IMG/VR virus record: IMGVR_UViG_3300046791_000318
Location: 1-45,698 of that record
Direction: 5' to 3' (one strand)
Source of the DNA: a virus
Length of the DNA stretch: 45,698 nucleotides
The position numbers and the translations under genes were made by a program. How positions within the stretch are numbered: position 1 is the first letter of the stretch; the number at the start of each line of letters is the position of its first letter. The notes beneath the pieces were generated by a model that was not told where the DNA came from, searched no databases, and worked only from the letters and a program-made list of their open reading frames with translations. Of this stretch, positions 1 to 45,698 are shown in pieces.

Positions 1-106
1 GACGCAGGCGACCGTCGAGGGCTACTCGGCGGAGGCATGGCGTAGGGTGTGTGCGGAGGCCGACGACGCCAGCGCGGCGCGGCCGACCATCGCGGGGACG
101 CTGGCC
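1..106 (+). repeat. Left end of terminal overlap, identical to 44230-44335
   Basis: The first 106 bases are identical to 44230-44335. After base 106 the copies differ at many positions but stay alignable through terS. A second near-identical block lies at 762-951 (equal to 45509-45698). The offset changes from 44229 to 44747 between the blocks because the right copy has 518 extra bases with an endonuclease gene. I read this as the circular-closure overlap of an assembled phage genome with two alleles. Confidence 0.85.
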
Positions 107-337
107 CTCTCACTCGAGCAAGCGGCCGAGGCGCGGGAGTACAAGGCGGTCGCGTCGCTCGCCGACACGTGGAGCAAGGTCGTGGGGGCGCGGGCGCCTG
201 AACGCCACGAGCACGCGCACGTCGTGGCGCAGTTCGAAGCGCTCCCGCGTGAGGGGAAGGTCTCGTGGCTCCGCGAGCGCGCGGCGCGCCTCCTCGCCGA
301 AGCGGACCGCCTCGACGCAGTGGATGCAAGCGGCTGA
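2..337 (+). CDS. Terminase small subunit, left copy (5' truncated)
   Basis: This is the C-terminal part of a small terminase; the start lies before the window. The reading frame opens at base 2 and is identical in DNA to the right-end copy (44084-44557) for the first 106 bases, then diverges while staying clearly homologous. The lost N-terminus in the right copy carries a helix-turn-helix of the kind that recognises the packaging site. The last codons overlap the ATG of the large terminase at 324, so the two are probably translationally coupled. The C-terminal residues (about the last 8) differ completely from the right copy, where an endonuclease gene follows. Identity as TerS rests on that homology and on the position directly before terL. 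Confidence 0.8.
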   Translation, partial: TQATVEGYSAEAWRRVCAEADDASAARPTIAGTLALSLEQAAEAREYKAVASLADTWSKVVGARAPERHEHAHVVAQFEALPREGKVSWLRERAARLLAEADRLDAVDASG

Positions 338-1724
338 GCTCCTTGCGATCGACGAGGTCCTGAGCCGCGTCTGTCGCCGCTCGTACGTTCCGCACAAGCC
401 TCACGCGAAACAGGCGGAGTTCCTTGCGCTCGACTGCCGGGAGGCCCTCTACGGCGGCGCTGCGGGCGGAGGAAAGAGCGACGCGCTCCTCATGGCGGCG
501 CTGCAATACGCCCACGTCCCCGGGTATAACGCCCTCATCCTGAGGCGGACCTACGCCGACCTTTCGCTCCCCGACGCGATCATGGCGCGCGCGAAAGAAT
601 GGCTCGCGGGCACCGACGCCGAGTGGAACGACCGGGACAAGCGGTTCACCTTCCCAAGCGGCGCACGCCTTCAGTTCGGGTTTCTCGACACCGACAAGGA
701 CCGCTACCGCTACCAGGGCGGCGCCTACCAGTTCATCGCCTTCGACGAGCTGACGCAGTTCCCAGAGGCGTGGTACCGCTACCTCTTCTCGCGCCTCCGT
801 CGCCTCGTGGGCACCGAGGTTCCAATGCGCGTGCGCGCCGCCACGAACCCCGGCGGCATCGGCCACGAATGGGTGCGGCGTCGGTTCATCGAGCCCGGCG
901 ACGACGAGCGGCCATTCATCGCGGCACGCCTTGACGACAACCCGAGCCTCGACGCTGAGGAGTACCGGGGAGCGCTCGCTGTCCTCGACACGACCACGCG
1001 GCGGCAGCTTGAGGAAGGCCTGTGGATACGCGACGCGGAGGGCTTGGTCTACCGCTACTCCGAGACGCGGAACGTTGTGGCGACAGCGCCTGTATGCCAG
1101 CGCTACCTACTCGGCATCGACTACGGTGCGCGCTCGCCCACCGCGTTCGTCCTCCTCGGGTGGCGGCTTGGCGACCCCACGGTGTACGTCATCCGTGCGT
1201 GGAAGCGGGCCGGCATGTCCCCCAGCGAGGCCGCCGAGGAAGTCATCAAGGTCAAGGAGGCCTACCCGCTGTCTCGCATCGTCGGCGACACGGGAGGGCT
1301 CGGCGCGGGCTATGTTGAGGAGGCCCAATACAGGTTCAAGCTTCCGATTGAGGCCGCAGAGAAGACGAACAAGCTCGGGTACATCAAGCTGCTGAACGGC
1401 GACATGGAGCGCGGTCGCGTGAAGGTCGTCCTCCGCGACTGCGAACCGCTCACGAGCGAGTGGTTGGAGCTTCCATGGCATGAGAACCAGGAGAAAGAGG
1501 CGCCCGGGTTCGACAACCATTGCGCCGACGCGATGCTCTACGCGTGGCGCGCGGCGTACGCGTGGACGCAGAAGGAGACCACGCCGGGCGAGCCCACGAC
1601 GACCGCCGAGGCCGTGCAGAAGGCCGCCCTGAAGCGCAAGGAAGAGTTCCTTGTCGCGCGCGAGAAGGCACGGAAGCGCGAGGAGCGGAAGGGGCCGCTG
1701 CCCATCACGCATCGCCGCAGATAG
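324..1724 (+). CDS. terL: Terminase large subunit (ATPase/nuclease), complete copy
   Basis: The 466-residue packaging motor translocates DNA into the prohead through the portal and cuts concatemers. The N-terminal ATPase has a Walker A (GGAAGGGKS, residues 44-52), a Walker B (FIAFDE, about 137-142) and a coupling motif (ATNPGG, about 173-178). The C-terminal RNase H-like nuclease keeps its three acidic residues: D266 in LLGIDYG, D322 in IVGDTGG and D402 in DNHCADAM. The ATG at 324 overlaps the terS stop and gives MQAAELLAIDEV, which aligns with the start of the right-end copy. The C-terminus is basic and helical. The length is usual for podovirus and siphovirus terminases. The partial copy at 45071-45698 is a different allele of the same gene. 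Confidence 0.96.
   Translation: MQAAELLAIDEVLSRVCRRSYVPHKPHAKQAEFLALDCREALYGGAAGGGKSDALLMAALQYAHVPGYNALILRRTYADLSLPDAIMARAKEWLAGTDAEWNDRDKRFTFPSGARLQFGFLDTDKDRYRYQGGAYQFIAFDELTQFPEAWYRYLFSRLRRLVGTEVPMRVRAATNPGGIGHEWVRRRFIEPGDDERPFIAARLDDNPSLDAEEYRGALAVLDTTTRRQLEEGLWIRDAEGLVYRYSETRNVVATAPVCQRYLLGIDYGARSPTAFVLLGWRLGDPTVYVIRAWKRAGMSPSEAAEEVIKVKEAYPLSRIVGDTGGLGAGYVEEAQYRFKLPIEAAEKTNKLGYIKLLNGDMERGRVKVVLRDCEPLTSEWLELPWHENQEKEAPGFDNHCADAMLYAWRAAYAWTQKETTPGEPTTTAEAVQKAALKRKEEFLVAREKARKREERKGPLPITHRRR
762..951 (+). repeat. Internal block shared with the right end of the window
   Basis: This block covers terL from the end of the Walker B region through the coupling motif. It matches 45509-45698 with only a few substitutions (for example near 807 and 824), whereas the terL sequence just before it is strongly diverged between the two copies. 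The abrupt change from divergent to near-identical looks like a recombination boundary or an assembly junction. Confidence 0.85.
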
Positions 1725-1778
1725 ACGCCGCAGTTTCTGGGGAGCGAGCTTCGAAGCGGTCGCGCTACGTCTCCAGGC

Positions 1779-2096
1779 GTGCTGCGACCGATTCGCGACA
1801 ACGTCCGCATCACGCGCCTCGAGGGGCACGGGATTGAGGGCGTCAGCCCGGGCGGCATCATCCTCCCGGCGACGCGCGAAAAGAGCGTCCGCACGAAGGG
1901 CGACTACTTCCGCGCACGCGTCGAGGCGATCGGCCCTGACGCTCGGTACGCCGATGGCGAACTCACGCCTGGCGCGGAGGTCCTGGTCTACACGTACTCG
2001 GGCACCGCGGAGAGCGTGTTCACGGGCGCGGATGCCGATGAGTACGGCCTCTTCGTGAAGCCTGACGACATCCTTTGCGTAGTGGAGGACACATGA
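1779..2096 (+). CDS. GroES-like co-chaperonin (Cpn10 family)
   Basis: This 105-residue protein has the Cpn10 pattern from end to end. It begins LRPIRDNV, has a GGIILP segment, a mobile-loop-like stretch (TREKSVRTKG), then ARVEAIGP, PGAEVLVY and a C-terminal DILCVVED. Host GroES has the same order (RPLHDRV, GGIVL, GEVLAVG, GDIVIF, DILAIVE). The known role of Cpn10 is to cap the GroEL cavity. Phage versions such as T4 gp31 retune host GroEL for folding the capsid protein. The GTG start at 1779 is the only one that keeps the first strand. It sits 54 bases after terL and its stop overlaps the next ATG (ATGA). No GroEL is encoded in the window, so it should work with the host chaperonin. Confidence 0.85.
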   Translation: MLRPIRDNVRITRLEGHGIEGVSPGGIILPATREKSVRTKGDYFRARVEAIGPDARYADGELTPGAEVLVYTYSGTAESVFTGADADEYGLFVKPDDILCVVEDT

Positions 2097-2356
2097 GCGA
2101 CGACGTAGAGCCCTGCCCCGACGAGCCGGAGCCCATCACGGAGCCGCGTCCCGTCCCGGTGCGCAAGCCGCGAGGCTTCGCCGCGATGGACCGCGCCAAG
2201 GTCGTGGCCATCTCCTCGAAGGGCGGGAGGGCCGCACACGCCGCCGGCACCGCGCACACGTTCACGGCCGACGAGGCCCGCGCCGCAGGCAAGAAGGGCG
2301 GGAGCGCTCCGCATGCGCGACGAGGACGCCGACCACGGAAGGTCGACGCGGCGTGA
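2093..2356 (+). CDS. KGG-repeat (YciG/con-10-like) stress-type protein
   Basis: This 87-residue protein has an acidic, proline-rich N-terminus (about residues 1-30). It is followed by a KGG unit: GFAAMDRAKVVAISSKGG, then AAHAAGTAHTF, then ADEARAAGKKGG. This spacing is that of the KGG family (YciG, fungal con-10), small disordered proteins induced in stress or sporulation whose molecular function is unknown. The ATG at 2093 overlaps the stop of the co-chaperonin gene, and its own stop overlaps the next GTG, so it belongs to a tightly coupled accessory block. The C-terminus is basic. The family assignment is secure; its role in the phage is unknown. Confidence 0.8.
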   Translation: MSDDVEPCPDEPEPITEPRPVPVRKPRGFAAMDRAKVVAISSKGGRAAHAAGTAHTFTADEARAAGKKGGSAPHARRGRRPRKVDAA

Positions 2357-3066
2357 TCCTCGGCCTCGACCGCCACCCCGCGGCCGCGTGCTTCGCGGAG
2401 CTGGACGACGCCATCACGGCCATGCGCCCGAAGGATGCGCCGCCCGTCGTGCTGAACGCGCACGCCTTCCCCGATGAGATCCCGCCCGGCGCCATCGTCT
2501 ACAACCTGGAGAACGTAGGACTCCAGGTGTCCCCTAATGCCTTCGGGGGTCACGCTGTGTGGGACTTCTCAACGACCAACTTCGCCAAGTGGGACCGGGC
2601 CGTGACGCACGTCCCCATCGGCTACCACCCGACGATGGAGCGCTTCACGATGCGGCCGTGGGCGGAGCGCGACATTGATGTCGTGTTCACAGGCAACCGC
2701 AACCTGCGACGGGTCGACATCCTCCAGCGCATTCGTGACGCCGGCATACGCCTAGCCCTCATCGGCCCTGGAGAGGCCTACGGCGGGCTTCGGAACTTCA
2801 TCCTCGCCAGGTCGAAGCTGGCGATCAGCATGCTGCAGTTCGACGATGGCATTCACCCCGTGCTGCGCTCCGCGCACTGCGTTGCGAACAAGCTTCCGAT
2901 GGTGTGCGAGATGGCTCCCGAGACGCCCTCGTGGGTGCCGCTCAAGTGCCGCTACGACAACCTCGTGAAGGTCGTCGGGCGTCTGCTCCGCGCTCCTCAC
3001 TTTCTCGCGAACATGGCTGACAAGGCGTACGAGGCCTTCAAGGCGTGCCCCATGGTGCTGCCGTGA
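2353..3066 (+). CDS. Probable glycosyltransferase (GT-B, C-terminal half-like)
   Basis: This 237-residue protein has features of the nucleotide-sugar-binding domain of GT-B glycosyltransferases. A strand with a GN-R segment (VVFTGNRNLRR, about residues 110-120) is followed by RIRDAGIRLALIGPGE. Then come a SKLAISMLQF segment and VLRSAHCVANKLPMVCE, resembling the acidic-residue loop that binds the donor sugar. The GTG start overlaps the previous stop (GTGA). It is followed at once by a double GT-A protein, so the two probably act on the same substrate. Position between packaging and portal genes favours decoration of virion proteins or DNA over cell-wall synthesis. The exact fold call needs profile comparison. 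Confidence 0.6.
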   Translation: MILGLDRHPAAACFAELDDAITAMRPKDAPPVVLNAHAFPDEIPPGAIVYNLENVGLQVSPNAFGGHAVWDFSTTNFAKWDRAVTHVPIGYHPTMERFTMRPWAERDIDVVFTGNRNLRRVDILQRIRDAGIRLALIGPGEAYGGLRNFILARSKLAISMLQFDDGIHPVLRSAHCVANKLPMVCEMAPETPSWVPLKCRYDNLVKVVGRLLRAPHFLANMADKAYEAFKACPMVLP

Positions 3067-4541
3067 ACCTCGCCATCTGCGTCATGCACGCGGCTTTCGA
3101 GCCGGCACGCAAGGCGTCGCTGTCGAAGCTCCTTCAGCGCCTCGGCATGGGCCCATTCATTGCGCGGGACTACGACCGCCGGGGAGCGTGGCCAATCGCT
3201 CGGCGCTGCTGGGAATATGGCATCGAGCACGGCGCCGATTGGATCATCGTCCTGAACGACGACGCCGAGCCCTGCGAAGACTTCATCCGCCGCGCCGAGC
3301 GGGCACTATCGCAGCGCGACCCCCGCGATCCGGTGTGCTTCTACACCGCGCACGAGAAGGCGGCTGTCGCCGGGGCGGGGCCTGCAGACTGGTACACGAC
3401 GCATGACGACCTCGTGGGTGTCGGCTGCGCCCTCTCGCGCGCGTCCGCGATGGAGTTCCTTGCGTGGGTCGACGCGAACCCAGACCTCGAGGACTTCAGC
3501 GACGACGGTCGCATCAACCTGTGGGCCATGGCCACGCGCCGCCGCATCTACACGACGGTTCCGAGCCTCGTCGACCACCAGCTACCGGCCGAAAGCCTCG
3601 TCGAGTCGCCCACGACCGCGGTCGCAGGGGCACGCCGCGCCGTCGTTCCACCTACGCCATCGCAGCCCCTCCTCGAGGAGGCCCCAGCGCTTGTCACCCC
3701 CCACCTCGGCCGCGCACGCTCCGGCAACCATTGGGAGCTCCTCCACCGCGTCAGAACGCTGGACGTGGCCACGATTGAGGCCGCCTACCTCGCGCACCGC
3801 CACGGCGAGCCCGTCAGCCAGCGGCCCCATGTCTTCCTCGCGATGCCCGCCTACGTCACGCCGGAGGCCGCCGTACGCGCCTCGGTGCAAGCCATCATCC
3901 TGGACCTCCAGGCGCACGGCATCGGTGCCACCTACTTCGAGACGCCGGGGGACAGCCTCGTAACGCGCGGGCGTCACGCGCTCGTCCACGAGTTCCTGTG
4001 CTCGCCTGCAACGCATCTCCTCCAGTGGGATGCAGACATCGAGTGTCAGGACGCGACGGCCGTCCGGAAGATGGTCGAGAGCGGCTTCGACGTCGTGGGC
4101 GGGGCCTACCCGTGGCGCGATGGCTCCGGCCGCGTCGTGGCGAACCCGCTTCGCCAGACCGTCGAGGAGAAGTATGTCGACCTCGACGCGAAGAGCTCGT
4201 GCATCAAGGTGTCCGAGGTCGGGACGGGATTCCTGCTGACGTCGCGGAGGGCGATCGTCGACCTCCAGGCGCAGCACCCGGAGCTCCTCTACATGGCGGA
4301 CATCGAGCCGTACGTCGGCGCTCCCATGTGGGCGCTGTTCGACGCGTACCTCGAGCTCCGCGCCGAGACCGGCAGGAAGCGCTACGCCTCCGAGGATTGG
4401 CGATTCTGCCAGCTCGCGCGCGATGCGGGCTACGACATCCACGTCTACTACCCGCCCATATTCCGTCACTGGGGCAAGCACGCGCACGCTGGTCACATCA
4501 CGACCGCGTGGGGCATGAGTGGCAAGGAGCCGGCTCCGTGA
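3063..4541 (+). CDS. Two-domain glycosyltransferase (tandem GT-A modules)
   Basis: This 492-residue protein appears to contain two GT2-like modules. The first (about residues 1-180) has WIIVLNDDAEP, an NDD metal-binding motif in the usual place after a strand, and a later acidic FSDDGR. The second (about 255-490) starts VFLAMPAYV and has THLLQWDADIE, a DAD motif. It continues with VVGGAYPWRD and YASEDWRFC, the acidic residue typical of the catalytic base region. A proline/alanine-rich linker (about 190-235) joins them. The GTG at 3063 overlaps the previous stop. GT-A enzymes transfer sugar from UDP or similar donors using the acidic motif and a divalent metal. Two active-looking modules in one chain suggests successive transfers. 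Confidence 0.75.
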   Translation: MNLAICVMHAAFEPARKASLSKLLQRLGMGPFIARDYDRRGAWPIARRCWEYGIEHGADWIIVLNDDAEPCEDFIRRAERALSQRDPRDPVCFYTAHEKAAVAGAGPADWYTTHDDLVGVGCALSRASAMEFLAWVDANPDLEDFSDDGRINLWAMATRRRIYTTVPSLVDHQLPAESLVESPTTAVAGARRAVVPPTPSQPLLEEAPALVTPHLGRARSGNHWELLHRVRTLDVATIEAAYLAHRHGEPVSQRPHVFLAMPAYVTPEAAVRASVQAIILDLQAHGIGATYFETPGDSLVTRGRHALVHEFLCSPATHLLQWDADIECQDATAVRKMVESGFDVVGGAYPWRDGSGRVVANPLRQTVEEKYVDLDAKSSCIKVSEVGTGFLLTSRRAIVDLQAQHPELLYMADIEPYVGAPMWALFDAYLELRAETGRKRYASEDWRFCQLARDAGYDIHVYYPPIFRHWGKHAHAGHITTAWGMSGKEPAP

Positions 4542-4990
4542 GCACGCCCTTCCTCATCCGCCCGTGGAAGCCCACCGATAAGGCGTTCATCACGCATTCG
4601 TGGCGCATGTCCTTCGAGGGCACGCCTGCGGTGCAGGGCGCGGACCGCGAGCATTACCGCGGGGAGATGATCCGAATGGTCGACCGCGTGCTCGACCGCG
4701 CCACGGTGCGCGTTGCGTGCGATCCGGCCGATCCTGACACCATCGTCGGGTGGGTCGCGTTCACGGACGGCGTCCTTCACTGGGGATTCATCAAGGAGGC
4801 CTTCCGCGAGGATTGCTCGCTCGCCGACCTCCTCGAAGGCGTCAAGATCGACGCCTACATGTTCAAGGGCCGCACGCTGCAGCGCGCCCTCGTCGGCGTC
4901 GATGGCTGCGACCAGAAGGTCGACGGCGACGGTCGCGTCGCATGGGTTGCCCCCAAGGGGTGGAAGTTCACACCGAGGTTCACGCTATGA
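4538..4990 (+). CDS. GNAT-type acetyltransferase-like protein
   Basis: This 150-residue protein begins FLIRPWKPTDKAFITHSW, the N-terminal strand-helix pattern of GNAT N-acetyltransferases. It continues with IVGWVAFTDGVLHWGFIKEAFR, which fits the central beta strands. The acetyl-CoA pyrophosphate loop (Q/RxxGxG/A) is not obvious, so activity is uncertain. Similar proteins are common between terminase and portal genes of podoviruses and siphoviruses. The GTG start overlaps the preceding glycosyltransferase stop. The ORF runs further upstream in the same frame, but that part is antisense/other-frame to the glycosyltransferase and is not coding. Confidence 0.6.
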   Translation: MSTPFLIRPWKPTDKAFITHSWRMSFEGTPAVQGADREHYRGEMIRMVDRVLDRATVRVACDPADPDTIVGWVAFTDGVLHWGFIKEAFREDCSLADLLEGVKIDAYMFKGRTLQRALVGVDGCDQKVDGDGRVAWVAPKGWKFTPRFTL

Positions 4991-5133
4991 GCGAAGAGAC
5001 CACCGACGAGAAGAACATCGTAAAGCTCCGCAAGGAGCTCGAGGACCTCAAGCAGCAACTGCAGGCCGCCACGCAGTCAAATGCCATCTTGAGCACCGTC
5101 ATTCGCGTGCAAGCAAAGGTCCTCGGCGGATGA
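4987..5133 (+). CDS. Small coiled-coil protein
   Basis: This 48-residue acidic protein starts MSEETTDEKNI. From residue 12 it forms a predicted amphipathic helix with heptad leucines (KLRKELEDLKQQLQA, then ILSTVIRV). It overlaps both neighbours by four bases (ATGA), so translation is coupled. No family is recognised. A self-assembling or adaptor role is possible but unsupported. Confidence 0.7.
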   Translation: MSEETTDEKNIVKLRKELEDLKQQLQAATQSNAILSTVIRVQAKVLGG

Positions 5134-5453
5134 GCGAAGCCTACACCGACCTCGGAGAGTACGAGTCGCTTCGCGTGGGGAACGAAGTGCACAAGCTTCG
5201 GCACTCGCACCACTACAAGCTGATCCAGTCCGGCCCCGGGCAGACCCTCATGCTCTCCACGCGGAGCGGGTACACCACCTTCCGCATCGTCGAGAGTGGT
5301 CTCGAGATCCCTCTGGCGAACGTGGCGAGCGCCATCCCGAAGGGCGCTCAGCTCGCGTCGCGGATGAGCAAGACCACGGGGTCACGCCTCACGCCGAGGC
5401 CGGTCGTAGAGAAGAAACAGAAGCGCAAGGAGCCCGACGATGCCGTTGGATGA
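5130..5453 (+). CDS. Hypothetical protein
   Basis: This 107-residue protein starts MSEAYTDLGEYE, overlapping the previous stop by four bases. The middle is beta-rich with aromatic residues (YKLIQSGPGQTLMLSTRSGYTTFRIV is split by turns, about residues 30-55). The C-terminus is lysine/arginine-rich (EKKQKRK) and probably disordered or nucleic-acid-binding. I do not recognise a family. It lies just before the portal gene, where small head-assembly or accessory proteins are usual. Confidence 0.7.
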   Translation: MSEAYTDLGEYESLRVGNEVHKLRHSHHYKLIQSGPGQTLMLSTRSGYTTFRIVESGLEIPLANVASAIPKGAQLASRMSKTTGSRLTPRPVVEKKQKRKEPDDAVG

Positions 5454-5754
5454 AGCCCGAGCGAAAGCCCGGTTCATGCGCGAGGTCGGCGCGACACACA
5501 CCTCGTGGAATGGCGACGACCTCACTTCGCTCACGCTCGCGCCCGTCGCGGTGCAGCGCCCCGTAGGCCCCGCCGCCAGCATGGGCGACATGCAGAAGCG
5601 CCTCGAGGCCGCCGCCCAGAAGCAACACGACATCATGTTTGCGGCCTCCAGTGTGAAGCCGAAGCTCGAAGCGCCCCAGCCGCGCCCCGCCGTCGTACCT
5701 CGCGCTGTTCGCGCGAAGCTCGAAGCGGCGCAGCGTGGCGAAATCGACGGATAA
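5440..5754 (+). CDS. Hypothetical protein before portal
   Basis: This 104-residue protein has a basic N-terminal helix (LDEARAKARFMREV) followed by ATHTSWNGDDLTSLTLAP. It then has a glutamine/alanine helix (MGDMQKRLEAAAQKQHD) and a proline-rich C-terminus. Both ends overlap the neighbouring genes by about 14-20 bases. No family is recognised. Its place directly upstream of the portal gene suggests a head-assembly accessory. Confidence 0.65.
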   Translation: MPLDEARAKARFMREVGATHTSWNGDDLTSLTLAPVAVQRPVGPAASMGDMQKRLEAAAQKQHDIMFAASSVKPKLEAPQPRPAVVPRAVRAKLEAAQRGEIDG

Positions 5755-7762
5755 GCGCCGCGGCCAAACCCGCGTCGAGAGGGTCCTCGCGAAAGAGCAT
5801 CCGAAGGACGTTCGGTGGTACCGCGAGGACGAGCCGCATCAGACGCTCTTTGATCAGCTCGACCGCTTGCAGCGCCTCACCGCGCCGCGCCGCCGGCAAG
5901 ACATCTACTTCGCCTGCCTCTACGACGATGCGGAGTTCTCGACGCTCCTCGGCTCGCAGGCCGTCGGAGAGTTCACGCCGCAGACGATGACGACGAACAT
6001 CGTCAAGCGCCAGGTGGACGCCTTCGTCGCGAAGCACACGAAGAATCGCCCCGTGCCGATGGCGCTCACCACGGGCGGGACCTACTCGGAGCAGCGCCGC
6101 GCGAAGTCGCTCAGCAAGGCATTCGAGGGCGTGCTCGATCAGGTCGGCTATTGGGATACGCGCCCGCTCATTCGCCGCGATGGTGCCGTATTCGGCTCCG
6201 GCTTCGCGCTGAACCATCGCATCGGCAAGAAGCTCTTTCACGACCGCGCCTACCCGTGGGAGTTCCTCGTCGATCCGCGCGAAGCCATGTACGGCAAGCC
6301 GCAGACGCTCATTCTGCTCCGGTACGTTGACCGCCTCGTGCTCATGGAGCGCTTCCCCGGCAAGGCGGAGGCGATCCTCGGCTCCGAGGGGAAGCGCGCC
6401 GATACCGCGTTCAACATTGGGTGGGATGAGACGTGCGACCTCGTCCTCACCGTCGCCGCATGGCACCTGCCGAGCGGAGAGGCGACTGATAAGGACGCGA
6501 AGGGCGGCCGGTACGCGCTCTGCGTCAGCGACGCGACACTCACCGAAGGCGACTACCGTCGCGACAGGTTTCCGATCAGCAAATGGGACTTCTCGCCCGG
6601 CATCGTCGGCTGGCGCGGCGAGGGCATGGCGAAGCAGCTCGCCGGCCTCCAGTACGAGGTCAACGCGGTGGGCCTGCGTCTGCAGGAACAGGCCTACATG
6701 GCCGGCACGTTCGTCTGGACGCCGCCCGACTCGGGCCTCGAGTCTGAGATGCTCGACAACGGGGTGTTCACGCACCTCGTCTCGGCCGTGAAGCCGGAGT
6801 TTTTCAACGCTCCGCCGTGGCACCCGCAGTTTTTCGATTGGTACATGAACCTCCGCGGACGCTTCCCCGCAGAGGAGTCGCGCCTCTCCGAGATGGCGAC
6901 GCGCGGCGAACTCCCGCCCGGCCTCGAGTCCGGCAAGGCCATCCGCGCCTGGAACAACCAAGACGACCAGGCCTTCCTACCTCAGGGCCGCGAGGATGAG
7001 CGCGACGCCATCGACACCGCTTGGCAGCTTTTCGACCTCCTCGAGGAAATCCACGAAGAGGGGACAGAGGACTCCGAAGAGTCCACATATGAGATCCAGA
7101 TCGAACGCCGCGCCCACGGGCAGACGCTTCTCGAGGACACCGATTGGAAGAAGGTCCGCATGGACCGGAAGACCTTCAAGCTGAAGGTGTTCCCCACGTC
7201 GATGCTCACCGGTACGCCGGCCGAGAAGTATCAGACCGCGAAAGAGATGGCCGCCGACGGCCTCCTCAGCATCGACGAGGTCTACAGCCTCCTCGACATC
7301 CCGGACATCCAACGGATCTTGAACCTCCGCGGCGCGCCTCGTCGCGCCATCGAGAAAATCCTCGAGGAAGTCCTCGACGCCGACGATCCGGAGAGCGCGT
7401 ACGTGTACCCCGAACCGCCGATGAACCTCGAGCTCTGTCGGGCGCTCGGACTCCTGACGTACCTCGACGCGTTCACGAACAACGCCGAACCAAAGAACCT
7501 GAAGTGGGTCCTGAAGTTCGCCCTCGACGCCGAGCAACAGATCGAGATGGCAGACGACGCTGCGGCCATGGCTGGCGGTCCGGGCGGAGCTCCCACCGAC
7601 GAGCCGCTCCCGCCGCCCGACGAGGCGCTCCCGCCCGACATGGGTGCGCCTCCAGGCATGGGTCCGCCGCCGCCGGAGCAGCTTTTCGCGCCGCCGCCGG
7701 AGCAACCCCTTCCTGCCAACGCAGTCCCGCCGGCCGCTGTCGCGCCGGTTCCCGGTGTCTGA
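5735..7762 (+). CDS. Portal protein
   Basis: This 675-residue protein would form the dodecameric vertex through which DNA enters and leaves. It has the shape of the large podovirus portals: an alpha/beta N-terminal wing, PWEFLVDPREAMYG (about residues 180-193), and a long central domain with FSPGIVGWRGEGMAKQLAGL (about 290-310). Helical stem and crown regions follow, then a 90-residue proline/glycine/alanine-rich tail (about residues 595-675) that is probably disordered. The GTG at 5735 is chosen because it gives MAKSTDKRRG and a short overlap with the previous gene. The stop shares a base with the next ATG (TGATG). Position after terL and before scaffold and capsid supports the call. Confidence 0.85.
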   Translation: MAKSTDKRRGQTRVERVLAKEHPKDVRWYREDEPHQTLFDQLDRLQRLTAPRRRQDIYFACLYDDAEFSTLLGSQAVGEFTPQTMTTNIVKRQVDAFVAKHTKNRPVPMALTTGGTYSEQRRAKSLSKAFEGVLDQVGYWDTRPLIRRDGAVFGSGFALNHRIGKKLFHDRAYPWEFLVDPREAMYGKPQTLILLRYVDRLVLMERFPGKAEAILGSEGKRADTAFNIGWDETCDLVLTVAAWHLPSGEATDKDAKGGRYALCVSDATLTEGDYRRDRFPISKWDFSPGIVGWRGEGMAKQLAGLQYEVNAVGLRLQEQAYMAGTFVWTPPDSGLESEMLDNGVFTHLVSAVKPEFFNAPPWHPQFFDWYMNLRGRFPAEESRLSEMATRGELPPGLESGKAIRAWNNQDDQAFLPQGREDERDAIDTAWQLFDLLEEIHEEGTEDSEESTYEIQIERRAHGQTLLEDTDWKKVRMDRKTFKLKVFPTSMLTGTPAEKYQTAKEMAADGLLSIDEVYSLLDIPDIQRILNLRGAPRRAIEKILEEVLDADDPESAYVYPEPPMNLELCRALGLLTYLDAFTNNAEPKNLKWVLKFALDAEQQIEMADDAAAMAGGPGGAPTDEPLPPPDEALPPDMGAPPGMGPPPPEQLFAPPPEQPLPANAVPPAAVAPVPGV

Positions 7763-8811
7763 TGCCCGACCTCGCGAAAGTCCAAGCCGTCGAATCCAAG
7801 CTCGTCGCGGAGCCCGCGCCTGCTCCCGAGAAACCCGCCGCCGCTCCCCCTGACGGCGGGGCCTCGGGGTCAGGCTCGGCCCCCGTGGCGCCTGGAGAGG
7901 GTGCGGCTCTAAGCGGCCCCGATGACCCAGGGTCGCCGCCACGGGAGGCCCCTATCGACCATGCGCGCCTCCGCGCGAAGCTCGAGGCCGATCGCGAGCG
8001 CCGCGCTCACGCCGCACGCCGCAAGCAAGCCGAGGAGGACGCCGCCGCAGCCAAGAAGGCCCGCGAGGAGGCCGAGGCCGAGAAGGCGAAGTGGTCCAAC
8101 GTTGGCAAGGGCAAGAGCTACCTCGACACCATCAAGGAGCTCGGGCACGACCCCGCCAAGACCTACGAGGAGATGCGGACCGAGGCGCTGAAGGCCGGCA
8201 CGCCTGAAGCGCGGATGGAGGCAATGGAGCGCGCCTTCGAGGCGAAGATCGCCGCCGAGCGCACCGAGCGCGAAGCGCTGGCGAAGCAACTCGAGGATGA
8301 ACGCAAGGCGACCGCGGAGGCGCAGAAGGCGGAGCGTGCGCGCGCATCGTCGCAGGCGTTCGCGTCCGACTTCGAGCGTGGCCTCCGCGATCCGAAGTTC
8401 GAATCGCTCACCGAAGAGTACGAGCCGGCTCAGCTCTTCCGGATCGTGCACTCGCTCCGCGCAAACCCCGCGCACTTGTTCGAACGCGCCGAGGACTTGC
8501 GGGTGAATTTGACGCACGACGATGGATCATTCACGATGAGTGACATCCTCTCCGTGATGAAGGCGACGCAAGAGCGTCACCACGCACGGCTCGAGGAGCA
8601 GCGCCGGAAGAAGACCGCAGCGGCGCAACCGAGTCCGGCCGGCAAGCAACCGCCTGCAGCGACAAAGCCCCCAACGGTCAACGGCACCGCAGAGCGCAAC
8701 GCCGGAGCGTCACTAGGCAATCAACTCGCCGCTACTCGCGCGGCCGACCCGTCTCCCCGCAAGGAGTCGAAGGAAGAGCGTCTAGCTCGTCTCGGCGCGA
8801 AGTACGGCTGA
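7762..8811 (+). CDS. Probable capsid scaffolding protein
   Basis: This 349-residue protein is highly charged and mostly helical. It has a proline/alanine/glycine-rich N-terminus (about 1-75), then long runs of A, E, K and R predicted to be coiled coil (about 78-115 and 150-200). The C-terminus is basic (SPRKESKEERLARLGAKYG). These are the hallmarks of scaffolding proteins, which template prohead assembly and bind the capsid through a basic C-terminal helix. It sits exactly between portal and major capsid, starting in a TGATG overlap with the portal stop. No protease motif is visible. The function is inferred from position and composition. Confidence 0.75.
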   Translation: MPDLAKVQAVESKLVAEPAPAPEKPAAAPPDGGASGSGSAPVAPGEGAALSGPDDPGSPPREAPIDHARLRAKLEADRERRAHAARRKQAEEDAAAAKKAREEAEAEKAKWSNVGKGKSYLDTIKELGHDPAKTYEEMRTEALKAGTPEARMEAMERAFEAKIAAERTEREALAKQLEDERKATAEAQKAERARASSQAFASDFERGLRDPKFESLTEEYEPAQLFRIVHSLRANPAHLFERAEDLRVNLTHDDGSFTMSDILSVMKATQERHHARLEEQRRKKTAAAQPSPAGKQPPAATKPPTVNGTAERNAGASLGNQLAATRAADPSPRKESKEERLARLGAKYG

Positions 8812-8850
8812 TCCGCTCTTCGTTCACGCGGCACGTCAGGGGATGACCGG

Positions 8851-8868
8851 AGAGCCCGAAAGGGCTCT
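8851..8868 (+). promoter_or_regulatory. Hairpin with GAAA tetraloop at the capsid start codon
   Basis: A perfect 7-bp stem (AGAGCCC / GGGCTCT) closed by a GNRA-type GAAA loop ends two bases before the ATG of the major capsid gene. The only Shine-Dalgarno-like bases (AAGGG, 8860-8864) lie within the loop and the 3' arm. It has no T-run, so it is not a standard terminator. It may stabilise a processed capsid mRNA or control capsid translation. Confidence 0.7.
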
Positions 8869-8870
8869 GC

Positions 8871-10115
8871 ATGGCTGCTAACAGTGTTGCGAACGTTCCC
8901 CTCATCCTCAAGGAGCTGTGGGAGGACGAGGTCGAGGACTACCAGTACAAGGACAAGCCTTGGTATGCGATGATCCCGAAGGACACTTCGTGGTCCGGGA
9001 TCAAGCGCCACATCACGGTCAAGTACGCGAACGGCGCTTCGACTAGCTCGAAGTTCAACGTCGCGAAAAACCGCAAGCGCGTGGCGAAGTTCGCCGCGAT
9101 GGAGGTCCAGACCGCTGACCTCTTCACGCTGTGGAGCATCGACAACAAGCTGAAGACCCTCACTCGCGACGAGAAGGGCTCGCTGGTTCGGATCGTCAAC
9201 GACGCGACCGAAGACGCGATGAAGAAGTTCAAGCGCCGGACGACGTTCCAGCTCTGGCGTAACGGCGGCGGCGCGATCGCCAAGCTCGCCACGGGCACGT
9301 CGGGCACCAACCTCACCTTCGAGAACCACAACGACGTCCGCAACCTCGACGTCGGCGATGTCCTCGAATTCGCGGACGACGACGGTCGCGGCGGCGCGGG
9401 CGTCTACGACGGCGTCCTCACGGTCACGGAGATCGACGAGGACGCGGGTACCGTCACGGTGGACGCGAGCATCGCGACCATCACGGGCCTCGCGGTCGGC
9501 GACTTCGTGTTCCACGAGGGCGACTACGGCGACGATGACCACGTCATCAAGGGCGTTCCCGCCTACGTCTGCCTCGAGGAGCCCAACACCGGCGACGAGC
9601 CCGGCTCCATCTGGGGCATGGACCGCACGACGTTCCCAACCCGACTCGGCGGGCACCGCTTCACCCCGAGCGCAAACCTCCAGGTCATCGAGGCCGTGAA
9701 GGAGGCTCTCACGAAGTGCTCGCGGCGCGAGATGGACATCACGCACATCTTCTGCTCGCCGGAAATCTTCAACGAATGCGAGATGTCCCTCGAGGGGAAC
9801 CGACGCTACGCCGACACGAAGATCGGAAACGTCGGCTTCACGGGCATCAAGTTCACGAAGCAGAACGGCGGAGAGGCCGCGCTCTACGCGGACGCGGATA
9901 TCCCGCTCGGGCCCTCTGGTGAGGAGCTCGTCTACTTCCTCGCGAAGGACACGTGGAAATTCCACACCGCGGAAGAGTGGCCCATGTGGCTCACCGGCGC
10001 GGGCGAACGAATGCTCGTCGAGGAGAACTCGAACGCCATCGAGGGGCGCATCGGCGGCTACGGAAACTCGTACACGAAGGCCGCCGGGCAAAACGGCGTC
10101 CTTCTCCTCGGCTGA
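8871..10115 (+). CDS. Major capsid protein
   Basis: This 414-residue protein directly follows the scaffold gene. It starts MAANSVANVPLILKELWEDE and continues with a positively charged strand/loop region (KRHITVKYANG, then KNRKRVAKFAAMEVQ) suited to an E-loop. A long helix follows (IVNDATEDAMKKFKRRTTFQLWRNG, about 105-130, written here as one helix in two parts). A beta-rich insertion (about 150-220) follows, and then P-domain-like segments with TAEEWPMWLTGAGERMLVEE. Length and order fit HK97-fold capsids of podoviruses, though I infer the fold from position and length rather than from a diagnostic motif. A GAAA-loop hairpin sits directly before the start codon. Confidence 0.85.
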   Translation: MAANSVANVPLILKELWEDEVEDYQYKDKPWYAMIPKDTSWSGIKRHITVKYANGASTSSKFNVAKNRKRVAKFAAMEVQTADLFTLWSIDNKLKTLTRDEKGSLVRIVNDATEDAMKKFKRRTTFQLWRNGGGAIAKLATGTSGTNLTFENHNDVRNLDVGDVLEFADDDGRGGAGVYDGVLTVTEIDEDAGTVTVDASIATITGLAVGDFVFHEGDYGDDDHVIKGVPAYVCLEEPNTGDEPGSIWGMDRTTFPTRLGGHRFTPSANLQVIEAVKEALTKCSRREMDITHIFCSPEIFNECEMSLEGNRRYADTKIGNVGFTGIKFTKQNGGEAALYADADIPLGPSGEELVYFLAKDTWKFHTAEEWPMWLTGAGERMLVEENSNAIEGRIGGYGNSYTKAAGQNGVLLLG

Positions 10116-10130
10116 AAGGAGGCCTGAACC

Positions 10131-10670
10131 ATGAGTAACGACCAGAAGCGAATGAGCGAGGCCCTCTCGAAGCTCGAGGGCTCCAACACCGACTACGACG
10201 GGGACATCCCCGACAACGCGCGGACGTTCATCCGCCGCCACGTCAGCTTCACGACGTCGGCGACGAACGCGAACGGCTCGAACGCCATCAACGCCAACGC
10301 GTCGCTGTCTCAGTGGCGCGCACCGGGTAACGGGCGCCTTGTCATGGCGCACTTCATCCCGAGCGCGACCGCCACGGCCAACGACTCGGACTACGCCAAC
10401 ATCAAGGCGATCAAAACGCAGGCGAACGGCGTCGGCGCGGGGACCTCGATCGCAGCCGCGAACACGAGGCCCTCGGCAAACGGTGGCACGGGCTCGCTCG
10501 CTGTGGGCGCGCCGGTCGCGCTCACCGTGACGGACCATGCTAACGCCAGCTTCACTCAGGGCCAGGTTCTCGCCCCCCTCGTCGCCATGACGGCGAACGG
10601 CGTCGCGCTCTCCGCGGGCACCCTGGAGCTCGTGGTCGAGCTCGAAGGCCCGTGGGATGAGGCGAACTGA
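10131..10670 (+). CDS. Probable capsid decoration or head protein
   Basis: This 179-residue protein lies immediately after the capsid gene, with one of the best ribosome binding sites in the block (GAAAGGAGG, 7 bases before ATG 10131). That suggests high expression. After a charged N-terminus (about 1-35) the rest is rich in Ala, Asn, Ser and Thr with alternating hydrophobic strands, ending VALSAGTLELVVELEGPWDE. Such beta-rich, low-Cys proteins after the capsid are commonly decoration or head-fibre proteins. No family is recognised; the role is inferred from context. Confidence 0.6.
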   Translation: MSNDQKRMSEALSKLEGSNTDYDGDIPDNARTFIRRHVSFTTSATNANGSNAINANASLSQWRAPGNGRLVMAHFIPSATATANDSDYANIKAIKTQANGVGAGTSIAAANTRPSANGGTGSLAVGAPVALTVTDHANASFTQGQVLAPLVAMTANGVALSAGTLELVVELEGPWDEAN

Positions 10671-11062
10671 TGACGCTTCGTCGTCCTCAGAAGCTCCATC
10701 AGGTCCAGACGCCGGACGAGGGCCTGGTCCTCGTTCCGTTCAAGTTCCAGGTCAACAACACCTCGGACGCGGACCATCTGTCGGGGGACACGCTCGTGTC
10801 GGCGGCTTTTGCCGAAGCGGGGGAGTACCTCTGCACGCTTCGCGACAGCTACGCCGTCTGCTTCGGCGGCTTCGCGAGTATCTCCAACACGGCCGATGAC
10901 GTAGACCTCTACGCCAAGGTAGACAGTTCCTCCGTCGTCAGCGCTGGCACCTTCACGGTGCGGTGCATGACGGCGGCGACGCAAACCACTCCCACCAACG
11001 ACACGTTCGTGAGCGGCTTCTTGGTCTGCAAGAAGACGACGAGGGCGGCCCGCGGTGGATGA
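10670..11062 (+). CDS. Hypothetical virion protein
   Basis: This 130-residue protein overlaps the previous stop by one base. It is beta-rich with FKFQVNNTSD, a GEYLCTLRD strand and SAGTFTVRCMTAAT. The cysteines are scattered and do not form a metal site. Its composition resembles the preceding gene, and the two may be partners on the capsid surface or at the vertex. I do not recognise the family. Confidence 0.6.
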   Translation: MTLRRPQKLHQVQTPDEGLVLVPFKFQVNNTSDADHLSGDTLVSAAFAEAGEYLCTLRDSYAVCFGGFASISNTADDVDLYAKVDSSSVVSAGTFTVRCMTAATQTTPTNDTFVSGFLVCKKTTRAARGG

Positions 11063-11246
11063 GTACATGCCGCCGAGCAAACCGAAGGTGAAGGCCGCAG
11101 CGTCTTCGCCTTCGGCGGATGCCGCAAAGGACGTCCTCGCCGCCATGAAGGCAGGGGACGCAACGGCGCTCGACCTCGCTCTCACCCGACACTACGAGTC
11201 CTGCTCCTCGGAGCCCGACGAGGACGACACCGACGAGGAGGTCTAG
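11055..11246 (+). CDS. Small acidic-tailed protein
   Basis: This 63-residue protein (GTG 11055; ATG 11067 is also possible) has a basic N-terminus and a helix (AAKDVLAAMKAGDATALDLALTRHYESC). Its tail is very acidic (EPDEDDTDEEV). It overlaps the previous gene and is followed four bases later by the adaptor gene. Function is unknown; an acidic tail of this kind can bind basic assembly partners. Confidence 0.55.
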   Translation: MDEYMPPSKPKVKAAASSPSADAAKDVLAAMKAGDATALDLALTRHYESCSSEPDEDDTDEEV

Positions 11247-11249
11247 GCC

Positions 11250-11948
11250 ATGGCGCGACAGCGCTCCGGCGAGGACCTCATCAACGATGCGCTCGTGAAG
11301 GCCGACCTCGAGGCCTTCACGAGCCGCTATCCGCGCCCGGAGGTCCTCCGTCACGTTAACCAGGGCGGCGCAGAGCTCTGGGACATCCTCCTTGATGCTC
11401 GCGGGAAGGCCTTCGGTCGCTCGGCTACGCCGTGGGAGATCACGACCACGGCCGACACCATCGAGTACACCGACGACTTTCCCGACGACTTCCTCGAGCT
11501 CCTCTCCGTTCGGCTGAAGTGCCCGTTCGGTCAGATGCTCCGGCCGCTCGCGTCTCCCGAGGAGGCGTTCCTGCGGATCACCAGCGGGGGGCAGGCCTTC
11601 CCGGATTACTACGAGCTCATCCCGGGCGGCATCCAGCTCTTCCCGGAGCATCAAGCGGGGTGCTGCGTCGTCGTGGAGTACGCCGTGTGCTTCACCGACG
11701 TGGAGGACTCGGCATCGAGCTACGTGGACGGCGTCGACGGGTGGGAGGACTACCTCGTTTGCCACGCCGCGCGAGAGCTCGCCCTCAAGGAAGGGGAGAT
11801 CGAATTCGCGCGTGAGATGTCCGCAGAGAAGGCCGGGATCGCGCTCCGCATCAAGAAGCGCGCGCCGAGTCGCGATGCGTTCCGCGCCCGTCGCGTGAAG
11901 GACGTCCGCGGCGAGCGCTTGGCCATGGGCCGAGGCTGGCGATGGTAA
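11250..11948 (+). CDS. Probable head-tail adaptor (gp4-like / tubular A-like)
   Basis: This 232-residue protein begins with a helix pair (SGEDLINDALVKADLEAF) and has a central beta region (PWEITTTADTIEYTDDFPDDFLELL split by turns). Later it has a GWEDYLVCHAARELALKEGE helix that resembles the C-terminal helix of podovirus adaptor/tubular A proteins. These form the ring between portal and tail nozzle. Position after head genes and before the very large nozzle-like gene agrees. The final residues (FRARRVKDVRGERLAMGRGW) are strongly basic. The family is inferred, not proven. Confidence 0.6.
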   Translation: MARQRSGEDLINDALVKADLEAFTSRYPRPEVLRHVNQGGAELWDILLDARGKAFGRSATPWEITTTADTIEYTDDFPDDFLELLSVRLKCPFGQMLRPLASPEEAFLRITSGGQAFPDYYELIPGGIQLFPEHQAGCCVVVEYAVCFTDVEDSASSYVDGVDGWEDYLVCHAARELALKEGEIEFAREMSAEKAGIALRIKKRAPSRDAFRARRVKDVRGERLAMGRGWRW

Positions 11949-12316
11949 GGCCCGCGGCCGTGCAGAGCGGCGGCAAGGAGTACACCGGCGACCGGCAGAC
12001 GGACGCCGTGTGGCAACGCCTCCGCACAATCGGAGGCGTCCTCCAAAATTCCCCCTTCATCAACGGTCGCCTCATCACCGAAGAGGACGACGCCCCGAAG
12101 GGCTCCGGCCTCTCGTTCACGGGCGGCACGCCGCGGACCATCGCGCATCGCCTCGGCCGCCGCGCGGTCGGGTTCCTCGAGGTGTACGCCGCCGACGTGC
12201 CGAGCCCTGCGCTCGTGCTGCTCCGCCCCGTCGCGTTCCCCGCCGGCAAGTCGAGCGACCAATTCGTCTCGGTCGAGTCGGACGGCTCGGGCGCCTGCTT
12301 CCTGTGGGTCTTCTGA
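11942..12316 (+). CDS. Hypothetical tail-associated protein
   Basis: This 124-residue protein lies between the adaptor and nozzle genes, overlapping both. It has a helix near the N-terminus (TDAVWQRLRTIGGVLQNS) followed by beta strands with TPRTIAHRLGRRAVGFLEVY. It ends SDGSGACFLWVF. The same short helix-beta architecture occurs in small tail-completion proteins of podovirus-like phages, but I cannot name a family. Confidence 0.6.
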   Translation: MVRPAAVQSGGKEYTGDRQTDAVWQRLRTIGGVLQNSPFINGRLITEEDDAPKGSGLSFTGGTPRTIAHRLGRRAVGFLEVYAADVPSPALVLLRPVAFPAGKSSDQFVSVESDGSGACFLWVF

Positions 12317-15300
12317 TGCGGACGGGCCAGATCATCCAGTTCCCGCTGCAGCGCGGCCTTTCGGAGGACCTGAACCCGAAGGGCCAGCCCATGAGCGCCC
12401 TGAAAAGCGGCGTCAACATCCGCTGGCCTCGGGAGGGCGTCATCGGGAAGCGCTTCGGGGCGGCCCCGCTCGCCACACCCTCCGCGTCCACGGGCATGTC
12501 GAGCTTCGGCACGGTGCGTAGGTTCATCCCGCGCGCCGATACGCTCAGCATCACCGACGGCGACCGCATCGCCACGTATGACCCGGTCACGGAGTCGTGG
12601 CTTCGCGGGAGCCGCGTGAGCCCGGTCTCGCTCAAGTGGAGCACGCTCGTCGACGACCAGACGGGCGTCGCGTCCGCGGACGCTGCGATCAGCGGCGACC
12701 TCATGATCTCCGCATGGGTCACGGGCGACCCGACGCGCCGGCCAGAGTTCATCCCGACGCCCGACGTGGGCGGCGTCTGCCTCGTCGAAGTGAAGAACGT
12801 GGCCACGGGCGAATACTTCAAGCGCCCCGTCCGGCTCTCTCTCACCGGCGCGCGGCACGTTCGCGTCCTCGTGGCTGGAGGCTACGCCCTCGTCCTCTAC
12901 TCGACGGGGGCCCTGGTCTCGTGCGTCTCGATCAACCTGACGACCGCCGCGCAGGGCTCGACTCAGATCCTCGCGGGAGACGTCGCGAACACCGCGAACG
13001 TCCGCGGGCGCTTCGACGCGATCCTCCTCGCGAGCGGCGTCGTCGCCATCGCCTACGAGAAGGACCTCGGCGGGCTCAAGATTGCCGCCAAGCGCTTTAC
13101 CGTGTCGAGCGGGTCCCTCTCGCTCGCGACGGCCGCCGACATTGGGCCCGACACCACGCTCCTTTCGATGCGCATCGTGGAAGATCCGGTCTCGGCCCGC
13201 ATCTACGTCCTCTATTCGCACCTCTACACCGGCACGCAGTGGGACATCGCGACGGAGCGCTACCGCGTGCGCCTTCTCGCGGTCGGCAACGTGTCGCTCG
13301 GGTCTTCGCTCTCCGCCGCGACCGTCGACAACGACTTCGCCGCGACGCAGGTGTCCATCAAGCTCATCTCGACGAACGTCCTCGCCGCCGCATGGTCGGG
13401 CGTCGCGCTCGCTGTGACCGTGAGCACGGTTCCCGTCGCGGGCGCGCGCGTGGCCTCGCTTCGGAGCGCGAAGCTCACGTCGACCGGCTCGAAGACGACG
13501 GGCACCTACAGCCGGTCGACTGGCCTCGAGATCCTCTCCGACATCTTCGCGCCGACCATCGCGGGCGCGGCCAGGTACTACGCCTATGCCTGCGACGCGC
13601 GGTATGCCGGCACCTTCGTCTACGACACGGCCGACGCGGCGACGCTCCTCCAGACGCCGAGCGTGTCCTCGTACCTCGTGGAGCTCGACATGGCTGGCAC
13701 GGAGGCCGACAACGCCCCGCACCGCATCGTGGGGAAGGTCGACCACGACATCGGCGGCGTCTTCCAGACGGGGCGCGTGGCCGCCGTTCCGGGCGTCGAC
13801 TCGGAGACCTTCTACGCGCTCCTTCCGTTTCAGGCGACCGCCAACCCCGTGTCGTTCAACTGGCGCTGTGGGCTCCGCCTCGTGCGCATGACGGCCGACG
13901 TCGACCTCATCGCCGATCCGTGGCGGAACGTCGCGATGGGCGGGGAGGCGTACATCCAGGGCGCGCACTTCCAGGCGTGGGACGGCCGCACGGTCTTCGA
14001 CTACGGCATGCGCGCGCCCTACGTGGTCGACGCCGGCAACGTGTGGCTCCCCGACACCGCCAACGGCCTCATGGCGAATGGGACGTACATCTACCAGGCG
14101 ACGGCCGGGTACCGCTCGCGCGCGGGCATCCTCCACCGCGGACCGCTGTCCATCACGAAGGACATCGACGTCACATCCCCGAACAGCAACACGGGGTCGG
14201 TCTACGGCGTCCTCGGCTCCGCGAGCATCGACGGAAAGCAGACGTCAGAGACGGGCTTCGGCGCGGACTCGGCGGGGTGCGTCTTCCTCGACCTCTATCG
14301 CTCCGAGGCCGACGGATCCGCGCTCTACAAGCTGACGTACGAGCCTCGATACAACACCCTGCTGAACACGCCGACGTCCCAGATCCTGGAGTTCCACGAC
14401 AAGCGGGCCGACGAGGACATCACCGACGAGGCCGCGGACGAAAGTCCTGGGGGAAGCGGCGCCCTTGTCGTCCCTGACATCGCGCTGGCCACGAGGCCGC
14501 TTCCGTACACGTCCGGCGGCGACCTCGAGGATTGCCAGCCGCCCGCGCCCTACACGGTGCACCTCCAGGGCGGCCGGATCTTCATCGTCACGGGGAGCCG
14601 CCGGGAGATCTGGTTCTCGAAGGACGCGAAGGAAAACCCGGGGATTGCGCCGGGATTCTCTCCCGTGCAGATTGAGGTCTACGAGCACGACATCACGGCG
14701 CTTGGGGCGCTCGATGACAAGCGCATCGTCTTTTGGGAGCGGGGGATCTGGTACATCGTCGGCGACGGTCCGAACGTCAGCGGGACGGACAACAGGTTCT
14801 CTCCGGCCCTCCCGATCCAGACCGACGTGGGGTGCACGAACCCGCGGAGCGTCGTCGCGTGGCCGGGCGGCCTCGTCTTCCAGAACGGATCGGACCTCTA
14901 CAACCTGTCACGCGGCCTCGAGGTCAGTTGGATCGGGAAGGACGTGACCGAGACGCTCGAGGCCTACCCGACCCTCACGAGCGCCGTGCTCGTCGCGACG
15001 GAGAACGAGCTTCGGTTCACCTGCAACGGCGAGGGCGGCGGCATCGTCGTCGTCTTCGACTACCAGCGCGGCACGTGGTCGACGCGCACCTACGAGGCCC
15101 TCGACGGGGAGGACATCGCCGACGCCTACCTCCACGACGGCGCCTACCTTCTCACCGGCGGCGGGCTCATCCTCCGCGAGGACACGACTACGCACCTCGA
15201 CACGGTGGACGACGCCGACGCCTTCGTCGAGTCCACGGCGGAGCTCGAGTCGATCAGCCCGGCGGGCCCGGTGTCGTGGCAACGCGTTCGCATCGTGCGC

Positions 15301-15615
15301 GTCCTCGGAGAGTCGCTCAGTAACCACAGCCTCACGGTCGACGCGTCCCGCGATTGGGCTGAGACCTACGAGCAGACGGCGTCCTTCGCGGCCGGGTCTC
15401 CCGTGACGACGCCGAGCACGCACGAGCGCGCGGAGGTGGCTTTGACCATCCAGCGGCGTCAGGCTGTGGGGCTCCGCATCGCCGACGCCGCGCCGGCCAA
15501 CACGACGACCTACCCGCTCGGCAACGGCGCGGGCTTTCAGCTCGAGGGGATCGCGCTGCTCGTCCAGCCGAGGCCGGGCATGCCGCGCGACACGACGACG
15601 AGGAGGAGCGGTTAG
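12316..15615 (+). CDS. Large tail nozzle / stabilisation protein
   Basis: This 1099-residue protein starts at ATG 12316 in a TGATG overlap. It is almost entirely beta-strand. The N-terminal half has repeated strand pairs with conserved Gly and Asp turns, as in beta-propellers. The second half has a block GRIFIVTGSRREIWFS, DDKRIVFWERGIWYIVG, NPRSVVAWPGGLVFQNGSD, DYQRGTWSTRTY, which is typical of P22 gp10/T7 gp12-like tail hub proteins. Such proteins seal the portal channel and form the short tail. The size is larger than T7 gp12 (about 790). Its position directly before the ejection proteins supports this role. Confidence 0.75.
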   Translation: MRTGQIIQFPLQRGLSEDLNPKGQPMSALKSGVNIRWPREGVIGKRFGAAPLATPSASTGMSSFGTVRRFIPRADTLSITDGDRIATYDPVTESWLRGSRVSPVSLKWSTLVDDQTGVASADAAISGDLMISAWVTGDPTRRPEFIPTPDVGGVCLVEVKNVATGEYFKRPVRLSLTGARHVRVLVAGGYALVLYSTGALVSCVSINLTTAAQGSTQILAGDVANTANVRGRFDAILLASGVVAIAYEKDLGGLKIAAKRFTVSSGSLSLATAADIGPDTTLLSMRIVEDPVSARIYVLYSHLYTGTQWDIATERYRVRLLAVGNVSLGSSLSAATVDNDFAATQVSIKLISTNVLAAAWSGVALAVTVSTVPVAGARVASLRSAKLTSTGSKTTGTYSRSTGLEILSDIFAPTIAGAARYYAYACDARYAGTFVYDTADAATLLQTPSVSSYLVELDMAGTEADNAPHRIVGKVDHDIGGVFQTGRVAAVPGVDSETFYALLPFQATANPVSFNWRCGLRLVRMTADVDLIADPWRNVAMGGEAYIQGAHFQAWDGRTVFDYGMRAPYVVDAGNVWLPDTANGLMANGTYIYQATAGYRSRAGILHRGPLSITKDIDVTSPNSNTGSVYGVLGSASIDGKQTSETGFGADSAGCVFLDLYRSEADGSALYKLTYEPRYNTLLNTPTSQILEFHDKRADEDITDEAADESPGGSGALVVPDIALATRPLPYTSGGDLEDCQPPAPYTVHLQGGRIFIVTGSRREIWFSKDAKENPGIAPGFSPVQIEVYEHDITALGALDDKRIVFWERGIWYIVGDGPNVSGTDNRFSPALPIQTDVGCTNPRSVVAWPGGLVFQNGSDLYNLSRGLEVSWIGKDVTETLEAYPTLTSAVLVATENELRFTCNGEGGGIVVVFDYQRGTWSTRTYEALDGEDIADAYLHDGAYLLTGGGLILREDTTTHLDTVDDADAFVESTAELESISPAGPVSWQRVRIVRVLGESLSNHSLTVDASRDWAETYEQTASFAAGSPVTTPSTHERAEVALTIQRRQAVGLRIADAAPANTTTYPLGNGAGFQLEGIALLVQPRPGMPRDTTTRRSG

Positions 15616-15618
15616 ACC

Positions 15619-18210
15619 ATGGCCGGCGAAGAATTTGACGACTATGGCATCCCCATTTACGAGGGCGAGGAGCACAGCGACAACTATGGCGGTCAGGCCT
15701 ACCGCGGGCGCGGCCAGACCATTCATAACGGCAAGTACGTTTTTGGAACGGGCGCAGCGGAAGACGACATCAACCGCTTCCGCGAGATGGGCTCGCGCCG
15801 CGGGACCGGCGCACAGATCGACCAGTCGCAGAGCAACGAGACGCGAGGCCTGCAAATGGGCTCGCTCGCTGGCCTCGAAGCTGGCGCCAGCGGCACCACC
15901 AGCGACATGACGGCGCTCAACTCCGCCGCCTACGGCAACACGGCGGACATGGGGTACCTCTCCAATGCGGCCGGCGGCAACTCGAACGACTTGCAGCTCC
16001 TTCAGGGCGCTGCGGAGGGACGTTCGCCCTCGCGTGCGGAGATCCTTGGAAAGCAGATGTCCGACCGCGCGCTGCGGTCGCAGGTTGCGGCGGCGGGCAC
16101 GGTTCGCGGAGGTCCTGGCGCGAGCGCGGCGGCGTACCGCTACGCCTCGCAGAATGCCGGAACGCAGCGCGCCGACATGAATGCAGGGATCCAGGCGGAG
16201 CGTGCAAGCGAGATGGCGCACGCGCGCGACGCATACGCGAACTACTCCGGCACCGCTCGGCGCGACTTCGCCGGAGCCTCGGGAGCCGCACGACGCGACT
16301 ACGCGGGCGCTGCGGGCGCGGCACGACGGGACTACGCGGGCGCGACGACGGCGGCACGCGGGCAGGACATCGGCCTCGCCACGAGCCAAGCGGAGCTTGC
16401 GCAGCATCAACACGATCAGGACCTCCAGCAGGAGCGCTTCTACGAGCAGCTTGCGAGCGACACGGCATTCGGAGATCTCCATGCGCGGCAAGGGAGCCAG
16501 GCGGCCGATACCACCGAGCGCCACATGGTGCACGCGGAGGAGAATGCCGAGAAACAGCAGGACATCAACAACCGAAACCAGACGATGAGCAATGTATCCG
16601 GCATGGTCTCTGGCGGCGTCAGCACTGCTGACACCGTGCATCGCTGGGACGAGAGGCACACCTCCTCCGACGTGCGCTCAAAGGCGCCTGTCACGTGGGG
16701 CTCGCTCGCGCCGCTGTCTATCGATGCCGCGAAGCCTGGCGAGAGCAAGGCCAAGACCGAGGACGTGCGCGACCTCGGAGAGGTCGAGGATTGGGGGAAG
16801 GACAACAACCCGGAGCCGGACGCCAAGCCCGCCTCGTGGCTCTCCGACTACATGGGCGAACCGAAGGACACGACGGGGAACTACTCCGGCGGCATCTACC
16901 GCTCCTTTCCCGAGGAGGAGAGCGCCTACAAGGGCGGGCTGACTCGCGGTGTCACCTACGACGGCGAGACGACGCTGAGCGACAAGCGCGCGAAGACGCC
17001 GGCTCAGCAGTCAGCCTACCTCCGAGGCGCGAGGGCTGCGAAGGATGGCGTCATTGACGGAGGGGAACTCGACGATGACGGCCCGTTCCGCCCCGCGCCT
17101 TCGATGTCGGACGCCATCGACGCGAAGCAGCGCGAGGGCCGGCGCGATCCGACGTCCTTTCACGTAGACACACCCGACGAGCAGCGTGGAATCGTGCGCG
17201 GCTACCAGGACAAGGCGGGCAAGGAAGCCGACGCGTACATCGCGGCCCTCCGCACGCCATCGAACCAGATGGCGTCGGTCTCCCGCCCCGAAGGCGAGCT
17301 TGATAGCGACCCGGCAAGGGAGCCCGCATCGTGGCTGGCGACCTACATGGACTCGCAGCAGCCGCAGCGTACGACGATGGTCAGCGACAAGGCGGCGAAG
17401 GAAGCGGCCTATCAGAAGGGCGTCACGGCCGGCGCGGACCTCGAACGCGAGGCAAAGGAAGCGCGGGAGACCGCGGACGGCGCCGCCAAGCGCGCCGGCA
17501 TGGCGCTCCTCATTCCGGGAATGCAGGCTACCGTTCCAGGGCATGCTGTCGCCGCGGCCTACCTGTCCTCCGAGGCAGACAAGGCCAGCCTCAAGGCTTC
17601 GCGCGCACAGAACGAAAAGAGGCGCGCCGCGGGCTCCGCCGGGGCTGCTCCGCCGTCCCACCCGGACGTCATCGCAGCTCGAGGCGACGCACGCGCCCTC
17701 GAGGAGATGCGCGCCCTCGAGGCGCAGCGGAAGGCGCCCCCGACACTCAACGCCCCTGATCAGATCGGCACTCGCGAGGTCGAGCGGGGTGCTCCTCGCC
17801 GGTCGATGGTCGCGACGGACATCACGAAGGGCGATCGCGAAGTCTTCTACAGCGACGAGCACGCGAAGACCAAGCTCGACCGAACCGACAAGGCGATGGC
17901 TGGCGCGGCCCGATCGATGGAGCCGAGCGCCTACGTCTACAAGCCCGGCTTTGCGGAGCGCTCCGGCCAGACCGAAGGCGAAGTCAACGTCGGCCCGATG
18001 GCGAACAACATGGCCGAAAACCCGGTCGCGAAGACGGCGATCGTGAAGGATCCGGATACGGGCCTCCTCGCCATCGACAAAGACAAGGGCCTCAAGGTGG
18101 TCATGGGTTCTCTCGCGTCGCTGCAGCATCAGATCGACGCCCTGGACGACGGACCTCGCGCGGACAGCGCGAAGAGGCCCCGTCGTGCCCGCTCCGCCGC
18201 CCACGCCTGA
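15619..18210 (+). CDS. Internal virion/ejection-type protein with S74-like C-terminus
   Basis: This 863-residue protein is Ala/Gly/Arg/Gln-rich, as expected for DNA-ejection proteins. It carries three 11-residue repeats (ARRD-Y/F-AGA...) at about 213-245. The C-terminal 120 residues resemble the intramolecular chaperone domain of tail fibres (peptidase S74 type). They contain FYSDEHAKTKLDR, SAYVYKPGF, EVNVGPMANNM, a DPDTGLLAIDKDKG turn and a final helix. Three further degenerate copies of its opening motif occur upstream (SDVRSK, SDKRAK, SDKAAK, at about 354, 455 and 594), two of them preceded by PASWL--YM. This suggests tandem duplication of the module. The catalytic Ser-Lys pair of cleaving S74 domains is only partly recognisable. 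Confidence 0.65.
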   Translation: MAGEEFDDYGIPIYEGEEHSDNYGGQAYRGRGQTIHNGKYVFGTGAAEDDINRFREMGSRRGTGAQIDQSQSNETRGLQMGSLAGLEAGASGTTSDMTALNSAAYGNTADMGYLSNAAGGNSNDLQLLQGAAEGRSPSRAEILGKQMSDRALRSQVAAAGTVRGGPGASAAAYRYASQNAGTQRADMNAGIQAERASEMAHARDAYANYSGTARRDFAGASGAARRDYAGAAGAARRDYAGATTAARGQDIGLATSQAELAQHQHDQDLQQERFYEQLASDTAFGDLHARQGSQAADTTERHMVHAEENAEKQQDINNRNQTMSNVSGMVSGGVSTADTVHRWDERHTSSDVRSKAPVTWGSLAPLSIDAAKPGESKAKTEDVRDLGEVEDWGKDNNPEPDAKPASWLSDYMGEPKDTTGNYSGGIYRSFPEEESAYKGGLTRGVTYDGETTLSDKRAKTPAQQSAYLRGARAAKDGVIDGGELDDDGPFRPAPSMSDAIDAKQREGRRDPTSFHVDTPDEQRGIVRGYQDKAGKEADAYIAALRTPSNQMASVSRPEGELDSDPAREPASWLATYMDSQQPQRTTMVSDKAAKEAAYQKGVTAGADLEREAKEARETADGAAKRAGMALLIPGMQATVPGHAVAAAYLSSEADKASLKASRAQNEKRRAAGSAGAAPPSHPDVIAARGDARALEEMRALEAQRKAPPTLNAPDQIGTREVERGAPRRSMVATDITKGDREVFYSDEHAKTKLDRTDKAMAGAARSMEPSAYVYKPGFAERSGQTEGEVNVGPMANNMAENPVAKTAIVKDPDTGLLAIDKDKGLKVVMGSLASLQHQIDALDDGPRADSAKRPRRARSAAHA
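16255..16353 (+). repeat. Three 33-bp coding repeats (ARRD-Y-AGA units)
   Basis: Three consecutive 33-base units at 16255, 16288 and 16321 encode ARRDFAGASGA, ARRDYAGAAGA and ARRDYAGATTA. They are in phase with the ejection-type protein. The DNA of units 2 and 3 is nearly identical, so the last duplication looks recent. Confidence 0.85.
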
Positions 18211-19912
18211 AGAACTCCGATACTGGGGAGCGTCGCCCGTTGCTGGCGGCGAGCTGGACCCGCCCGTTGCCGGCCAGCCCGTCGACATGGGGGAGCTCGA
18301 TGCCGCGCCACCCTATCAGCCGAACCCGGGAGCTCCGGGCTACCAGCCGAACCCCGGCGCGACCGCTGGCGGCCTGCCGCCGATGTCGCCCGAGGAGGAG
18401 GACCGCGCCGCGGCCTACTTCCAAGCGGCCGGCGAGAAGGCAAAGCCCCTCGTCGAGGCGTTCACGAACCCACCGAACCAGCCCGCGCCGCCGAAGCCGC
18501 GGGACCCCGTCTCGATGACGCGCGGCCCGACCTCACCGCCGCCTCGCGCTGCGTCCGGGCCATCCGCGCCAGCGAACCCGGACCCGTATGGCATCAAGGG
18601 CGCGAATGCGCAAATGCTCGGTTCGTATGACCAACAGGCCGCCGCGCTCGGACACCTCGCCGACGCAGAGGTCGGGCGGGCGGACGCCATCGGGAAGCAG
18701 CACGCCGAGATGGCGCGCCGCATGCGCGAGGACGCCGAGATTGCGCGCGCCGAGGACGAGCATGCCGCGCAGCTCACCGACAAGTCGATCGCCGAGATCT
18801 CGCGCCAGATGGACGACGTTCGGACGAAGCGACTCAAGCCCACGAGCCTCATGGCCGAGTCTCCAGGCCTCGGCATCGCGGCAATCATCGGCGGCGTCCT
18901 GGGCGGGCTCTACCAGAGCCTTAACCATCTCCAGGAGAACCCGTTTCTGAAGACACTCGACACCATGATCGACCGCCAGCTCGCGGTTGACGAGAAGAAC
19001 CTCGAAAACCAAAAGGAGGGCCTTCGCTCGAAGATGAACCTCCTCGGTCAGCAGCGGCAGCTTTTCCGCGACCACGCGACCGCGAAAGCCGCCTATCGAA
19101 ACGTCATGTACGAGGCCTTCGCGGAGGACCTCAAGGCGGCGTCCGCACCCTTCGACTCGCCGATGTATCGCGCGAACACCGAGAAGGCCCTCGCAGATCT
19201 GAAGCTCGCACAGGGCGGCCTCCAGCGGCAGCTTGGCAAGGAGCTCCAATCGCAGGCCGCAGCGGGGGCCGCAGCGCAGTTCGCGAAGGCGAAGGAAGTT
19301 CGCGAGATGCGGAACCACGTCTACGACCAGGTCCTGAAGGAGACCGGGTCGCCTGCCATCGCCGAAGCGGAGGCCGATCGCCAGATGGCACACGTCTACT
19401 ACCCGGAATTGGTCGGGACACGTGCGCCCGGTTCGGAGGCCCAAGGAATGACCATGGGGAGGGCGGGCCGCGAGAAGATCGCCGCCGAGCGCTTCGAGAC
19501 GCAACACGCGTCCGACGAATTCAACTCGCAGGTCGACGCGCTCAAGAAGCACCCGGCCCTGGACAAGCTCGGCGTCACCACGGGCATGACGGCGAAGCTT
19601 GGGCCGCGCATCGCGCCGGACAGCTCCGCGGCCGTTCAGGATCTGGCCCAGATCAACACGCAAATCCTGCAAGCGATCGGTAAGGTCGCGAAGGACGCGG
19701 ACGGCAAGCCAAACAAGGCAATGATTGACAAACTCGAGAAGGAATTCGCGATCGAGCCGGACGACACGAAGCCGAGGGCACTGCAGAAGCTCGAGGGCGC
19801 GCGGAGCACCGTCAACGCGCTCGCGCGTCAGCAAGGCGCTACGGGCGCGCCGACGCCGAGCGCAGCGCAGGACGCCCGAGACAAGCTCGGCGCAAAGCCG
19901 ATGGGACGATGA
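18185..19912 (+). CDS. Internal virion/ejection protein
   Basis: This 575-residue protein starts at GTG 18185, overlapping the previous gene by 26 bases. It has a proline-rich N-terminus (about 1-125) containing two PNPGA units. A long charged helical stretch follows (about 160-220), then a glycine-rich hydrophobic segment GLGIAAIIGGVLGGLYQSL (about 235-253) that could insert in membrane. Coiled-coil-like helices (about 270-430) follow. Podovirus ejection proteins combine these traits: they are packed in the head and form a channel across the envelope. No muralytic motif is visible. The assignment rests on architecture and position between two similar large proteins. Confidence 0.6.
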   Translation: MPAPPPTPEELRYWGASPVAGGELDPPVAGQPVDMGELDAAPPYQPNPGAPGYQPNPGATAGGLPPMSPEEEDRAAAYFQAAGEKAKPLVEAFTNPPNQPAPPKPRDPVSMTRGPTSPPPRAASGPSAPANPDPYGIKGANAQMLGSYDQQAAALGHLADAEVGRADAIGKQHAEMARRMREDAEIARAEDEHAAQLTDKSIAEISRQMDDVRTKRLKPTSLMAESPGLGIAAIIGGVLGGLYQSLNHLQENPFLKTLDTMIDRQLAVDEKNLENQKEGLRSKMNLLGQQRQLFRDHATAKAAYRNVMYEAFAEDLKAASAPFDSPMYRANTEKALADLKLAQGGLQRQLGKELQSQAAAGAAAQFAKAKEVREMRNHVYDQVLKETGSPAIAEAEADRQMAHVYYPELVGTRAPGSEAQGMTMGRAGREKIAAERFETQHASDEFNSQVDALKKHPALDKLGVTTGMTAKLGPRIAPDSSAAVQDLAQINTQILQAIGKVAKDADGKPNKAMIDKLEKEFAIEPDDTKPRALQKLEGARSTVNALARQQGATGAPTPSAAQDARDKLGAKPMGR

Positions 19913-22311
19913 TGGCAGAGCCCGCGCCCACCCCCGAACCCGCACAGGAGGCCCCGCCGGAGCCTCACGTGCAGGCTTTCGAGAGCGAGGCCGGGCACGT
20001 CGCGCTGTACGACGGCGACGGCAACCTCATGAGCGTTCCGACCGAGAACGCCCTGAAGGCCGTGCAGGAGTACGGCTACAAGCCTGCACCGAAGGCCGAC
20101 GTGGTGGCCTCGCACGAGGGCGCATACGGGACATTCAAGGCGGGCCTGTACGGCGCGGCCCGCGGCGCGTCGTTCGGCACGTTCGATCCGATCGCCGTCG
20201 AGGCCTCGCGTCAGATCTACGGCGAGCAAGGAGCCGACCTCGCTCGTGAAGAGCTGAACCTCATGAAGCAAGGCCACGAGACGGCCTCGCTCGCTGGGGA
20301 GATCGGCGGCTCTCTCCTTCCGCTCGCGGTCGGTGGGGGTGGCGGCGCGGCAGCCACGAGCGAATCCATCCTCGGCCGTACGGCGCAACGCGTGGTCATG
20401 GGCGCGCCGCGCGCGTTCGCTGAGGGCGCGGCAATCTCCGCCGGTCAGCAGCTCACCGAAGACACGCTTGGAGACCACGAGCTCAGCGCCGCCAAGTACG
20501 CGACGACGGCCCTCGAGGGCGGGCTCCTCGGCGCCATCATCGGATCGGGCCTTCATGCTGGCGTGGGCCTCGCGGGAGACGCGCTCGCGCTCCGCGCCGC
20601 CGCGAAGGGTGAGGGCGTTGCTGCGAAGGGCCTCGGCACGAAGCTTTCGGCGTTCGCTGAGACGCAGGCCGCGAAGGGCATGCTTCCGCCGGGATCCATC
20701 GGCGCGAACGAGGTCCAAAAGCTCGGGCGCACCGTGGAGGAGCAGCAAACGAAGCTGGGGCAGCTCGGGCGCACCGGCCTAGATGAGGGCATCTCGACCG
20801 CGGGCGCCTCGAAGGCCGTGCAAGCCGAGCGCGCCGCCAAGCGCGTAGAGGAGGTCGGCGCGGAGCTCGGCTCGATCCGGAAGAGCCTCGAGGAGAGCGC
20901 CGTACGCCCGAGTAGCGAGACCATCCTAAAGCGTGTGGGCGACGAGGTCATCAAGCCACTCATGGATCGCCCGTTCTCGTGGGCGGACCAGTCCGCGGTC
21001 AAGCCCTACGTCCACGACATCGTGAAGGGCCTCGGCGGCACGATGACCGAAGCCGGAGAGGTCGCGCTCAAGAAGCCGACCGCGGAGAGCTTCGACCAAG
21101 TCTTCCAGCTCCGCTCAAGGCTCGGCAAGAAGCTCGAAAGCATGCGCTCGTGGGAGAAGGCGAACCTCGGCGCGGAGGCGCCAGGACACGCGGATTTGCG
21201 TCAGATCTACGGTATCGTGGAGGACGAATTCGAGAAGGCGGCCGACCGCGCCGCAGTCGACCTTGACGAGAACATCGGTCAAAAGTACCGCGTACAAAAG
21301 GCGCTGTTTGGCGACCTTAAGACCATCGAGAAGTGGACGAGCAAGGCCTCCGCGAAGGAGTCGCAAAACCGCGCCATCTCCCTCACTGACACGATCGCCG
21401 CGTCATCCGGCATCGGCTCCGCGCTCGCTGGCCATCCGCTCGGCCTCCTCGCGCCGGTCGCGAACAAGCTCGCCCGCACCTACGGTAACCAAGCCGCCGC
21501 CCTCGTCGCGGACAAGGCCGCGAAGCTCGCAGGCGTCCAGCGCGCCGCCGAGACCTTCGACGTGCGCGTCGAGAAGGCCGCGGAAGGCTTCTTCAAGGGC
21601 GGCAAGAAGGGCCGCGGCGTGCCGTCGGGCGCGAACCCGTCCGTCGACGCGGAGACAGCGCGCGCCCTCCGTCAAGCCGTGCAGGATCCGGCCGCCCTCA
21701 CCGAACGCGTTTCGCAGGCGGTCGAGCGCACGGGCCTCCGCACAAGCGCCCCCAAGATCGCCGCGGCCATGACCGGGCTCCTCATGCGCGCCGCGTCGTA
21801 CATCGGCGCGAACATGCCGCCCGAGCCGCAACCCACGTCGTTCACGTTCGGCGTACCCAAGGCGCGCGCGCCAGGGCCCCAGCAGCAAGCGAAGGTAGAC
21901 GCCGTCGTCGGAGCGCTCGACCTCGATAGCCTCCTCGCCGACATCGAACGCGGCCGTGCCGACCGTCAGAAGGTGGAAGCGCTCCGCATCATCTCGCCGC
22001 AGGCACACGCGGCCCTCATGCAGGCCCTCGAAAAGAAGGGCATCGAGCACGCAGCGGAGCTGACGCACCAGCAGGAAGTGGCGATGTCGATTCTGACCGG
22101 TCGACCCATCGGCGCTATGATGCAACCGAGGACAATCCGAGGGTTTCAGCAGGCTCACACGCAGGGGACTCCGCCGGATCCGTCGGAGCAAGCGGGCGTG
22201 ACCCGGCAGTCGTTCGGAGGTGGCGGAGGCGGCGGCGGAGGTGGCGGTACGAGCCACAATGCCGACACGTTCCGCACAGGCATGGACCGATTGGAGGCTG
22301 GCGATGGTTGA
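19909..22311 (+). CDS. Internal virion/ejection protein, glycine-rich ends
   Basis: This 800-residue protein has a short acidic/proline N-terminus and GTFKAGLYGAARGASFGTFDP at about 65-85 (segment shown in part). Several Gly/Ala-rich amphipathic segments follow (about 125-145 and 170-200), as seen in ejection proteins that cross membranes. The middle is helical and charged. Near the C-terminus there is a run of 11 glycines broken by no other residue except flanking Ser/Thr (22216-22250). It starts in an ATGA-type overlap with the previous gene (ATG 19909 or 19912). No enzymatic motif is recognised. Confidence 0.6.
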   Translation: MMAEPAPTPEPAQEAPPEPHVQAFESEAGHVALYDGDGNLMSVPTENALKAVQEYGYKPAPKADVVASHEGAYGTFKAGLYGAARGASFGTFDPIAVEASRQIYGEQGADLAREELNLMKQGHETASLAGEIGGSLLPLAVGGGGGAAATSESILGRTAQRVVMGAPRAFAEGAAISAGQQLTEDTLGDHELSAAKYATTALEGGLLGAIIGSGLHAGVGLAGDALALRAAAKGEGVAAKGLGTKLSAFAETQAAKGMLPPGSIGANEVQKLGRTVEEQQTKLGQLGRTGLDEGISTAGASKAVQAERAAKRVEEVGAELGSIRKSLEESAVRPSSETILKRVGDEVIKPLMDRPFSWADQSAVKPYVHDIVKGLGGTMTEAGEVALKKPTAESFDQVFQLRSRLGKKLESMRSWEKANLGAEAPGHADLRQIYGIVEDEFEKAADRAAVDLDENIGQKYRVQKALFGDLKTIEKWTSKASAKESQNRAISLTDTIAASSGIGSALAGHPLGLLAPVANKLARTYGNQAAALVADKAAKLAGVQRAAETFDVRVEKAAEGFFKGGKKGRGVPSGANPSVDAETARALRQAVQDPAALTERVSQAVERTGLRTSAPKIAAAMTGLLMRAASYIGANMPPEPQPTSFTFGVPKARAPGPQQQAKVDAVVGALDLDSLLADIERGRADRQKVEALRIISPQAHAALMQALEKKGIEHAAELTHQQEVAMSILTGRPIGAMMQPRTIRGFQQAHTQGTPPDPSEQAGVTRQSFGGGGGGGGGGGTSHNADTFRTGMDRLEAGDG

Positions 22312-22317
22312 GGCAAT

Positions 22318-22357
22318 CCGAAGCGTGAACGTCGTGCTGAGCGCTGCCGCGCTTCGG
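22318..22357 (+). repeat. Inverted repeat between ejection and tail genes
   Basis: An 8-bp perfect inverted repeat (CCGAAGCG at 22318 and CGCTTCGG at 22350) has a 24-base loop and occupies the 53-base gap after the ejection gene. It has no T-run. It may be a weak transcript-processing or attenuation structure. Confidence 0.4.
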
Positions 22358-22364
22358 TGCGGCG

Positions 22365-22763
22365 ATGGCATTCCCCTCCGCTGAACGGCAGATCATCAAC
22401 GTCATCCCGCCGACCGGATCCAACACGGCGGGCGTAGGCGTCACCATCCTCGCTGCGACCACGACGGCCGCTGCGGCTGCAGTACCCGAGGCGCTCTTCA
22501 ACCGCTACGTGTACCTCGCGGCGGAGGGCGACAAAATATGGGTCACCTTCGGTCCAGCCGCGTCTCCGGACGTCGACAAGACCAACGCGGGCGGTGCCAC
22601 CTTCGCGGCCGGCACCGTCAACGACAACGGGATCACGCTCCCCGACGGAGCCAAGATCGCCGTGCGTCTCTCGAAGGGACAGCACGACTACATCAAGTGG
22701 CAGGCGAACGCGGCCAACTCGAAGCTCATCGTCTGGCCGACCACTCCAGCGAGGGCGCTCTAG
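22365..22763 (+). CDS. Hypothetical tail-region protein
   Basis: This 132-residue beta-rich protein has no Cys and many Ala, Thr and Val residues. It has ATTTAAAAAVPEALFNRYVYLAAEG in the middle (helix plus strand) and ends KLIVWPTTPARAL. Small beta-sandwich proteins of this kind next to tail fibres are often adaptor or decoration proteins. I see no specific match. Confidence 0.6.
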   Translation: MAFPSAERQIINVIPPTGSNTAGVGVTILAATTTAAAAAVPEALFNRYVYLAAEGDKIWVTFGPAASPDVDKTNAGGATFAAGTVNDNGITLPDGAKIAVRLSKGQHDYIKWQANAANSKLIVWPTTPARAL

Positions 22764-22766
22764 CCC

Positions 22767-22940
22767 ATGCTCCCCGGTCGCTCGTGGCTGGTCAGGTGGA
22801 AGATGCGGTCGATCCTCCGCGTCCCCGCCGGAGATCCGTCCGACGACGGGGATTGCGAATGCGGCGGCGACTTCCTTCTCACGGAGGGAGGCGCCCCAAT
22901 CCAGACCCAATCCGGCGTCAACCTGCAGCCGGAGTCCTGA
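22767..22940 (+). CDS. Small Cys-containing protein before tail fibre
   Basis: A 57-residue frame fills the otherwise empty 180 bases between two tail genes. It starts MLPGRSWLVRWKM, has an acidic DDGDCECGGD patch with two cysteines, and ends NLQPES. It follows the upstream stop by three bases and ends three bases before the next ATG, and its codons match its neighbours. Short proteins of the form CxCGG...FLLTEGG occur widely next to tail fibre genes; function unknown. Confidence 0.6.
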   Translation: MLPGRSWLVRWKMRSILRVPAGDPSDDGDCECGGDFLLTEGGAPIQTQSGVNLQPES

Positions 22941-22943
22941 GCC

Positions 22944-24905
22944 ATGTCCGTCAAGATCTCCGAACTACCCGCAGCCTCCAGCGTCGACTCGGCGGACCTC
23001 ATCGTCATTGTCGACGTCTCCGAGATGGCGACGAAGCAGGCAACCGCGACGCAGATCCTTTCGGCTGCGTTCCCTGCGAACATCGGCGGCGGGCCGTTCC
23101 CCACTTCCGGCGAGCTCGCCAACTGGGCGGTCGAGGTCGACACGGGCTTCCACACGCTCCTCGCCGCGAAGATGTCGGGCGAGTCCGGTGAGACCGCCCT
23201 CATCCGTGCGGCGGACCTCGGCACCGAGTCGCGGGTCATCTTCGGTAGCGCCGGCGGCCTCGCGCGCACGCGCCTCGAGGGCACGTCCATCTCGATGGGC
23301 CCTCCCGGCATCGACGCATTCCTCATCGCCGACACGACCTACACGAACACGACGCGATGGGGCGCCTACTTCTACTCGCTTGCGTACCGCGTGGGCATCG
23401 GAGCCGATGGTTCGACGTCCTACCCCGACTTCGGCGGCACGACGGCCGGGCCGCTCCTCATGCTTGCGGAGGCCATCAGCCAGCCTTCCAACAACCCGAC
23501 CGCGGGCAGCAACGCTGTCCGGATCTGGTTCTGGGATGCTGACGGCGTCCTCAAATTCCAGTTCCCAAACGGAAGCGTCGCGAGCATTGCCAACGTCGAG
23601 GGGCGCCTCCTCTCCGAAGGCGACGAGTATCTAGCGGCCGGGGTGACCACCGACGTCCTGCCGTCGGCGGGCGAGATCCGCATGCGGCTCCCCGCGTATG
23701 GCGACTGGTGGGACATCACGACGCCGCGCGCCGATTCAAGCGACGCCGTGTCCATCATGAACGCTGGCATCGAGACGGAGTCGCCAGCGGCCGACCGCAG
23801 CGGCATCTACCTCGCCATCGGCAACGGATGGGACGGCAGCATCCCGGGCGGCGCAAACACCGTAGACACGCTCTACATCAACGCGAACGATTGGGTTGGA
23901 TGGGGCCTGGTCGGCGATCCGGACCAGCAACCCGGCCTCATCCTCTCGCGCTCCGAAACGCTGCAAGGCCTCACCGATCCGCGCGGGACCTTCTACGTCT
24001 ACAACCGCACCAACTTTGCCATCATGGGCGACAAGTCGTCCGCGCAGTGGGACGGCACCGAGTCGTTCAGTGGCGGCGATGGCGTTTTTTGCTGGGGCAA
24101 GGCGGTCATCAACCCGGACGACGGCACCCCGCCCGTGGGGAACATCGTCTGCTACGTCGACGAGGCCGACTACAACGCTTACTACCTCCGTCCCGACGGC
24201 GGCATCGTGCCCATGGGCACCGCGCCCGACGGTACCGCCGGGAAGTTCCTCGGTTGGGCCGGCTCCTCGGCGGTCTGGGGCAATGCCGCGACCTACTACG
24301 GCGCCGACAGCGGAACACTCTCGACGGTCGGCCTCGTCCGCGCGGCGAACGCTACGGCCTCCGTGGTCGCAGGGCGCGCCGCTGGCGCTGCCGACGTCAC
24401 GCTCCTTGGGCTCAGCAGCGGAGACGAATGCTTCGTTGGCTGCGACACGTCGTACGGAACCCGATGCGCGACCCTTCGCGTCTACGCGAACAGCATCATC
24501 TACATGGGCACCGGCGCAGGTGCCACCTACGTAGCCATCGGTTCCGCGACGACGGCGCTGGTCTCGGCGAACGTGTCGCTGTTCGACGTCACCGGCAGCT
24601 ACGGAAGCGGTACGGGCGTCGTATTCGTGAAGAACGCCGGCACCCCGGCGACCACGAACCCGACCGCGGGCGCGCTGTTCTGGGCGGAGGGCGGAGCGCT
24701 GAAGGGCCGAGGCTCATCGGGCGGCACCGCGACGTTCGTACCCGCCGATCCTCACTGCAAGCAGTGCGGCCGAGACATGGCCCTTGAATGGGAACACAGC
24801 CTCCACGACGAGAAGCTTGCCGTGTGCGTGCCGTGCCTGGTCAGCGCGCTCGAGGGCCTCGGCGTGCCTGTGGATGCGTTTTGCGAGCGGAGATTGCACT
24901 CATGA
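22944..24905 (+). CDS. Tail fibre with C-terminal zinc-ribbon-like end
   Basis: This 653-residue protein starts VKISELPAASSVDSADLI, the signature of many tail fibre/spike N-termini that dock to the tail. The body (about 80-600) is Gly/Ala/Thr-rich with alternating strands and many aromatic turns, typical of trimeric fibres. The last 50 residues are unusual: HCKQCGRDMALEWEH, then LAVCVPCL, a CxxC...CxxC pair suited to bind one zinc. This suggests a small metal-bound cap or a fused domain. The stop overlaps the next ATG. Known fibres mediate host recognition; the ligand here is unknown. Confidence 0.75.
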   Translation: MSVKISELPAASSVDSADLIVIVDVSEMATKQATATQILSAAFPANIGGGPFPTSGELANWAVEVDTGFHTLLAAKMSGESGETALIRAADLGTESRVIFGSAGGLARTRLEGTSISMGPPGIDAFLIADTTYTNTTRWGAYFYSLAYRVGIGADGSTSYPDFGGTTAGPLLMLAEAISQPSNNPTAGSNAVRIWFWDADGVLKFQFPNGSVASIANVEGRLLSEGDEYLAAGVTTDVLPSAGEIRMRLPAYGDWWDITTPRADSSDAVSIMNAGIETESPAADRSGIYLAIGNGWDGSIPGGANTVDTLYINANDWVGWGLVGDPDQQPGLILSRSETLQGLTDPRGTFYVYNRTNFAIMGDKSSAQWDGTESFSGGDGVFCWGKAVINPDDGTPPVGNIVCYVDEADYNAYYLRPDGGIVPMGTAPDGTAGKFLGWAGSSAVWGNAATYYGADSGTLSTVGLVRAANATASVVAGRAAGAADVTLLGLSSGDECFVGCDTSYGTRCATLRVYANSIIYMGTGAGATYVAIGSATTALVSANVSLFDVTGSYGSGTGVVFVKNAGTPATTNPTAGALFWAEGGALKGRGSSGGTATFVPADPHCKQCGRDMALEWEHSLHDEKLAVCVPCLVSALEGLGVPVDAFCERRLHS

Positions 24906-25231
24906 AGGTCACGCGAGTTGTCATCAACGATGGGCAAGTGCAGGCGGGCGTGGTCTTCGACACGGGCCCCGGCACGGTCGGACGCGCCATCGTCGACCTC
25001 CCCGAGGAGGCGTGCGCGGCCATCCTCGCCGCCGCACAGGTGGAGCTCGACAAGGGGACGGCGGAGATCTCGCAGGAGGTTCAGTCCACGGCCCTGACCA
25101 CGGAGCTCCACCGCCTCCGCAACGCCAAGCAGGAATACGCGGCGCTCTTGGTCGATCAGGCCAAGGCCATCGACGAGCACGCCGCGCGCGTCGCCGTTGC
25201 TTCTACGCCGGTGGAGGAGCCTCCGCCGTGA
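24902..25231 (+). CDS. Hypothetical protein
   Basis: This 109-residue protein has a beta-rich start (VTRVVINDGQVQAGVVFD). A long helix with heptad character follows (about 50-100, TALTTELHRLRNAKQEYAAL), then a proline-rich tail. It overlaps the fibre stop (ATGA) and the next GTG. It may be a small chaperone or adaptor for the fibre, but no family is recognised. Confidence 0.6.
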   Translation: MKVTRVVINDGQVQAGVVFDTGPGTVGRAIVDLPEEACAAILAAAQVELDKGTAEISQEVQSTALTTELHRLRNAKQEYAALLVDQAKAIDEHAARVAVASTPVEEPPP

Positions 25232-25737
25232 AGTGGCTCGGCCTCCTCCCCCACCTCCTCCTCGCATCGTGCATGGTGCCGCCGCGCCACGTCGAGGCCC
25301 CGACCGACGTCGTGGTCGCGCGATGTGACCCGCCCCCGTTCGCCTTCTACCCCGCCACGGGGTTCAGCGCCGAGGACGCGGCCACCATCCAGCAAGCCAT
25401 GGACGTGTGGAACCGCGTCACCCGGCCCGATCACCAACTCTCGTTCAGCGAGCTCTCGCACCTCCGCATTGTCTCTCTGGACCCGCCCGGCCATTACAGC
25501 GGGCAGTATCCGCCGGGGTTCGGCCTCCTCTTCGTGAAGCCTGGCGAAAGGGTCGGCCCCATCGTCGTCCACGAGCTGGGGCACGCCCTTGGCCTCTGGC
25601 ACGTGCAGACCCCTGGCGCCGTCATGTGCTCGCCGGAGCGCAACGACGGGACGATCGCCGACGTCGTCTGCGGCCAAGCTTCGGGCCTGACGCCCGCCGA
25701 CCTCGAGGAATGCCGACGCGTAGGAGCATGCCTGTGA
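25228..25737 (+). CDS. Metzincin-type zinc metalloprotease lipoprotein
   Basis: This 169-residue protein has an N-terminal signal with a lipobox (LLASC, Cys15), so it should be exported and lipid-anchored. The catalytic core is the full metzincin zinc motif HELGHALGLWH (residues 115-125), followed by a Met-turn candidate (GAVMCS, Met133). Ahead of it, QQAMDVWNRV is the matrixin-like first helix. The order and short length match compact matrixin/archaemetzincin-like peptidases. The GTG overlaps the previous stop (GTGA). It is the first gene of the lysis region. A role in envelope disruption, or in processing a surface protein, is inferred; its substrate is unknown. Confidence 0.8.
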   Translation: MKWLGLLPHLLLASCMVPPRHVEAPTDVVVARCDPPPFAFYPATGFSAEDAATIQQAMDVWNRVTRPDHQLSFSELSHLRIVSLDPPGHYSGQYPPGFGLLFVKPGERVGPIVVHELGHALGLWHVQTPGAVMCSPERNDGTIADVVCGQASGLTPADLEECRRVGACL

Positions 25738-26171
25738 ACGCCCCCAAGCCGCCTGAATACCCGACCCACAAGCTCGAAAAGCCGGACAAGATGGAGATCC
25801 TCCTCGCGGAGATCCGCGCGGAGATGCGCGACCGCTTCCACTCGCTAGAGGACCTCGTCCTTTCGTTCGGGCAACGCGTCGTCACGCTCGAGGCGAGCAC
25901 CAAGCGCCACAGCGAAGCGGCACGGGTTCCAAGCCAGCACGACCTCGATGCACAGGCCGCGTTGGCTCAGGAGATCGCGGCGCGCGAAGCGCTCGCCAAG
26001 AAGGTCGACGAGACCCACGCGCTTCTTGCCGAGAACACTGCGGCCACGACGGAGATCAAGAAGGCCGTCGTGGGCTTCTTCACGAACAAGAAGGTCATCT
26101 TTGTGGGGCGCTGCGTCTTCGCAATCGCGATGGGCTACGCCGGGCTGAAAGGCATCAAGGTGCTCCCATGA
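25734..26171 (+). CDS. Coiled-coil protein with C-terminal membrane segment (holin candidate)
   Basis: This 145-residue protein has a charged coiled coil (about 20-115). It ends with a membrane span after KKAVVGFFTNKK, namely VIFVGRCVFAIAMGYAGL (about 122-140), and a short basic tail. GTG 25734 is preferred because TAGGAG lies 7 bases before it; ATG 25728 is too close. The single C-terminal span differs from i-spanins, whose span is N-terminal. Phage proteins of this shape next to endolysins are often annotated as holins. Neighbours are a lipoprotein protease and a small lipoprotein, so a lysis role is likely but the exact one is uncertain. Confidence 0.55.
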   Translation: MNAPKPPEYPTHKLEKPDKMEILLAEIRAEMRDRFHSLEDLVLSFGQRVVTLEASTKRHSEAARVPSQHDLDAQAALAQEIAAREALAKKVDETHALLAENTAATTEIKKAVVGFFTNKKVIFVGRCVFAIAMGYAGLKGIKVLP

Positions 26172-26380
26172 GGCGCGTCGTCCTCCTCCTCGGCGCGCTC
26201 GTCGCTTGCGACCGCCCGCCGGCCATCCCGAACTACTGCAGCGACGAGCATGCGTTTACCGGGGCCCTCGTCGCCTGCGTCGAGGTCTCGGTGTCTCGCG
26301 AAGAGTCCAGGGCCTGCCGGAAGGCTGTCGAACTCCGATGCGGCATCACTGAGACGGACTCGGCAGGGGGTGCACCATGA
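26168..26380 (+). CDS. Small lipoprotein in lysis region
   Basis: This 70-residue protein starts MRRVVLLLGALVAC, a signal peptide with lipobox LVAC (Cys14). The mature part has four further cysteines (spacing about 10, 14 and 10 residues) that could form two disulfides. Overlaps by four bases on both sides. Position after a membrane protein recalls an o-spanin (Rz1), but the mature part is not proline-rich as Rz1 usually is. Lipoprotein nature is secure; function is inferred. Confidence 0.65.
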   Translation: MRRVVLLLGALVACDRPPAIPNYCSDEHAFTGALVACVEVSVSREESRACRKAVELRCGITETDSAGGAP

Positions 26381-26586
26381 GCGACCTTGCCAGCGTCGCG
26401 ACGAGCGCCGCGCGCGCCATCATCGCAGCCTCGCAGGGGGACGCGATGGGAGCGGCGGCGCACGGCCTCGAGGCTGTCCTGGAGGCCGTCCCGCACGACG
26501 TCGCTCAAAAGATGCTGAGCGATGCCGCCATCCGTCGCGCTCGCGCCGCCGCCGATGCCGAGGAGGATCGGCGATTCGACCCGTGA
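26377..26586 (+). CDS. Hypothetical small helical protein
   Basis: This 69-residue protein is almost all alanine-rich helix (SVATSAARAIIAASQGDAMG, then LEAVLEAVPHDVAQKML) with a charged C-terminal helix. It overlaps the upstream gene (ATGA). It has no signal or membrane span. No family is recognised. Confidence 0.55.
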   Translation: MSDLASVATSAARAIIAASQGDAMGAAAHGLEAVLEAVPHDVAQKMLSDAAIRRARAAADAEEDRRFDP

Positions 26587-26694
26587 CTACTTCGTCTTGC
26601 GCTTGGTCGTCCTCTTCTTCACCAGCTTCGCCGCCCCGCGCTTGGTCGTCATCGTCTTTGCCTTCGTCGTCCTCTTCACCTTCTTGATCGCCAT
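26587..26694 (-). CDS. Very basic 35-residue protein, antisense in lysis region
   Basis: The minus strand encodes MAIKKVKRTTKAKTM... with 21 Lys/Arg and 8 Thr in 35 residues and no acidic residue. A good ribosome binding site (GAGGTG, about 5 bases before the ATG) precedes it. All genes around it run rightward, and the region 26587-26723 is otherwise a gap, so the product would be a short histone-like nucleic-acid binder. The alternative is a rightward hydrophobic frame (26522-26719) over the same bases, which would make two membrane spans and could be a holin. Base composition cannot separate them, because both frames place G/C at the third position. Confidence 0.4.
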   Translation of the reverse strand: MAIKKVKRTTKAKTMTTKRGAAKLVKKRTTKRKTK

Positions 26695-26723
26695 GAGTCA
26701 CCTCGTTTCTCAGCTCTAGCACG

Positions 26724-27434
26724 ATGCGAGACGCCGTTAAATCCGCTTTCGTTCCGTTCACTACACCTCTCGAAGGTGTGGTGCCGTGGCTCTATCAGGA
26801 CGTGAAGGGCCTGGTCAGCATCGGGATCGGCAACCTCGTCGACCCGATCGTGCTCGCCATGGTGCTCCCGCTCGTTCGCGCGGATGGCACGCCAGCACAG
26901 CGCGATGAGATCGCGGCGGAGTGGCTTCGCGTGAAGAACCAGGGCCCCGACGGTCGCGGGCGCACGGCGGCGGAGCTCGGGCACACATACGCGCGCAAGG
27001 TCACGACCCTCCACCTCACCGACGAGGGCATCGAGCGGCTCGTGGGCGGCAAGCTCGATCAGATGGATCGCTACCTCGCCGCGCGGTTCCCCGAATACCC
27101 CGGATGGCCGGCCGACGCGCAGCTCGGGACGCTGTCGATGGCGTGGGCCTGCGGCCCGGCCTTCCGCTTCCCGAAGCTCGAGGCCGCCCTCCGCGCGTGC
27201 GACTTCGACACCGCCGCGGTCGAATGCTTCATGCCAGAGGAGGCGACGATCAGCGGCCTCCGCCCTCGGAACAAGGCGAACCGCGTGCTGTTTCGCAACG
27301 CCACGCGCTCGCCAGATCCCGACGTCCTCTTTTGGCCGCGCGACCTCGCCTCCGAGGCCAACACGCTTCCCCAATTCGACGTGGTGCACCCGTGCCTCTT
27401 CACCGACGACGACGACCCCCCGGAGACGACGTAA
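26724..27434 (+). CDS. Endolysin, T4-lysozyme-type muramidase
   Basis: This 236-residue protein has the GH24 active-site region near its N-terminus: E17 in PLEGVVP, D26 in LYQDVKG and S32 in VSIGIGNL. The spacing E-9-D-6-S equals E11-D20-T26 of T4 lysozyme, with Ser in place of Thr and Asn in place of the usual His after GYG. These enzymes cut the MurNAc-GlcNAc bond. A helical lobe follows (about 60-150). A GPAFRFPKLEAALRACDFDTAA segment resembles the C-terminal lobe of phage muramidases. The last 50 residues are extra, with no recognised cell-wall-binding repeat. It closes the lysis region. Confidence 0.75.
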   Translation: MRDAVKSAFVPFTTPLEGVVPWLYQDVKGLVSIGIGNLVDPIVLAMVLPLVRADGTPAQRDEIAAEWLRVKNQGPDGRGRTAAELGHTYARKVTTLHLTDEGIERLVGGKLDQMDRYLAARFPEYPGWPADAQLGTLSMAWACGPAFRFPKLEAALRACDFDTAAVECFMPEEATISGLRPRNKANRVLFRNATRSPDPDVLFWPRDLASEANTLPQFDVVHPCLFTDDDDPPETT

Positions 27435-27854
27435 ATGCCGACTGTCGCATGGACCAAAGTGAACTCGTACGTCGAGGCTGTGCACGAGAAGGTGCACAAC
27501 ATGCAGACGGACACCTTCAAGCTCGTCCTGTGCGATGCCGCGCATCCGCCGAGCAGCGCCACCACGAAGCTCAGTGACCTCACGACCGTGAGCACCACAA
27601 ACACGGTGACGATGACGCTGCAGGTCACGTCCTCGTCGCAAACGAGCGGCACCTACAAATGGATCGTCGCCGACTTCACGATCACAGCCACTGGCGCGGT
27701 GGGCCCCTTTCGCTACTTCGTGATCTACGACGACACGGCGACCAACGACGAGGTCGTCTGTTACGCGGATTACGGGTCGGAGATCACGCTCGCGAACGGC
27801 GACACCGTCCCGATGAACTTCGACGATACCAACGGCGTCTTTACGGATACGTAG
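27435..27854 (+). CDS. Small virion protein, widespread phage family
   Basis: This 139-residue beta-rich protein has the pattern W-K-N-YVEAVHEKVHNMQTDTFKLVLC, then TVTMTLQVTSSSQTSGTYKW, then VGPFRYFVIYDD and YGSEITLANGDTVPMNFD. I recognise this as a common family encoded among tail genes of phages with diverse hosts. It is assumed to be a structural component of tail tip or capsid; no enzymatic residues are evident. It starts one base after the endolysin stop. Confidence 0.65.
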   Translation: MPTVAWTKVNSYVEAVHEKVHNMQTDTFKLVLCDAAHPPSSATTKLSDLTTVSTTNTVTMTLQVTSSSQTSGTYKWIVADFTITATGAVGPFRYFVIYDDTATNDEVVCYADYGSEITLANGDTVPMNFDDTNGVFTDT

Positions 27855-27857
27855 GCC

Positions 27858-28754
27858 ATGGCTGTCGCGTATCGAGCCAGCGCAGCGGATGGTAGTTCGA
27901 CCGGCACGAGTGATCGCACGTGCGCGATCACGCCTGCCGTTGGGGATCTGTTCGTCGTTTTTTGCGCGGTCTCGGTCAATACCAACAACGCCCCCACATG
28001 CAGCGACGACAACTCCGGCGCGTATACTCGCGTCGGCATCATCGGTGTCGGGTCAAATACATGGATGTCCGTTTTCATCCGGACGACCCTCCTCACCAAC
28101 ACGACGAGCACGACTGTCACGGTGGCCACAGGCGCGAACGACTCTGGAGAGGTGGTCGTCGTCGCGGTCTCCGGAATGTCGAAGACCGGCATTTTCGCCC
28201 TGCGCAGTCTCGGCCAGCAAGACAGTCAGGTAAGCGCAACACCGGCCCCAACGCTCGACCAGACGTCGTTGACCACAAACATGACGTTGGGCGCCGTCGC
28301 CAGGGGGGCCAACCCGCCGGCCGTGACGCAACCAACAAATTGGTTGGAAAAGCACGACGTCGGGCAAAACACCCCCGCCATTGGCATCGAGGTCGTGACT
28401 CGCGATAGCGGCTTCGCCGGCACAACCGTTACGTGGGGGAGTTCCGCGCTCGGTTTCGGGAGCTGGATCATGGAGCTCAACGGGGCTCAGGACTACCCCG
28501 TCACGCTCACGACCGCGACCTACACGCGCTCGATGCAGAACGTCACGATCACCGTTACTCGCGCCGTCACGCTCACGGCCGCCAGCTACACGCGCACGAT
28601 GAACAACGTTGGGCTGAGCGTGACCCACGCCGTCACGCTCACCGCGGCGGCCTACGCGCGCACGATGCGGAACGTGGAGATCAGCATCACCCGAGCGCCG
28701 CCCACGGGCAAGCCGGGGCCAGTTCTTGGCTGTGGGCTCGGGTTGGGACTCTGA
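27858..28754 (+). CDS. Virion protein with three tandem C-terminal repeats
   Basis: This 298-residue protein has a beta-sandwich-like N-terminal domain (about 1-210, rich in Thr, Ser and Val). It is followed by three 22-residue repeats of the form VTLT-A-YTR-M-NV-I-VT-A, coded by 66-base units at 28500, 28566 and 28632. The C-terminus is Pro/Gly-rich. Repeated short beta units of this kind are found in adhesins and tail-tip proteins. It lies between two tail-type genes, so a surface role on the virion is inferred. Confidence 0.6.
   Translation: MAVAYRASAADGSSTGTSDRTCAITPAVGDLFVVFCAVSVNTNNAPTCSDDNSGAYTRVGIIGVGSNTWMSVFIRTTLLTNTTSTTVTVATGANDSGEVVVVAVSGMSKTGIFALRSLGQQDSQVSATPAPTLDQTSLTTNMTLGAVARGANPPAVTQPTNWLEKHDVGQNTPAIGIEVVTRDSGFAGTTVTWGSSALGFGSWIMELNGAQDYPVTLTTATYTRSMQNVTITVTRAVTLTAASYTRTMNNVGLSVTHAVTLTAAAYARTMRNVEISITRAPPTGKPGPVLGCGLGLGL
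28500..28697 (+). repeat. Three 66-bp coding tandem repeats
   Basis: Three 66-base units start at 28500, 28566 and 28632, each opening GTCACGCTCAC. They are in frame and encode a 22-residue beta unit. The units differ at many third positions and at a few residues, so they are not very recent. Confidence 0.9.
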
Positions 28755-28772
28755 ACAAAGGATGACGACACG

Positions 28773-30338
28773 ATGAGCGCACTGACACGGTTCCAGGGGT
28801 TCCAGCCGGAGATCATTGTCCCCAACCTGGCGGGCGTTCACGCCCTCATCGATAGGCGCTTGAGCGACGGTACGGTCGCCTTTGCGCTGTCGGTCCAACG
28901 GCCCTACCGCCTCGATAAGACGAGCACGGCCACGGCCGACGGCATCACCGTCCTAGAGACCTTCAACGGAATCGGCCGGTGGGTCGCCGTCCACATTCCA
29001 CAGCCAAAGTGGACCGCACAGCAAACGTGGCGCATCAACGCCGACACGGGCGACGACGAGGGCGACGGAACCACCACGCCGCTCCGGACCGCCGCGGAGC
29101 TCAAGCGGCGCTACGGCGTCCACGGGACGATGGCGCCGGGCGGCATCACCGACGTCCTTATCGAGACGGATCTCCCCGACGATGATCCCATCGACCTCCG
29201 CGTCGAGCAGCTTCGTGACGTCGTGTTCCAGGTCTCAGGTCTTGTGCGCGAGGTCGCCGACAGCGCCGGCGTCATCATGGATGTCGTGGCCAAAGACCGC
29301 GCCGAGAACCAGCCGTGGGAGATCACCGGATCCACGGACCTCGGCGCCTACGTGGGGAGCTACCTCCGCCTCACGAGCGGTACGTACGAGGGCTACCGGA
29401 TCCCCATCGCGAAGGACCTCGGGAGCAACACCGTCCGCGTCGGCGAGACGGGCACCGTGTACCCGCCCGAGTTCTTCAGCGCCCTGGTTCTGGGGGAGCC
29501 GAGCATCGACGACACGTATGTCATCGATGAACTCCCGACGGTCACCTACGGTCGCGTCGACTCGGGCCTCGTCGCATACAACGACCAGTCGTTCATGCTG
29601 ACGTTCCTTCAGTTCCGTCACCTCCGGTTCCGCGCGTCGAACCCGTTCTTCTCTAACGTCAACGTCACGAACCAGAACACCCTCTTCGCGGAGTGTCAGT
29701 TTGACGCCACCCTCTTCGTTGGCTGCAACGCCGGGTTTCTCATCGTGCACAATTGCATCTTCGGACCCACCTCCGGCCTTCATCAGAACGGACCCGCGCT
29801 GTCGGCCGTCTCCGCGGGGCTCTTCTTAGAATGCGGCGTGGCGGCCGAAGGTGCGGCGAACCCCGTGCTCGACGCCGACGTGCTCTTCCAGGGCGGCGGG
29901 GGTCAGACCGCGCCGCAAATCTTCGCGCTCGCGGGCACCAACTCCTTCATCGGATACGTCGGCGTCTTCGACTCGACCACCGACGCGGCCTTCGTCGAGG
30001 CCGGCGGGACCTTCAAGGTGCGAACCACGCCGCTTGGCTTCGGAGGCCAGGCGTTCTGGGGAACGGGGGCGGCGGGCGTCGCGCTCCACCTCGAAAAGGG
30101 GGCCGTTGGGACCTACGAGGATGCAGACGAGCTCACGGCGACGGGCGACCTAGGGGAGTTCTCCCTAGGCCCCGTGACATCCGAGGGCCTTCTCGTGCGT
30201 CCGTTCGACAATTCGGATGCAACCTTCGGCGATGCCATCGCGACCGAATGGGCGAACCTCGAGACAGCCGCGCCCGACGGGTTCGGGGACAACGCGATCA
30301 ACCACGTCAACGGCGCTGCGCTCGTCAAGCGCGGATGA
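28773..30338 (+). CDS. Tail spike-like beta-helix protein
   Basis: This 521-residue protein begins with a docking-type N-terminal region and a WRINADTGDDEGDGTTTPLRTAAEL segment (shown in two parts, about 88-112). That resembles the opening of phage right-handed beta-helix spikes, where a DG--G-----PF-T motif precedes the coils. The middle has short repeated strand-turn units (LRFRASNPFF, NTLFAECQF, GFLIVHNCIF), the spacing expected of beta-helix rungs. No clear catalytic residues can be assigned, so whether it is a depolymerase or a receptor-binding protein is open. The SD AAAGGA precedes ATG 28773. Confidence 0.65.
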   Translation: MSALTRFQGFQPEIIVPNLAGVHALIDRRLSDGTVAFALSVQRPYRLDKTSTATADGITVLETFNGIGRWVAVHIPQPKWTAQQTWRINADTGDDEGDGTTTPLRTAAELKRRYGVHGTMAPGGITDVLIETDLPDDDPIDLRVEQLRDVVFQVSGLVREVADSAGVIMDVVAKDRAENQPWEITGSTDLGAYVGSYLRLTSGTYEGYRIPIAKDLGSNTVRVGETGTVYPPEFFSALVLGEPSIDDTYVIDELPTVTYGRVDSGLVAYNDQSFMLTFLQFRHLRFRASNPFFSNVNVTNQNTLFAECQFDATLFVGCNAGFLIVHNCIFGPTSGLHQNGPALSAVSAGLFLECGVAAEGAANPVLDADVLFQGGGGQTAPQIFALAGTNSFIGYVGVFDSTTDAAFVEAGGTFKVRTTPLGFGGQAFWGTGAAGVALHLEKGAVGTYEDADELTATGDLGEFSLGPVTSEGLLVRPFDNSDATFGDAIATEWANLETAAPDGFGDNAINHVNGAALVKRG

Positions 30339-30349
30339 AGGAGTCTCCC

Positions 30350-30541
30350 ATGCCCACGATGACAGAAGAGACACGGTACGCTCAGGACGGCGACCGCGTC
30401 TGGCACAAAGTCGCGACTGTACGAGCCGAACGAGGCCGCGCCGCGGCGCAAACGACCTGCGGGCTCAGCCTCGCAGGGCCGGGCATCGCAAAACCGCCAG
30501 ACGCGCAGACGCGCTGCGAAGCGTGTCAGCCGGTGCCGTGA
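30350..30541 (+). CDS. Small Cys-pair protein ending the rightward block
   Basis: This 63-residue protein starts at ATG 30350, which has AAGGAG 6 bases upstream; ATG 30335 in the same frame lacks a spaced SD. It has CGLSLAGPG and a late RCEACQPV (CxxC), three cysteines in all. It is the last rightward gene, and its 3' end overlaps by 16 bases the stop of the leftward operon. Function unknown. Confidence 0.5.
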   Translation: MPTMTEETRYAQDGDRVWHKVATVRAERGRAAAQTTCGLSLAGPGIAKPPDAQTRCEACQPVP

Positions 30542-30834
30542 CGCTCCGCGTCCAATTCCTCGGGCGTGAGCAAATCCGAGGACGCCGCCCATCGGCGCCA
30601 CACGCACGTCGGGCACGGCCAATGGTCGTACACGCCTGTCCCGCCGCAGAGATCGCAGTCCGGATATGGTTCGTCGCAGGGCGTGTAGTGGGGCATCGCT
30701 CGGATCGCCTCGGCCATGCCGAGGAGGCCGAATGCGACGATCGCGCCGGTGAGATACCCATGTCCCCATCCTTCAACGCCTTCCGACACCTCACGCATGT
30801 GCGCGTCCATCTCTGGGCAAACCTGAAAACTCAT
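30526..30834 (-). CDS. Membrane-segment protein with zinc-knuckle motif
   Basis: This 102-residue protein has a hydrophobic segment (GYLTGAIVAFGLLGMAEAI, about 28-46) and then a DnaJ-like metal site (CDLCGGTGVYDHWPCPTC, about 60-77). It ends the leftward operon. The ATG overlaps the upstream stop (ATGA), with GAGGTGAGGA before it. DnaJ-type CxxCxGxG fingers bind zinc and often unfolded proteins; here a single pair plus PCPTC may form one site. Role unknown. Confidence 0.6.
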   Translation of the reverse strand: MSFQVCPEMDAHMREVSEGVEGWGHGYLTGAIVAFGLLGMAEAIRAMPHYTPCDEPYPDCDLCGGTGVYDHWPCPTCVWRRWAASSDLLTPEELDAERHGTG

Positions 30835-31028
30835 CGGTCCTCACCTCTCTCATCCGGGTCCTCGTCCTCCGAAAAGGCGACCGCCGTGAACGGGGCGTTA
30901 GCGCGCCACTCCGTCTGACCAGACACGGCGTAGTTGTGCAGGACCCCGTTGGGCTGCATGACGCATTGACAGGGCAGTTCATTACCGTTCCGGTCGAGGT
31001 GACGACCCCAGCAAATGTTCTCGCTCAT
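30831..31028 (-). CDS. Hypothetical small protein
   Basis: This 65-residue protein has a CWGRHLDRNGNELPCQCVM segment (about 6-24) and an acidic tail. Its ATG lies in the repeated initiation cassette ATCCGAGGAGCC-ATGAG, so the upstream gene's last codons supply the ribosome binding site. No family recognised. Confidence 0.55.
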   Translation of the reverse strand: MSENICWGRHLDRNGNELPCQCVMQPNGVLHNYAVSGQTEWRANAPFTAVAFSEDEDPDERGEDR

Positions 31029-31270
31029 GGCTCCTCGGATGTAGCACGGCCGGGAATGGTGCTCTGAGGCACAGAACGCAATGCCTCACGCGCGACCTGG
31101 GCGCACTTCATGTCGCAGCAGTCTCCGTACGACGGCGTGTAGCAGCCCTCTCCACCCTCTATCTTGTCGAGCGCTTCTACGAGCTGCTCAACCCGAGCCC
31201 GGAGGCCATCCCGCTCTGCGGTCAGGTCGTCGACAAGTCCCTCGAGTTCCTCAATACGGTCTGCACTCAT
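31025..31270 (-). CDS. Coiled-coil protein with Cys cluster
   Basis: This 81-residue protein has an N-terminal coiled coil (IEELEGLVDDLTAERDGLR, about 6-24). A GEGCYTP...DCCDMKC patch with four cysteines and a basic C-terminal part follow. Such helix-plus-CC proteins recur in phage early operons. The ATG is set in the repeated cassette ATCCGAGGAACC-ATGAG. Function unknown. Confidence 0.6.
   Translation of the reverse strand: MSADRIEELEGLVDDLTAERDGLRARVEQLVEALDKIEGGEGCYTPSYGDCCDMKCAQVAREALRSVPQSTIPGRATSEEP
31029..31040 (-). promoter_or_regulatory. Repeated translation-initiation cassette (copies also at 31271-31282 and 32005-32016)
   Basis: The minus-strand 12-mer ATCCGAGGARCC occurs three times at gene junctions in this operon. 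In two it is followed at once by ATGAG, the next start codon. In the third the start lies 14 bases further. GAGGA in the 12-mer is the ribosome binding site, and the same bases code the C-terminal SEEP of the upstream protein. This links translation of adjacent genes. Confidence 0.6.
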
Positions 31271-31710
31271 GGTTCCTCGGATCTACTCTCCAAGGGTCCG
31301 ATCGAGATCTGAAGCCCGTCCCCGTAACCGGACCCGTCCCCGGACCCGTCCCCGTACCCGGACCCGTCCCCGGACCCGTACCCGTACCCGTACCCGGACC
31401 CGTCCCCGTACCCGGACCCGTCCCCGGACCCGTACCCGTACCCGTACCCGGACCCGTCCCCGTACCCGGACCCGTCCCCGGACCCGTACCCGTCCCCGTC
31501 CCCGGACCCGTACCCGTCCCCGTACCCGTACCCGTACCCGGACCCGTCCCCGGACCCGTCCCCGGACCCGTACCCGGACCCGGACCCGGACAGCTCGAAC
31601 GCTTCCACGTCCGAGCTCAGAAAGTCAGTCGCTCGTGCTCCGCGTTCGCGGGCCCAATCGTCGAGCACCTCAATCGCGCCATGACTCCCATGCTCCGCCG
31701 CACGAAGCAT
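31267..31710 (-). CDS. Protein with 46 tandem Gly-(Ser/Asp/Tyr) dipeptides
   Basis: This 147-residue protein has a short helical N-terminus (MLRAAEHGSHGAIEVLDDWA, about 1-20) leading to DVEAFEL. It then has 46 dipeptides with Gly alternating with Ser (17), Tyr (16) or Asp (13), and a 15-residue end (LQISIGPLESRSEEP). It is coded by hexamers in which only two bases vary. ATG 31710 has a GAGAGG SD; TTG 31737 is an alternative. Its stop is part of an ATGA overlap and all neighbours run leftward, so this strand is the coding one. The low-complexity Tyr/Gly/Ser composition resembles self-associating disordered domains. No enzyme motif is present. Confidence 0.8.
   Translation of the reverse strand: MLRAAEHGSHGAIEVLDDWARERGARATDFLSSDVEAFELSGSGSGYGSGDGSGDGSGYGYGYGDGYGSGDGDGYGSGDGSGYGDGSGYGYGYGSGDGSGYGDGSGYGYGYGSGDGSGYGDGSGDGSGYGDGLQISIGPLESRSEEP
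31315..31590 (-). repeat. 46-unit hexanucleotide repeat, variable at two positions
   Basis: On the minus strand each six-base unit is (TAC, GAC or TCC) followed by GGG. Only one unit (31327-31332) departs, having GGT. No indel breaks the phase over 276 bases. A nine-unit (54-base) pattern S-D-S-Y-D-S-Y-Y-Y occurs twice in a row, followed by a partial third, so larger blocks have duplicated recently. The glycine codon is GGG in 45 of 46 units, although the surrounding genes use GGC and others freely. Confidence 0.95.
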
Positions 31711-31726
31711 GCGCTCGACCTCTCGC

Positions 31727-31990
31727 TCAGCGCCCAAGATGCTTCTCCCAACTCTTCGCGTCGACGTCGATGGTCGCGATCACCTGAAGTGGGTGCAGCC
31801 GCACGGTGCCGGCCTCGTCGAGTATGGTTTCCTTCTTCGGACCCGAGAAGAGTTCGCCCAGGCCCTTCTTCGTGCCCCATCGACGGAGGTTCTTCGCATC
31901 ACGGAGAATGATCCCGTTGTCGTCGCGCGAGCATCTTCCCACGAAGACCCAGCCACGTTGGGCGATAACGATGCGGATTTCATCACCCAT
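31727..31990 (-). CDS. Small beta-barrel-like protein
   Basis: This 87-residue protein starts MGDEIRIVIAQRGWVFVGRC and continues with NGIILRDAKNLRRWG and HPLQVIATIDVD. This is a compact all-beta pattern seen in a small phage protein family whose members read V-----RGVFFG...L-NA-N-V-W. The start at 31990 gives the same 8-base stop/start overlap (ATGGGTGA) found at 32514-32521 and 32716-32723; an ORF extension to 32032 is unlikely to be used. Role unknown. Confidence 0.6.
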   Translation of the reverse strand: MGDEIRIVIAQRGWVFVGRCSRDDNGIILRDAKNLRRWGTKKGLGELFSGPKKETILDEAGTVRLHPLQVIATIDVDAKSWEKHLGR

Positions 31991-32327
31991 TCGATCCTCC
32001 GCTCGGTTCCTCGGATTCGTTCTCCGAGGCAACCCCGGCGACCCAACCGAGCCGATAGGCCCGTCTGAGCGCGTTGCCGAGTTCCACTGTGAAGGCGTTG
32101 CCGCCTCGCTCTTCTGGTGGACAGCCTTCGACGAGCGAGATGGCCTCGTCGTCCAAGGCGCTCAGGTCGTCCTCTCTCGTCGTCGTGCGATTCAAGAGCG
32201 CCTCGAGCTCGGCGACCCTTCGTTTCAGGACGTTGATCGGAAGTCCTGGACAGTCATGCTCAACCGGACTCCAAATCCCCAGCGCAACGTAGGGGATGAC
32301 GTCTTTACCGCACCGTTCGCAGATCAT
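31983..32327 (-). CDS. Zinc-finger and coiled-coil protein
   Basis: This 114-residue protein starts MICERCGKDVIPY, a CxxC knuckle, followed by HDCPGLP that may complete the site. A leucine-rich coiled coil (INVLKRRVAELEALLNR) and helices with GNALRRAYRLGW follow. It is one of several small Cys-motif proteins in the leftward operon. Its stop overlaps the next ATG by eight bases. Function unknown. Confidence 0.6.
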   Translation of the reverse strand: MICERCGKDVIPYVALGIWSPVEHDCPGLPINVLKRRVAELEALLNRTTTREDDLSALDDEAISLVEGCPPEERGGNAFTVELGNALRRAYRLGWVAGVASENESEEPSGGSNG

Positions 32328-32521
32328 CCCTTGCTCCTCTTCGGCGAGGGTCGACGGATCGCCTTCGCGTCAATCAATGCTTTCTGTCGTACCGCCCAGC
32401 AAGGTGTGCAGATCCGCTCGGAGGGGTTGCTTCCGATGACGTGCCAGTCCGATGGGATCTCGTTCGGCTTCGGGGCGTCGGTCTCGCACCAATCGCACGA
32501 GTAGATCTTTCGTTCACCCAT
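32324..32521 (-). CDS. Small two-CxxC protein
   Basis: This 65-residue protein starts MGERKIYSCDWCETDAP and has a second CxxC (RICTPCW), giving a four-Cys zinc ribbon of about 35 residues. The C-terminus is basic (RRPSPKRSKG). The start at 32521 is chosen because it overlaps the upstream stop in an ATGGGTGA unit. Likely binds nucleic acid or protein; no specific family. Confidence 0.6.
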   Translation of the reverse strand: MGERKIYSCDWCETDAPKPNEIPSDWHVIGSNPSERICTPCWAVRQKALIDAKAIRRPSPKRSKG

Positions 32522-32723
32522 TGTCCGTGCTCCGAATCGGCGAGACCACGTACTTGACGCACCGAACAGTGAAGAAGTCACCCCGGCCGGTCTCGCTCAG
32601 ATAGCGCGCAGCATCCGTTTTGGCTTCGGCTCGCGTCGCGTAGAAAAAGGGCATGTAGCTGACCTCCCCGTCGTCGTCGCGAAGACGCGCTAGCCACACG
32701 TGCCTGTCGATGGTGTCAGCCAT
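32514..32723 (-). CDS. Hypothetical protein (small alpha/beta)
   Basis: This 69-residue protein starts MADTIDRHVWLARLRDD, has EVSYMPFFYATRAEAKTDAARYL and ends SPIRSTDNG. The strand-helix-strand order suggests a compact alpha/beta fold such as those that regulate nucleases or restriction, but nothing specific. The last residues STDNG are shared with the upstream gene because the eight-base overlap (GACAATGGSTGA) is duplicated. Confidence 0.55.
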   Translation of the reverse strand: MADTIDRHVWLARLRDDDGEVSYMPFFYATRAEAKTDAARYLSETGRGDFFTVRCVKYVVSPIRSTDNG

Positions 32724-33366
32724 TGTCAGTGCTCCCGGTCGGCACAGATCCGAAAAGAGACCCTTGCCTGTTTGCGTCATGCCACCAGCGCTCGAACCGA
32801 GCCCAGTGCGATCCGGGGCCAACGCTCCAGAGCATCTGCGAGGAGTCGGCCGAGTCGGCCCCGCAGTCGAGCGCCGCCTTCAGGCGGTTCTCCGTCGAGA
32901 CGCGGGCATAGTGGAATCGCTTGCCATGCTCGTGCGCGAGCTCGCGCCACATGGGAGCGGTGGCCTTGAACGCGTCAGTGCCGCCCAGGAAGAGCCCGGC
33001 GAGATCGGGGAGCACGGCGGCGACTTCGGCGCGCGTCATGCCGTCTTGGACAGCGAGATACCACGGCAGGTCAGGGAGCACGGCACGCCAGCGGAGCGAG
33101 TGAGCGATCGACGCCGAGCCCCCGCCGACGATGTCGGGGAGCACGGCCAGCGTCGGAGCGTGCAGGCCTTCGGAGGCCTCGACGCTCTTCAGGAAGGCGG
33201 CGGCGCTCCACTTCGTCTGAGCCTTCCAGGCCGAGAACACGCCGTTGTCTAGCGCCCATGGCTCGCCCTTGCGCGGGGTCGGCTTCTCGACGAAGAGCCT
33301 TCCCCAGCCGTTGGCGCGAGCGCGATCGATCATCCGATGCGTGCGCGTGGAGCCGATGAACAGCAT
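32716..33366 (-). CDS. dpdA: DpdA-like DNA transglycosylase (7-deazaguanine insertion)
   Basis: This 216-residue protein follows queC in a TGATG overlap. Its segments parallel the phage DpdA family, relatives of tRNA-guanine transglycosylase that swap guanine in DNA for a 7-deazaguanine base. They are MLFIGSTRTHRM, WALDNGVFSAW (D40), LAVLPDIVGG (D78, a candidate catalytic acid), PWYLAVQDGM (like the PVLQGW strand), GLFLGGTDAF (the base-binding GG) and a late ADSADSSQMLW. The barrel-like order of strands is the same. It is short for TGT (about 370) but like compact phage DpdA. An alternative is an unrelated TIM-barrel protein, but adjacency to queC makes DNA modification the best reading. Confidence 0.72.
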   Translation of the reverse strand: MLFIGSTRTHRMIDRARANGWGRLFVEKPTPRKGEPWALDNGVFSAWKAQTKWSAAAFLKSVEASEGLHAPTLAVLPDIVGGGSASIAHSLRWRAVLPDLPWYLAVQDGMTRAEVAAVLPDLAGLFLGGTDAFKATAPMWRELAHEHGKRFHYARVSTENRLKAALDCGADSADSSQMLWSVGPGSHWARFERWWHDANRQGSLFGSVPTGSTDNG

Positions 33367-34064
33367 CACGCAACCTCTCGCTGCGGATCGCCGCCAGTCA
33401 TCTTCACGGGCGTGCAGAGGTCCTCGATGCCGAGCCCGGCGAACCCGGCCGCACGCTTGACGCAGGCGCCGCACGTGCCGCACGGGCCCTCGCTGCGGTA
33501 GCAGGACCAGGACCGACGCACGAGGTCGAAGGCCTTCTCGTCGGGCTGAACCGCGTACAGGATCTGCTGCTTCGCCATGTCGGCCCACGGCGTCTTGATG
33601 GCCACCAGCCGAGCGCAGGCATTTGTGAGCGCGAATGCGAGGTGAGCCAGGACCACGGGCCGGCAGTCCGGGAACCCGGCCTGGTCCTCCGCACACGCCC
33701 CGATGACGATGTCGAAGGCGTCAGGCCACCACGTGCAGGCGTGGGCAACGGCGATGGTCGCGAAGAGCGCATTCCGACCGGGGACAAATGCGCGGTCGAT
33801 GCCGCAGGCCAGGCCAGGCGCTGGGATCTCGCCCAGGATGCCGGCGGGTTGCTGCGGGCGGAGGGCGTCGGCGACCGCGATCCCGACGTACGGCACACCG
33901 AGCGTGTCGCAGGCGCGACGGGCCGACGTGAGCTCGGCGTCGCGGTTCGCCTGGCCGTAGTCGATCCCGAAGGCGCGGACGTCGGTGTAGCGCTGGATTG
34001 CCCAGCAAAGGGCGGCGGTCGAGTCGAGCCCTCCGGAGAGGAGGACCACGGCGTGCTGAATCAT
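33366..34064 (-). CDS. queC: 7-cyano-7-deazaguanine synthase (QueC)
   Basis: This 232-residue enzyme turns 7-carboxy-7-deazaguanine into preQ0 using ATP and ammonia. It has the PP-loop SGGLDST (residues 10-16), GIDYGQ (33-38), FVPGRNALFATIA (93-105), and the C-terminal zinc site CYRSEGPCGTCGAC (Cys188, 195, 198 and 201). All diagnostic residues are present and the length is full. It starts in an ATGA overlap and ends in a TGATG overlap with the DpdA-like gene. No FolE, QueD or QueE is in the window, so precursors must come from host metabolism. Confidence 0.95.
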   Translation of the reverse strand: MIQHAVVLLSGGLDSTAALCWAIQRYTDVRAFGIDYGQANRDAELTSARRACDTLGVPYVGIAVADALRPQQPAGILGEIPAPGLACGIDRAFVPGRNALFATIAVAHACTWWPDAFDIVIGACAEDQAGFPDCRPVVLAHLAFALTNACARLVAIKTPWADMAKQQILYAVQPDEKAFDLVRRSWSCYRSEGPCGTCGACVKRAAGFAGLGIEDLCTPVKMTGGDPQREVA

Positions 34065-34396
34065 CGATCTCCTCCTGGGGCTGTGCCCTTCTCACGCACG
34101 GTTCTTGAGCGGTACATGTGCTCGCGCAACGCGAGCGTCTTCTTCAGCAGCCTCCCATACGAGGCGTCGGGATCGTGAAGCGGGACCGGATCCATCTCGT
34201 AGTCTGCGAGGAGATCCAGCGCCTCGTCACACACGGCCTTCTCCAGCCGTCCGCGTTCGAGCGAGAGCCGATACGCCACCTTCGCGATGTTCGCCAACGC
34301 CGGAACAAGGTCCGGCGACGCGTCCGGATCGACGTGCGCCACACATGTTCCACCGCCCTCGATAGGGATCGTGATCGGGATGTGCTTACGAGCCAT
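34061..34396 (-). CDS. Hypothetical protein upstream of queC
   Basis: This 111-residue protein starts MARKHIPITIPIEGGGTCVA and is alpha-rich afterwards (VPALANIAKVAYRLSLERGR, then KAVCDEALDLLADYEMD). It has no metal motif. The start at 34396 overlaps the upstream stop by 11 bases; an upstream in-frame extension is shadow sequence. It overlaps queC by four bases, so it could be linked to the modification pathway, but that is only proximity. Confidence 0.55.
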   Translation of the reverse strand: MARKHIPITIPIEGGGTCVAHVDPDASPDLVPALANIAKVAYRLSLERGRLEKAVCDEALDLLADYEMDPVPLHDPDASYGRLLKKTLALREHMYRSRTVREKGTAPGGDR

Positions 34397-35408
34397 CGGG
34401 CTCCTCCAACCGTTCGATGAGTTGTTGCAACGTCCTTCGCTCCGTCCACGCCTCGACGAGCGCCCGCGACGGGCCCTTCCCCTTGGACTCGGGCCACGCG
34501 TCAGCGAACTTGCGCTCTTCGGTGCGGCACGTCTCGATGCGTTGCTCGGCCCATCGACGAATCGCATCTGAGGGTGGTCTCGCCGTCTCTGCCCGATTCC
34601 GCTGGACCGCCTCTTCTTCGAGCACTTCCACGTGGTACCTCTTTCCCTCGTAGCAGCCGCGACAGACCTCCACCTCGGTCCAGACGTGCTCGTTCGATTC
34701 GGCGCACCCGCACACCGTGCAGACGAGCGGCTCCGGCAGCGCCTTGTCCGTCCGGAGACCCTTGGCGCGACCGAGGCAATCGGCGATCGACCCACCGCCG
34801 AGTGCTGCACAGAATTCGCCGATGATGCCCCAGGCCATCTCGTGGTCCGACTTGCCGTGATACCGCGTCGCGATCTGCTCGGCGGGCTCCGCCTCGGGCG
34901 AGCGAGACCAGAGGCACCGTCGTTCACCCTTCGGAGGGGTGTTCTCCTCGATGAGCCTGTCAACCAACGCCTGCGCCTCGGGGTCGATGGTTCGCGCCTC
35001 GCTTGTCCGTTGCTTGTTTTTGATGTCTCGCCAGAAGTGCACGCCGGGAGGTAGAAGCGCGGGTCTCTCCCCGCCGTCACCGCTTCCAGGCCCCTGCGCT
35101 GCGGTTGCCGTAGCTACGATCCTGGTATCGCCCTGTTGCCGGAGTTGCGGGTCAGCACATCCCAGGGATTTAGACCCTGGGGTAGCCGGCGCTGAAGAGT
35201 CTTGGGTCTCGCTCACGGAAGGCACCTCCGAGAACATTGCCGCCGCGAGTTCTCTTGGGTTGTCCGCACCGTCGCTGATGGCGAAGAGGCAGGCCTCAAG
35301 ATCCACGATGCGGTCTATTAGGGGCCCCTGCTGAGCCTCGGCTCTGAGGGCTCGCTCCTGCTCGTTCGTCGCGATACGAAACCAGCGGTCCTCGGGAGTC
35401 TCGTTCAC
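34386..35408 (-). CDS. Large hypothetical protein with zinc finger
   Basis: This 340-residue protein has a helical start (about 1-60), a linker rich in Ser/Pro/Gln (about 60-115) and FWRDIKNKQRTSEA. It then has an AWGIIGEFCAALGGGSIADCL segment and a finger CTVCGC...CRGC (about 230-260). The last 80 residues are helical and charged. The combination of a finger with Trp- and Arg-rich helices suggests DNA or RNA handling. No known family is recognised. It overlaps both neighbours by four or more bases. Confidence 0.55.
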   Translation of the reverse strand: MNETPEDRWFRIATNEQERALRAEAQQGPLIDRIVDLEACLFAISDGADNPRELAAAMFSEVPSVSETQDSSAPATPGSKSLGCADPQLRQQGDTRIVATATAAQGPGSGDGGERPALLPPGVHFWRDIKNKQRTSEARTIDPEAQALVDRLIEENTPPKGERRCLWSRSPEAEPAEQIATRYHGKSDHEMAWGIIGEFCAALGGGSIADCLGRAKGLRTDKALPEPLVCTVCGCAESNEHVWTEVEVCRGCYEGKRYHVEVLEEEAVQRNRAETARPPSDAIRRWAEQRIETCRTEERKFADAWPESKGKGPSRALVEAWTERRTLQQLIERLEEPDGS

Positions 35409-35809
35409 CGGTCACCTTCCGTTTGGTCTGTGCGTGGGGATGGCACGGGTGGGCGCGGATCTACGAACAGGCATCGCACCTTCGCGCGATGGGCTCGGTA
35501 GACCATGTCGTCGGTCCCTTTGCCGCCGCGGAACGCGACCACCCGATCTGGGTTCTGCTCGTCGAGCATTTGTTGGTTTCGGATTGGGCCCGCCTTGCGT
35601 CCGTACCGTTCCCATTCCGCTGGGTAGACGCGCGTGGGGATGTTTCGTAGGTGCGCCCACCGCGAGGCCAGTTCGTCGGCCCCACGTGCGCCTCCGCAAA
35701 CAATCAGCCCGATGGGCTTGCGGGCATGCAAGTGATCCAGCGCACCCTTGAGACGCTCCCAGTCGCTGTAGTCGCGACCTCCGCAGACAAGCACGGTAAT
35801 CCCGCTCAT
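35405..35809 (-). CDS. SLOG/DUF2493-family nucleotide-binding protein (YspA-like)
   Basis: This 134-residue protein has the Rossmann-like SLOG pattern: VLVCGGRDYSDW (residues 6-17), a helix, LIVCGGARGADELASRWA (about 35-52), PAEWERYGRKAGPIRNQQML (about 63-82) and VVAFRGGKGTDDMV. It is full-length for the YspA group. SLOG domains bind nucleotides or nucleotide derivatives and are found in signalling and defence systems; phage members are common but have no confirmed function. It overlaps both neighbours. Confidence 0.85.
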   Translation of the reverse strand: MSGITVLVCGGRDYSDWERLKGALDHLHARKPIGLIVCGGARGADELASRWAHLRNIPTRVYPAEWERYGRKAGPIRNQQMLDEQNPDRVVAFRGGKGTDDMVYRAHRAKVRCLFVDPRPPVPSPRTDQTEGDR

Positions 35810-36060
35810 CGTCCCCCCTGACCCTCGGATGATGGCGGCATCACCCGTGCCCTACGCTCGTCCCTGCACGACGCGCACATGTATTTCTCGCCAGGCGCTC
35901 GCGGATGGCGCGCGCAGAAGCAGCACAAACCCTTCGTCGGCATGCTGAACGGCTCGGCGGGAGGAGCAGGAGCAGGCACGCCCGCCGGCTCCGGGTGGAG
36001 CCAGCGTCGGCCTTCGACGATGAGCGCGTCGAGCGCGAGGCGGGCGAGCTGGCGGATCAT
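35806..36060 (-). CDS. Small zinc-ribbon protein
   Basis: This 84-residue protein has a helical N-terminus, a proline/alanine linker and a two-knuckle ribbon (CCFCARH, then YMCASCRDERR). The C-terminal basic part follows. Four cysteines at usual ribbon spacing suggest one zinc. It is in the same overlapped operon. Function unknown. Confidence 0.6.
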   Translation of the reverse strand: MIRQLARLALDALIVEGRRWLHPEPAGVPAPAPPAEPFSMPTKGLCCFCARHPRAPGEKYMCASCRDERRARVMPPSSEGQGGR

Positions 36061-37124
36061 GCGGCCTGGCCTCGACGTGTGCGCGGCTTCGTTCCGCCTC
36101 CGCTGACCCGAAGGCCGTTGCTCTTCGTAAAGCGGTAGTAGAGCCCGCCGAGTTGCTCATCGGTCGCGCCGAGCTCCTTGCAGAGAGCGAGGGCGCGCTC
36201 CTTGTCCAGCGCCTCCACCTTCGCGGTCGTCTCCTTCAACATGCGACCGTCGTCCGTCGCCCACCCTTCCGCGGGCACGAGCGCTTTGATCGCGTCCTTC
36301 TTGGCCTTGATCCATGCGTCCATGAGTCGGAGCACGTCCACCAGCCAGATCGCTTGGTCCGCCGACGCGATGGGATCGGTGATGCGGTACTCCGCGCGCC
36401 GCACGAGCGACTCTGCTGGGATGACCTCCGCGACCTCTGCGATTGCCGCAGTGCCGAGCGGGCAGGAAAGGCGGGCGGGGCAGTACAGCTCACCGCAGTG
36501 TGATCCGGGCATGGGCTCTGCGACCGGGATAGCCTCAAGCTGCTCCGCGACCTCCCCAGCGATGGCCATGAGGGCGAACGCATCGAGGTCCTCGCGGCAC
36601 ACCTCCGTCACGCCGCTGGCGCGCACCTCGAGGGCCGCGACCGTGGCATGCTCCACGCCGTAGGCGCGCGCCGCCATGAGGCCGAGCATGCGAAGCTGGG
36701 GCCCCGCACCCGAGCCGTCACCGGTCTTGTAGTCGTACACCGTGACGCTCTCCGATTCTGGGTGCCAGACCACGAGGTCCGCGGTGCCGCACAGCCGCCC
36801 TTTCCCCGCAGAGTAGTCGCGCTCTGACTCCACCAGTTGCTCCGCCGTGTCCGTAGCCGGGTCCCACGCAAAGGCGACCTCTGAAAGGATGGTGGCGAGC
36901 CCATCAAACGGTAGCGCGTCGTACCACGCGCACGCGTGCTTGAACTCCTGACAGATGTCGTCGTCGACGACAGCGGAGGTCCCCATGGCGTGTGCGTGCA
37001 TCGCTCTATGAAAGCGCGTGCCGCGGTCGGCGAAGGACGATGATGTCGTCGTCCACTCCATATCTGGCTGCGCCCACGCTTGGCAGTAGGACAGCAGGCC
37101 CACCTTCGACGCGGTTACTCGCAC
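36057..37124 (-). CDS. PD-(D/E)XK exonuclease with Cys cluster (Cas4/DUF2800-like)
   Basis: This 355-residue protein carries the nuclease core. It has a SEVAF glutamate (E82), GTADLVVW (D116), VYDYKTG (D131, K133) and a following PQLRMLG (Q143), the PD-(D/E)XK set in the Cas4/RecB order. Further on there is CGELYCPARLSCPLG (about 209-223), a cysteine group that in relatives binds an Fe-S cluster. The N-terminus has GTRFHRAMHAH, the leading motif with histidine. Next to a Bet-type annealing protein, it fits the exonuclease of a two-component recombination system. Confidence 0.8.
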   Translation of the reverse strand: MRVTASKVGLLSYCQAWAQPDMEWTTTSSSFADRGTRFHRAMHAHAMGTSAVVDDDICQEFKHACAWYDALPFDGLATILSEVAFAWDPATDTAEQLVESERDYSAGKGRLCGTADLVVWHPESESVTVYDYKTGDGSGAGPQLRMLGLMAARAYGVEHATVAALEVRASGVTEVCREDLDAFALMAIAGEVAEQLEAIPVAEPMPGSHCGELYCPARLSCPLGTAAIAEVAEVIPAESLVRRAEYRITDPIASADQAIWLVDVLRLMDAWIKAKKDAIKALVPAEGWATDDGRMLKETTAKVEALDKERALALCKELGATDEQLGGLYYRFTKSNGLRVSGGGTKPRTRRGQAA

Positions 37125-38002
37125 GGTCCCACCTCCTCGTTCGCATCGTTGAGGTCGGCCGCGTCGGGCTCTGGCTCACTCTCGCGTTCGCCTCGAATCA
37201 GCTTCCCTTTCGCGACCGTCGCAGCCGCAAGGGCGGCCTTCTGGGCTTCGGTGATGACGCCGGCCTTGAACGCCTTGATCGCGTCGCGCGCGATGGCCTT
37301 GAGGGCCTGCTCCGTCTCCGCCGCGTCGATGCGTGTGGAGAGCGCCTCGCACGTGCCGGCGTCGGCGTGCGGCGGCAGCTTGGCCGGCTCCTTGTGCGCA
37401 ATCTGTCGAGGGCGCGGCTCCGGGTTTTCCGCCTGATCCATCTCCTCGGACACGTAGACCTTGGCGAGGACCGCGGGGAACGCCTTGCGGAGCGCCAAGG
37501 CCTCGGCGCATTTCGCTAGCTGGTTATGCGGCATCTGCTTCCAGAACCGCGTTGGTGCGCCCTCGCGCGTCGTCTGGACGTACTCCTCCCATCGCGCCAC
37601 GCCGACCGCCGGACGCGGCCAATCCCTCCGCCACACGCGCACGCGAGCGAGAACGACGTTTTTGCCCTCGTCATACTCGTACTCCGGCTCGTCCTGGCCC
37701 GCGTAGAGCCCGGTTTGCTCCGCCTTGATCCGGAAGGAGTCGATTGACGCCTGAACCGCCCACTTGTCGCGCTTCGTTTGCGAGTCGTAGCGCTTCACGA
37801 AGTAGCACTCGCCGAGGATCGGGTTCAGCCCGCGAGCCTCCGCGATTGCGATGAGGGCGTGCGCTTCCGAGGCCGACGCACCACCACAGCACGTGTCGAG
37901 GATGACCTTCCGTTCGTCCTCGCTGAACCGCGTAGACAGGTTGGCTTTCGCCAGGCCCGGCCCCGCACGCATCATCGTCGCCACCTCTCCACCATTGCTC
38001 AT
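37115..38002 (-). CDS. Single-strand annealing protein (Bet/RecT-type)
   Basis: This 295-residue protein has the Bet-family pattern: GLNPILGECYFVKRYD (about 58-73), QASIDSFRIKAEQTGLYAG, RVWRRDWPRPAV, FWKQMPHNQLAKCAEALALRK and KAFPAVLAKVYVSEEMD. It anneals complementary strands exposed by the partner nuclease at 36057-37124 and mediates phage recombination. The C-terminal 95 residues are charged and variable, often the part that binds SSB or oligomer partners. It starts at ATG 38002. The system resembles lambda Exo-Bet in order. Confidence 0.85.
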   Translation of the reverse strand: MSNGGEVATMMRAGPGLAKANLSTRFSEDERKVILDTCCGGASASEAHALIAIAEARGLNPILGECYFVKRYDSQTKRDKWAVQASIDSFRIKAEQTGLYAGQDEPEYEYDEGKNVVLARVRVWRRDWPRPAVGVARWEEYVQTTREGAPTRFWKQMPHNQLAKCAEALALRKAFPAVLAKVYVSEEMDQAENPEPRPRQIAHKEPAKLPPHADAGTCEALSTRIDAAETEQALKAIARDAIKAFKAGVITEAQKAALAAATVAKGKLIRGERESEPEPDAADLNDANEEVGPCE

Positions 38003-38238
38003 CGTCCGTCCTCCTTGGCGAGCACGACGCCCGCGATGCGATGCAGTTCCCTCAACTCATCGGGCGACAGCCACAACTCGACGATCCGCTCATTGCGTAT
38101 GTGGGCCAGTAACCAGCGCCGCCCATCGTCTACGCGGAGGATCCCGATCCTGTTGCCAGGCGGGAGCGGGTAGTCGGCCGGCTCGCACTTCGCGAGTGGC
38201 TTCGGAAGCAACCTCAGGTGTCCGGCGCGCGTCTTCAT
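37999..38238 (-). CDS. Hypothetical small protein
   Basis: This 79-residue protein starts MKTRAGHLRLLPKPLAKC and has beta strands WLLAHIRNERIVELWLS followed by a helix. GAGGGTCAA precedes the ATG at 38238. It overlaps the annealing-protein gene by four bases. No family recognised. Confidence 0.55.
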   Translation of the reverse strand: MKTRAGHLRLLPKPLAKCEPADYPLPPGNRIGILRVDDGRRWLLAHIRNERIVELWLSPDELRELHRIAGVVLAKEDGR

Positions 38239-38513
38239 TTGACCCTCCGAATGGAGTCGGCGATTGCCTCTCCGGTCTCTTCCCAATGCCGCTGCGTCGC
38301 GAGACACGGCGCGCATGCGCACGTATCCGCGTGAAACACCCCCTTCGCTTCACGCTGCTTTCGCCGCGAGTAGTGCATGGCGCAGAGGCCGTGCGCGCGG
38401 TGGAGGAGCCCGCAGCCGGGCACCCCGCACGCACGACGCGTCCTGACGGACCGATGCGGCCGAACGGCGTACCTCTCGGCAAGCGCGGCTTGCGTTCCGG
38501 GCCGGGCCTTCAA
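38235..38513 (-). CDS. Small protein with finger resembling HNH-endonuclease N-termini
   Basis: This 92-residue protein has CGVPGCGLLHRAHGLCAMHY (about 29-48), a C-x4-C-x11-C-x2-H pattern. It then has HADTCACAPC (about 61-70). The first finger looks like the ones at the N-terminus of the endonuclease at 44589-45074 (CHPDRPHVARGLCSACY). It lacks an HNH core, so it may be a degenerate or DNA-binding relative. In the leftward overlapped operon. Confidence 0.55.
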   Translation of the reverse strand: MKARPGTQAALAERYAVRPHRSVRTRRACGVPGCGLLHRAHGLCAMHYSRRKQREAKGVFHADTCACAPCLATQRHWEETGEAIADSIRRVK

Positions 38514-38767
38514 TGGACCCGCCTTGCGTCGTGAAGTTCATCCTCGAGGGCGCCGCACTGCTTCTCCGCCTGCAGCGCTCGCGCGCGCCACTTGTCGCGT
38601 TCCTCGAGGATGTCCGCGAGCCCCAGCGTCACGGCCGCGAGCGCCAGCGCCGAGCGACAGCCCGCGCAGTGAGCATCGTCGGGACGGTGGGCATACTGCA
38701 TGACGCAGTGACACCGCGGGCACGCCTGCTCCCACCAGCGCCCGACCCAACGGCCGTCGCCGATCAC
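38510..38767 (-). CDS. Zinc-finger plus coiled-coil protein
   Basis: This 85-residue protein has CPRCHCVMQYAHRPDDAHCAG (about 16-36; CxxC...HCxxC) then a coiled coil (ILEERDKWRARALQAEKQCG). The combination recurs in this operon. Function unknown. Confidence 0.55.
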   Translation of the reverse strand: MIGDGRWVGRWWEQACPRCHCVMQYAHRPDDAHCAGCRSALALAAVTLGLADILEERDKWRARALQAEKQCGALEDELHDARRVH

Positions 38768-38946
38768 TTGCCACCTCGACGCTCGGGGCGGCTAGGCCAA
38801 TAGGAGAGGTGTCCGGCGCAGCGCGCGACCGAGATGCCCGCGACGGAGCTACCGCAGACCTCGCAGGTCTCGCGAGGCGGCGTCACGTCGGCGACGCTCG
38901 GCATGACGTCGTGCGGCCCGCTCGACTTCCAGGCGTCGTAACTCAC
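38764..38946 (-). CDS. Small Cys-motif protein
   Basis: This 60-residue protein uses GTG 38946, which overlaps the upstream stop (GTGA). It has TCEVCGSSVAGISVARCAGH, a CxxC...C-x2-H finger, and a basic end. Longer in-frame extension upstream is unlikely because it would run through the previous gene. Function unknown. Confidence 0.55.
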   Translation of the reverse strand: MSYDAWKSSGPHDVMPSVADVTPPRETCEVCGSSVAGISVARCAGHLSYWPSRPERRGGK

Positions 38947-39134
38947 GCCGACACCGCCCTCGTCAGCGTCGCGCCGCAGTCGAGGCACGTGCGCATCTCG
39001 CACGAGCCGGCCTCCCACGTGCCCTGGTACTTGCGCCGCTCCCAAGGCGTGGACGGCTTGCAAAAGCACTCTGGCGCCGCGGCTGCGTTGTAGGGCGGGG
39101 GTTGGGTTGTGCAGGTCGCGGCGTCAGAGGGCAT
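38943..39134 (-). CDS. First gene of leftward early operon, small Cys-rich protein
   Basis: This 63-residue protein has CFCKPSTPWERRKYQG and MRTCLDCGATL (CxxC). It is the first gene after promoter PL. The expected transcription start falls on its ATG, so it is probably translated from a leaderless mRNA. Function unknown. Confidence 0.6.
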   Translation of the reverse strand: MPSDAATCTTQPPPYNAAAAPECFCKPSTPWERRKYQGTWEAGSCEMRTCLDCGATLTRAVSA

Positions 39135-39169
39135 GCCCTATTGATGCTACAGCCTTGTGGTACTGTCAA
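39132..39169 (-). promoter_or_regulatory. Promoter PL for the leftward early operon
   Basis: On the minus strand TTGACA (39169-39164) is followed by 17 bases and CATCAAT (39146-39140). Then AGGGC leads directly into ATG at 39134. The -35 is a perfect consensus. The -10 is weak, but the layout equals PR at 39977-40014, matching at 27 of 38 positions. Transcription should begin at or within two bases of the start codon. The -35 overlaps CAGTAC, also found at PR and near the repressor start, and so is probably an operator. Confidence 0.65.
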
Positions 39170-39213
39170 GTAGTAGGATTGAAGTCGTCTAATTCGGCCG
39201 CAAGGCTCAGTGG

Positions 39214-39420
39214 ATGCGACTCTCCGCGCTCGTGCTCACCGCGCTTCTTGGGTGCTCGTCTGGCCGAACCGAGGCCGACTGCGAGCGCATCGCCGCCAAC
39301 ATCCGCAAGGCCGCCGCTCAGCAGGGGTTCCCGACGCAGGGGATCTGCAACAATCCCAACGCCACGGCTTTCAAGGCCGCGTGTGACGACCTCCACGCCT
39401 GCAACGACGAGGCGGACTAG
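39214..39420 (+). CDS. Small lipoprotein next to the immunity region
   Basis: This 68-residue protein starts MRLSALVLTALLGCSSG, a signal peptide with lipobox LLGC (Cys14). The mature 55 residues have four cysteines (CERIAANI, GICNN, ACDDLHAC) likely to form disulfides in the periplasm. It is rightward, isolated between the divergent early promoter and the repressor gene, which is where lysogeny genes expressed from the prophage often sit. A role in superinfection exclusion is possible by analogy, not shown. Confidence 0.65.
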   Translation: MRLSALVLTALLGCSSGRTEADCERIAANIRKAAAQQGFPTQGICNNPNATAFKAACDDLHACNDEAD

Positions 39421-39424
39421 CGGC

Positions 39425-39931
39425 CTACGACGCTCGGCGCTTGTGCGATTGGCTTGGCGGCGGGCTGCGCTTCGCTTCGGTCATGGCCACGCGCTTCGCC
39501 GCGCGCGCGTAGGACGCATCCTCGACGCGCTTTCGGTTGTCCGCGAGGAAGGCTTCAAGCCATTCCGAGGCGGTTCTATCGGCGTTTCCGTCGCGTCCTC
39601 GCACGAACCAGAACACGTCTTCCGTGACGTTCAGCGAGCGGGCAACGATCATCGCCTCTTCCACGGCCGACCGCGGCCCGCCCTCGCGCATCGGCTCGCG
39701 CCCAGTCGCAAGCCAATGCATGCGCACGCTGAGGAGATCGCACAGCACCTCGAGCTTCGTCAGGTCGATCCGGTCCTGTTCGCGGTACAGGATGCGCGTC
39801 AGGTAGCCACCGGAGAACCGTGCGGCGCGCTCGAGGGACGTCTGTGTAAATCCGGCGTCCTCGGCGGCTCGCATGATGCGCGCGCCGAGCGCCGTAAGCT
39901 TCCGGTCCTCCGAAGCTTTTCCCCCTGCCAT
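39425..39931 (-). CDS. XRE-type repressor (CI-like candidate)
   Basis: This 168-residue protein has an N-terminal helix-turn-helix: ALGARIMRAAEDAGFTQTSL, with GYLTRILYREQDRIDLTKLE as the recognition and following helices. VRMHWLATGREP closes it, the pattern of XRE-family repressors. The C-terminal half is helical and charged, without the Ser-Lys protease of LexA/CI, so induction may not be by RecA-type cleavage. ATG 39931 is chosen; GTG 39958 in frame would add nine residues. It diverges from the cro-like gene, and operator-like CCAGTACTA sites flank both starts. Confidence 0.7.
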   Translation of the reverse strand: MAGGKASEDRKLTALGARIMRAAEDAGFTQTSLERAARFSGGYLTRILYREQDRIDLTKLEVLCDLLSVRMHWLATGREPMREGGPRSAVEEAMIVARSLNVTEDVFWFVRGRDGNADRTASEWLEAFLADNRKRVEDASYARAAKRVAMTEAKRSPPPSQSHKRRAS

Positions 39932-39943
39932 TCTGCAGAAGTC

Positions 39944-39988
39944 TAGTACTGGGCTCACGGCCGGCGCTCTTCTAGGTTGCCAGTACTA
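39944..39988. promoter_or_regulatory. Operator-like CCAGTACTA pair in the repressor-cro interval
   Basis: CCAGTACTA occurs on the plus strand within the PR -35/spacer (39980-39988). It occurs again on the minus strand just ahead of the repressor start (39952-39944 read leftward). A related CAGTACCA lies in PL. AGTACT is its own reverse complement, as suits a dimeric repressor. These are the best candidates for shared operators. Confidence 0.5.
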
Positions 39989-40014
39989 TCTTGAGGCAGT
40001 ATGAATAGGGCATG
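39977..40014 (+). promoter_or_regulatory. Promoter PR with leaderless start of the cro-like gene
   Basis: TTGCCA (39977-39982), a 17-base spacer and TATGAAT (40000-40006) are followed by AGGGC and the ATG at 40012. With the usual 6-8 bases from the -10 to the start site, transcription would begin on the ATG. There is no ribosome binding site. The same layout and 27 of 38 bases are shared with PL. Confidence 0.7.
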
Positions 40015-40326
40015 AACAAAGCCCGCGCCCTCCGTACCGATGAAATGGGACCGCGAACGTCCGAGGGGACCCGCCTGCTGTGGCTGGTCCTCGCCAAGAA
40101 GGATTGGAGCCAGAATCGGCTCGCGTTGGAGCTGGGGCGCGAGGGCGCACGCGCCAAGCCACCGCTCAAGATCTCCTCGGGGCCGGTCAATCGATGGCTC
40201 CACGGGTTCAAGGTCCCGAACCTCCGATGGGCGCTCATCCTTGATGCCCTCCTCGACATCGACCCGCACACGTGGAACCAGCCACCGAAGCGCCCGATCG
40301 TCCTCCGTCTCGGCAAGGCCGCCTGA
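40012..40326 (+). CDS. Cro-like DNA-binding protein
   Basis: This 104-residue protein has a helix-turn-helix region: LLWLVLAKKDWSQNRLALEL, then GPVNRWLHGFKVPNLRWALI, the recognition helix followed by the usual third and fourth helices. The GREGARAKPPLKISSG insertion between helices is longer than usual. It is the first gene after PR and diverges from the repressor. The leaderless start fits immediate-early expression. Alternative: an antirepressor or excision regulator with the same fold. Confidence 0.65.
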   Translation: MNKARALRTDEMGPRTSEGTRLLWLVLAKKDWSQNRLALELGREGARAKPPLKISSGPVNRWLHGFKVPNLRWALILDALLDIDPHTWNQPPKRPIVLRLGKAA

Positions 40327-40327
40327 C

Positions 40328-40672
40328 ATGACGACTCACCCTGCGTTCCCCCTCCACGTTGCGCGAGATGCGCGCACGTCCATCGCTACTGTTCAGGTGG
40401 ACATGGAAACCCCTGATCAGGGGTTGTGCCGCGACGAGGCCCTGGCACACGCCCGGCGTTTGCTCCGCGCCCTAGCTGAACGGTCGGGGCCCACCGCGTC
40501 TCAATGGCCCACTTCGGTGCAGAATCCTGACACGTCGATTTGTGGCAGGCTGACACAGGTTCAGCCTGAACGCTCCGCCCTTACCGATGGGATGGTTGCG
40601 GTGCTGTGCCTCGGCTGTGCCGTCGTCGGCCTCCTCACGGGGTACGTGGTCGCGAGCGGGGGCTGGCTGTGA
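40328..40672 (+). CDS. Membrane-anchored hypothetical protein
   Basis: This 114-residue protein has a soluble, charged N-terminal part (a CRDEALAHARRLLRALAERSG helix, split at Leu) and a C-terminal membrane span (MVAVLCLGCAVVGLLTGYVV, about 89-108). It starts two bases after the cro-like stop and its stop overlaps the next GTG, so it is cotranscribed from PR. Function unknown; small membrane proteins here can affect lysogeny or superinfection. Confidence 0.6.
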   Translation: MTTHPAFPLHVARDARTSIATVQVDMETPDQGLCRDEALAHARRLLRALAERSGPTASQWPTSVQNPDTSICGRLTQVQPERSALTDGMVAVLCLGCAVVGLLTGYVVASGGWL

Positions 40673-41022
40673 CGCCGCGTCTCCTCGATCGGAAGGCCGC
40701 CGCCGCCTACCTCGGGATCGGCGTGACGCTCTTCGACGAGGCGGTCCGCTACCCAAGAGGGACCGTGAGGCCCGTTCGCATCGGTGAGCGTGTGTTGTTC
40801 GCGAAGGAGGACTTGGACGCATGGGTCGACCGTCAGAGGGGGTCCACGTCCGCTGGAAACGTGGCTGGGCCTACGCCTGTTTCACGTGGGACCACTATGA
40901 GTACCGCATCGCGCTCCGCACGCGCGACAAGCGCGAGGCTAAGGAAGCCGCCTCGCGTGAGTACACCGAGGTCGTTAGCGGTCGGAAGCGTGCCGTCCGG
41001 CGGCAGCCGGGGAAGCTCCTAG
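40669..41022 (+). CDS. Excisionase-like MerR/HTH_17 protein with long overlap into int
   Basis: The 117-residue frame starts at GTG 40669. Its first 60 residues are a winged-helix DNA-binding domain: LLDRKAAAAYLGIGVTLFDEA, then VRPVRIGERVLFAKEDLDAW, as in Xis/AlpA proteins. It runs 202 bases into the integrase gene in a different frame, and that last part is low-complexity (Ser/Arg/Thr/Pro), unlike usual Xis of about 70 residues. Either the overlap is real, or the natural stop has been lost, or a frameshift joins the two genes. Position before int supports excisionase. Confidence 0.65.
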   Translation: MTPRLLDRKAAAAYLGIGVTLFDEAVRYPRGTVRPVRIGERVLFAKEDLDAWVDRQRGSTSAGNVAGPTPVSRGTTMSTASRSARATSARLRKPPRVSTPRSLAVGSVPSGGSRGSS

Positions 41023-41936
41023 ACCTCGCCGACCTCCTCGACGAATGGCTCGAATCCAAACGCTCCGGCATCGATCCCGACACCTTCGAAACGGTCGAAG
41101 CGTATGCGCGGAGGTACGTCGACTACTTCGAGTCACTCGACCGAATCACCGAAGCGACGGGGATGGCGTTCGGGCAAGCGCGCCTTGCGCAGGTTCTCCG
41201 CACAAGCGTCAACCGCGAGCTCTCGTACCTCCGGGAGTTTTTGCGTTGGTGCAAGGTGCAGAGTGTTCTCGTGGCGACGCCGCACATCCCTCGCCTCCCC
41301 CCGAAGGCTCAGGGTGTGCGCGCGGGAAAGCATCGAGCGAAGTCCGTGCACGTGTCGCCGGAGCAAGCCGCCCAGATCCTCGCCCTTCTCCCCGAACAGT
41401 CGAAGACCATCGACGGGCGCAAGTGGCCGCTCCGCGCGCGCTTCGAGTTCATGTGGGAGACCACGTTGCGCCCTGAGACCATCTCCCGCCTCATGGTGCC
41501 CGACCACTGGCGTCCTGGCGCACGCCACCTCGAACTCGCGAACGAGGACGACAAGGCACGGTGGGGGCGAGAGGTCGACCTCACCGATCGCGCCGTCGCC
41601 ATCCTCGAAAAGGTCGCGCCCGCGCGCGGTGTCATCTTCGGTCACCACATCTTCTACAAGGCGATCAAGAAGGCCGCCGCGGTCGTGCTCGGCCCCGTGA
41701 AGGGGAAGAGCTTCGCTCCCTACGACTTCCGCCACGGCCGCGCCAAGGCCCTCCTCGACGCTGGCGGTCCCATTCGCGGCGTCTCCTACGTCCTCGGCCA
41801 CAAGCTCGTGAGCACGACCGACAAGTACCTGGCGCCCGAGCGTTCCGCGGGACGTCAGGCACTTACGATATCCGGCGGATTCTCGGACCCGCCTAAACGA
41901 CGGAGGAAGAAAGATGGCAAAAACAAGGGTGAGTGA
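40821..41936 (+). CDS. int: Tyrosine integrase
   Basis: This 371-residue recombinase integrates the phage at tRNA-His. The N-terminus is an arm-binding strand pattern (VRWKRGWAYACFTWDHYEYR). A core-binding helical domain follows (about 68-150). The catalytic part has R217 (LRPETISRL), K245 (DDKARWG), R304 in YDFRHGRA (the usual preceding His is Tyr301), H327 (VLGHKL) and Y336 (TTDKYLAPE). The C-terminus is highly basic and its stop lies within the attP core. All needed residues are present, with the Tyr301 exception noted. Confidence 0.93.
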   Translation: MGRPSEGVHVRWKRGWAYACFTWDHYEYRIALRTRDKREAKEAASREYTEVVSGRKRAVRRQPGKLLDLADLLDEWLESKRSGIDPDTFETVEAYARRYVDYFESLDRITEATGMAFGQARLAQVLRTSVNRELSYLREFLRWCKVQSVLVATPHIPRLPPKAQGVRAGKHRAKSVHVSPEQAAQILALLPEQSKTIDGRKWPLRARFEFMWETTLRPETISRLMVPDHWRPGARHLELANEDDKARWGREVDLTDRAVAILEKVAPARGVIFGHHIFYKAIKKAAAVVLGPVKGKSFAPYDFRHGRAKALLDAGGPIRGVSYVLGHKLVSTTDKYLAPERSAGRQALTISGGFSDPPKRRRKKDGKNKGE

Positions 41937-41972
41937 CGGGGCTCGAACCCGCGACAACCGGAACCACAATCC
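41927..41972 (-). other. attP core: 3' half of tRNA-His(GTG)
   Basis: Read on the minus strand, these 46 bases start in the anticodon arm (GGA, loop TTGTGGT with anticodon GTG, then TCCGG) and continue through the T-arm (GCGGG TTCGAGC CCCGT). They end in the acceptor strand CACTCAC and C73 of tRNA-His, with one more C. The upstream half of the anticodon stem does not pair (GGGGA against TCCGG), so the homology begins at about tRNA position 29. The int stop lies inside it. Integration would restore the host tRNA gene. Confidence 0.9.
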
Positions 41973-42080
41973 CCCAACCATAAAGCAGTATCAGGCACTT
42001 GCGCGCTTTAGAGTCTCGCAGGCGCTCGGGGAATCATGCCTGTTTCCGCCGGTACCCGCACCGGGACCGGGAATCGTCTG

Positions 42081-42950
42081 ATGGCCACCAAGAAGAAGGA
42101 GATCTACGCGCGCGTCGCGACGCAGCTCCGAACGAACGAGCGGGCCATCAAGGCCGAGTTGGTCTGTCCTGGCGCCATGGGGCTGTACCTCTTCCTCCTC
42201 CTCGACTCTCGTGGCGAGACGACCTCCGGTGATGTCGCGGAGGTCGTCGCCCTCGCCTCTTGGGGTGGGAAGGAGTCCTACCGCGCGAAGCAGGCACAAG
42301 CCCTCATCGCCTTTGGCCTCGTCGAGCGTCAAGGCGACCGACTGGTCGTTCTCCGGTACGACGAGCACAACGACACTCCAGAGGAGATCGAAGCGGCCAA
42401 GGCCCGTGCTCGCGATCGCATGTACAAGGTCCGCGAACGCAAGGTCAGTTCGCCTCCTGTTCAGCGAACATCATGCGAACACACACGCGATGTTCCTAGC
42501 TCTTGCTCTAGCTCTATCTCTGAAGAAAAGATCCCAGAAGAGATCCCTTCCGCGCGCGCGAGGCCCGACCCGTCGGCCGACCCGCCGCCATGGTGGGCGG
42601 GGGTGCTTGAGACCCTGAGCCAAACGACGGGCGTCGACCTACCCGCTGGCGAGGCATGGCTGGCGTACGCTGGCCATCGGGCAGGCAAGACCCGAGCGGC
42701 AACCCGCGAAGACGCGCTGTACTGGCTCACGACCGTCATGGTTCCGAAGGCCAGAAAGGCTCGCATCGACGCCGCCGACAAGCGCGAACGCGAAGCCAAG
42801 TGGGACCAGGAACGCTCCGGCCCACGCCTCGTGGCGGTCGCTCCCGCCCCGTACCACGCGGCCTACCGGCCACCCCGCGACGACGCGCGCGCCCCGCCTG
42901 AGGTCGCCGCGGCGGCGCTACAGCGGCTCACCGGGGCGCTGTGCACGTGA
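42081..42950 (+). CDS. Replication initiator candidate (winged-helix N-terminus)
   Basis: This 289-residue protein has an N-terminal winged-helix-like domain: YARVATQLRTNERAIKAELV, then LYLFLLLDSRGETTSGDVAE and ALIAFGLVERQGDRLVVLRY, as in phage replisome organisers (O/DnaD-type). A Ser/Glu-rich linker follows (about 130-160) and then a helical C-terminal part with WWAGVLETLSQTTG and EAWLAYAGHRAGKTRAAT. ATG 42081 is preferred; the frame extends upstream across the attP-flanking DNA. Internal repeats at 42464-42521 fall in the linker, as ori does in lambda O. It is the only replication-gene candidate in the window. Confidence 0.55.
   Translation: MATKKKEIYARVATQLRTNERAIKAELVCPGAMGLYLFLLLDSRGETTSGDVAEVVALASWGGKESYRAKQAQALIAFGLVERQGDRLVVLRYDEHNDTPEEIEAAKARARDRMYKVRERKVSSPPVQRTSCEHTRDVPSSCSSSISEEKIPEEIPSARARPDPSADPPPWWAGVLETLSQTTGVDLPAGEAWLAYAGHRAGKTRAATREDALYWLTTVMVPKARKARIDAADKREREAKWDQERSGPRLVAVAPAPYHAAYRPPRDDARAPPEVAAAALQRLTGALCT
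42464..42521 (+). repeat. Cluster of short repeats, possible replication origin
   Basis: Two GCGAACA copies (42464 and 42475) and an inverted pair GAACATC/GATGTTC (42466-42472 and 42489-42495) are followed by CTAGCTCT twice (42496 and 42508) with a third degenerate copy (42514). The stretch is AT-richer than its surroundings. It lies within the replication-initiator candidate. Confidence 0.45.
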
Positions 42951-42952
42951 GC

Positions 42953-43498
42953 CTATTCGTCGTCCAGGTCCTCGTCCGCGAAGGTCCGGGCGTCGAAGTC
43001 TCGGGCGCGATCGCTCGGCGGACCTACGTGCTCCATGAGCCCGGTGTGCGCCTCCACGGCCCGCTTGAACTTCGGGAGCGTCATCGCCTCGAGCACGCGC
43101 ACGCGCTCGCGCGTGAGGTTCAGCAGGTCGCCGGCCTCGTGGAGGGTGACTGGCCCGCGCGCGGCGACATCGAGCGCGCATGTCTCGCGGAGCTCGCCCA
43201 GGTCACCCTCGCCGACCTCGGGGAAGTTCATCTTGATGCTCCCCGTCTTCGCCGACACGTCGAGGTACAGGTGGTGCCGACAGCCTACCCACGGGCACGG
43301 GCGCGGGCCATCGATGCAGTCCGCGCGCGTCTTCGGTCGGGGCGGGAGCGGGTCGACCTCCTCGAGCGCATCGAGCTCTTGGCCGACGATCGCGAGATGC
43401 CGCTTCGACGCGCGAGTCATGGACTCCGAGCGGGATCGAACGGTTCGCGATCGCCGCCAGCGACTGCGCCGCCGCTCATCCGCGTCCGGCGGGCCCAT
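42953..43498 (-). CDS. Cys-motif and sigma-region-4-like DNA-binding protein
   Basis: This 181-residue protein has [17 protein letters not shown] (about 68-84), then [18 protein letters not shown], and a helix-turn-helix [20 protein letters not shown] with a following [13 protein letters not shown]. The last part is a sigma-70 region-4-like HTH. I associate this CPW-CR-HLYLDV plus sigma-4 arrangement with proteins of Myxococcota and relatives, so it may derive from the host. ATG 43498 is three bases after the upstream stop; ATG 43420 (MTRASKRH) is an alternative, as the first 26 residues are Arg-rich. It may redirect transcription; no RNA polymerase-binding region 2 is present. Confidence 0.65.
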
Positions 43499-43501
43499 GG
43501 T

Positions 43502-43744
43502 TCACCGGCCTCGACGGATGATCATCCGCGCCAGGACGCACGCGTCAACGGCCAGCCGGAGAGCTCCGTACGCGAGCGCGAAGGCCGCGCGGCGAAGCGT
43601 GCCGATGCGCTCGGGCGCCACCTCGTAGATGGCCAGTGTCTTGCGGTCGACGCCAAGAAGCCGCGACAATTGGAGCTTGCTCACGCCCGCATCCTTTCGG
43701 GCCCCCGTGTCGCGTACCATGGCCGAATAATGGGCCTTTTCCAC
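43502..43744 (-). CDS. Small HTH regulator
   Basis: This 80-residue protein has [20 protein letters not shown] (about 22-41), a helix-turn-helix resembling XRE/MerR-type regulators, and a hydrophobic-Arg C-terminal helix. GTG 43744 is used; ATG 43720 is possible. It is the first leftward gene of a two-gene unit with the sigma-4-like protein, starting in an AT-rich stretch with the palindrome at 43746-43759. It could repress its own transcription or the rightward late promoter. Confidence 0.55.
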
Positions 43745-43745
43745 C

Positions 43746-43759
43746 GGTAATACCGTATT
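43746..43759. promoter_or_regulatory. Palindromic operator candidate in divergent gap
   Basis: AATACCGTATT (43749-43759) is a perfect odd-centred palindrome, overlapping GGTAATACC (43746-43754), another palindrome. The pair lies directly before the leftward HTH gene, in the 67-base gap before the rightward gene at 43812, which is AT-rich. It is a plausible binding site for that regulator. Confidence 0.45.
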
Positions 43760-43811
43760 TCCCTCATTTATTGGGGGGCACCGCGGAGGGCTCGGGCGCT
43801 ACGGATTGGCC

Positions 43812-44087
43812 ATGGAGGGGCCTCCGACCGGCCGCGTCGCCCTCATGCGTCAATTGCAGGCGCGCGGGGCGGTTCGCCTCGACGCCACCGTGTCCCTCCT
43901 CGGCCCGTACGCGGAGGACGACGAGCGTCGTCGCTGGCGCATCGTCATCACGGGCATCGGCCCGCTCAGGACCTTCTCGGGGCGCACCGTGGAGGAGGCC
44001 CTTCAGCAGGCCCTTCACGCCACGCACGAACCCGTGGGCACCGAGTCGGACCCGTTCCCCTCCTCGCCGCCGGAGCCGTACCGATGA
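43812..44087 (+). CDS. Hypothetical protein starting the rightward late block
   Basis: This 91-residue protein has MRQLQARGAVRLDATVSLLG, then strands RRWRIVITGIGPLRTFSG and a helix TVEEALQQALHA. The alpha/beta mix is compact. ATG 43812 has no clear SD; TTG 43806 is an alternative. Its stop overlaps the terS ATG. It is the first rightward gene of the packaging/structural block. Confidence 0.55.
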   Translation: MEGPPTGRVALMRQLQARGAVRLDATVSLLGPYAEDDERRRWRIVITGIGPLRTFSGRTVEEALQQALHATHEPVGTESDPFPSSPPEPYR

Positions 44088-44557
44088 GTCAGGCAGTCAC
44101 GCGTACGCGCGCGAAGGCGGTCACGTCGTCGGAGCTGGAGGTCCGCGTCGCGGAGATCCGCATGCGTATGCGGGCCGGGCTGTGGAAGCGGGGTGAGACG
44201 GCCCTCGAGCTCGCGGAGGTGTGGGGTGTGACGCAGGCGACCGTCGAGGGCTACTCGGCGGAGGCATGGCGTAGGGTGTGTGCGGAGGCCGACGACGCCA
44301 GCGCGGCGCGGCCGACCATCGCGGGGACGCTGGCCATTGCGTTCGAGCAAGCGGCGGTAGCCAAGGAGTTCCGGGCTGTGGCCTCGCTCGCTGACACGTG
44401 GAGCAAGGTCGTAGGGGCGCGGGCGCCTGAGCGTCACGAGCACGCGCACGTCGTGGCGCAGTTCGAGGCCTTGCCGCGTGAGGGGAAGGTCGCATGGCTC
44501 CGCGAGCGCGCGGCGAAACTGATCACGGAAGCGGATCGGTTGGAAGTCGAGGGATAA
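44084..44557 (+). CDS. Terminase small subunit, right copy (complete)
   Basis: This 157-residue protein has an N-terminal helix-turn-helix-like region (RGETALELAEVWGVTQATVE, about 37-56) and a helical C-terminal part. It binds the packaging site and recruits TerL. It is homologous to the truncated copy at 2-337 over their whole shared length, with the first 106 shared bases identical. Its C-terminus (EADRLEVEG) is different. It overlaps the previous gene (ATGA), and a hairpin and an endonuclease gene follow instead of terL. Confidence 0.8.
   Translation: MSQAVTRTRAKAVTSSELEVRVAEIRMRMRAGLWKRGETALELAEVWGVTQATVEGYSAEAWRRVCAEADDASAARPTIAGTLAIAFEQAAVAKEFRAVASLADTWSKVVGARAPERHEHAHVVAQFEALPREGKVAWLRERAAKLITEADRLEVEG
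44230..44335 (+). repeat. Right end of terminal overlap, identical to 1-106
   Basis: The block matches bases 1-106 without a difference, within terS. After it the two copies differ about 15% (estimated by eye) until the divergence ends near 45509. This is the closure point of a circular genome, or the joining of two strains. Confidence 0.85.
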
Positions 44558-44559
44558 CC

Positions 44560-44576
44560 AGACTTCTGGGAAGTCT
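44560..44576 (+). repeat. Perfect hairpin at the left edge of the HNH insertion
   Basis: AGACTTC-TGG-GAAGTCT is a 7-bp stem with a 3-base loop, two bases after the terS stop and 12 bases before the endonuclease start. It is absent from the other terminase copy, so it came with the inserted segment. It may mark the insertion border or serve as a transcript structure. Confidence 0.55.
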
Positions 44577-44588
44577 TATCTTGAGACG

Positions 44589-45074
44589 ATGCCCCTTCCG
44601 GCCAGGAAAGCCGCCTGCCATCCCGATCGACCGCACGTTGCACGTGGACTCTGCTCGGCCTGCTACCAGGCCGCGAAGCATGGCCGGATCCCAAAGCCGC
44701 CGCTGCGGTCGAAGTCGGTCGCGTACTGCCACCCCGAGCGTCCGCACGCCGCGATGGGCCTGTGCGTGAGCTGCTACCAGATGTTCAAGGTGAAGCGCCG
44801 ACCTTCGAAGGAATACCCGCGTGAGTACTTTCGAAACCGGCATTACCTCACCAAATACGGAATCACCTCGGCCGAACGCGACGCGATGGCCTCCGCCCAA
44901 GGCAACGCGTGCGCGATCTGCAAACGAACCGAGACCCAGCCGTTGCATCTCGATCATTGCCACGAGACAGGCAAGGTGCGCGGCCTGCTTTGCGGGCCAT
45001 GCAATCAAGGTCTCGGGCTCTTTCGTGAAGACCCGAACAGACTGCGTGCGGCGGCAGAGTATCTGTCGTCGTGA
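44589..45074 (+). CDS. Endonuclease VII-type HNH endonuclease between terS and terL
   Basis: This 161-residue protein has a C-terminal endonuclease VII domain: CAICKRTETQPLHLDHCHETG and VRGLLCGPCNQGLGL. It carries two CxxC pairs and the catalytic HLDH region of the his-Me-finger fold. The N-terminal 70 residues hold two near-copies of a finger, CHPDRPHVARGLCSACYQ (about 10-27) and CHPERPHAAMGLCVSCYQ (about 47-64). The related allele at the left end has no such gene at the same place, so this is probably a homing-type insertion. It overlaps the terL GTG by four bases. Confidence 0.85.
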   Translation: MPLPARKAACHPDRPHVARGLCSACYQAAKHGRIPKPPLRSKSVAYCHPERPHAAMGLCVSCYQMFKVKRRPSKEYPREYFRNRHYLTKYGITSAERDAMASAQGNACAICKRTETQPLHLDHCHETGKVRGLLCGPCNQGLGLFREDPNRLRAAAEYLSS

Positions 45075-45698
45075 ACGCTGCAGAGCTCGCGGCGATTGAG
45101 ACCATCCTGCAGCGTGGGCGGCAGACAAACTACTGCCCCCATCGTCCGCACCCCAAGCAAGCCGAGTTCATCGCACTCGATTGCCATGAGGCGCTCTACG
45201 GAGGCGCCGCGGGCGGCGGCAAGTCGGATGCGTTGCTCATGGCGGCACTTCAATACGTCCACGTCCCCGGATACTCGGCGCTGGTCATGCGTCGCACCTA
45301 CCCCGATCTGTCACTCCCCGGCGCCATCATGGATCGCGCGCGCCAATGGATGGCCAACACGGATGCAACGTGGAACGACCGCGACAAGAGATTCACGTTT
45401 CCCAGCGGCGCGACGCTTCAATTTGGCTACTGCGACACGGAACGCGACCGCTACCGCTACCAAGGCGCTGAGTTTCAGTACATCGGCATCGATGAGCTAA
45501 CTCAATGGCCAGAGGCGTGGTACCGCTACCTCTTCTCGCGCCTCCGTCGCCTTGTGGGCACCGAGGTTCCGATGCGCGTGCGCGCCGCCACGAACCCCGG
45601 CGGCATCGGCCACGAATGGGTGCGGCGTCGGTTCATCGAGCCCGGCGACGACGAGCGGCCATTCATCGCGGCACGCCTTGACGACAACCCGAGCCTCG
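45071..45698 (+). CDS. terL: Terminase large subunit, right copy (3' truncated)
   Basis: The first 209 residues of a second terL allele, cut by the window end. It starts at GTG 45071, overlapping the endonuclease stop (GTGA), and begins with the same NAAELAAIE pattern. It carries Walker A (GGAAGGGKS) and Walker B (YIGIDELTQ). The protein differs from the left copy at many positions up to about residue 146. From 45509 the DNA is nearly identical to 762-951. Confidence 0.9.
   Translation, partial: MNAAELAAIETILQRGRQTNYCPHRPHPKQAEFIALDCHEALYGGAAGGGKSDALLMAALQYVHVPGYSALVMRRTYPDLSLPGAIMDRARQWMANTDATWNDRDKRFTFPSGATLQFGYCDTERDRYRYQGAEFQYIGIDELTQWPEAWYRYLFSRLRRLVGTEVPMRVRAATNPGGIGHEWVRRRFIEPGDDERPFIAARLDDNPSL
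45509..45698 (+). repeat. Right copy of the near-identical terL block
   Basis: These 190 bases match 762-951 with a few substitutions, after a divergent stretch. The offset of the two shared blocks differs by 518 bases, the net length of the inserted endonuclease region. Confidence 0.85.

Follow-up and report, generated by a model that had tools for sequence, protein, structure and literature searches.

A compact metzincin (matrixin-like) lipoprotein opens a block of overlapping genes that leads to a putative endolysin in an uncultivated phage genome, and exported metzincins occupy the same position in distantly related phages. This suggests that a protease assists some phages in breaking the host open. 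Judged from its sequence, the chances are about even that the protein is an accessory protease of lysis with envelope proteins as its substrates.

The window, meaning the whole stretch of DNA that was analysed, is a single IMG/VR record (IMGVR_UViG_3300046791_000318) of 45,698 bases with a GC content of 0.67. It contains matches to a large terminase, a major head protein and an integrase, and, on this gene content, it is probably an uncultivated temperate tailed phage. When 379 genomes from the phylum to which a Myxococcales assembly belongs were searched, 3 had portal matches, and the Myxococcota contigs G031:C34, G121:C39 and G322:C952 point to possible lysogens of the clade. Among NCBIfam metzincins, the one closest to the window protein was myxobacterial. 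The host is likely Gram-negative and outer-membrane-bearing, with a probable Myxococcota association. The end of the window repeats its start (44230-44515 repeats 1-286 at 90.6% identity, and 45146-45698 repeats 399-951 at 82.9% identity). These repeats are a second, diverged start of the terminase gene, so the contig may be a join of two related phages or a chimera. On the minus strand, a QueC homologue (33366-34064; PF06508, 137.7 bits) adjoins a PHROG 15826 protein (32716-33366), a possible sign of 7-deazaguanine DNA modification, and a Gly/Ser/Tyr/Asp repeat protein (GSGYGDGSG...) is encoded at 31267-31608.

The metzincin gene (25228-25737, plus strand) begins with a GTG codon at 25228, shortly downstream of GGAGGAG, and its 169-codon ORF ends at 25737. 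The N-terminus, VKWLGLLPHLLLASC, is a short signal with the lipobox LASC and Cys15, which corresponds to a short SPII signal peptide, VKWLGLLPHLLLAS-C; lipidation is predicted. The zinc site HExxHxxGxxH is present as HELGHALGLWH at residues 115-125, and the protein also contains the Met-turn TPGAVMCS (Met133) and a C-terminal LTxxDLxxC motif that is common to its relatives. When 12 small exported metzincins were aligned, the zinc ligands, the catalytic Glu, the Met of the Met-turn and one Trp were invariant, and the lipobox Cys was aligned in 11. The zinc-site pattern occurred once in the six frames of the window and only twice in 200 mononucleotide shuffles, so it is not a chance occurrence. 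The protein scored above the cut-off for Pfam Matrixin (PF00413, 31.4 bits; cut-off 24) and for Astacin (24.5 bits; cut-off 22.5), and the nearest PDB sequences were catalytic domains of the MMP and BMP1 types (E 1e-4 to 3e-3). The initial annotation of a 169-residue lipid-anchored metzincin with these motifs is thus borne out, and the protein is predicted to be exported and catalytically active.

Like the matrixins, the window protein combines HExxHxxGxxH, a Met-turn and an above-cut-off profile score. It differs from them in having neither a propeptide nor a haemopexin domain, being a minimal domain of ~155 residues after the lipid Cys, and its N-terminal half is barely alignable. The best NCBIfam match was to the MXAN_2677/2678 myxosortase-dependent metalloproteases (NF041905), which are alike in the active-site region but differ in score and length (24.5 bits vs a cut-off of 250; 169 aa vs a 283-position model). 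No PHROGs family was found for the protein. Its AlphaFold model (mean pLDDT 56) was too poor for use, the top PDB match being the BMP1 protease domain at E 0.012 and TM 0.27. A cysteine-switch role for the Cys in VVVARCDPPP was rejected, as the proteins of two relatives (G019 and G027) have no Cys there.

The initial annotation had placed the metzincin at the head of the lysis region, and the gene indeed opens a block of overlapping genes; the five genes from 24902 to 26586 overlap end to end by 4 to 10 nt each. The last gene before the metzincin encodes a 109-aa protein with no assigned function (24902-25231, plus) and overlaps it by 4 nt. The metzincin is followed by a 147-aa protein (25728-26171, plus) without a family match, in which a charged, probably coiled-coil N-terminal part precedes a single weak transmembrane segment at residues 122-140 (KD 1.57). 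Its layout resembles that of L178:11369-11794 and would fit an XhlA-like or accessory holin-like arrangement. Next come a 70-aa Cys-rich lipoprotein (26168-26380, plus) with an LVAC lipobox, a conserved AC..ACR..V...G pattern and ~57 mature residues, which had no family match, and a 69-aa helical protein (26377-26586, plus) with an AQKMLSxxAxRRA...ADA core. Both are conserved in the cassettes of relatives (HMM E 4.9e-9 and 3.6e-9, respectively). The membrane protein and the lipoprotein thus follow the metzincin as first described, but two more ORFs precede the endolysin, namely the 69-aa gene and a 35-aa Lys/Thr-rich basic ORF (26587-26694, minus) with an SD-like GAGG, whose strand and identity are uncertain. 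Antisense to this ORF lies a strongly hydrophobic plus-strand frame (26597-26719), which was considered as a holin; the Lys-rich ORF opposite it is the one with the SD-like site.

The 236-aa endolysin (26724-27434, plus) is called lysozyme-like (GH24-type) from weak profile matches and from a relative. Its matches to PF00959 (E 0.19) and to PHROG 7 'endolysin' (E 0.03) were both weak and sub-threshold. Over 201 aa, it shares 42% identity (E 2e-39) with a lysozyme-like protein of the related genome G026, which matched PF00959 somewhat better, at E 0.011 and 16.5 bits, and also stayed below the cut-off of 22.3, so that neither protein passes the GH24-type profile. The EG...YxD motif is conserved at Glu17 and Asp26; the AlphaFold model of the window endolysin (pLDDT 43) was uninformative. 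The deposited phage MW202476 encodes an endolysin 39.5% identical to that of the window, with a 156-aa membrane/Cys-rich protein upstream, and the plus strand of the 10.6 kb examined had no metzincin motif.

Distant relatives were found by portal alignment and by metzincin pattern and alignment scans. The portals of five genomes (G019, G027, G028, G410 (L242), and G411 (L243)) are homologues of the window portal, with ~25% identity in the distant members, and these genomes share a large virion protein and a ~130-aa protein followed by the metzincin block; in G411, the ~130-aa gene comes after the metzincin and not before it. In all five, the block runs from the metzincin lipoprotein (207-227 aa) through a membrane protein of 55-62 aa and a Cys-rich lipoprotein (~77-98 aa) to a 49-83 aa protein with an AQxMLS-type core. 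As the initial annotation had proposed to look for, the block lies beside a lytic enzyme in distant clade members: the neighbour is a GH25 enzyme in G027 (73.7 bits), a sub-threshold Rv2525c-type GH-like protein in G019 and G028, and a lysozyme-like protein with PG_binding_1 in G410, while the 288-aa candidate in G411 had no Pfam match. When HMMs built from the relatives alone were run against the 366 ORFs of the window, the metzincin (E 4.2e-9, a match due mainly to the active-site motif), the lipoprotein at 26168 and the 69-aa gene were the only significant matches, and they kept their order. Outside the active site, the clade metzincins align poorly.

In total, this place in the late operon holds an exported metzincin in eight clade members. 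They include G412 and G414, in which it lies among small transmembrane proteins; both genomes were found via their metzincins and are therefore no measure of metzincin frequency. More generally, the number of carriers is biased because several were found by metzincin searches, but their gene positions are not. The metzincin lipoprotein of clade member G412 comes directly after a trypsin-like lipoprotein (PF13365, 53.7 bits), which puts two envelope proteases one behind the other (L256:3956-5171). At least three relatives keep the membrane-protein and lipoprotein part without a metzincin. The order is membrane protein, lipoprotein and lysozyme-like protein in G025 and G026, and membrane protein, Cys-rich lipoprotein and AQxMLS-type protein in the Myxococcales contig G031:C34. 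The metzincin must therefore be dispensable for some members, and, by this comparison of gene content, it heads a conserved region without being obligatory there. The G024 record that was searched yielded no metzincin.

Consistent with the initial annotation, which had seen no clear spanin pair, a lipobox and transmembrane scan found no canonical two-component or unimolecular spanin among the called genes of the window. The scan followed the definitions of a published survey (PMC6139136), and divergent spanins could escape it; for many of the known i-spanins, no coiled coil is predicted (PMC6139136). Lipoproteins were identified at 25228, 26168 and 39214, along with a doubtful 35-aa ORF at 38834. 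Near them, no protein with an N-terminal transmembrane segment and a periplasmic helical domain was found, and none of the called genes combined a lipobox with a C-terminal transmembrane segment. The lipoprotein at 39214 (39214-39420, plus) is a further small Cys-rich one, distant from the lysis region. The cassette resembles Rz/Rz1 in that a small lipoprotein gene overlaps a membrane-protein gene, and the lipoprotein at 26168 may be like an o-spanin that lacks its partner. It differs in that there is no recognisable i-spanin, the membrane partner being a protein with a helical part before a C-terminal transmembrane segment in the window and a 55-62 aa membrane protein in the relatives, and in that spanin systems have no protease.

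A precedent for a protease in phage lysis comes from Listeria monocytogenes, in which the secreted metzincin Mtz and the lipoprotein Tim are phage-derived and are often encoded downstream of holin-lysin genes in prophages (PMC8235301). Mtz/Tim enhances holin-lysin lysis, with ~5-fold more released virions, and active Mtz is required; upon co-expression of active Mtz, cells lyse under phage induction and otherwise only arrest growth (PMC8235301). Both systems place a phage-linked metzincin near a lipoprotein, frequently beside holin-lysin genes in the prophages; in the window, the two genes lie in the lysis block with one gene between them, and the comparison with Mtz/Tim covers the metzincin motif. 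They differ in that Listeria is Gram-positive and its lipoprotein is Tim, whereas here the protease itself bears the lipobox, and in that the Listeria pair lies beside a CI/Cro switch, whereas that of the window belongs to a late operon that includes the endolysin gene. A survey of the lytic proteins of prokaryotic viruses covers endolysins, holins, spanins and few others, and the term metallopeptidase is absent from it (PMC12596118). The proposal that a protease takes part in lysis is partly supported: the position at the head of the block, the conservation of the block in distant relatives, the negative scan for canonical spanins and the published case, in which a phage-linked metzincin enhances lysis through its catalytic activity, speak for it, and the relatives that have the cassette without a metzincin speak against it.

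If the window metzincin is an accessory lysis protease, it would be co-transcribed late with the membrane protein, the Cys-rich lipoprotein and the endolysin. Export by Sec and lipidation at Cys15 would yield a periplasmic or outer-membrane zinc protease. Its substrates would be envelope proteins, either the tethers between outer membrane and peptidoglycan or the neighbouring phage lipoprotein, and this cleavage would help the envelope to give way after the endolysin has cut the peptidoglycan. Several of the cassette neighbours have no family match, and the lysis label is given by position.

Among the alternatives, we regard it as unlikely that the gene is cargo (a moron), that is, a Myxococcota-derived surface lipoprotein protease that sits at the late operon's 3' end and is expressed by the lysogen to serve superinfection exclusion or host benefit. 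The closest curated cellular family is MXAN_2677/2678 (NF041905; E 1e-5 for the window protein and 4e-9 for that of G027, both sub-cut-off), a similar lipoprotein lies beside a P22_AR_N antirepressor in a Myxococcales contig, the presence of the metzincin is variable, and the window has an integrase. However, the start and stop of the gene overlap both neighbours, its codon-position GC (0.72/0.49/0.87) is typical of the phage, and the same slot is used in distant relatives. A consensus scan, which is weak evidence, found no promoter-like or terminator-like sites around the metzincin or elsewhere inside the 24902-26586 block. The overlaps, the lack of such internal sites and the phage codon bias together favour late co-expression and disfavour autonomous cargo.

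Somewhat less probable again is a maturase role, in which the metzincin would cut either the membrane protein or the Cys-rich lipoprotein, and the fragment set free, rather than the protease, would weaken the envelope, as proposed for Mtz/Tim. At least six clade members have metzincin and lipoprotein together in the cassette, and Mtz cleaves Tim, both being required for the lysis effect (PMC8235301); but G031:C34 keeps the Cys-rich lipoprotein without a cassette metzincin, and the window lipoprotein has few mature residues. At a similarly low level we place the idea that the metzincin replaces a spanin outright, digesting the proteins that tether the outer membrane to the cell wall with no membrane fusion; on this reading, the position could be taken by more than one type of protease, as with the trypsin-like lipoprotein of G412.

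Metzincins in other phages were found in varied settings. Metzincin lipoproteins lie inside a tail operon (G010), antisense after a fibre gene (G006), and beside DNA-methyltransferase-like genes (L244/L246/L247), all with neighbours judged by eye; such proteins are therefore not lysis-bound in phages at large. The initial annotation held that unrelated genome positions would speak against a lysis role, and such positions occur across phages at large and not within the clade. In G018, a metzincin follows a 52-aa transmembrane protein and a lipoprotein among fibre genes. In G008 and G009, contigs outside the portal set with baseplate-like and tail-fibre-like genes, the metzincin (P0009, P0010) is fused behind a coiled-coil/transmembrane segment after a tail fibre; the next gene in G009 is a 173-aa ORF with a wall-hydrolase look by eye and no family match. 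Single ORFs of this kind at L113:3299-4000 and L042:12164-12790, after a tail fibre, combine a coiled-coil/transmembrane segment, a lipobox-like site and a metzincin. At L269:3644-4588, a metzincin lies behind a peptidoglycan-binding-like stretch, and its PRCGCPD resembles the MMP cysteine switch.

Searches of deposited genomes yielded little. A tblastn search with three such metzincins against 50,697 deposited phage genomes gave no convincing counterpart, with P0008 and P0009 having no match there, and no viral relatives turned up when the metzincin, the endolysin and the membrane protein of the window were used as single queries. Weak tblastn matches to Synechococcus proteins annotated as exonuclease and to an Acinetobacter contig labelled phage, where Matrixin genes adjoin dnaK, were rejected. 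The large lipoproteins of L006-L009 and the ~270-aa non-exported proteins common in pattern matches were left out as metzincins of another kind, and L107/L048 for their host-like look with cytochrome-type lipoprotein neighbours.

A virion-associated protease, packaged with tail proteins and with the host surface or virion precursors as its target, is the least probable reading: the window metzincin follows virion/fibre genes and those of G010 and G018 lie within tail or fibre genes, but the lipobox and signal peptide would route the protein to the envelope and the gene travels with small membrane-protein and lipoprotein genes.

As an accessory lysis protease, the conserved, optional metzincin at the head of the lysis cassette would be a concrete candidate for breaching the outer membrane in phages without recognisable spanins. 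It would also carry what was seen with Mtz/Tim over to phages whose hosts probably have an outer membrane and are associated with Myxococcota.
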